From the NCBI GenBank assembly GCA_021299185.1, contig JAJTHZ010000080.1, positions 1-33,708 of the forward strand: DNA of 33,708 nt, written 5' to 3'. Below, piece by piece: positions 1-33,708 of the stretch; the stretch's first letter is position 1, and each line of letters starts with the position of its first letter. The DNA comes from Lysobacteraceae bacterium (GTDB lineage: Bacteria > Pseudomonadota > Gammaproteobacteria > Xanthomonadales > Ahniellaceae). A program made the translations under genes and the position numbers. The notes under the pieces are model-generated. The model did no database searches and was not told where the DNA came from. It was given only the letters and a program-made list of their open reading frames with translations.

Positions 1-68
1 AAGCGCTCCTTGCGGGTCGTCTTCCCCTTGCCGGCGAACTCGGCATCGCCAAAGGTGAGCTGGGCCAT
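1..68 (-). CDS. IS5-family transposase, N-terminal fragment
   Basis: Reading the minus strand from ATG at 68 gives MAQLTFGDAEFAGK followed by a basic KTTRKER stretch, then the window ends. This opening (a QLxFxDAE-type start and a Lys/Arg-rich segment) is typical of IS5-group DDE transposases of Xanthomonads. Only about 22 residues are visible, so no catalytic residue can be checked and intactness is unknown. The family call rests on this N-terminus plus the terminal-repeat-like sequence and CTAG just upstream. Confidence 0.65.
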   Translation of the reverse strand, partial: MAQLTFGDAEFAGKGKTTRKER

Positions 69-135
69 ATCTGGGACGTCGCGACTGGGTGTGGTTCAAT
101 CAGACCACAATTCGAGGGACTTGTTCAGAGGTTCC
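1..135 (-). mobile_element. End of an IS5-family insertion sequence (partial, runs off the window)
   Basis: The window opens inside an insertion sequence. On the minus strand a transposase start lies at 68. Between it and 135 is a short AT-richer leader that ends, read inward from the tip, with GGAACCTCTGAACAAGTCCC, which looks like an IS5-type terminal inverted repeat. CTAG follows at 136-139 and fits the YTAR-type 4-bp target duplication of IS5 elements. The other end is outside the window, so the repeat pair and the duplication cannot be confirmed. The tip could be a base or two off. Confidence 0.68.
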
Positions 136-172
136 CTAGCGTGCCGACCGAGTCCCCAGGCGGCGTGACGAC

Positions 173-1582
173 ATGACCCCGTCGGAAATGCAGTGGACCC
201 CGGAACTGCGGCAGCGCTGGCAGGCGATCGCGATGCACGCCATCGGCGGGGAGTCGGCAGAAGCCTTCCTCGCGCGACTGGCCCGCGAACAGGCGTGGTC
301 GCGCGCCGAGGCCGGACAGGCGATCGTCGAGTACCGGCGCTTCTGTTTCCTCGCCTGCGTCGCCGGCCACGAGGCGACGCCCAGCGAGGAGGTCGATGCC
401 GTCTGGCACCTGCACCTGCTGCACACGCGCGACTACTGGCAGCGCTTCTGCGTGCAGGCGCTCGGCACGGAACTGCACCACGGTCCCACCCGCGGGACGG
501 TCGACGCGGCGCGCTACCGCGAGCAGTACGCGATGACGCTGCAGTCGTACGAGGCCTTCTTCGGGCCACCGCCGGTGCGCTGGTGGCCCGATGCCGCGCG
601 CCGCTTCGCCCGGCGCACCGCACCGCAGTCGTACGATCCAACCCGCTACCTGCTGCTGCCGCGCCCCCGCTGGCCGCGGGCGCTGCGCGCGCTCGGTGCA
701 TCGCTGGCGGCGCTGCTCGCGCCGGCCGCTTCGGCGGCGACGCCCGCCAATCCGCTGGACTGGACCGGCGGGGAATTCCTCGCCCTGTTCGCGGCCTGCA
801 TGGGCGCCGCGCTGGTCGCGAGCCTCGTGCTGCGCGCGGTCCTGCGATCCATCTTCGCCGGTCCGTCGAGCGGCGCGAGCGACCTGACCACCTGGGAGAT
901 CGCGTGGCTGGCCGGTGGTCCAGGCCGCGTGCTCGATGCCGGCGTGGCGGAACTGCATCGACTCGGTCGCATCGAGATCAAGCCTGGCGGGACGCCGGCG
1001 GTGGCCGATGATGCGCGGGGCCTCGATGGCCCGCTGCGCGCGATCCACGAGGCGATCGACCGCGAGGGCGGCGTGGCGAGGATCGAGGCGCACGCCAGGC
1101 CGCGGCTGCGCGCGATCCGCGCCGGGCTCGAGCGGCGCGGCCTGTGGTTCGACGACGCCACCGCGGCGCGCATCGCGCTGATCAGTGCCGTGCCCTGGGT
1201 GCTGGCGCTGGGGCTGGGCGTGGCGAAGATCGCGGTCGGTCTGTCGCGCGACAAGCCGGTGCTGTTCCTGGTCCTGCTGTGCATCGTGTGTGCGCTGGCC
1301 GCGCTCGGCTTCTACGCAAAGCGCCCCGGTGCAACCCCGGCCGGGCGCGCGCTGCTGCGCGACATGAACGCGCGCCACGCCACGCTGCGACGCGCGCCGC
1401 GGGCCGAGCAGATCGCGCTGGCCGTCGCCCTCGCCGGCACCAGCGTGCTCGCCGGCACCGCGCTGGCGGGCTGGCACGAAGCGCGCCACCCGCCATCCTC
1501 AGGCGGCGATTCCGGCGGCGGCAGCGAGAGCAGCGGCGGCGATGGTGGCGGCAGCGGCTGCGGCGGGTGCGGCGGCGACTGA
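173..1582 (+). CDS. TIGR04222-type membrane protein with N-terminal glycine-rich-protein-like domain
   Basis: This 469-residue protein has no obvious signal peptide. Residues about 1-130 carry a conserved EVDAVWHLHLLHTRDYWQRFC block, resembling the domain of GRDP-like glycine-rich-domain proteins. Hydrophobic segments follow around 170-185 and 195-225, and two more near 335-385. The last 30 residues are almost only Gly, Ser, Asp and Cys, ending CGGCGGD. That order (soluble N-domain, membrane spans, low-complexity Gly/Ser/Cys tail) is the TIGR04222 pattern; its function is unknown to me. The start is the first ATG after the IS tip, with no strong ribosome-binding site; ATG at 188 is an alternative. 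The IS end is only 37 bp upstream, so native promoter sequence may have been displaced. Confidence 0.8.
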   Translation: MTPSEMQWTPELRQRWQAIAMHAIGGESAEAFLARLAREQAWSRAEAGQAIVEYRRFCFLACVAGHEATPSEEVDAVWHLHLLHTRDYWQRFCVQALGTELHHGPTRGTVDAARYREQYAMTLQSYEAFFGPPPVRWWPDAARRFARRTAPQSYDPTRYLLLPRPRWPRALRALGASLAALLAPAASAATPANPLDWTGGEFLALFAACMGAALVASLVLRAVLRSIFAGPSSGASDLTTWEIAWLAGGPGRVLDAGVAELHRLGRIEIKPGGTPAVADDARGLDGPLRAIHEAIDREGGVARIEAHARPRLRAIRAGLERRGLWFDDATAARIALISAVPWVLALGLGVAKIAVGLSRDKPVLFLVLLCIVCALAALGFYAKRPGATPAGRALLRDMNARHATLRRAPRAEQIALAVALAGTSVLAGTALAGWHEARHPPSSGGDSGGGSESSGGDGGGSGCGGCGGD

Positions 1583-1587
1583 TCATC

Positions 1588-1693
1588 GCGGCGCACGCGC
1601 CGCTCCCACAAGGGTGGAGCAAGGCCGCAGTCCTGCCGTCGCGCCCCAATCGGGCGCGTCACCTGTAGGAGCGCTGCGTGCAGCGCGACCGGG
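1588..1693. repeat. REP-like pair, same families as the 17755-18016 array
   Basis: Two REP-like units sit in the 174-bp gap after the membrane protein. The unit at 1588-1609 is an inverted copy of the GTGGGAGCGGCGCGTGC type (arms GCGGCGC/GCGCCGC). The unit at 1665-1693 is a direct copy of the GTAGGAGCGCTGCGTGC type (arms GCGCTGC/GCAGCGC). Both families recur as repeated units at 17755-18016. They lie between convergent genes and may also act as a transcription end. Confidence 0.75.
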
Positions 1694-1756
1694 TTGCAAC
1701 AAGCCCGAAAAGCATCGCGGTGCACGCCCCGCCCTCACCCGGAATCGGCAGCGCCG

Positions 1757-2571
1757 CTAGGGTTCGAAGCCGTTGCCGAACACGTCGATCGTTACGCAGG
1801 CCACCGCCAGGCAGATGCTGCCCGCGCCGCAGGGCGTGCCGTCGGCGCGCGGGCGGTTGCGGCAGCCGGGGGCGCCGCGGCAGGAGTCGGTGGTGCAGGC
1901 ATTGCCGTCGTCGCACGACACGCCCTCGTCGATCTGGGCGTCGCAATCGTTGTCGCGCGCGTCGTAGACCTCGGCGAGCCCCGGCCGCACGGCGGCGAAG
2001 TCGTCGTTGCAGTCCATCGGCGGCACGAAGCCGTCGGCATCGAGGTCGCGGGCGAAGGCGACGCTCTCCGGCGTGAGCACGCACTGGCCCTGGGCGTTGC
2101 ACACGGCGCCGGCCGTGCCGCAGGCGGTTCCGGGGGGTGCGTTGACCGTCGCGCAACTGCTGCCGCTGCAGGTGCGGCCGGTGCACAGCGAATTCACCTG
2201 CGCCGGGCACAGGCCCTCGGACGGGGCGCCTTCGTCGCTCGCGCCGTTGCAGTTGTCGTCCAGGGTGTTGCAGCGCTCGCGCACGCCGGGATTGAACTGA
2301 CGTCGTTCGGGTTGCAGGCCCCGATGCCGCTGCTTTCCTCCGGGTTCTACCAGCCGTCGCCGTCGTTGTCGCGCAGCGCGCAGGTGCCGGCGCTGCAGTC
2401 TTCGTCGGCATAGCAGGCCGCCCCGCAGGCGCCGCAGTGGGCAGCGGATGACTGGGGGTCGATGCAGACGCCGTCGCAGCGGGTCTGGTTCGGCAGGCAA
2501 TCCTGGGCCGCCAGCGGTCCCGCGAGGGCGAGTGCGGCGAGGGCGATTGCAAGGCGGAGCATGCGGGCCAT
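1757..2571 (-). pseudogene. Secreted Cys-rich MopE-like metal-binding-repeat protein with GNGFE tail, broken
   Basis: From ATG at 2571, with GGGAG just upstream, the product starts with a clear signal peptide (MARMLRLAIALAALALAGPLAAQ). A Cys-rich segment and DNDGDGW follow, then an in-frame TAG at 2349-2347. Past the stop the same frame stays sensible (NPEESSGIGACNPNDVSS). It then continues only after a one-base shift near 2298-2305 as FNPGVRERCNTLDDNCNG. The downstream part has the CNxxDDNCNGxxDEG and DxDxDGFxPPxDCNDD blocks of MopE-type putative metal-binding repeats. A CDDGNACTTDSC repeat comes next and the end is VFGNGFEP. Two lesions within about 50 bp make it a pseudogene or a local sequence error. 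The intact product would be about 270 residues and secreted. Confidence 0.75.
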
Positions 2572-2642
2572 GGGCGGCTCCCGGCGGACCATGCGACAGG
2601 TCGGTGTCGAGAATACCCCGGAAACGCCCGCCAACCCGCCAC

Positions 2643-2661
2643 ACCCGCGCACCGCGCGGGT
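2643..2661 (-). terminator. Candidate hairpin between amidohydrolase and Cys-rich gene
   Basis: ACCCGCGC and GCGCGGGT form a perfect 8-bp stem around a 3-nt loop, in the 182-bp gap downstream of the amidohydrolase on the same strand. There is no T-run, so it may be an mRNA end or processing structure rather than a classic terminator. Confidence 0.35.
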
Positions 2662-2753
2662 CGTCGGGCCGGTCAGCGCGGGGCGTTGCGACTCGCCCTC
2701 GCCGCGCAGCCGCGCGCCGACGCTCGGCCCGCGATCACGAGGATCACCGGCGC

Positions 2754-4784
2754 TCAGGCCCCGCTGACCGCCGGCGCCGTGGCGAACGGCTTGATCCCGA
2801 AGTGCGGGTAGACCTCGGCCGGGAAGTAGACCGTGCCGTCCTTGACCACCATCCGGATGCGGCGCAGTTCGCCGAGGTCCTGCGTGGGATCGCCCGGCAC
2901 GAGGAAGAAATCGGCCAGTTTGCCGCGTGCGATCGAGCCGAGGTCCTGGTCCTGGCCGAGGTAGGCGGCCATGTCGAGCGTGGCGCGACGCAGGGTCTGC
3001 GCCGGGGTGAAGCCGATTTCCTCGAACAGCATCAGTTCGCGGTGGAACGCCAATCCGCCGCCGAGGTCGGTGCCGGGGATCAGGAACACGCCGCGCTCGC
3101 GCATCTCGCGCACGGTGGCGAGCAGGGTGTCCCACGCGCCGGCATAGGCTTCGCGGTCGCCGGGTGCGCTCATGTCGGTCCAGGCCTGGCGCACGCCGCG
3201 CTGCCACTCGGGCGGCATGTGGTCGAAGACATCGGCCACGCCGCGCGGGATCTGCCCGGGCTGGTTGAGCAGCAGGTTCTCGTGGATCGCGATGGTGGGC
3301 TCGACCGCGACCTTGCGCTCGACGATGCGGTCCAAGGTCGTGCGCACGCGCGGCGACCGCAGGTCGAGGCCGGCGAGGCGCTTCAACGCGGTGAGCCGCA
3401 GCAGCGTGCGCGTGTCCTCCTCGGGCCCCAGCACCCAGCCCAGCATGATCTGGTTGATGTGGGTGAGCTCGTCGTAGCCCGCGTCGATCATCGCGTCCGC
3501 ATTGCTGAAGGCCGGGACGTGGCCGGTGGCGCGCAGGCCGAGGCGATGCGCTTCCGCCACCGCGGCCGCCGACCACTTCGGGTTCATGCTGTTGTAGAGC
3601 TTGACCTGGTGGAAGCCGCGCGCGGCGTACCAGCGCACCGCGTCCAGCGCCTCGGCCTCGGTGCCGACCAGGATGCCGTTGTTGGAGTTGAACGGGCTGC
3701 GGCCCTCGATGAAGCCGGAGCGCGCGATGCGTGGGCCCGCGACCTTGCCGGCTTCGATCGCGGCGATCAGCGCATCCAGCACCGCGTTGTCGTTGCCCAT
3801 GTCGCGGCTGGAGGTCACGCCCGCGACCACGTTGAGCAGGGTGCCGGCCTGCCCGGTGTGGGCGTGCATCTCGTACAGGCCGGGCACCAGGGTGCCGCCT
3901 TCGCCGTCGATGGTGACCTCGCCCGGCGTGGTGGGCGCATCGGCGGGCTGCACGCCGGCGATCCGGTTGCCGCGGAACACCACGCTGTGCGGACCGGTCA
4001 GCGCCAGCGTCGCCGGATCGAAAACGCGCACGTTGCGCACGCGCACCGGGGCGTCGAAACGTTTCGCGGTCTTGCGCTGCAGGTCCTCGTGGCGCTCGCG
4101 GGAGAGGCGCGCGGCGAGTTCGCGCAGGCGCGGGTCTTCCGCTTCGTAGCCCGCACGCACGACGGTCGAGCGCGGCGAGAGCACGGCGAACAAGCCACCG
4201 GCTTCGTCGAGCAGCAGGTAGGAGGGGTCGAAATTCAGGCCCGAGAGCACGTTCACCCGCACCGTGATCTTCGTCGTCTCGGCGCCGACCTTGAGCGACT
4301 CGCCCTCGGCGCGCATCAGCTCGCCGCCCGGCAGCGCCGGCAGCCGGCGGTCCTCGTCCGCGCGCAGCGCGCGCGCATACAGGCCCAGCGCCCACGGGCT
4401 GGCGCTCTGGCCGACGTAGACGTGCGGACCCTTCACCGTCGTCTTGCCCTTGCCGGCGCTGTCGGTCCAGCGCGCGCGGTTGCCGCGGCGCTCGAAGGAT
4501 TCGTCGACCTTGCTGCCGAAGGTGGTGGCGCCGGTGATCGTCCACGCCACCGGCAGCCCGTCGGCGCCGAGGCGCAGCGTTTCGGCGATGGTCGGGCCGC
4601 GGCCGTTGTTCTTGACGTCGTAGTTGATGCGCAGCGCATCGCCGTCGGCGGTGACCTTGACGTGGCCAACGCGGTTGCCGCCGATGACGACGGTGTAGGT
4701 CTCGTCGGCGGCGCCGGCGCCGGCGGGCAGGGTGCTGCACAGCGCCAGCAGGATGCCGGCGGCGAAAGTCTCGGCGTGGCGCAT
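2754..4784 (-). CDS. Exported metal-dependent amidohydrolase
   Basis: This 676-residue protein starts at ATG 4784, chosen because it begins a signal peptide (MRHAETFAAGILLALCSTLPAGAGA) behind a GGGGG stretch; the open frame extends further upstream without signal-peptide character. Residues about 27-270 are an N-terminal extension of unknown role. The rest is an amidohydrolase-superfamily barrel. Visible ligands are H307 and H309 (MHAHTG), K395 (VKLYN, likely the carboxylated lysine), H422 (TGHVPA), H442 (THINQ) and D573 (GTDLGG). The set matches binuclear enzymes related to Xaa-Pro dipeptidase/imidazolonepropionase-like exported hydrolases. The substrate cannot be read from sequence; periplasmic peptide or cyclic amide hydrolysis is likely. 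It is divergent from the zincin gene at 4975. Confidence 0.88.
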   Translation of the reverse strand: MRHAETFAAGILLALCSTLPAGAGAADETYTVVIGGNRVGHVKVTADGDALRINYDVKNNGRGPTIAETLRLGADGLPVAWTITGATTFGSKVDESFERRGNRARWTDSAGKGKTTVKGPHVYVGQSASPWALGLYARALRADEDRRLPALPGGELMRAEGESLKVGAETTKITVRVNVLSGLNFDPSYLLLDEAGGLFAVLSPRSTVVRAGYEAEDPRLRELAARLSRERHEDLQRKTAKRFDAPVRVRNVRVFDPATLALTGPHSVVFRGNRIAGVQPADAPTTPGEVTIDGEGGTLVPGLYEMHAHTGQAGTLLNVVAGVTSSRDMGNDNAVLDALIAAIEAGKVAGPRIARSGFIEGRSPFNSNNGILVGTEAEALDAVRWYAARGFHQVKLYNSMNPKWSAAAVAEAHRLGLRATGHVPAFSNADAMIDAGYDELTHINQIMLGWVLGPEEDTRTLLRLTALKRLAGLDLRSPRVRTTLDRIVERKVAVEPTIAIHENLLLNQPGQIPRGVADVFDHMPPEWQRGVRQAWTDMSAPGDREAYAGAWDTLLATVREMRERGVFLIPGTDLGGGLAFHRELMLFEEIGFTPAQTLRRATLDMAAYLGQDQDLGSIARGKLADFFLVPGDPTQDLGELRRIRMVVKDGTVYFPAEVYPHFGIKPFATAPAVSGA

Positions 4785-4974
4785 GGGGCCCCCACTCGGA
4801 TCGAGCCCGCGACTGTGCGCGATACGGCGTGGGTCGGCAACCGCCGGAGGGCAGGCAGCGAGGGGCGGCGGGCGCCGCCCGGCGCCACCCGGTCGCGGCG
4901 GTACCAGGTCGCCGCCTGTCGTTTCGCCCGCCGATTTCCGTTCTTCCCCCCGAGCCCGAGACCCGGAGGGTCCG

Positions 4975-7900
4975 ATGTCCCTGCGTCCCCGCTGCATTGG
5001 CGCCGACCTGCCGGCGACGTTCGCCGCGCTGGCGGTCGTCGCGTTCGCCCCGTTCGCGAACGCGATCCCGCCCCCGCCGAACTTCACCGTCGAGATCACC
5101 ACCCAGCCCAACAACTACGTGGTGCAGGGCGTGAACAACCCCGCCTCGCCGCACTACATGCACGGCCTGCAACTGCTCTCGGGTGCGTTCGCGCTGGACA
5201 GCAACCTGCCGCCGCAGCCGGGGCAGCCCGCCGGTTACCACCCGGGTTACATCAACACCGGCTTCCTTGCACCGTACTTCAGCGAGGGTACCCGCACCGT
5301 GCAGTTCTACGATTGCAAGGTGGAGGATGACCCCGAGGATCAGGGCTGCGACAACGGCATGGCGACCCTGGGGCGGATCCTGATGCCGACCTCGGTCTAC
5401 CAGACCAAGAGCGCGTCCTGCATCCGCGGCATCCTCGGCCACGAACTGTTCCACCACATCCAGTTCCGCTACGCCGACAACGGCGGCGAGTCGGGCTGCA
5501 GCGGCGTGTGGGGCAAGACCGCCTGCGAGGGCATGGCGCGCGCGATGCAGGACAAGATCTACTTCGACCTCGACCTCGACCCGGAGGCGAGCTGCGTGGC
5601 GCCCTTCCTCGGCCAGGTGGAGAACTACCTCGACGAGCCCTCGATGCCGCTTTGGTCCTCGAGCTACGACGCGGCGCTGTGGTGGACCTGGCTGATGGAG
5701 CAGTACGGCACGGTGACCACCGAACCGCAGCGCGGCACCGACTTCGTCGCGCGCTGGTGGATGGACGCGCAGGAGAACATCGGCAGCCCCAGTGCGTGGT
5801 CGATCACCGACCGCACGATCAAGGAAACCCAGCCGACGCAGTCGGTGACCAAGGCTTTCCACGACTTCATCATCGCCAACGTGGTCAAGGACCTCGAGAT
5901 CGCCAACACCAGCGCTTCGTTCCGCCAGCGCTTCTCCTACCGCGACGAAGACCCGGTGCCCGGGCGGGCCAACCTGCAGGACTATCCCCCGGTGTCGATC
6001 ACCGACTCGATGGTGGTGCTGAACGCCGGCAGCCGCGAGGTGCCGTATTCGGTCGCGCCCTACGGCGCACGCTACGCCACCTGGAACGTGTCCGACTGCC
6101 CGACCGGGTCGATCCTGCGCTACGAGGTCGAGCCGAGCCAGTCGTTCCTGCCGGGCGGCTTCGGCGTCGTCGCCGACACCAAGAGCTTCTACGCCCTGAT
6201 CCCGACCCAGGGATCGAACCCCGGCCGGCCGGCGTGGGTCTACAAGGCGCACACGCGCGACTGGACGCGCGAACTGGTGCAGCCGCTCGACCGTTACGAG
6301 CGGCTGATCACGGTCATCGCCGGCCGCTACGGCGACGTGCAGGGCGTGCACCGCGTGACCTGCGACACGGTGGCGCACGAGGCCGAACTGCCGTTCGCTT
6401 CGTCGACCAACCCGGTCACCCCGGGGCCGCTGGGTCCGGGCGAGTCGTTCATCCTCGACGTGCGCGTGCCGCCGGTCGGCACCAATCTGCGTGGCGCGCT
6501 GCGGGCGGTCGACGCCGAATCGATCGCGATTGGCGGCGGCGTCCCGCTGCGGCTCGAACCGGGTCCGCGTCGCGATCCGAACCTGGCCTTCGCCTTCCGC
6601 GCCACGGTCGATGGCACGGCGACCGTGGCGCCCGGCGACTACGACTTGACCCTGGAATTCGGCGGTCGCACGACGACGATCCCGCAGGCCTTGCGCATCG
6701 GCCCGGCCGCGCCCCAGGTGCTGCTGGCCCTCGACACCACGGCCAGCATGGCGCAACCGACGGCCGCGCCGAAGCTCGCCGTGCTGCGCCGCGCGGCGCG
6801 CAACCTCGTCTACGGCCTGCCGGCCGAGGCGCGCCTGGGGCTGATCGCCTTCGCCGGCAACGGCACCGAGCCCGACCAGGACGCGACGCTGCGCGCACCG
6901 CTGCAGGCGCTGGACGCCGCGCACCGCGAGCGCGTGCGCACCGCGCTCGACGCGCTGGTCGCCGGGCCCGGTCGCACCACACCGCTCGGCGATGCGCTGG
7001 CGCTGGCGCTCGCCGAGTTCGGCGCGCGCGCCGAACCGCGCCAGCGCCGCCACGTGGTGCTGCTCAGCGACGGCTCCGAGAGCGAGGGTCAGCGCTGGGC
7101 CGACGTCGACCAGGACGTGATCGCCGCCGGCATCGCGGTGCACACGATCGCGTTCGGGCCGCAGGCCGACCAGCCGCTGCTGGCGCGCATCGCGGCGGCC
7201 ACCGGGGGCACCTACCAGTACGTCGACAGCGCCGCGGCCGCCGACGAGGCCGGTCTCGGCGAGGCCATGGCCAGCGTCGGCGACGTCGCACAGGACCGTA
7301 CCGTGCTCAGCAACGAATCGATCACGATCGCCGGCAACAGCACGGAAACCGTGCGCGTGCGCGTGCCCGATGGACTGGCCACGGGAACGCGGCACCGGTT
7401 CTTCGCCGTGATCGACCGCACGCAGGCCGGTGTCGGCGGCATCGCCCAGGTTCGCGTGCTGCGGCCCGACGGCGTCGAACTGGTCGACGGCGTGGATGGC
7501 GCGCGCGTGCAGCGCATCGGCGACGACGTGGTGGTGGATGGACGGATCATCACCGGTGAGTGGTCGGTGCAGGTCACCGGGGCCGCGGGCGTGAGCGCGC
7601 TGCCGGTGCAGGTGCACGCCGCGGTGTCGGCCAGCGCCGGCCTGCGCGCCACGGTCGGTCTCGACCGGCCGCTCGGTCATCCGCCGACCGTCGGCGATAC
7701 CCTGGTCGGCGACAGCAGCGTGGTGCAGGTCGCCTTGCTGCTGCCGGCGGTGCAGAAGGTGCGCGAGGCCGCGGCGCGCATGCGCTCGCCGGACGGTCAG
7801 GTGCAGCTCGTCGCACTCAACGACGATGGTGAGTACGGCGACGTGCGCGCCGACGACGGCATCTGGAGCGGCACGTTCCGGCGCCAGACCAGCGGTTCCC

Positions 7901-9186
7901 CGACCGCGTTCCCCGACGAAGACACCCTGCCCGGCGTGCGCGGCAGCTATCGTGCCGACGTGACGGTGGCGACGGCGGCCGACGCCGTGCCGACCGACCA
8001 GTTCAGCTTCAACTTCAGCAAGGTCCAGTGGGTCGTGCGCGGCGGGGGCACGCTGCCCGACACCGATCTCGACCTCATGCCGGATCGCTACGAGCAGCGC
8101 CATGTCTGCCTCGATCCGGCCCTGGCCGACGGCTCGATGGACATCGACGGCGATGCCCGCGCCAGCCTGCTGGAGTTCCAGTCCGGCACCGATCCCTGCG
8201 ATGCGGATTCGGACGGCGGCGGCGAGGACGACGGCTCGGAAATCGCCCGCGGCGCGCAGCCGCTGGACCCGTCCGACGACGCCGTGCCGCGCATCGCCTA
8301 CGCCGGCATCGAGGTCCCGGGCGACGAGCACGAGGTCATGCCCACGCTGGTTCCGCGCGCCCTGTACGGCACGTACGCCCACGATGCACGCTACGCCAGC
8401 ATCGTCGTGCAGCGCGCCACGGCCGCCGGCGGGCCGTTCGTCGACGTGGCGACCCTCGACGCCGCGCAGGCGCGCGGCCGCTTCATCGACCAGCCGCCGA
8501 CCGTCGGCCAGCGCTACTGGTACCGGCTGCGGCCGCGCGATGCCGCGGGTCGCCGCGGCGCACCGAGCGCGGTGTTCAGCGGCGTGCTGCGCAACGACCC
8601 GGCGCGGCCGCTGGGCAGCGTGAGCATCGAACAGGGCCGCCCGCGCACCGATCGCAGCGCGCTGCGCCTGCGCCTGTCGCTGTACCAGAAGCGCTGGACC
8701 GGCGCTTCCTACCGGGTCGAGGTCGACGGCGAGCCGCTCGGCACTTGGCGGACCTTCATCCCGACGCCGACGCTGGACCTGCCGCCGGTGACCAGTCCGC
8801 GCAGGAGCCGCATCGCGGTGTGGCTGCGCGACGCCGAGGGGCATGAGTCGCGTGCCTATGTGGACGACATCCGCCGCTACCCGCCGAACGCGCTCGGCAG
8901 CGTCCGGGTGCGCGTGCTCGACGGTCGCACACGCGGCAGCGCGCCGGCGCAGGGCGCGCTGGCGCGGGTGGTGGGCAGCGAGATCGAACCGCCAGGCATC
9001 GCCGATGTCGGCGGCACCATCGTGCTCGACAGCCTGCTGCCCGGCGCGTACACGATCGAGATCGCGATCGACGGCCTGCCGTCCGTGTTCCGCCAGGTCG
9101 TGGTCGGCGCCGGTGGCGCGCAGGACCTCGGCGACGTGCTGGTCGTGCCACCGACCGACGCCGTGTTCGGCAACGGTTTCGAATAG
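4975..9186 (+). CDS. Secreted multidomain zincin with von Willebrand A domain and GNGFE C-terminus
   Basis: The 1403-residue product starts at ATG 4975 behind a strong GGAGG; the frame is open upstream but this start gives the signal peptide (to about residue 30, FANA-IPPPP). A metallopeptidase domain carries H156-E157-L-F-H160, with E185 (ACEGMA) a plausible third zinc ligand, as in gluzincins. A von Willebrand A domain starts near 585 with a MIDAS-like DTTAS (D587) and continues through TTPLGDA and LLSDGSES. Later come a beta-rich segment, an Asp-rich calcium-type stretch (about 1025-1105, DTDLDLMPD and DADSDGG), a fibronectin-III-like region and a carboxypeptidase-regulatory-like fold near the end. 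The protein stops with AVFGNGFE. It probably works outside the cell or on its surface; the substrate is unknown. No close named family is recognised for the whole chain. Confidence 0.9.
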   Translation: MSLRPRCIGADLPATFAALAVVAFAPFANAIPPPPNFTVEITTQPNNYVVQGVNNPASPHYMHGLQLLSGAFALDSNLPPQPGQPAGYHPGYINTGFLAPYFSEGTRTVQFYDCKVEDDPEDQGCDNGMATLGRILMPTSVYQTKSASCIRGILGHELFHHIQFRYADNGGESGCSGVWGKTACEGMARAMQDKIYFDLDLDPEASCVAPFLGQVENYLDEPSMPLWSSSYDAALWWTWLMEQYGTVTTEPQRGTDFVARWWMDAQENIGSPSAWSITDRTIKETQPTQSVTKAFHDFIIANVVKDLEIANTSASFRQRFSYRDEDPVPGRANLQDYPPVSITDSMVVLNAGSREVPYSVAPYGARYATWNVSDCPTGSILRYEVEPSQSFLPGGFGVVADTKSFYALIPTQGSNPGRPAWVYKAHTRDWTRELVQPLDRYERLITVIAGRYGDVQGVHRVTCDTVAHEAELPFASSTNPVTPGPLGPGESFILDVRVPPVGTNLRGALRAVDAESIAIGGGVPLRLEPGPRRDPNLAFAFRATVDGTATVAPGDYDLTLEFGGRTTTIPQALRIGPAAPQVLLALDTTASMAQPTAAPKLAVLRRAARNLVYGLPAEARLGLIAFAGNGTEPDQDATLRAPLQALDAAHRERVRTALDALVAGPGRTTPLGDALALALAEFGARAEPRQRRHVVLLSDGSESEGQRWADVDQDVIAAGIAVHTIAFGPQADQPLLARIAAATGGTYQYVDSAAAADEAGLGEAMASVGDVAQDRTVLSNESITIAGNSTETVRVRVPDGLATGTRHRFFAVIDRTQAGVGGIAQVRVLRPDGVELVDGVDGARVQRIGDDVVVDGRIITGEWSVQVTGAAGVSALPVQVHAAVSASAGLRATVGLDRPLGHPPTVGDTLVGDSSVVQVALLLPAVQKVREAAARMRSPDGQVQLVALNDDGEYGDVRADDGIWSGTFRRQTSGSPTAFPDEDTLPGVRGSYRADVTVATAADAVPTDQFSFNFSKVQWVVRGGGTLPDTDLDLMPDRYEQRHVCLDPALADGSMDIDGDARASLLEFQSGTDPCDADSDGGGEDDGSEIARGAQPLDPSDDAVPRIAYAGIEVPGDEHEVMPTLVPRALYGTYAHDARYASIVVQRATAAGGPFVDVATLDAAQARGRFIDQPPTVGQRYWYRLRPRDAAGRRGAPSAVFSGVLRNDPARPLGSVSIEQGRPRTDRSALRLRLSLYQKRWTGASYRVEVDGEPLGTWRTFIPTPTLDLPPVTSPRRSRIAVWLRDAEGHESRAYVDDIRRYPPNALGSVRVRVLDGRTRGSAPAQGALARVVGSEIEPPGIADVGGTIVLDSLLPGAYTIEIAIDGLPSVFRQVVVGAGGAQDLGDVLVVPPTDAVFGNGFE

Positions 9187-9246
9187 GCGCGGCGTCCATG
9201 GGGCCGAGCCCAGGGCACGCCGCGGATCCCGGAGCGCGGTGGCGCC

Positions 9247-9287
9247 GAGATCGCGAACCGACATTCATGCGATTCTCACGTTTTTTT
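9247..9287 (+). terminator. Probable intrinsic terminator after the zincin gene
   Basis: GAGATCGC (9247-9254) pairs with GCGATTCTC (9269-9277) with one bulged base. A run of seven T follows at 9281-9287, conspicuous in this GC-rich DNA. It lies 60 bp after the zincin stop and before the DUF1800 gene. The stem is short with a 14-nt loop, hence moderate confidence. Confidence 0.42.
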
Positions 9288-9423
9288 GACACGGGCGGCC
9301 CGCCGGCACCGCGCCATCGCACAAGCGTGCCGCAGTGCTCAATCCGACCGGCGGCGGATCGTCCAATATCCGCCCCAAGGGGGGTCCGCGCTACCCTTTG
9401 CCGGCCTCGTGGGGAGTTCCTGC

Positions 9424-11610
9424 ATGTCTTACTTCCGTGTGATCGCGCTGCTCGGCGTGTCCCTGGCCGCGCTTGCCTGCGGCGGGCGCGCCGTCGCCCA
9501 GGGCACCGACAACATCTTCGCCAACGGGTTCGAGGTGGTGCCGGTCAGCGAGGCCGAGGCGGCGCGCTTCCTCAACCAGGCGACCTTCGGTGCGAACGCC
9601 GCCGACATCGCGGCGGTGCGCAACCTCGGCTACTCGGGCTGGATCGACCAGCAGTTCGGAATCGCCCCGACCTCGCACCGCCGCGCGCTGGAACTGCTGG
9701 CGGTGACGCTGCCGGCGAACACCAGCATCAATCGCGACGATCGCATGCGCCAATGGCATCGTGCGGCCGTGCTGGCGCCGGACCAGCTGCGACAGCGACT
9801 GGCCTTCGCGCTGTCGCAGATCCTGGTCGTCTCCGACGACAGCGACGCGCTCTCGGGTGAGCCGCTGATGGTCGCCGAGTGGAACGACATGCTCGCGCGG
9901 CACGCCTTCGGCAACTACCGCGACCTGCTGGAGGACGTGACGCGCAGCCCCGCGATGGGCCGCTACCTCACTTCGCTGCGCAACCGCAAGTTCGAGGGAT
10001 CGGTGACGCCGGACGAGAACTACGCCCGCGAGATCATGCAGTTGTTCTCGATCGGCCTGTTCGAGCGCGAGCTCGACTATGCGCCGATCCTGGTCGGCGG
10101 CAATCCGGTGCCGACCTACAACAACGACATGATCGCGGCCCTTTCGCGCGTGTTCACCGGCATGTCGTACGCCTGCACCGCGACCGCCGAGCCGTTCCCG
10201 GGCGCGGGCTTCACGATCGTGCGCAACTGCGGGCCCGGTGATGCGCTGCAGCGTCGCTTCAACTCGGGTCCGTCGCCGAACCTGTTCAGCCAGTTCTTCA
10301 ACGACCCGCCGCGCGACGACAACGCCAACAACCTGCTGCCGAACACCACGCCGCTGAACCGCGGGCTGCGACACCCGGACTTCTTCGCACCGATGGTGTG
10401 CTACCCGCGCTACCACGACGCCGGAAGGCAGGCGAACAACACGCCGTGGACCGGCGTCTCGCCGCAGCCGACGCCCGACAAGACCCTGGTGATCGCGGGC
10501 CAGACGCTGCGCACCGTCACGCCGATCTCACAGGCGTCCGGCACCACCCAGCCGACCAACTGCAACACCACCGGCTCGCCGACGGCGACCGTGCCGTACG
10601 GCCTCGACGACGCGAATCGCCAGGCCTGCGTCAACTACTGCGAGAGCAACATCGATGGCGCGGTGGACATGCTGTTCGCCCATCCGAACACCTCGTCGCT
10701 GGTCGCCCGCCAGTTGATCCAGCGGTTCGTCACCAGCAACCCGTCGCCGGCGTACGTGCGGCGCGTCGCCTGCGCCTTCGAGGGCACGAGCGCGCAGGCG
10801 GGCGAGTGCACGCCGGCGAGCAACAACCCGCGCGGCGACATGCGCGCCGTGATCCGGGCCGTGCTGCTGGATGTCGAAGCGCGGCGTCCGTTCGGCGGCG
10901 CGGGCATCGCCGCCAACTTCGGCAAGGCGCGCGAGCCGATCCTGAAGCTCACCCAGTTCTGGCGGTCGATGGGCGCGACCATGCCGCCGCTGACCGGCCG
11001 CAACTGGGGCCCGACCAATCCGCAGACCAGCTACGCGCAGCGACCGCTGGGCGCGCCCTCGGTGTTCAACTTCTACGAGCCGGACTACAAGCAGGCGGGC
11101 CCGATCTCGTTGGTGGACATCAACGGCAACCCGTCGAGCACCGGGCTGTTCTCGCCCGAGTTCCAGATCCTCAACGAGGTGTCGGTCATCGACAGCGCGA
11201 ACGACCTGTTCGGGCGCGTGTGCGCCGGCTACGGCGGCAACAACTGCAATGGCGCCTTCGCCGCGACGCCGCCCACCGACCGCGCCTACGTGCCGCCGGC
11301 CAACCTGGATGCCTTGCCGATCGGTGATGGCAGCGCGACCAGCGACGCCGCGCTGATCGAAGCGCTCAACGTCCGGCTGATGGGCGGCACGATGAGCGGC
11401 ACCATCGATGCGGCGGCGGCGTGTCCGGCGCCGGGCGCTTCGCCGACGCTCACCGCGACCCTCGGCAGCGGCATGAAGGGGCGCCTGTACGGGATGCTGC
11501 GTTGTACGGCGTTCAATACGCTGGGCGCGACGCAGGACAATCGACGGCGCAAGGCCTTGCTGCTGTCGCACTTGATCCTGATCTCCCCTGAATTCAACAC
11601 GCAGCGCTGA
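9424..11610 (+). CDS. DUF1800 family exported protein with N-terminal NGFE motif
   Basis: The 728-residue protein starts at ATG 9424 with GGGGAG upstream. A signal peptide spans about residues 1-26 (LLGVSLAALACGGRAVAQ), and DNIFANGFE follows immediately. The DUF1800 domain begins at AARFLNQATFGANAADI and includes DQLRQRLAFALSQILVVS and NYAREIMQLFSIGL, both characteristic of the family. The C-terminal part has PSVFNFYEPDYK and ends LLSHLILISPEFNTQR, the usual family ending. DUF1800 proteins are exported, are almost always encoded next to a DUF1501 protein, and have no settled function. The next gene starts 11 bp downstream and is the DUF1501 partner, so the two are surely co-transcribed. The position of the NGFE motif at the N-terminus is unusual. 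Confidence 0.93.
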   Translation: MSYFRVIALLGVSLAALACGGRAVAQGTDNIFANGFEVVPVSEAEAARFLNQATFGANAADIAAVRNLGYSGWIDQQFGIAPTSHRRALELLAVTLPANTSINRDDRMRQWHRAAVLAPDQLRQRLAFALSQILVVSDDSDALSGEPLMVAEWNDMLARHAFGNYRDLLEDVTRSPAMGRYLTSLRNRKFEGSVTPDENYAREIMQLFSIGLFERELDYAPILVGGNPVPTYNNDMIAALSRVFTGMSYACTATAEPFPGAGFTIVRNCGPGDALQRRFNSGPSPNLFSQFFNDPPRDDNANNLLPNTTPLNRGLRHPDFFAPMVCYPRYHDAGRQANNTPWTGVSPQPTPDKTLVIAGQTLRTVTPISQASGTTQPTNCNTTGSPTATVPYGLDDANRQACVNYCESNIDGAVDMLFAHPNTSSLVARQLIQRFVTSNPSPAYVRRVACAFEGTSAQAGECTPASNNPRGDMRAVIRAVLLDVEARRPFGGAGIAANFGKAREPILKLTQFWRSMGATMPPLTGRNWGPTNPQTSYAQRPLGAPSVFNFYEPDYKQAGPISLVDINGNPSSTGLFSPEFQILNEVSVIDSANDLFGRVCAGYGGNNCNGAFAATPPTDRAYVPPANLDALPIGDGSATSDAALIEALNVRLMGGTMSGTIDAAAACPAPGASPTLTATLGSGMKGRLYGMLRCTAFNTLGATQDNRRRKALLLSHLILISPEFNTQR

Positions 11611-11621
11611 GGATCGCCCAC

Positions 11622-13358
11622 ATGAGCCGTCATGAGTTTCGCTCGCGTCGCGCTTTCCTCCAGGCGGCTGCCGCCACGGCGGCCTGCGGGGGGATCAGTT
11701 CGCTGGCGCCCCAGTTCTCCATGCTCGGTACCGCGCTCGCGCAGTCCAGCGTCACCGGCTACAAGGCGCTGGTCTGCCTCAACCTCGGCGGGGGCAGCGA
11801 TTCGTTCAACATGCTGATCCCGATCCAGCCGGACCGTCATCGCGAGTACCTGATCGCGCGCGGCGGCACGGAAGCCGACCCCCTGTCGGGCCAGTTCTCG
11901 GGCAATGCGCAGCGCCTGGGCATCCCGCGGCCGGGTACCGAGGTGCCGGGAAGCACGCTGCCGCCGGCACTGCCGATCGCGGGCGGCACCCACGGCCTCA
12001 ATCCGGCCTGCCCGGAACTGCGCGACCTGTACGACCAGGGTCGACTGGTGTTCATGAACAACGTCGGCCCGCTGGTCGATCCGGTGAGCCGCGCCACGTT
12101 CAACAGCGGCCGCTCGCGCCCGCCGCAGTTGTATTCGCACAGCGACCAGACCGTGCTGTGGGAAGTCGGCGACAGCCTCAATTCCGGCCTGCGCACCGGC
12201 TGGGGCGGGATGCTGGCGGGCACCATCGGCGCGCAGAACGACGTTCCCGGCCTGCCGCCGTGCATCACGATCGCCGGGCAGAGCCGGTTCCTGGTCGGCC
12301 GCACGTCGGGCGCCTCGTCGCAGCCGATCGTGCCCTATCGACTGTCGACCAGTGCTTCATCGCCGGCGCCGACCCTCGGCAACTACAGTTCGAGCAACAC
12401 CGGCAACCTGGAGAATGTGCGTCGCGCAAACCTCGAAGCGCTGCTCGCGGCGACCTATCCGCACGTGATGAGCGGTGAGTTCGCCGACCTGAGCGAGCGC
12501 GCGCTCGACCTCGGTGCGCGGGTCAATCAACGCATCGGCAGCGGCGGCGCGTTCAACGCGATTCCCGGCGGCGTGTTGTTCCCCAACACCGGCATCGGCA
12601 ACCAGCTCGCCCAGGTGGTGCGGATGATCAACGCCGGTCGCACGGCCACCGCCAGCGGCGGCATCGGCGCCAATCGCCAGGTGTTCTTCGTCAGCACCGG
12701 CGGCTACGACACCCACGACGGCCAGTTCAACGGCAGTTCGCGCGGCGGCGTGGCGCAAGGGCCGGCGAACGGGCCCAATGCGGCGGGCTTCTGGGGCGGC
12801 CAGCAGGGCCTGCTGCAGGACATCTCGCAGGCCGTGTCGGCGTTCTACCGCGCGCTGGTGGCGATGGGAGCCCACAACGAGGTCCTGCTGTTCAGCACCA
12901 GCGAGTTCGGGCGCACGATCAACTCCAACGGCAACGGCACCGACCACGGCTGGGGCGGCGTGCAGTTCGTGCTCGGCGGCGGCCAGGGCACGCCCACCGG
13001 CACCATCAACGGTCAGGCCATCGGCGCCAACGACGTGGGCGGCGGCCCGTTGCGCGGGCGCAATCCGCAGACCGGCAGCGGCAGCGGGATGTACGGGCGC
13101 TACCCGCGCATCGTGCTCAACGCCACCGACAGCGCCGCGATCCCGCTGGAGGAAAAGGGCGAGTGCTTCTCGCGCGGCCAGTTCCTCCCCACCCTGTCGA
13201 GCGAACAGGTCTCGGCCTCGCTCGCACGCTGGATGGGGCTGGACGCAGGCAACGTCGGCACCCTGTTCCCGAACGTGGGGCGCTACGACGATTTCGTCGG
13301 CAACGGCAACCTGATGGCGTACACGACGCCCACCGTCCCCTTCATCGTGGGGGTCTGA
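11622..13358 (+). CDS. DUF1501 family Tat-exported protein
   Basis: The 578-residue product opens with a twin-arginine signal (RSRRAFLQAAAATAACGG), so it is probably exported folded through Tat. The DUF1501 domain follows: LVCLNLGGGSDSFNML near the start, VFFVSTGGYDTHDGQF in the middle, and LLFSTSEFGRTINSNGNGTDHGWGG towards the C-terminus. The last two resemble sulfatase/alkaline-phosphatase-fold metal sites (FGRT and GTDHG are the family hallmarks). Its ribosome-binding site overlaps the DUF1800 stop. Function is unsettled in the family; a secreted hydrolase-like role together with DUF1800 is an inference. Confidence 0.94.
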   Translation: MSRHEFRSRRAFLQAAAATAACGGISSLAPQFSMLGTALAQSSVTGYKALVCLNLGGGSDSFNMLIPIQPDRHREYLIARGGTEADPLSGQFSGNAQRLGIPRPGTEVPGSTLPPALPIAGGTHGLNPACPELRDLYDQGRLVFMNNVGPLVDPVSRATFNSGRSRPPQLYSHSDQTVLWEVGDSLNSGLRTGWGGMLAGTIGAQNDVPGLPPCITIAGQSRFLVGRTSGASSQPIVPYRLSTSASSPAPTLGNYSSSNTGNLENVRRANLEALLAATYPHVMSGEFADLSERALDLGARVNQRIGSGGAFNAIPGGVLFPNTGIGNQLAQVVRMINAGRTATASGGIGANRQVFFVSTGGYDTHDGQFNGSSRGGVAQGPANGPNAAGFWGGQQGLLQDISQAVSAFYRALVAMGAHNEVLLFSTSEFGRTINSNGNGTDHGWGGVQFVLGGGQGTPTGTINGQAIGANDVGGGPLRGRNPQTGSGSGMYGRYPRIVLNATDSAAIPLEEKGECFSRGQFLPTLSSEQVSASLARWMGLDAGNVGTLFPNVGRYDDFVGNGNLMAYTTPTVPFIVGV

Positions 13359-13370
13359 GCGGAGCGGGTC

Positions 13371-13393
13371 GACCGCCGCGCGGCGCCGCGGTC
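13371..13393. terminator. Candidate bidirectional hairpin between convergent genes
   Basis: GACCGC (13371-13376) pairs with GCGGTC (13388-13393). Inside lies a second GCG/CGC stem separated by a C-C mismatch. The site is in the 67-bp gap between the DUF1501 stop and the stop of the convergent cytochrome-like gene. There is no T-run. Confidence 0.35.
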
Positions 13394-13425
13394 GTCGATC
13401 CGTCGCGGCGTGCCGCGCATGGGGA

Positions 13426-13977
13426 TCAGAATCGGATCGTGTCGAATCCGCTGACGTGAATCACGTCGCTCTGCGGCGATCCCTTGAAGTCGCCGCGTGC
13501 ACCCTGCGCGATCCAGTCGTAGATCAGGGCCTGGTCCGCGGCGCTCAAGTAGTTGCAGGTGGCGCCGAAGCAACGCGGCATGCGCCAACCCTGATCGCCC
13601 GGAACGGCGCAGTTCAGGCGCTGGAACAAGGTGCTGGCGCGTGGGCGCAGCGGTTCCACCACGTCGGTGGATGCGTCCAGCAGGCTGACCAGGGTCAGCC
13701 CCGGTTCGCCGGACACGATGTTGAACCGGGCGCCGGGCACGGCCATCGCGTGGCAGCCCACGCAGCGCTGCGCGAGCAGCGGATACACCTGCGTGTCCCA
13801 GTTCGCGTTCGGCTGGAACGGCGCGTTCGCAAGGCTCTCGCACTGCAGGGTCTGCGTGCCGCCGGCGGCCGCGGCGGGATGCTGGCCATCGCCACGGTCC
13901 GGCCAGGCGATCGCCGGACCGGCAGCGAGCGCGAGGACCGGGAGCAGGGCAAGGGCGCCGACGCGTTGCAGGTGCAT
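13426..13977 (-). CDS. Exported single-CXXCH cytochrome-c-like protein
   Basis: The 183-residue product begins with a signal peptide (VGALALLPVLALAAGPAIAW). It has one heme-attachment motif, C72-V-G-C-H76, preceded by TQVYPLLAQR, the arrangement seen in planctomycete-type/YXXPXL cytochrome-c-like domains where a binding site follows 'i.pil...C..CH'. A possible distal ligand is the Met of GWRMPRCF. Extra cysteines (LNCAVPG, RCFGATCNYL) may form disulfides. The YDWIAQGA block near the end is also typical of c-type cytochrome domains. It faces the DUF1800/DUF1501 pair tail to tail and may act with it, but this rests on position only. The start lacks a strong ribosome-binding site. Confidence 0.8.
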   Translation of the reverse strand: MHLQRVGALALLPVLALAAGPAIAWPDRGDGQHPAAAAGGTQTLQCESLANAPFQPNANWDTQVYPLLAQRCVGCHAMAVPGARFNIVSGEPGLTLVSLLDASTDVVEPLRPRASTLFQRLNCAVPGDQGWRMPRCFGATCNYLSAADQALIYDWIAQGARGDFKGSPQSDVIHVSGFDTIRF

Positions 13978-14054
13978 CGCCGAAGGATATCGTGGATGCG
14001 CAGGACGCTTCCGTGAACGGTTGCGCGCTCTCGCCGGGGTCGGCACCCGGCGCG

Positions 14055-14633
14055 CTACGGCAGCAACTGCAGCCACGGCGCCGGCGCGGTGTCGGCCGGC
14101 ACGTACAGGGGGTGCCGCGGCGCGCCGGTGGCGGTGAGGCCGAGGTGGTACAGGCGCACGCCGGCATCGTGCAGCAGGCCGACGACTTCCGCGGCGCGCA
14201 CGATGCCGCGCTTGCCGCCGCTCGCGCCCCAGGCGCAGACCACCAGCGAGGCGCGCCGCGCCGCGCGGCGCAGCACGGCGTCGTTGCGCGGCCCCACCGG
14301 ATCGGGATCGTCGAACAATGCCTCGGGGTCGGTGCAAACGCGCGCGTAGAGGTTGGCGACCTCGAGCCGCGTGAAGCCCCAGGTGCGCGCGAAGCCGATG
14401 CAGCGACGGATGGTCGGGTCGTCGCGCCGGCTGTCGGCCACGCTGGGATTGAGCATCACGAACAGCAGCGGTCCGTCGCCGGCCGGCGACGACCAGCCGG
14501 TGAGCAGGTCGCCCTGCTGCTTGGGCAGTTCGCGGCCCAGCAGGTAGCGATGGCGGCGGTCGGGGGAGAAGCGGGCGTAGCGGCGCAAGTGCGCGGGCTC
14601 GATGGCGGGCAGCGCGCAGTATCGCGCAGCCAC
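14055..14633 (-). CDS. DUF1643 domain protein
   Basis: Without an ATG in frame, the best start is GTG at 14633, 20 bp after the upstream hydrolase stop; that gives 192 residues. A TTG at 14588 is possible. The family signature is clear: LLFVMLNPSVADSRRDDPTIRRC, then FARTWGFTRLEVANLYARV, and VVCAWGASGG. The end, LGLTATGAPRHPLYVP, is the usual DUF1643 C-terminus. These are soluble proteins of unknown biochemical role, often carried in accessory DNA. Here it is likely the second gene of a two-gene unit with the lipoprotein hydrolase. Length fits the family. Confidence 0.83.
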   Translation of the reverse strand: MAARYCALPAIEPAHLRRYARFSPDRRHRYLLGRELPKQQGDLLTGWSSPAGDGPLLFVMLNPSVADSRRDDPTIRRCIGFARTWGFTRLEVANLYARVCTDPEALFDDPDPVGPRNDAVLRRAARRASLVVCAWGASGGKRGIVRAAEVVGLLHDAGVRLYHLGLTATGAPRHPLYVPADTAPAPWLQLLP

Positions 14634-14653
14634 CGACGCCCGCGCACGCGACG

Positions 14654-15649
14654 TCAGCGCGCCGCGGCGGAGTCCGCCGGGGCGAGGTTGCGGGCGAGGA
14701 AGTCCAGCGTCTTCGGCCAGCCGTCGTTGATCGCCGCCAGCACGCCCTCGCGCGTGCCGCCCATCGGCAGGATGCGTTCCAGCACGGCGTCGTCCGGCGC
14801 GATCGCACGGCCGATGAAGACCACGTGGCCGGCGTCCGCGTAGCGCAGCACCTGCACCTCGCGCGGGTGGTTTGCGGCCGCGAGCGTCGCGGCGATGCGG
14901 TCGCTGGCTTCGACCGCGCCCCACAGCGCGTCCTGTGCACCGGCGATCAGCAGGAACGCGGCATCCGATTGCTCGACGGGGATGCGCGCGGCGTCGCGCA
15001 GCGCCTGTGGTGCATCGGCCACGCTGCGGTCGTACAGCGCGCGCAGGCCGGCGGTCGGATCGAACGGCGCGTAGCGCAGGTAGGCCACCGCGGCGCCGCC
15101 CTCGGTCCACGAAGGCGTGTCGGACCAGCCGTTCCAGTCCACGCTCTGCCAGGCGTGGTCGGTCGGCGTGGAGGCGACCACCGCGCGCACGCGGCGGTCG
15201 CGGCTGGCCAGCAGCAGCGCGGCCTCGGCGCCCTTGGAGCCGCCGACCACGCCGATCCGCGTCGCATCCACGCCCGGCTGGCGCACCAGCCAGTCGAGCG
15301 CGCGCCCGAAGTACTCCAGCGGGATGTCCTGCAACTGCTTCGGCAGCCCCTCGTGGTCGAAGTAGGCCAGGGCCAGGGTGGCGTAGCCCTCGGCGTGCAG
15401 GCCGGCCGCCATGCGTGACGAGGTCTCTTTGCCGCCCTCGCTGCCGCCAAGCACGAGCAGCGCCGGCATCGGCACAGCGCCGGCGGGCGCGAACCAGGTC
15501 GCGACTAGGCCGTCGTCGCGGACTTCGACGCCGGCGGGAGCCGTCGCCGTGCTCGTCGCGGACGCGGCCGGGGACGGCGCCGGATCGGCGCCGCAGGCGG
15601 CGAGCAGGCAGGCCAGCAGAAGGGAGACGGGACGGGACCAACGCGGCAT
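14654..15649 (-). CDS. Lipoprotein alpha/beta hydrolase, BAAT C-terminal-like / dienelactone-hydrolase type
   Basis: The 331-residue product begins with a lipoprotein signal (SLLLACLLAACG, lipobox LAAC), so it is likely membrane-anchored in the periplasm. It has an alpha/beta-hydrolase core. The oxyanion region is VLGGSEGG. The nucleophile elbow is GGSKG with S138, the acid is the Asp of AGAQDALW, and the histidine is in YADAGHVVF. The EYFGRALDWLVRQPGVD and GVVGGSKGAEAALLLAS blocks match the acyl-CoA thioester hydrolase/BAAT C-terminal family. A periplasmic lipoprotein is unlikely to see CoA, so ester hydrolysis is the safer guess. It precedes the DUF1643 gene by 20 bp. Confidence 0.88.
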   Translation of the reverse strand: MPRWSRPVSLLLACLLAACGADPAPSPAASATSTATAPAGVEVRDDGLVATWFAPAGAVPMPALLVLGGSEGGKETSSRMAAGLHAEGYATLALAYFDHEGLPKQLQDIPLEYFGRALDWLVRQPGVDATRIGVVGGSKGAEAALLLASRDRRVRAVVASTPTDHAWQSVDWNGWSDTPSWTEGGAAVAYLRYAPFDPTAGLRALYDRSVADAPQALRDAARIPVEQSDAAFLLIAGAQDALWGAVEASDRIAATLAAANHPREVQVLRYADAGHVVFIGRAIAPDDAVLERILPMGGTREGVLAAINDGWPKTLDFLARNLAPADSAAAR

Positions 15650-15852
15650 GGCCGGGACTCCTGGGGATGTGGCGCCCAGATTGCCCGCGCCGGCCGCGCA
15701 CCGGCAGTGGCCGGCATCAGCGTGGGCGGATGACGTTCGTCAGCCGTCGGCGGACTCGAAGCCTCCCAACGGCCCGTCCCCGTGTGCGATGGCGGCGGGG
15801 TCGGCCACGCCCTCGGGCTGCGGGCGCCGACGCGCGGTGCGCGGCGCGTGCG

Positions 15853-16164
15853 TCAGGCGCGGTTCGGATCGGAGGGGGCGGTGGGCGCCTTTGCATGAAC
15901 CAGCAGATAGGCCAGCGGTCCGAACGAGCCGAGCAGCAGGGTCGCGGCGATCCACGGCCACGGATTGCGACCCCGCCGGCGCGCGTCGCGCCACATCCAC
16001 ACCATCACCAGCACCAGGGCGATGACGAGGTCGGTGAATACCTGCAGTCCCGCGAGGCTCTGGAAATGCGGCGCGAAGATCCCTCAATAGCCGTGCCGCA
16101 GCAGCGCGGCGGCGGTCAGGATGCCGAAGGCGACGATCACGGTGACGAGCAGGGCGCGGATCAT
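15853..16164 (-). pseudogene. DUF2834-like small membrane protein interrupted by an in-frame TGA
   Basis: From ATG at 16164 the frame reads MIRALLVTVIVAFGILTAAA to HGY, then TGA at 16086-16084 (codon 27). It continues in the same frame as GIFAPHFQSLAGLQVFTDL to a TGA at 15855-15853. Ignoring the internal stop, the product is 103 residues with three likely membrane segments (N-terminus; about 38-52; about 72-88) and a WRDARRRGRNPWPW loop. This matches DUF2834-type membrane proteins, which usually have an aromatic residue at the interrupted position, so TGG to TGA is the simplest change. No second lesion is seen, so the mutation is recent or the base is an error. It is divergent from the XRE regulator at 16274. 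Confidence 0.72.
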
Positions 16165-16219
16165 GGTGGTGGCGATGTGCTGGGAGGACGGATCGTCGGC
16201 GCGGCTCGATGGCGGCGCA

Positions 16220-16236
16220 ATGACCTGCGAGGTCAT
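16220..16236. promoter_or_regulatory. Perfect palindrome, candidate operator of the XRE regulator
   Basis: ATGACCT and AGGTCAT form a perfect 7-bp inverted repeat with a 3-bp spacer. It sits 37 bp upstream of the regulator start and 55 bp upstream of the divergent DUF2834 start. Half-site centres lie 10 bp apart, one helical turn, fitting a dimeric helix-turn-helix protein. Autoregulation is inferred. Confidence 0.5.
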
Positions 16237-16273
16237 CGCGCCGCGGGTCGGTCGCCCGTGATCCAATCGGCGC

Positions 16274-17068
16274 ATGGACATCGCCCCCGTTCTGCCCGCC
16301 ACGCTGCGCGGCATCCGCGCCGCGCGGCGGATCAGCCAGCTCGAACTCGCGCTGCGCATCGGCGTGTCGCAGCGCCACGTCAGTTTCGTCGAGCAGGGCC
16401 GGTCGCGGCCGAGCCGCGAGTTGCTGCTGGCCTGGCTGCAGGCCCTCGATGCGCCGCTGGGCGTGCGCAACGCGGCCCTGCTGCAGGCCGGCTACGCACC
16501 GGCCTATGGCACGCGGCCGCTGGGCGATCCCGGGCTGGCGGACGCCGAGCAGGCGCTCGCGATGCTGCTCGCGCACCACGACCCGATGCCGGCGTTCGTG
16601 CTCGACGCGTCATGGAACGTGCTGCGCATGAACCGCGGCGCGATGTGGCTGGCCGCGACCCTGGTGCCCGAGGCGCTGCACGATCCGTCACGCGGCCCGC
16701 CGAATCTGCTGGACCTGTTCGTGCATCCGCGCGGACTCGCCGCCTGTCTCGCCAACCCGGGCGAGGCGGGCCCGGCGTGGCTGTCGCGCCTGCGCCAGGA
16801 CGCCATCGCGACGCCCGCGCTGTGGCCGCGCGTGGATGCGGTCGCGGCGCGACTGGCCGCGGCCGGGATCGACACCCCGTCGGCGGTGCCGCCGTCGACG
16901 CCGCTGCTGGTCACGCGGTACCGCTCGCCGGTCGGCGAACTCGCGTTCTTCGCCACCTTCACCACCTTCGGTTCGCCGACCGAGGTCACGCTGGCCTCGC
17001 TGCGCGTCGAGCACCTGTTCGCCGCCGACGAAGCCACGCGGCGGCGGCTGCATGACGCCCTGCGCTGA
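16274..17068 (+). CDS. XRE-family regulator with MmyB-like ligand-binding domain
   Basis: The 264-residue protein has an N-terminal helix-turn-helix (about 9-62: LRGIRAARRISQLELALRIG, then VSQRHVSFVEQGRSRPSREL). The C-terminal domain (about 95-262) contains MPAFVLDASWNVLRMNRGA, NLLDLFVHP and LLVTRYRSPVGELAFFATFTTFG, the hallmarks of the PAS-like MmyB ligand-binding domain. Such regulators often control a divergent short-chain dehydrogenase or small metabolic gene; here the divergent gene is the interrupted DUF2834 membrane gene. The ligand is unknown. The palindrome at 16220-16236 is the likely binding site. Confidence 0.9.
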   Translation: MDIAPVLPATLRGIRAARRISQLELALRIGVSQRHVSFVEQGRSRPSRELLLAWLQALDAPLGVRNAALLQAGYAPAYGTRPLGDPGLADAEQALAMLLAHHDPMPAFVLDASWNVLRMNRGAMWLAATLVPEALHDPSRGPPNLLDLFVHPRGLAACLANPGEAGPAWLSRLRQDAIATPALWPRVDAVAARLAAAGIDTPSAVPPSTPLLVTRYRSPVGELAFFATFTTFGSPTEVTLASLRVEHLFAADEATRRRLHDALR

Positions 17069-17168
17069 TCGCGCGCGGCAAGCCGAGGCGCGCTCGCGGC
17101 AGGACGAATCCCGCAGCCGCGCCGCGGCGCCTAGCATAGCCGCTCCCCCATCGATCCCGGACGGACCC

Positions 17169-17723
17169 ATGCAACGCTTCGCCCTGCTGCTCGCCCTCGC
17201 CCTCGCCGCGCCCGCCGCCGCCGACCCGGTCCGCTACACGCTGGACGGGCGCCACAGCAACGTGCGCTTCTCGTACGACTACGGCGGCCTCGCCGCGCAG
17301 GTCGTGGCCATGCACGGGCCGTCAGCCGAACTGACCTTCGATGCCGACGATCCGGCGGCGATCCGCCTCGTCGCCGAGGTGCCGGTCACCGGCGTGTCGA
17401 CTGGCCTGCCGAACTTCGACACCAAGTTCGCCAGCGCGGAGTACTTCGACGCGGCGAAGGCGCCGCAGGTGCGCTTCACGAGCCGCAGCGTGCGCCGGCT
17501 CGGCGAAGGCCGCTACGCCGTCGACGGCGTGCTCGCCCTGCGCGGCATCGAACAGCCGGTCACCCTGACCGCGACCCTCGGCGGCCAGGACGCGGAGGCG
17601 ATCGGCTTCAGCGGGCGCTTCACGGTCAAGCGCAGCGCCTTCGGACTCGGCATGTACACCGAGTCGATCGGCGACGAGGTCACGGTCGACATCAACGCGA
17701 TCTTCAAGCGCGCATCGGGCTGA
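17169..17723 (+). CDS. YceI family periplasmic protein
   Basis: The 184-residue product has a signal peptide ending near residue 18 (LALAAPAAA-DPV) and a single YceI lipocalin-like barrel. Diagnostic blocks are YTLDGRHSNVRFSYDYGG, then FDTKFASAEYFDAAKAPQVRFTS and FTVKRSAFGLGMYTESIGDEV. Length matches E. coli YceI (191). The family binds polyisoprenoid-type lipids in the periplasm and is often linked to stress. The start ATG follows GGACGGA by a few bases. It is 100 bp downstream of the XRE regulator and may or may not share its transcript. Confidence 0.93.
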   Translation: MQRFALLLALALAAPAAADPVRYTLDGRHSNVRFSYDYGGLAAQVVAMHGPSAELTFDADDPAAIRLVAEVPVTGVSTGLPNFDTKFASAEYFDAAKAPQVRFTSRSVRRLGEGRYAVDGVLALRGIEQPVTLTATLGGQDAEAIGFSGRFTVKRSAFGLGMYTESIGDEVTVDINAIFKRASG

Positions 17724-17754
17724 GCCGCGATCCCGCCGGGATGGCGCCAACCCC

Positions 17755-18016
17755 ATCGCGCTGCACGCAGCGCTCCCACCGAGCCTTCGCATGGCCGGGG
17801 CGCCGCGACCGGGCCGAGGCTTGGTGGGAGCGGCGCGTGCGCCGCGAGCTTTTCGCGCTTGCCGCAAGCCCCGGTCGCGCTGCACGCAGCGCTCCTACCC
17901 AGCCTTCGCATGGCCGGGGCGCCGCGACGGGGCCGAGGCTTGGTGGGAGCGGCGCGTGCGCCGCGAGCTTTTCGCGCTTGCGGCAGCCCCGGTCGCGCTG
18001 CACGCAGCGCTCCTAC
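17755..18016. repeat. REP-like array of alternating inverted units, period 118-119 bp
   Basis: The 318-bp gap between YceI and the glyoxalase-fold gene is filled by an array. Inverted units of the GCGCTGC/GCAGCGC stem family end at about 17779, 17898 and 18016. Direct units of the GCGGCGC/GCGCCGC stem family start at 17824 and 17943. Spacers containing CCTTCGCATGGCCGGGGC are repeated almost exactly. Both unit types also occur once at 1588-1693. It separates convergent genes. Confidence 0.85.
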
Positions 18017-18041
18017 AGTCAACGCGCTGCCGGCGCGGGAC

Positions 18042-18821
18042 TCAGGCGGCGGGTGCGGCGCGGCGGATGAGGTAGCAGCCGACGCCGGTCGGGTCGTCGA
18101 TGCGGGCGATGCGGCCGACGCCCGGGGCGTCGAAGGCCGGCACGACGACCGCGCCGCCGCGCTCGGTCGCGCGCGCGCAGCACGCGTCGACATCGGGCAC
18201 CGGCACGTACACCGACCAGTGCGAGGGCATGTCGCCCCAGTCCGCGGTCATCGGCAGGACGCCGCCATAGCGCGTGCCCCCGCGGCCGAACTGCAGGTAG
18301 CGGAATCCACCCGGTGCGGACTCGTCGATGTCCCAGCCGAGCAGGTCGCGGTAGAAGTCGCGCGCGCGGTCGCCGTCGCGCGCGGCGAGTTCCACCCAGC
18401 CGATCGCGTGGTCCTCGAACATCACGAAGTCGCCGGCATCACCGGGGTTCGCCGGCTGCCACAGGCTCACCACCGCGCCCACCGCATCGGTGAGCATGGC
18501 GCCGCGCCCGAAGCCCGGCGCCTCGAAGGGGTCGAACAGGCGCTTGCCGCCGAGCGCTTCCGCGCGCGCCAGCGCGACGTCCACGTCGGCCACCGCGAAG
18601 TACACGTTCCAGTAGCCGCGCGGCTCGCCGGGCGCGAGGCCGCGCAGTGCGCCGACGGTGCCGTTGGCGTTGCGCAGGAACCAGTACGGGCCCCCGCCGC
18701 CCGGTGAGGGCGAGGCCTGCCAGCCGAACACCTCGCGGTGGAAGTCGATCGAGCGCTGCGGGTCGGACGTGGCGAGTTCGAACCAGCACGGCGCGCCGTT
18801 CGGCGGCAGGTGGATCGGCAT
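18042..18821 (-). CDS. Two-domain VOC (glyoxalase-fold) protein
   Basis: The 259-residue protein starts at ATG 18821 behind a strong AGGAGG. It has two vicinal-oxygen-chelate domains. The first (about 10-118) starts CWFELATSDPQRSIDFHREVFGW; the second (about 133-255) has GWVELAARDGDRARDFYRDLLGW and ends FDAPGVGRIARIDDPTGV. The GWxELxxxDxxxAxxFYxxLxGW blocks are typical of the CFP-30B/hydroxylase-like VOC subgroup. Substrate unknown; no obvious signal peptide, so cytoplasmic. The divergent gap to the response regulator (236 bp) shows no clear site. Confidence 0.9.
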   Translation of the reverse strand: MPIHLPPNGAPCWFELATSDPQRSIDFHREVFGWQASPSPGGGGPYWFLRNANGTVGALRGLAPGEPRGYWNVYFAVADVDVALARAEALGGKRLFDPFEAPGFGRGAMLTDAVGAVVSLWQPANPGDAGDFVMFEDHAIGWVELAARDGDRARDFYRDLLGWDIDESAPGGFRYLQFGRGGTRYGGVLPMTADWGDMPSHWSVYVPVPDVDACCARATERGGAVVVPAFDAPGVGRIARIDDPTGVGCYLIRRAAPAA

Positions 18822-19057
18822 GGCGGACCTCCTCGCGCGACGGTGGCCGAAATCTGCGCCGCGCGCGCCCGCATCGCAAGTGCCACGCCGGCGAGGCATC
18901 GTCGCACCGCCATGGTCGCGAACCCGCGGCTTGCCCTGACTCGCCGGCTGCTGCGCCGCGACGTCCGCCGCATCACCCCGTGCTGCTGGGTCGTTTGCGC
19001 GCGCTGGTGTACGCTGCGGCGGAACGCCCCGCCGGCCGCCACCGCCGACCGACGCCG

Positions 19058-20380
19058 ATGAACACGCCTGCCGACGCCGCCGCGCCGTCCACCCGCTGGC
19101 GCATCCTGCTGGTCGACGACCATCCGGTCGTGCGCATGGGGCTCGCGATGCTGATCGACGCCGAGCCGGACCTTGCGGTCTGCGGGCACGCCGAAGACCT
19201 CGACGGCGCGCTGCGGCTGGTCGCCGCCGAAACCCCCGACCTGGTGCTGGTCGACCTCTCGCTGCGCGGCTGCAGCGGGCTGGACCTGCTGAAGGAACTC
19301 GCGCGGACCGGCCAGCGCGCGCTGGTGGTCTCGATGCACGAGTCGCCGACCTGGGCCGAGCGCGCGCTGGCCGCCGGCGCGCGCGGCTACGTGCTCAAGA
19401 GCGAAGCCGGCCGGGTGGTGGTGCAGGCGATCCGCAAGGTGCGCGCCGGGCGCGTGTTCGTCAGCGAGTCGATCGCCGACGCCCTGCTCGAGCATCGCGT
19501 GGCGGGCGCCGCCGACGATCCCGCGCGGCGCATCGCCGCGCTCACCGACCGCGAACTGGAAGTGCTGGCGCGGATCGGCGAAGGCCTGACCACGCAGCAG
19601 ATCGGCGCCGAACTGCAGTTGAGCCCGAAGACCGTGCAGACGTACCGCGAGCGGATCAAGCGCAAGCTGGCGCTGGACAGCGCCGCGGCCCTGTCCAGCG
19701 AGGCCACGCGCTGGGTGGTGGAGCAGCGCGCCGCGCGCGGAAGCGGCTTAGCGTCGCTCAGGCGTCGGCGGTGTCCGAGGTGCGTGGCGCGGCCGGCGCC
19801 GCCGCGCGCCGGCGCGCGCGGCCCTGCCAGGCGACGTCGATCGTGGTGCCGCGGCCGGGCGCGCTGTCGATCACCAGCACCGCGCCGGCGAGGTGCGCGC
19901 GCTCGCGCATGCCGCTCAGGCCGATGCCCGGCCCGCCGGCGCGCACGGCGGCATCGAAGCCGACGCCGTCGTCGGCGATCCGCAGCCGCAACCCGCTGTC
20001 GTCGCCCTCCAGCTGCACGCTCACCCGCGTGGCGTGCGCGTGCGCGAGGCAGTTGCGCAGCGCCTCCTGCGCGATGCGATACAGCGCGAGGCCGACCTCG
20101 GTCGGCGGTTCGGCGGGCAGGGCCTGCGCGATGCACTCGATCGGCAGCCCGGTGCGCTGGCCGAAGGTCGTGCATTCGGCGCGCAGGGCTTCGGCGAGGC
20201 CGAGCGCCTCCAGCGCGGGCGGGTGCAGTTCGCGCGACAGGGCCTGCACGTCGTTGGCCAGCGCCTCGAGGCCGTGCGCCAGGCTCTCCAGCGCCTCGCG
20301 GCGGTCGCCGCCGGGTTCGCGCGCGGCGGCCTGCGCGGTGCTCCAGGCCAGCATCGACAGCCCCGCCAGTTGCTGCGTGA
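19058..20380 (+). CDS. NarL/FixJ-type response regulator, reading frame lacks the expected stop
   Basis: The recognisable protein covers about residues 1-228. The receiver domain has acidic pocket DD in LVDDHPVV, phospho-acceptor D in LVLVDLSLRG, S in VVSMHES and K in YVLKSEA. The LuxR-type helix-turn-helix contains LTDRELEVLARIGEGLTTQQI and LSPKTVQTYRERIKRKL. NarL-type regulators end shortly after this, but here the frame stays open for another 210 residues of Arg/Ala-rich sequence, antisense to the kinase gene, to TGA at 20378-20380. A TAG in another frame at 19749-19751 would end the protein naturally just before the kinase stop. A one-base indel near 19715-19750 is the likely explanation. 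No strong ribosome-binding site. Partner of the facing kinase. Confidence 0.75.
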   Translation: MNTPADAAAPSTRWRILLVDDHPVVRMGLAMLIDAEPDLAVCGHAEDLDGALRLVAAETPDLVLVDLSLRGCSGLDLLKELARTGQRALVVSMHESPTWAERALAAGARGYVLKSEAGRVVVQAIRKVRAGRVFVSESIADALLEHRVAGAADDPARRIAALTDRELEVLARIGEGLTTQQIGAELQLSPKTVQTYRERIKRKLALDSAAALSSEATRWVVEQRAARGSGLASLRRRRCPRCVARPAPPRAGARGPARRRRSWCRGRARCRSPAPRRRGARARACRSGRCPARRRARRHRSRRRRRRSAAATRCRRPPAARSPAWRARARGSCAAPPARCDTARGRPRSAVRRAGPARCTRSAARCAGRRSCIRRAGLRRGRAPPARAGAVRATGPARRWPAPRGRAPGSPAPRGGRRRVRARRPARCSRPASTAPPVAA

Positions 20381-23258
20381 GATCGTCGTGGATCTCGCGC
20401 GCCAGGCGCCGGCGCTCGTCCTCCTGCGCGCGCAGCAACTGCCGCGACAGCGCGCGCGCCTCCTCGCGGCTGCGCCGCAGGCGCACCTGTTCCCGCTCCA
20501 GCCGCTGCTCGGCGAGCTTGAAGTCGGTGACGTCGACCGCGGTGCCGATCACCTGCTCGACGGTGCGGCCGTCGGCACCGAAGCCCGGGCGCTTGACCAC
20601 GCGGAACCAGCGCCGGCGGCCTTCGGCGTCGACGATCTCGTGCTCGGGCAGCACGCGCTCGGCACCATCGGCGATGACTTCCGCGTCCAGCGCCTCGATC
20701 CGCGCCATGCCGTGCGGCCGCGGACCGAGCTGCGCGGGCGTGTTGCCTTCCAGCGCGTCGGGATCGAGGCGATAGATCTGCGCCGCGGCGCGATTGGCGA
20801 GGCGGTAGGCGCCGTCGCGGCCGCGCGCGAAGATCGGGTTCGGACTGGTGTCGATCACCTCGCGCAGGAAGGCGCGCGCGCGCGCCAGCATCGCGGCGTG
20901 GCGGCTGCCGAGGCTCAGCCGCCATTGCACCGCGGCGGCGGCGAGCAGCAGGGCGACGGCGATCGCGGTCAGGCGCAGCGACGCCGACTCCCACGGCTGC
21001 GGCACCACGTCCACCGCGAATTCGCGCGCGGCATCGATCCACGGCTGGCCCGGCAGGCGCGCCTGCAGGCGCAGCGCATGGCTGCCGGGCGGCACCGGTC
21101 TCCAGCTCACCTCGCGCGCACTGCCCGCGTCCACCCAGTCGGGATCCACGCCCTCCAGCCGATAGCGGAACGACACCGCTTCCGGGCGCAGCAGTTCGGT
21201 CGCCGAGAAGGCGATGCGCAGCGTGCGCTCGTGCCGACCCAGGCGCAGCGGCTGGTCCAGCGGCAGGGCGCGCGTGCCGGCCCACGCGCCGCGCACCGCG
21301 ATCTCCACCGGCGAGAGCCCGACCGAAGGCAGGTCCGCGGGATCGAGCAGGGCCACGCCGTGGATCGTCGGATAGGCGAGCCGCCCGCCCGGCAGCGCCG
21401 CCTGCGCCGGGTGGCCCCAGCCGTTGGCTTCGACGTCGCGCAGGCCGTCGCGGCGACCCAGGCGCTCCACCGGCACCTTTGTCAGCGCACCGACGCGCCA
21501 GCGCGCATGGTCCTCGAGGCGCACGCGCGCCAGGCCTTCGTTGCCGGACATCCACAGACCGCCATCGGCATCGAGCGCGAGGCTGTGCACCGGCCAGAAC
21601 GGCAGGCCGGCATCCAGTCCCCAGGCCGACAGCGCATCGCCGCGCAACTGCAGCACGCCGTTGCGGCTGCTCGCCAGCCAAAGATCGCCGCCGGCGTCTT
21701 CGGCGACCGCGGTCAGCGCGGCCAGCGTTTTGCGCTCCGGCGCGATCGCGGTCCAGCGCGCGCCGTCGAGCGCGAACAGGCCGTCGTCGCCTCCGGCGAG
21801 CAGGCGGCCGGAGGCGTCGCGATGGAAGAACCGGATGCGGCCCGCGCCGAGGCCCTGCGCCGTGCCGTAGCGCTGCACCACGCCGCCCTCGATCGCGATT
21901 ACGCCGGGCGCGTCCAGCACGACCCACAGGCGATCCGGCGCCAATGCATCGGCATGCAGCACGCGCACCGCCGCGCCGTCGACCGGGGCCCCGACCGCGA
22001 TGCCTCGCACGCGGCCGTCGGCGAATTCACCGAGCCCGCGGTCGCCGCCGATCCACAGCGCGTCGCGCCGCCGCGGATCGGCCGCCAGTGTCCACACGGT
22101 GTCGCCGGGCAGCCCGTCGGCGGCGCGCCACTGCGTCACCGCGCGCGTGTCCGGGTCGAGGCGCGCGAGGCCGCCGCGGAAGGCGCCGACCCACAGCGCG
22201 CCGTCCGCGCCCGCGAGCACGACCGTGGTGTCGTCGATCTGCAGGCCCTCGGCCCGGCCGAAGCTGCGCACCGGCCCGCGGTGCAGGCGCGTCAGGCCGC
22301 CGCTGAAGCTGCCGATCCACAGGTCGCCGCGGCGGTCCTCGCCGAGCGCGCGCACGCGCCAGTCGCCGAGACCGAGCGCGGGCTCCAACCGTTCGATGCG
22401 CCCGCGCGACCAGCGCGTCAGGCCGCTCTCGGCGCCGAACCAGAGGTCGCCGCGGCGGTCGAGGTGGATCGGCCCGACCCCGAAGTCGTCGGACAGCCGT
22501 TGCCAGCCCGTGCCCTCCGGCGGCCAGCGCCAGACGCCGTCGCGGCAGGACATGAAGCGCTCGCCGTCGGGGCCGACCGAGATCGCGAACCCGCGACAGC
22601 CGGGCGCGTCCTCGACCTGGCGCGCGCGACCGGCGTCGATGCGCCACAGGCCGTGGTCGGTCGAGCGCGCCCAGACCTCGCCGCCGGGGCCGCGGGCCAG
22701 CGTGCGCACTTCCACCGCGTCGGGCGCGCCGGCCGGCGCCACGCGCACCGTGGCGCCCGACGCGTGGCGCCACAGCCCGTTGCTGCTGCCGATCCACAGC
22801 GCGCCGGCGGCGTCCTCCAGCAGGGCGTGCACGACCACGTCGTCGGGCAGGGCCGGCAGCGTCGGCTCCGCAGTGCCGATGCGCCGCACGCCGCCGTACT
22901 CCAGCCCCACCCAGAGGCCGCCATCGGCGCCGCGCGCGAGCGAGGTGACCGCGCGCTGCGACAGTGCGGCGAGGCCGCCGTCGAGCACCGCCGAGAACGC
23001 ATGCCCGTCGAAGCGCGCGAGGCCGACGCCGGTGCCGATCCACACCGTGCCGTCCGGGTCTTCCTCCACCGCCCGCACCCAGTTGCTGCCGAGCCCATGG
23101 GCCACGCCCCAGCGCTCGATGCCGAACTGCGCGAGGCCGATGTCCGGCGGCGCGGCCGCCAGCGGCGCTGCGACGGCCGCGCACAGCACCGCCAGCGCAC
23201 CGACGGCGCGACGCACGGGGCGGAGGACGTCCGGGCGGCCGCTCATGCGCATGAGCAT
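19758..23258 (-). CDS. Sensor histidine kinase with periplasmic two-component propeller, Y_Y_Y, PAS and HisKA_3 domains
   Basis: The 1166-residue protein has a signal/anchor (AVGALAVLCAAVAAPLAAA) and about 12-14 propeller repeats of the two-component-regulator type (WIGTGVGLARFDG, LWVGLEYGGVRRI and LWIGSSNGLWR). A Y_Y_Y domain follows near 660-755 (LRIAFSATELLRPEAVSFRYRL), then a membrane helix near 757-780. A PAS domain (about 795-915, NPIFARGRDGAYRLANRAA) leads to a HisKA_3 dimerisation helix with phospho-acceptor H957 in EIHDDLTQQLAGL. The ATPase domain has LRIADDGVGFD and GIGLSGMRERA. Propeller kinases of this kind often sense sugars or peptides. ATGs at 23258, 23252 and 23246 are all possible starts. 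The facing response regulator is the obvious partner. Confidence 0.93.
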   Translation of the reverse strand: MLMRMSGRPDVLRPVRRAVGALAVLCAAVAAPLAAAPPDIGLAQFGIERWGVAHGLGSNWVRAVEEDPDGTVWIGTGVGLARFDGHAFSAVLDGGLAALSQRAVTSLARGADGGLWVGLEYGGVRRIGTAEPTLPALPDDVVVHALLEDAAGALWIGSSNGLWRHASGATVRVAPAGAPDAVEVRTLARGPGGEVWARSTDHGLWRIDAGRARQVEDAPGCRGFAISVGPDGERFMSCRDGVWRWPPEGTGWQRLSDDFGVGPIHLDRRGDLWFGAESGLTRWSRGRIERLEPALGLGDWRVRALGEDRRGDLWIGSFSGGLTRLHRGPVRSFGRAEGLQIDDTTVVLAGADGALWVGAFRGGLARLDPDTRAVTQWRAADGLPGDTVWTLAADPRRRDALWIGGDRGLGEFADGRVRGIAVGAPVDGAAVRVLHADALAPDRLWVVLDAPGVIAIEGGVVQRYGTAQGLGAGRIRFFHRDASGRLLAGGDDGLFALDGARWTAIAPERKTLAALTAVAEDAGGDLWLASSRNGVLQLRGDALSAWGLDAGLPFWPVHSLALDADGGLWMSGNEGLARVRLEDHARWRVGALTKVPVERLGRRDGLRDVEANGWGHPAQAALPGGRLAYPTIHGVALLDPADLPSVGLSPVEIAVRGAWAGTRALPLDQPLRLGRHERTLRIAFSATELLRPEAVSFRYRLEGVDPDWVDAGSAREVSWRPVPPGSHALRLQARLPGQPWIDAAREFAVDVVPQPWESASLRLTAIAVALLLAAAAVQWRLSLGSRHAAMLARARAFLREVIDTSPNPIFARGRDGAYRLANRAAAQIYRLDPDALEGNTPAQLGPRPHGMARIEALDAEVIADGAERVLPEHEIVDAEGRRRWFRVVKRPGFGADGRTVEQVIGTAVDVTDFKLAEQRLEREQVRLRRSREEARALSRQLLRAQEDERRRLAREIHDDLTQQLAGLSMLAWSTAQAAAREPGGDRREALESLAHGLEALANDVQALSRELHPPALEALGLAEALRAECTTFGQRTGLPIECIAQALPAEPPTEVGLALYRIAQEALRNCLAHAHATRVSVQLEGDDSGLRLRIADDGVGFDAAVRAGGPGIGLSGMRERAHLAGAVLVIDSAPGRGTTIDVAWQGRARRRAAAPAAPRTSDTADA

Positions 23259-23285
23259 ATCGAAGCGCCCACCGGCGCGGCGCCA

Positions 23286-23300
23286 TCAGCATTCTGCTGA
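23286..23300. promoter_or_regulatory. Small palindrome in the kinase / EF-hand divergent gap
   Basis: TCAGCA and TGCTGA form a perfect 6-bp inverted repeat with a TTC spacer, 27 bp upstream of the kinase start on one side and about 106 bp from the EF-hand start on the other. It could be an operator; no matching regulator is known here. Confidence 0.25.
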
Positions 23301-23406
23301 CGCGCTTCTGCGCACGCCGCCGACTGACGGCGTCGCCCCCGCCTGCGATGGTGCGCAAGCCCCGCGCGGGATCGACCCGCGGCGCCGGGACCGAGGAGGA
23401 AACCCC

Positions 23407-23790
23407 ATGCCACGTTGCCGCTGCATCCCCCTGGCCCTCGCGGCCGCCCTCGTCCTTGCGCCGGCCGTCGGTGCCGCGCAGGACCCCGCGCTCGCCAAGG
23501 CCGCCGATGCGGCCTTCACCGCCGCCGACTTCGACGGCGACGGCAAGGTGTCGTGGGAGGAATTCCGCAACCGCGTGGTCGCCGTGTTCGGCCACCTCGA
23601 CCAGAACGGCGACGGACGCATCGCCGGCGACGAGCATCCGCCCGCGGTGGACAAGGCCGGCAAGGAGGTCCAGCCGGGCAACGTCAGCGCCGAATCGTTC
23701 ACCGCCGCCGTTGCCGAGGCCTTCAAGGCCTCCGACAAGGACGGCGACGGTTCGCTGTCGGCGCAGGAATGGTCGGGCAAGCAGCCCTGA
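23407..23790 (+). CDS. Exported EF-hand calcium-binding protein
   Basis: The 127-residue product has a signal peptide (to about residue 24, PAVGAAQ) and three EF-hand loops: 41-52 (DFDGDGKVSWEE), 65-76 (DQNGDGRIAGDE) and 110-121 (DKDGDGSLSAQE). All three keep Asp at positions 1, 3 or 5 and a Gly at 6. It probably binds calcium in the periplasm or outside. The start has an excellent ribosome-binding site (GAGGAGG). It is the first gene of the run 23407-28834 on the plus strand; the next start is only 20 bp downstream. Confidence 0.92.
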   Translation: MPRCRCIPLALAAALVLAPAVGAAQDPALAKAADAAFTAADFDGDGKVSWEEFRNRVVAVFGHLDQNGDGRIAGDEHPPAVDKAGKEVQPGNVSAESFTAAVAEAFKASDKDGDGSLSAQEWSGKQP

Positions 23791-23810
23791 ACGGACCCCG
23801 GAGCACACCC

Positions 23811-24431
23811 ATGAACAGCCATCCCAAGTTCCTCGCGCTGTGCGCCGTGGCGCTCGCGCTGTGCGGTTTCGCCGGCGTCGCGCAGGCCCGTTCCGTGGTC
23901 TGCGAATCGGTCGACCGCGGCCAGCACTACTGCCCCGCCGACACCCGCGGCGGCGTCTACCTGTCGGTGCAGTACAGCAAGGCCAGTTGCCGCCAGGGCA
24001 GCAGTTGGGGCTACGACAACCGCGGCATCTGGGTCTCCAACGGCTGCCGCGCGCAGTTCGACCTCGGCGATTACCGCAGTTCGAACCGCAGCGACGGCGA
24101 TTCCAAGGCCGCCGCGGCGCTGGCCAGCGGCCTGTTCGGCGCGGCGGCGATCGCCGCGCACCATGATCGCGACCGCGACCGCGATCGCGACGACCGCGAC
24201 TACGACTACCGGCCGTACGACCACCACAACAACTACGGCGCCAGCGACCACGTGACCTGCGAGTCGCGCGACAACCGCTACAACTTCTGCCGCGCCAATC
24301 TGCGCCACGCGGAAGTCGACATCGAGCGCCAGATCTCGCGCACCACCTGCCGCCAGGGCCAGAACTGGGGCTGGAACGCCGGCGGCATCTGGGTCAACGA
24401 CGGCTGCGCGGCGGTGTTCTCGGTCTACTGA
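23811..24431 (+). CDS. DUF3011 domain protein, two Cys-rich repeats
   Basis: The 206-residue exported protein (signal to about residue 26, FAGVAQA) has two copies of the DUF3011 unit. The first is at about 30-84 (CESVDRGQHYC, then SCRQGSSWGYDNRGIWVSNGC). The second is at about 149-205 (CESRDNRYNFC, then TCRQGQNWGWNAGGIWVNDGC). Each has four Cys and the WG-IWV-GC core. Between them lies a short hydrophobic segment and an Asp/Arg/His/Tyr-rich low-complexity linker. DUF3011 function is not established; the disulfide-rich exported fold suggests an envelope or extracellular role. It follows the EF-hand gene by 20 bp and precedes a PliI-like gene. Confidence 0.9.
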   Translation: MNSHPKFLALCAVALALCGFAGVAQARSVVCESVDRGQHYCPADTRGGVYLSVQYSKASCRQGSSWGYDNRGIWVSNGCRAQFDLGDYRSSNRSDGDSKAAAALASGLFGAAAIAAHHDRDRDRDRDDRDYDYRPYDHHNNYGASDHVTCESRDNRYNFCRANLRHAEVDIERQISRTTCRQGQNWGWNAGGIWVNDGCAAVFSVY

Positions 24432-24439
24432 TTCGCTGC

Positions 24440-24464
24440 GCGGGCGGCGCCTCGCGCCGCCCGC
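24440..24464 (+). terminator. Hairpin between DUF3011 and PliI-like genes
   Basis: GCGGGCGGCG and CGCCGCCCGC form a perfect 10-bp stem with a CCTCG loop, nine bases after the DUF3011 stop. No T-run follows, so it may protect or attenuate the transcript rather than end it. Confidence 0.45.
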
Positions 24465-24498
24465 CGCAGGCGACGGTTCCGGCGCGGGGAGGCGGGCG

Positions 24499-25404
24499 AT
24501 GAAGGCATCGACGAGGGTGCGGGGGTGGCTGCTCGCCGCGTGCGCGGTGATGCTGGCCGATGGCGCGATGGCGCAGGCGCCGCGCAGCGAGCCGCTGCGT
24601 TTCGACGACGGCGGCACCGTGGCGGTCGCCAGCGGGCGGGTCACCGGCAGCGACAGGATCGACCTCGTGCTGGAGGCGCGCGGCGGCGAGCGCGTGGTGG
24701 CGATGCTCGAAGCCGGCGCCAACGGCTATTTCAACGTGCTGCCGCCGGGCTCCACCGGCGAGGCGATCTTCATCGGTTCCACCAGCGGCGAGCGCTTCGA
24801 GGGAACCTTGGAGCAGGCCGGCGAATACCGCTTCCGCATCTACCAGATGCGCGCGAGCGGCCGCCGCGGCGAATCGTTCGACTACACCCTGCGCGTCGAG
24901 CGCGCGCCACCCGTGGCGGCGGCCGAGGGTGCGGCGGCGTTCAGGCAGTCGCTGTCGCTGCACGGCATCACCTACGAGGTCAGCAGCGACAACCTCGCGC
25001 GCGGCAACGTGCTGCGCATCGTGCCGCGCGGACTGGCCGACAACAGCGAGATCGTGCAGCCGATCGACGGCATCGTCACCGGCGCCGAGATCGGCGACCT
25101 CGACGTCGACCAGGCGCCGGAGGTCTATGTCTACGTGCGGCTGCCCGGCGACGATGCGCGGATGGCGCTGGTCGCGTACTCGAGCAATCGCAACCGCTCC
25201 CTGAGCGCGATCCATCTGCCACCGCTGGAGGACGTGCCCGGGGCCGCCGCGGGCTACGCCGGCCGCGACGGCATGGCGGTGGTCGAATCCGCGTTCGCGC
25301 GCCGCTTCCCGCTCGACGGCGGCCGCTGGCGCCAGTTGCAGTACCGCCTCGCCAAGGGCGAGGCCTCCTGGGTCCTGAAGTTCGACCGCATGGACGAGTT
25401 CTGA
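24499..25404 (+). CDS. PliI-like lysozyme-inhibitor domain protein with N-terminal beta-rich domain
   Basis: The 301-residue product has an N-terminal export signal (WLLAACAVMLADGAMAQA); LAAC at 12-15 could be a lipobox but the hydrophobic stretch before it is short. Residues about 32-133 form a beta-rich PPC-like domain (GEAIFIGSTSGERFEGTLEQ, then AGEYRFRIYQM). Residues about 147-285 match the PliI family of periplasmic inhibitors of i-type (invertebrate) lysozyme: LHGITYEVSSDNLARGNVLR, then IGDLDVDQAPEVYVYVRLPG, LVAYSSNRNRSLSAIHLPPL and GYAGRDGMAVVE. Named inhibitors are shorter, so this is a two-domain version. A strong GGGGAGG precedes the start. DUF3011 genes flank it on both sides, suggesting a shared envelope-defence job; that is inference. 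Confidence 0.85.
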   Translation: MKASTRVRGWLLAACAVMLADGAMAQAPRSEPLRFDDGGTVAVASGRVTGSDRIDLVLEARGGERVVAMLEAGANGYFNVLPPGSTGEAIFIGSTSGERFEGTLEQAGEYRFRIYQMRASGRRGESFDYTLRVERAPPVAAAEGAAAFRQSLSLHGITYEVSSDNLARGNVLRIVPRGLADNSEIVQPIDGIVTGAEIGDLDVDQAPEVYVYVRLPGDDARMALVAYSSNRNRSLSAIHLPPLEDVPGAAAGYAGRDGMAVVESAFARRFPLDGGRWRQLQYRLAKGEASWVLKFDRMDEF

Positions 25405-25410
25405 GCCGCA

Positions 25411-25462
25411 CGGCGGGCGTGGTCGGCACATTCCGTTCCCCTGCCGCCGCCCACGCCCGCCG
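25411..25462 (+). terminator. Long-stem hairpin after the PliI-like gene
   Basis: CGGCGGGCGTGG (25411-25422) and CCACGCCCGCCG (25451-25462) form a perfect 12-bp stem around a 28-nt loop, within the 96-bp gap before the next DUF3011 gene. No T-run, so attenuation or mRNA protection are alternatives to termination. Confidence 0.45.
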
Positions 25463-25500
25463 AGCGGCGCCTTGTTCCCGCCCTTGATCCGGATGCCGCC

Positions 25501-26280
25501 ATGAACGCCATCAAATCGCTCCTGCTGTTCGCCGCGCTCGCCGCGCCCGCCACCGTGCTCGCCGACCAGGTGACCTGCGAGTCGGTCAAAGGCCAGCGCG
25601 CCGAGTGCGACATGGACACCCGCGGCGAAGTCCGCCTGGTGCGCCAGATCAGCAAGACCACCTGCATCGAGGGCACGAACTGGGGCCTCAACAAGCACTC
25701 GATCTGGGTCGATCGCGGCTGTGCGGGCGTGTTCGCCTCCGGCGATGCGCTGCGCGGCGGCGGCTACACCGGCGAATCGTCGTACGGCAATGCGCCGCGC
25801 GGCGGCGCGGCGCCCGACGAGGTCACCTGCGAATCGATCGGCGGCCAGCGCACCGAGTGCGACATGAACACCCGCGGCGTCGTGCGCGTGGTGCGCCAGT
25901 TGAGCAAGACCACCTGCATCGAGAACACCAACTGGGGCCTGAACCGCAGTTCGATCTGGGTCAGCGGCGGCTGCCGCGCGGTGTTCGCGCTCGAAGGCGG
26001 ACAGGGTTCGCGCGCGCCCTCGCGCGGCGACGACGGCCGCCGTGTGGCCGACGCCCAGGCCCGTGCCCAGGACGAGGAGTTCAACAGTTCCGGCAGGGCG
26101 CCCTCGAAGGCGATCGACGGCTGCAACGACTACGCGGGCCAGGGGCGCGACGGCACCCTGGTCAGCCAGAACCCGCTGCGCCCGGGCAACTGGGAGATCG
26201 TGCTGCGCTTCGGCGAAGACCGCTACGTCTGCGAGGTCACCAGCGGTGGCCAGGTGTCGTCGTTCGAGCCGATCCGCTGA
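25501..26280 (+). CDS. Double DUF3011 protein with extra C-terminal domain
   Basis: The 259-residue exported protein (signal to about residue 21, ATVLA-DQV) has two closely similar DUF3011 repeats. They lie at about 25-79 (CESVKGQRAECDMDTRGEVR to IWVDRGC) and about 110-164 (CESIGGQRTECDMNTRGVVR to IWVSGGC). They are much more alike than the two repeats of the 23811 gene, suggesting recent internal duplication. A Gly/Ser-rich linker separates them. The last 70 residues form another small domain with two Cys (IDGCNDYAG, DRYVCEV) that I do not recognise. The metalloprotease gene starts 31 bp downstream, so they are likely co-transcribed. Confidence 0.9.
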   Translation: MNAIKSLLLFAALAAPATVLADQVTCESVKGQRAECDMDTRGEVRLVRQISKTTCIEGTNWGLNKHSIWVDRGCAGVFASGDALRGGGYTGESSYGNAPRGGAAPDEVTCESIGGQRTECDMNTRGVVRVVRQLSKTTCIENTNWGLNRSSIWVSGGCRAVFALEGGQGSRAPSRGDDGRRVADAQARAQDEEFNSSGRAPSKAIDGCNDYAGQGRDGTLVSQNPLRPGNWEIVLRFGEDRYVCEVTSGGQVSSFEPIR

Positions 26281-26311
26281 TACGCGCCGCGACGCGGACC
26301 GGAGCACTCGC

Positions 26312-28834
26312 ATGGCCGCCGATTCCCTCTTCGGACAGGCCGCGCGCGTCGCGTGCGCGTTGCTGCTCGGCAGCGCCACCGCGGCGGTGGCGCAGGACGC
26401 ACCGCCGCCGCTGCCCAGGGCCTTCGCGGCCAGCGTCGGCGATGCGCCGCCCATCGGCCGCGGTCCGCTGCTGGCCTATCGGACCAAGGAGCGCGTGCTG
26501 CTGTCGGTGCCGCTGCCGCTGCTCGACCGGCTTTTCTTCTGGTACGTCGAGGCCGCGCGCTTCCCGCCGACCGCGATCGCCGTGCAGGGCAACTCCGTCG
26601 CCGAGGCCGTGGTCACGCTCGAGCGCCAGGGCAGCCGCCTGCTGGTCCGCGATCGCTCGCCCGCGTTCAGCAAGCGCTCGCCCAGCGGCGTGCCGGCCGG
26701 CGACGGCGTCGAGGTCGACCCGCGTCGCGCCAGCGCGCCGATCGAGCGCGCGATCGACGCCGCCGCGCTCGGCCCGGTGGTCGTCGCGCTGCCGATCATC
26801 GCCGAAGGCGAGGGCCGCCTGCTGGTGGATATCACCGACGCGTTTTCGACCGACATCGACGGGCTCACGGCCACGCACCACATCGCCAGCGCCGGGCTGG
26901 TGCCGGCGCCGATCCCGATCACGGTCGATCCCGCGCGCTCCTTCATCGCCGACGTCGACGTGTACCCGGACAACCTGCACGTACGTTCGCACCTGACCTT
27001 CCGCGCGCAGGACCCGGGCGATCCGATCGCCGGCTTCAAGCCGGTCTCGATCGAACTCGGGCATTCGCTGATCGTGCTGCCCCAGCGGCCGATGGCGGCG
27101 CGCCGCTACGACGACCGCGTCGGGTTCATGCCGATCTTCTTCACCGAGTTCGAAGCCGGCGACGGCAGCGCCGCCAGCGGGCCGCTGCGCGGACTGATCA
27201 AGCGCCACCGGCTGGAGAAGAAGGACCCCTCGGCCGCGGTCAGCGACCCGGTCAAGCCGATCGTGTTCTACATCGGCCGCGGCGTGCCCGAGCGCTGGCG
27301 CGGCGCGCTCAAGCGTGGCGTCGAATCGTGGGAGCCGGTGTTCCGCGCGGCGGGTTTCAGCAACGCGATCATCGCCCGCGACGCACCCAGCGAGGCGGAA
27401 GATCCCGACTGGAGCCCCGAGGACGCGCGCTACAACGTGATCCGCTGGGTCGCGCAGCCGCACATCAACGCGATGGGGCCGAGCGTGGCCGATCCGCGCT
27501 CCGGCGAGATCCTGTTCGCCCACATCCTGGTCTGGCCGCAGGTGCTGGAGTATTTCTCGCGCTACTACTGGATGAGCGCGCGTGGCCTCGACCCCGGTAT
27601 CGACCGGCTGCCGCTGTCGGAGGACAAGCAGGTCGAACTGATGACCTACATCGTGGCGCACGAGGTCGGGCATTCGATCGGGCTGCGGCACAACCACCTC
27701 GCCTCGACCGCCTACAGCGTCAAGCAGCTGCGCGACCCGGCCTTCGCCAACGTGCACGGGCCCAACGCATCGATCATGGCCTACGGCCGCTTCAACCAGG
27801 CCGCGCAACCGGGCGACGGCGTGACCCGCGTGATGGCGGGCGTGCAGGGGCCGTGGGACTACTTCGCGATCCAGTGGGGTTACGGCGTGCATGGCAGCAC
27901 GCCGGCCGAGGAGCAGGCCGCACTCGACCGCCTCGCCGCCGAGGCCGCCGCGGACCCGTTCAAGCGCTGGGGCGCGGGCGAGGACGGCTTCGAGGAGCCG
28001 TGGATCGTCGATCCACGCGTGCAGATGGAGAACACCGGCGCCGAGCGCGTGGAGGCCACGCGGCTCGGCCTGCGCAACGTGGCGCGCGCGGTCGGCGCGC
28101 TCGGCGAGGCCGCGCCGGACAACGACACCTACCGCGCGACCTGGTCGCAGGCGCTGGGCCGCTACGACACGATGATCGCCAGCACGCTCAAGCTGGTCGG
28201 CGGACAGCTCGCGCCATCGACGCGCCAGGCCCCGACCCTGCCGGTCGATGCCGCCACCCAGCGCGAGGCCGTGGTGTTCCTGGTCGACGAAGCGCCGGCC
28301 GCGTACGAGGTCTTCCTGCAACCCGGTGCGGTGGCGCGCGGCGATCCGGTCGGCGGCGGGCTGCTGGTCGAGAAGCACCGCGCGCAGTGGGTGGCCGCGC
28401 TGCTCGCGGGGCCGAAGCTCGCGCAGGTGAAGGCGCAGGAATCGGTGGCACCGGACGCCTATCGGCAGGCCGAGTACCTGGACGACATCACCCGCCGCGT
28501 GTGGGGCGACTTCGCCGCGCAGCCCGCATGGCGGATCGCGCAGCAGCGCGCTTGGCTCGATGCCGCGGCGCGCGTGCTCGACCCGCAGCCGGACCCGAAC
28601 GCCGCGCGGGCCGCGGCGCTGCTCGCCGGGCAGATGTTTTCACCGGGCTACATCGCGGTGCAGTTGTCCGATGGATCGGACACGCTCTTCCCCGGCCATG
28701 TGCGCGAGGTGCTGCCCGGCATCCGCGAGCGCCTGCGTCGCGCCGCCGATCGCGAGCGCGATCTCGCGCGCAAGAGCGAGCTCGAACAGCTCGCCGCACG
28801 CATCGACGTGCTGCTGGCACCGCGGAAAGGCTGA
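26312..28834 (+). CDS. Exported zinc-dependent metalloprotease (DUF4953/DUF5117 type)
   Basis: The 840-residue product has a signal peptide (VACALLLGSATAAVA-QD). An N-terminal beta-rich region of the DUF5117/DUF5118 type spans about 60-360 (ERVLLSVPLPLLDRLFFWYV, SFIADVDVYPDNLHVRSHLT). The zincin domain has H450-E-V-G-H454-S-I-G-L-R-H460, the extended metzincin motif, and a Met-turn at M489 (SIMAYGRFN). The block FRAAGFSNAIIARDAPSEAE just before is characteristic of this family. The C-terminal third (DUF4953-like) is helical. It probably degrades proteins in the periplasm or outside. It ends the plus-strand envelope cluster; a hairpin follows. Confidence 0.93.
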   Translation: MAADSLFGQAARVACALLLGSATAAVAQDAPPPLPRAFAASVGDAPPIGRGPLLAYRTKERVLLSVPLPLLDRLFFWYVEAARFPPTAIAVQGNSVAEAVVTLERQGSRLLVRDRSPAFSKRSPSGVPAGDGVEVDPRRASAPIERAIDAAALGPVVVALPIIAEGEGRLLVDITDAFSTDIDGLTATHHIASAGLVPAPIPITVDPARSFIADVDVYPDNLHVRSHLTFRAQDPGDPIAGFKPVSIELGHSLIVLPQRPMAARRYDDRVGFMPIFFTEFEAGDGSAASGPLRGLIKRHRLEKKDPSAAVSDPVKPIVFYIGRGVPERWRGALKRGVESWEPVFRAAGFSNAIIARDAPSEAEDPDWSPEDARYNVIRWVAQPHINAMGPSVADPRSGEILFAHILVWPQVLEYFSRYYWMSARGLDPGIDRLPLSEDKQVELMTYIVAHEVGHSIGLRHNHLASTAYSVKQLRDPAFANVHGPNASIMAYGRFNQAAQPGDGVTRVMAGVQGPWDYFAIQWGYGVHGSTPAEEQAALDRLAAEAAADPFKRWGAGEDGFEEPWIVDPRVQMENTGAERVEATRLGLRNVARAVGALGEAAPDNDTYRATWSQALGRYDTMIASTLKLVGGQLAPSTRQAPTLPVDAATQREAVVFLVDEAPAAYEVFLQPGAVARGDPVGGGLLVEKHRAQWVAALLAGPKLAQVKAQESVAPDAYRQAEYLDDITRRVWGDFAAQPAWRIAQQRAWLDAAARVLDPQPDPNAARAAALLAGQMFSPGYIAVQLSDGSDTLFPGHVREVLPGIRERLRRAADRERDLARKSELEQLAARIDVLLAPRKG

Positions 28835-28867
28835 GAGCGGTACGGCGGATCCCTCGGGGCGCGGTGC

Positions 28868-28896
28868 GGGGTTCGTCGCAGGATGCGGCGAACCCC
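28868..28896. terminator. Strong bidirectional hairpin between metalloprotease and ahpF
   Basis: GGGGTTCG and CGAACCCC pair perfectly, then a T-G wobble, then CGCA/TGCG, with a GGA loop: 13 pairs in 29 bp. It lies in the 74-bp gap between convergent stops. No long T-run on either side. Confidence 0.6.
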
Positions 28897-28908
28897 GGTT
28901 TCCGCGCC

Positions 28909-30489
28909 TCAGGCCGCCTTGGCGCCCGACTGCTCGGCCGGGGCGGAGGTGCGGATCAGGTGGTCGAAGGCGCTCAGCGCCGCCTTCGAGCCTTCGCCCA
29001 TGGCGATGACGATCTGCTTGTACGGCACCGTCGTCGCGTCGCCCGCGGCGAACACGCCCGGCAGCGAGGTGCGGCCGTGGTCGTCGACCACGATCTCGCC
29101 GCGCGGCGAGAGTTCGACCGTGCCCTTGAGCCACTCGGTGTTGGGCAGCAGGCCGATCTGCACGAAGATGCCTTCCAGCGCGATCTCGTGCACATCGCCG
29201 GTGCCGCGATCCTTGTAGCGCAGGCCGTTCACCTTGCTGCCGTCGCCCAGCACCTCGGTGGTGGCGGCCGAGGTGAGCACCGTGACGTTGGGCAGGCTCA
29301 TCAGCTTGCGCTGCAGCACCGCATCCGCGCGCAGCTTGCCGTCGAACTCCAGCAGGGTGACGTGGGCCACGATGCCGGCGAGGTCGATCGCCGCTTCCAC
29401 GCCGGAGTTGCCGCCGCCGATCACCGCCACCCGCTTGCCCTTGAACAGCGGTCCGTCGCAGTGCGGGCAGTAGGCCACGCCGCGGTTCCGGTACTCGTTC
29501 TCGCCGGGCACGTTCATCTGCCGCCAGCGTGCGCCGGTGGACAGCACCAGGGTCTTCGCGCGCAGCGTCGCGCCCGAGGCCAGCGAGACCTCCAGCAGGC
29601 CGTCGCGCTGGGTGAGTTTCTCGGCGCGCTGCAGGTTCATCACGTCGACGCCGTAGTGGCGCACGTGCTGCTCCATCTGCGCGACCATCTTCGGGCCTTC
29701 GGTCTCCAGCACGGAGATGAAGTTCTCGATGCCCAGGGTGTCGGCGACCTGGCCGCCGAAGCGCTCGGCGACCACGCCGGTGCGGATGCCCTTGCGCGCG
29801 GCGTACACCGCCGCCGCCGCACCCGCCGGGCCACCGCCGACGATCAGCATGTCGAAGGCGTCCTTGGCGGCGAGCTTTTCCGCCTCACGCGCGGTCGCGC
29901 CGGTGTCGAGCTTGGCCACGAACTGCGCGAGGTCCATGCGGCCGGACGAGAACACTTCGCCGTTGAGGTAGACCGTGGGCACGGCCATCACCTGGCGTGA
30001 TTCGACCTCGGCCTGGAAGTTGGCGCCGTCGATTGCCACGTGCGTGATGTTCGGGTTCAGCACCGCCATCAGGTTCAGCGCCTGCACCACGTCCGGGCAG
30101 TTCTGGCAGGACTGCGAGAAATAGGACTCGAAGTGCAGCGGGCCGGGCAGGGCCTTGACCGCATCGATGAGGGACTGCTCGACCTTCGGCGGGTAGCCGC
30201 CGACCTGCAGCAGGGCCAGCACCAGCGAGGCGAACTCATGGCCCATCGGGATGCCGGCGAAGCGCACGGCAACTTCGGGCGCGCCGGCGCGGCGGATCAG
30301 GAACGACGGCGTGCGGGCGTCGGCCTGCTCGAGGACACTGATCTTGTCCGACAGGGCAGCGATGGTCTGCAGCAGCTCGCGCAGCTCGCGCGAGGCATCG
30401 CCGTCGTCGAGCGAGGCGACGAGTTCGATCGGCGCCACGAGGCGCTCGAGGTAGGCCTTCAACTGGCCCTTGAGGCTGTCGTCCAGCAT
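28909..30489 (-). CDS. ahpF: Alkyl hydroperoxide reductase subunit F
   Basis: The 526-residue protein (E. coli AhpF 521) reduces AhpC with NADH through FAD. The N-terminal double thioredoxin-like region has C128-Q-N-C131. The flavin domain begins near 214 with [20 protein letters not shown]. The active-site disulfide is C341-P-H-C344 (AYCPHCDGP), followed by the NAD-binding [34 protein letters not shown] near the end completes the FAD site. All four redox cysteines are present. AGGAGCC precedes the start. It lies 104 bp after ahpC on the same strand, with two strong hairpins between. Confidence 0.97.
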
Positions 30490-30513
30490 GGCAGGCTCCT
30501 TCGATTCGATGGC

Positions 30514-30551
30514 GGGTGCTTGTGCAAAGCGCATGCCTTGCACAAGCACCC
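30514..30551 (-). other. Perfect 14-bp hairpin in the ahpC-ahpF gap
   Basis: GGGTGCTTGTGCAA (30514-30527) and TTGCACAAGCACCC (30538-30551) pair without mismatch around a 10-nt loop, 25 bp upstream of the ahpF start. No T-run follows in the gene direction. It may tune the ahpC:ahpF ratio by partial termination, or mark an RNA-processing site. Confidence 0.6.
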
Positions 30552-30572
30552 GGGCCGCGACACGCGGCCCGG
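30550..30572 (-). other. Second hairpin in the ahpC-ahpF gap, abutting the first
   Basis: CCGGGCCGCG (30550-30559) and CGCGGCCCGG (30563-30572) form a perfect 10-bp stem with a 3-nt loop. It lies 21 bp after the ahpC stop and overlaps the first hairpin by two bases, so the two may compete. Confidence 0.55.
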
Positions 30573-30593
30573 ATGCGGATCACGCCGCGGAAA

Positions 30594-31157
30594 TCAGATC
30601 TTGCCGACCAGGTCCAGCGACGGGGTCAGCGTCTTGGCGCCTTCCTGCCACTTGGCCGGGCACACCTGCCCCGGGTTCTTGGCGACGTACTGCGCGGCCT
30701 TCAGCTTGCGCAGGGTCTCCTTCATGTCGCGGGCGATCGCGTTGTCGTGGATCTCGAGGGTCTTGATCACGCCATCGGGATTGATCACGAAGGTGCCGCG
30801 CAGGGCCAGGCCCTCGCCGTCGATGTGCACGCCGAAGGCGCGCGTGAGCTGGTGGGTCGGGTCGCCGACCAGCGGGAAGGTCGCCTTCTTCACCGCCGGC
30901 GAGGTCTCGTGCCACACCTTGTGCGCGAAGTGCGTGTCGGTGGTGACGATGTAGACCTCGGCGCCGAGCTTCTGGAACTCCGCGTAATGCTCGGCGGCGT
31001 CCTCGACCTCGGTCGGGCAGTTGAAGGTGAAGGCGGCCGGCATGAACACCAGGACCGACCACTTGCCCTTGAGGCTCTGCTCGGTGACCGGCACGAACTC
31101 GCCGTTGTGGAAGGCGGTGGTCTTGAACGGCTGGACGGTGGTGTTGATCAGCGACAT
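30594..31157 (-). CDS. ahpC: Alkyl hydroperoxide reductase subunit C (2-Cys peroxiredoxin)
   Basis: The 187-residue protein has the same length as E. coli AhpC. The peroxidatic C47 is in AFTFNCPTEVED and the resolving C166 in NPGQVCPAKW. It reduces hydrogen peroxide and organic hydroperoxides in the cytoplasm and is recharged by AhpF. The start at 31157 (MSLINTTVQPF) is the canonical one; the frame is open to 31235 but that extension has no family support. CGAGGATTCGACCG lies just upstream. An OxyR-like dyad 100 bp upstream suggests peroxide induction. ahpF follows after 104 bp. Confidence 0.98.
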   Translation of the reverse strand: MSLINTTVQPFKTTAFHNGEFVPVTEQSLKGKWSVLVFMPAAFTFNCPTEVEDAAEHYAEFQKLGAEVYIVTTDTHFAHKVWHETSPAVKKATFPLVGDPTHQLTRAFGVHIDGEGLALRGTFVINPDGVIKTLEIHDNAIARDMKETLRKLKAAQYVAKNPGQVCPAKWQEGAKTLTPSLDLVGKI

Positions 31158-31256
31158 CGGTCGAATCCTCGAGGGGTGGGAGGGGGGTGGAGCATGCGAT
31201 GGACGCATTCTGCGGGCGCAGGGTGCATCCGCCAAATGAATTGATTGAATCAGGGC

Positions 31257-31273
31257 GATAGAGAAAACCTATC
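31257..31273 (-). promoter_or_regulatory. OxyR-like dyad upstream of ahpC
   Basis: GATAG-N7-CTATC is a perfect 5-bp dyad that contains the ATAG-N7-CTAT core of the OxyR consensus. It lies 100 bp upstream of ahpC in an AT-rich island. The neighbouring 16-bp half towards the gene (31236-31250) matches the consensus only partly. ahpC is a classic OxyR target, which supports the call. No clean -10/-35 pair was picked. Confidence 0.55.
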
Positions 31274-31332
31274 AAGTGGCGCGTTTCACCAATGTGATGG
31301 GGCCGGGCCGGGTGCGTTCAAGCGGCCGCGGC

Positions 31333-31814
31333 CTGTGGGAGCGAGCACCGCTCGCGACTGGCAGCCCCATGCGCGCGGCCGGCTTCGAGGTTGCAGTCGC
31401 GAGCGGTGCTCGCTCCCACAGATCGACGGCCCGGCGCGCTGGCCCCGCTGAGTACCGAGGCCGGCGCCAAAAGGCCCTCGGGTCGAGGCGTCCGGGCGAC
31501 CTTGCAGGCGCAAGCAACGCTCGCGACCGGTAGCCCCATGCGCGCGGTCGGCATCGAGGTTGCAGTCGCGAGCGGTGCTTGCTCCTACAGATCGACGGCC
31601 CGGCGCGCTGGCCCCGCTGAGTGCCGAGGCCGGCGCCAAAAGGCCCTCTGGTCGAGGCGTCCGGGCGACCTTGCAGGCGCAAGCAACGCTCGCGACCGCG
31701 GCCGCGGCCTGTGGGAGCGAGCACCGCTCGCGACCGGCAGCCCCATGCGCGCGGTCGGCATCGAGGTTGCAGTCGCGAGCGGTGCTCGCTCCTACAGATC
31801 GACGGCCCGGCGCG
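31333..31814. repeat. Mosaic REP-like array, A-B-A-B-A pattern
   Basis: The 547-bp stretch between the ahpC promoter region and the M24 gene holds three A units (31333-31439, about 31511-31609, 31709-31814) alternating with two B units (31440-31510 region and about 31610-31680). Each A unit begins with a GTGGGAGC or CAAGCAACGC head, contains GCGAGC/GCTCGC stems, and ends with the inverted copy (arms GCGAGC..GCTCGC then TCC[CT]AC). In the outer A units the inverted arms pair over about 26 bp. The B units share CCGAGGCCGGCGCCAAAAGG. The remaining sequence shows no gene. Confidence 0.85.
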
Positions 31815-31822
31815 GGTTGTGC

Positions 31823-33178
31823 TTACCGCACCAGGTGCCAGCGCGTCTGCCGCCCGGCGAGGTAGACCACGCGCTCGCCATCGAACAGCGCGCCCTGCTC
31901 GAGCTTCACCTGCACCCACTGGTCCTTCCACTCCGGCAGGCGCACCTTCACGTTGCCTTCGATCGCGTACACCGTGGACGCATGCAGCGGCCAGTCGCCC
32001 TGGCCGATCGTCGGGCCCTGGTTGTCCCACATGCCGATGGTCGGGCCCGGCGCGTGGCCGAACATCCCCAGCGGATGGGTGTAGGTGCTGCTGGTGATGC
32101 CTTCCTTCTCCGCCGCCGCGCGGGTGCGGGCGAGGATCTCGTTGCCGGTGCGCCCGGCGACGAAGTTCGCGGTCAGCAGGTCCTGCCAACGGTTGCCGAC
32201 CGCCAGCGCGTCCTTCAGGCCCTGCGGCACGTCGGTCTCGCCGATGCGCGCCACGTAGGCCATCTCCTGCGTGTCGGTGCACAGCTTGAGGTAGCAGATG
32301 CCGACGTCGGTGTGCAGCACGTCGCCGGGCTGGATCACGCCCGACACGCCGCAGAAGTCGGTGTCCTTCTCGCAGGTCTCGCCCGGGCGCTGCGCGTTGA
32401 CGTAGGGCATGAACCAGATCGGCAGGCCCAGCGACTCGAAGCGCTGGCGGATGTACCAGGCGATGTCGTCGGTGGTGGTCACGCCGGGCGTGATCACGCG
32501 CGCGCTGAAGGCCTCGGCGATCACCCCGCGCGCGATGCCCATGATGTGCGGGTAGACCGCCAGTTCGCCCGGCGCGCGCGTCTCCAGCCAGCGCACCACG
32601 AGGTCTTGCGCCGACACCAGCCGGCTGGCCCAGCCGTCCGGCAGCACCTCGACCAGCTGCTGGTGCAGGCCGTGCGTGAGGCCGTCGGCGACCGCCCACT
32701 CGCGCGAGACGTTGATGCCGATGCGCTTCGGGTCCTTGGAGCGGACCAGCTCTCCCAACGCCTTCCACTGCGCGTCCAGGTCGCCGCCCGACCAGGCCGA
32801 TTCATAGGGTTTGCCCAGCGGGTAGCGGTTGACGCTCAGCCGGTCCACCGTGCCATCGGCCTTGCGGTGGAAGACCAGCATGGTGGTGCGCCGCGCGGCG
32901 AACGAGGGCTGCGGCACCAGGGTGAAGTACACCGGGTCCTCGCCATATTCGCGGTTGATCACCAGCCACAGGTCGAGATCGGCTTCAGCCATCAGGCGCG
33001 GCAGCAGGGTCTCCAGCCGCTCGGTCAGCATGCGGTTCTCGGGCTCGATGCGCGCGCGCGGCGCGAGCACGGCGAAGTCGTCGGCCGAGCCGACGACCCG
33101 GCCCTGCGCGGGGTCGGTGGCGCCGGCGGCCGCGGGCAGCAGGGCGAGCGAGAGGGCGAGGGCGGTCAGGCGGATCAT
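31823..33178 (-). CDS. Exported M24-family metallopeptidase (Xaa-Pro aminopeptidase-like)
   Basis: The 451-residue product starts at ATG 33178 with a signal peptide (LTALALSLALLPAAAGA). The N-terminal half is a creatinase-like domain. The C-terminal pita-bread domain keeps recognisable metal ligands: Asp in VLHTDVGICY, Asp in LCTDTQEMAYV, His in YTHPLGMFGH, Glu in VYAIEGNVKV and Glu in VQVKLEQGALF. The HPLGMFGHAPGP stretch differs from the usual GHGIG but is in the right place. It is expected to remove N-terminal residues before proline or cleave a related peptide in the periplasm; the substrate is not certain. It is isolated between two repeat arrays; the stop (TAA) is 9 bp from the array at 31814. 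Confidence 0.9.
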   Translation of the reverse strand: MIRLTALALSLALLPAAAGATDPAQGRVVGSADDFAVLAPRARIEPENRMLTERLETLLPRLMAEADLDLWLVINREYGEDPVYFTLVPQPSFAARRTTMLVFHRKADGTVDRLSVNRYPLGKPYESAWSGGDLDAQWKALGELVRSKDPKRIGINVSREWAVADGLTHGLHQQLVEVLPDGWASRLVSAQDLVVRWLETRAPGELAVYPHIMGIARGVIAEAFSARVITPGVTTTDDIAWYIRQRFESLGLPIWFMPYVNAQRPGETCEKDTDFCGVSGVIQPGDVLHTDVGICYLKLCTDTQEMAYVARIGETDVPQGLKDALAVGNRWQDLLTANFVAGRTGNEILARTRAAAEKEGITSSTYTHPLGMFGHAPGPTIGMWDNQGPTIGQGDWPLHASTVYAIEGNVKVRLPEWKDQWVQVKLEQGALFDGERVVYLAGRQTRWHLVR

Positions 33179-33274
33179 CGGGGCACCCGGCGGTGGTGGA
33201 AAACGCCGAGCATGCCACCGGGACCTGCGAAAGGACCATGCAGATCACCGGCCCGATGCCGCATGCCGCCCAAC

Positions 33275-33708
33275 GCAGGAGCCCGCTTGCGGGCGACCGC
33301 AACCCCCGTGCTCGCGGCATGTTCCAGCGCCGCGGTCGCGCGCAAGCGCGCTCCTACGCGAGGTGCCGCGTGATGTAGGAGCCCGCTTGCGGGCGACCGC
33401 AACCCCCATGCTCGCGGCCGGTCCCGCTGCCGCGATCGCGCGCAAGCGCGCTCCTGCGCGAGGTGCCACGTGATGTAGGAGCCCGCTTGCGGGCGACCGC
33501 AACCTCCATGCTTGCGGTGGGTTCCGCTGCCGCGGTCGCGCGCAAGCGCGCTCCTGCGCGAGGTGCCACGTGATGTAGGAGCCCGCTTGCGGGCGACCGC
33601 AACCCCCATGCTCGCGGCCGGTCCCGCTGCCGCGATCGCGCGCAAGCGCGCTCCTACGCGAGGTGCCGCGTGATGTAGGAGCCCGCTTGCGGGCGACCGC
33701 AACCCCCA
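33275..33708. repeat. Tandem REP-like array with exact 100-bp period (runs off the window)
   Basis: Units start at 33275, 33375, 33475, 33575 and 33675, exactly 100 bp apart. Each has a direct arm (G[TC]AGGAGCCCGCTTGCGGGC), a roughly 30-bp variable spacer, and an inverted arm (GCGCAAGCGCGCTCCT[AG]C), followed by CGAGGTGCC[GA]CGTGAT. The two arms share head and stem design but differ by a C-G to G-C pair swap. No gene is seen here; open frames across it are a by-product of composition. Confidence 0.92.

Follow-up and report, generated by a model that had tools for sequence, protein, structure and literature searches.

A seven-residue tag on unrelated, mostly exported-looking proteins largely parallels a distinct type II secretion system in Lysobacterales

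The window is the whole stretch of DNA that was analyzed, 33,708 nucleotides of contig JAJTHZ010000080.1 (GCA_021299185.1, Lysobacteraceae bacterium). A relaxed scan of all six frames found three copies of a short motif in it. The genes and tags are as follows.

1757–2644, minus strand: open frame, 295 aa as listed, holding the tagged C-terminal part of an interrupted Cys-rich protein.
1763–1783, minus strand: tag VFGNGFE closing the interrupted Cys-rich protein, with one P between it and the stop codon.
4975–9186, plus strand: exported protein of 1,403 aa with a signal peptide, a zincin-like part, a VWA domain, a choice-of-anchor X domain and a terminal tag.
9163–9183, plus strand: tag VFGNGFE of the zincin, with the stop codon immediately after.
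9424–11610, plus strand: DUF1800 protein with a signal peptide and an N-terminal tag (AlphaFold model m74acf351b404).
9514–9534, plus strand: tag IFANGFE of the DUF1800 protein, directly behind the signal peptide (model residues 27–33).

A first-pass annotation had reported two copies, the identical ends of the Cys-rich protein and the zincin, and had read them as a terminal sorting or anchoring signal on unrelated secreted proteins. The shared seven-residue end is real, and the observation was confirmed as larger than first noted; the third copy, IFANGFE, had been overlooked. The Cys-rich gene is interrupted, with the signal peptide and first part in one frame that runs into a stop and the tagged end in another. 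The zincin-like part matches NF045524 at 36.5 bits, below its cut-off of 140, and the choice-of-anchor X domain matches NF041940 at 28.7 bits (cut-off 25).

The source genome (4.84 Mb, 270 contigs) contains 41 matches to [IVM]-F-x-[ND]-G-F-[ED], searched as a back-translated pattern, and 0 matches to a reversed-pattern control. All 41 were read in frame, and 35 lie at most 6 residues from the stop codon, which bears out the proposed enrichment at C-termini beyond chance. Residue 3, a free position in the pattern, is Ala in 21/41 copies. Asp stands two residues upstream of the motif in 19/41, and Pro follows it immediately in 19/41. Synonymous codons differ among the copies, both within and between genomes; genomes that differ in base composition encode identical tag residues with different codons, for example AT-rich G008. 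The motif is short and pattern searches are open to bias, yet it is exceedingly improbable that these matches arose by chance, from a DNA repeat at the ends of genes or as an artefact, given the empty control against 41 hits, the synonymous codon differences and the preservation of reading frame and terminal place.

The tag is not confined to C-termini. In the source genome, four copies are followed by 37, 77, 109 or 112 residues, and two, both in DUF1800 proteins, are N-terminal behind a signal peptide. The 30 copies examined from six further Lysobacterales genomes comprise 25 with a stop codon no more than 13 residues away, four internal ones and one behind a signal peptide (L058). L226 is a further N-terminal case, and the tag of choice-of-anchor protein L187 is internal. 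The strictly C-terminal position first assumed was therefore abandoned. The AlphaFold model of the window DUF1800 protein (33 sequences, mean pLDDT 79.8) places tag residues 27–33 inside an N-terminal segment, residues 9–33, with pLDDT <50. In this model the tag looks like an exposed add-on outside the fold, and a role as part of the fold was rejected on the low pLDDT over the tag stretch. A model of the zincin end, made without an alignment, had a mean pLDDT of 32.7 and was unusable. Two S8 peptidases have similar last domains; one halts at the domain end and the other adds a short linker and the tag (L144 and L146).

Beyond the tag and the start Met, the 41 tagged proteins share no sequence (mean column identity 7%). 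A tally of the 25 commonest of 65 Pfam families includes S8 peptidases (3), DUF1800 (2), FG-GAP (2), DUF11 (2) and beta-helix (2), with single cases of endonuclease I, reprolysin, GSDH and several Ig-like domains. NCBIfam models identified choice-of-anchor Q in four tagged proteins, choice-of-anchor D in one and choice-of-anchor X in the window zincin. Among the S8 peptidase matches of the source genome, 6/14 end in the tag or a close variant (11 loci read, two apparently one gene), so exported proteins without the tag are common.

Signal peptides were scored with a crude, self-made rule and no trained predictor. A lax form of the rule found them in 27/34 complete C-terminally tagged ORFs. An ATG-only form found them in 24/34, versus 173/373 conserved T2SS-locus genes (Fisher p 0.007), a hard control because membrane and secretion proteins abound in this gene set. 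An earlier count gave 10/13 tagged versus 21/123 control ORFs, the control being full of spurious ORFs, and a control with overly liberal starts (292/373) was dropped as meaningless. The expected enrichment on exported over cytoplasmic proteins is seen by the crude rule only. The tagged proteins are unrelated to one another and mostly look exported. The same short end on many unrelated exported-looking proteins per genome is what a C-terminal sorting signal in the wide sense would show, although the N-terminal and internal copies depart from such a signal.

Residue 5 of the tag is variable, with G, S, R and N all found. The fixed G of the original motif was dropped, and a strict D/N-G core was rejected as required chemistry. 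Many Lysobacterales DUF1800 relatives from named genomes carry a tag-like form right behind the signal peptide, including IFRDGME (L090), IFRDNFE (L091), FFKSGFE (Tahibacter, L101), LFVYGFD (Dokdonella, L100), LFRANFE (L107) and IFASGFE (L109). IFANSFE occurs in L088, a 91% identical DUF1800 protein whose record is labeled, perhaps wrongly, as a Burkholderiales MAG. The order also has a second type of DUF1800 protein, extended by a long N-terminal part (L092–L094, L096–L099), with no tag at that place, and the tag was not found in DUF1800 proteins of Verrucomicrobia, Photobacterium and Saprospirales. In genus g14 of family f9 the strict pattern is almost absent, and the choice-of-anchor proteins read there use IFxDRFE. 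A pattern with Ser or Arg at residue 5 gave up to 60 matches in this genus (G037) and 0–2 in the 13 tag-negative f2 and f12 genomes tested.

The [DN]-G pair favors a tight turn, here between two Phe residues. Such a turn, together with two close copies in L042 (and, by spacing alone, in G010 and G097), could suit a motif that works extracellularly, in self-assembly or in binding to a matrix. We regard this as very improbable: R or S at residue 5 weakens the turn idea, and extracellular binding offers no reason for the link to a type II secretion system (T2SS) described below.

Strict tag counts in 299 Lysobacterales genomes are split between up to 154 copies and almost none. Families f1, f3, f4 and f11 have 7 or more copies throughout, and f8 nearly so. 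Counts in f2 and f12 are mostly 0–3, with rich exceptions in two f2 genera (41 and 59 copies) and four f12 genera (19–154). Beyond Lysobacterales, the 226 other genomes of the class examined have at most 4 copies each against a control maximum of 3, which is no more than background.

The GspD model TIGR02517 was sought in 44 genomes pre-chosen by tags, 22 tag-positive (three by the Arg form) and 22 tag-negative. A tree was built from 70 over-cut-off sequences of 43 genomes; tag-negative G001 contributes no GspD above the cut-off. Each of the 22 tag-positive genomes places exactly one sequence in a single clade (support 0.998), which includes no sequence of a tag-negative genome. Every tag-positive genome tested has two over-cut-off GspD proteins (22/22), indicating that a T2SS is present. 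The rest of the tree comprises the general T2SS of the order and two long-branch f2 outsiders (G023 and G061). The general T2SS was rejected as a partner of the tag, being present with and without tags.

The locus of the tag clade has the typical order gspC-gspD-gspE-gspF. It is flanked by rho-trxA-rhlB and/or ftsE-ftsX on at least one side in 16/22 cases. A gspC lies upstream of gspD in 22/22, T2SSC (HR) and PDZ domains were found in all three of these GspC proteins scanned, and the PDZ part aligns across all 22. Within about 6 kb on each side of the 48 other GspD loci, no rho, trxA or tag-clade GspC was found, save a remote GspC in L289. Pfam identified no GspC or PDZ domain in seven ORFs of a general T2SS locus (L278). 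The neighborhoods of tagged genes and of DUF1800 were discarded as a source of partners: DUF1501 and a small cytochrome-like protein recur next to DUF1800, and nothing else stood out as a candidate.

When 151 Lysobacterales genomes were searched with a profile of the 22 tag-clade GspC proteins, 83 matched. The match in G061 (81.6 bits; others 134–386) is a weak outlier and was counted as absent. GspC is found in 72/78 tag-rich genomes (5 or more tags) and in 10/73 with fewer, and 63 genomes have neither (Fisher p 1.5e-24, uncorrected for kinship). Excluding the 18 profile-building genomes of the tag-rich set leaves GspC in 54/60. By genus, 30 have both, 1 has the tag only, 3 have GspC only and 30 have neither. 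The pairing recurs inside families: in f2, one genome with GspC has 42 tags and 24 without have 0–2, and in f12, four genomes with GspC have 23–100 tags and 20 without have 0–2. Three tag-rich genomes without a GspC match (G041, G059, G117) are 77–94% complete and belong to genera with positive members. The other three, all of genus g32 in family f7 (G063, G121 and G131), may genuinely break the pairing; one variant locus was seen in each, with the tag in an internal position. Ten genomes have GspC and fewer than 5 counted tags, one of which was covered by the S/R variant scan. Tag presence or absence across the order therefore largely parallels a distinct T2SS, with a gspC-D-E-F locus and a GspC with HR and PDZ domains. 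Co-loss of the tag and this T2SS could mirror a shared way of life. As to which gene families co-occur with the tag, a question raised by the first-pass annotation, the strongest link among the candidates compared is to the second T2SS.

Choice-of-anchor Q domains (NF041518) were sought in 46 genomes. Matches number 4–43 in each of 16 strict-tag-positive genomes versus 0–4 in 13 tag-negative f2 and f12 genomes, and this drop indicates that many secreted proteins vanish together. Ecology might accordingly have led some lineages to shed secreted proteins, tag and machine together, without the T2SS recognizing the tag. So indirect a link is distinctly unlikely: the association stands separately within f2 and f12, the general T2SS does not track the tag, and the conserved seven-residue end would be left unexplained.

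Choice-of-anchor ends were read at 65 loci, of which 56 were parsed and 9 were not; 14 whose frame runs off the locus were left out of the end count. In tag-positive genomes (f9 g14 included), the tag or a close variant of it forms the end of 33 choice-of-anchor proteins, and 20 of these ends fit [IVLM]Fx[DN][GSRN]F[EDQ]. The tagged end comes straight after the choice-of-anchor Q domain, usually with 11–24 residues between the choice-of-anchor domain and the last residue. The end of L210 is doubtful as a tag. Two ends in tag-positive genomes (L212, L213) read as IPTL-CTERM-like. No tagged end was found at five choice-of-anchor loci of other genomes (G053, G440, G063, G032, G349), and the G349 protein (L172) ends in a helix with a basic tail. 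In choice-of-anchor Q proteins, the tag sits where other members carry sorting signals.

That replacement of IPTL-CTERM-like ends and of a helix with a basic tail would also fit a surface-retention or processing signal read by another receptor or enzyme, alongside export or after it, with the second T2SS serving only for export and hence lost jointly. Rhombosortase-, myxosortase- and T9SS-dependent M36 peptidase models, which each match one of the 41 tagged proteins, point the same way. We consider retention or processing unlikely, if the least unlikely of the alternatives. A tag directly behind a signal peptide is ill-suited to a C-terminal transpeptidase, and rhombosortase (TIGR03902) is over cut-off in 2/44 genomes only, both tag-negative. 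Tag-positive G028 and G149 score 82.7 and 80.1 bits, just under the cut-off of 84, and the other 20 score at most 60.3. Rhombosortase is thus not supported as a general partner.

Our preferred reading, at a probability of roughly 55%, is that [IVLM]-F-x-[DN]-[G/S/R/N]-F-[E/D] is a linear tag by which Lysobacterales direct proteins to export through the T2SS with a PDZ-bearing GspC. Tagged proteins would cross the inner membrane by Sec and then fold in the periplasm. The flexible tag would be offered to the periplasmic face of the T2SS, most likely to the PDZ/HR region of GspC or to the N-terminal domains of GspD, and the T2SS would thereby recruit tagged proteins and pass them through the secretin. 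Cleavage of the tag need not occur, because it is also found at N-termini. The predominance of C-terminal copies suits a PDZ domain, as PDZ domains canonically bind extreme C-termini (excerpt of PMC12369372). N-terminal and internal copies are odd for classical C-terminus binding by PDZ, and the N-terminal ones would need another mode. A further-reaching version, to which we give slightly less than even odds, is that this position-tolerant, seven-residue tag is the common linear signal of one T2SS branch, is caught by the PDZ-bearing GspC or the secretin mouth of a second, dedicated machine, and could be transplanted to a folded periplasmic protein so that it is exported. The interpretation of the first-pass annotation is partly supported as a whole: sorting agrees with the unrelated, mostly exported-looking proteins. 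The strongest link found is to the second T2SS and thereby to export, after which the product may be released or may stay anchored at the surface.

Excerpts of PMC11981180 state that a conserved T2SS signal has not been identified so far, and excerpts of PMC12369372 that a linear universal signal is lacking. In excerpts of the same two articles, T2SS substrates fold in the periplasm and the HR of GspC binds the secretin; the PDZ domain of GspC is required for some substrates (excerpt of PMC12369372). No description of the tag was found among the top matches of large result sets in the literature searched, subscription papers lying outside the search. Searches for motif strings returned only the letters "ifangfe", probably within a personal name, and no record on the motif as judged by titles and the start of abstracts. 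We rate the tag as novel and infer its export role; if only the tag holds up, what is left is a terminal sorting signal of a new kind. For T2SS machines of this type, the tag may be the first simple address label. The choice of T2SS cargo is an open question, and in the present case a readable tag would be common to dozens of proteins in each genome. Recognition is directly testable, since genomes with and without the machine coexist within families. If the proposal is true, the secretomes of a whole bacterial order become predictable and a handle for the export of folded proteins is gained.

Among known systems, the PEP-CTERM, MYXO-CTERM, LPXTG and IPTL-CTERM signals consist of a transmembrane helix and a basic end and are also seen with choice-of-anchor domains. 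As with PEP-CTERM and exosortase, MYXO-CTERM and myxosortase, LPXTG and sortase, and IPTL-CTERM, one terminal signal is found on many proteins, but the tag has neither a transmembrane helix nor a basic end. With 35/41 source-genome copies stopping within 6 residues of the motif, the listed ends of tagged proteins show no helix and basic tail of the GlyGly-CTERM, PEP-CTERM, MYXO-CTERM or LPXTG kind. The type IX C-terminal domain is likewise a C-terminal export signal on folded proteins; it is a whole folded domain of Bacteroidota, whereas the tag is seven residues in Lysobacterales and comes after a short linker or another domain. No NCBIfam model matches two tag-bearing tails or the final 137 residues of the zincin (for the zincin end, at E up to 10). 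The separation of the tag from GlyGly-CTERM, PEP-CTERM, LPXTG and type IX signals in the first-pass annotation therefore holds.

GlyGly-CTERM with rhombosortase is similar in being a C-terminal signal on many unrelated exported proteins with a co-distributed partner, acting alongside a T2SS in Vibrio cholerae (excerpt of PMC13393428). It differs in its Gly/Ser motif, hydrophobic region, positive charges and processing by a rhomboid protease (excerpt of PMC6219818), all of which the tag lacks. The tag may also be N-terminal, and rhombosortase is over cut-off in 0/22 tag-positive genomes.

The Xps/Xcs T2SS of Xanthomonas belongs to the same machine family as the T2SS of the tag clade. Unlike tag-clade GspC, XpsC has no PDZ domain and carries a single helix in its place (excerpt of PMC11981180). 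Closest to the tag clade from outside are G061, by its weak GspC hit and its long-branch GspD, and G023, by its long-branch GspD. No rho, trxA, rhlB or ftsEX was seen beside these two GspD loci, both genomes have 0 strict tags, and our guess is that they are Xanthomonas-like. Recognition by the GspC PDZ domain, as in OutC/PelI and EpsC/VesB, is similar in that GspC has HR and PDZ domains and flexible parts of the substrate are thought to be read (excerpts of PMC7949064 and PMC12369372). The determinants in OutC/PelI and EpsC/VesB are structural and substrate-specific (excerpt of PMC12369372), unlike a linear tag shared by unrelated proteins.

The tagged DUF1800 protein, whose tag (IFANGFE) lies just after the signal peptide, is followed in the window by a DUF1501 protein.

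Window 9424-14000: DUF1800 gene, then DUF1501 gene, with the gene of a small cytochrome-like protein on the opposite strand

The DUF1501 protein has a Tat-like start with RRAFLQA and lacks the tag. It adjoins DUF1800 again in relatives, and the small cytochrome-like protein does so less often. An untagged partner might be carried out by the tagged DUF1800 protein. The Cys-rich tagged gene (window 1757-2600, reverse strand) contains a stop codon and a frameshift that break it, reflecting either an assembly error or a decaying gene. Strings such as GVRATLQAQATLATGSPMRAVGIEV and SPASGLLHHAAPRVGARLRAT recur across translations of several frames, which suggests families of intergenic DNA repeats.

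Window 17741-18070: recurring strings
Window 31286-31865: recurring strings
Window 33175-33708: recurring strings

Two conserved genes lie downstream of GspD at a locus of the general T2SS (L278), and neither has a Pfam match.

L278 7957-8565: conserved gene, 203 aa
L278 8869-10428: conserved gene, 520 aa

In genus g14 of family f9 (e.g., G037 and G009), the tag takes the form IFxDRFE, and their GspC diverges in the GspC alignment near where the PDZ part begins. The tag and its proposed reader may have co-evolved.

Three short paralogues on one contig (G000:C215) each consist of a signal peptide, one small domain, and the tag, and are nearly minimal tagged proteins.

L032 4582: paralogue, ~96 aa
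L032 9841: paralogue, ~96 aa
L032 18359: paralogue, ~96 aa

Two tags lie close together at locus L042. At L077, a later part of the protein starts with VFDDGMEQGDGAWTH, reminiscent of the strand that opens a jelly-roll domain, and the tag may derive from a strand of this type.
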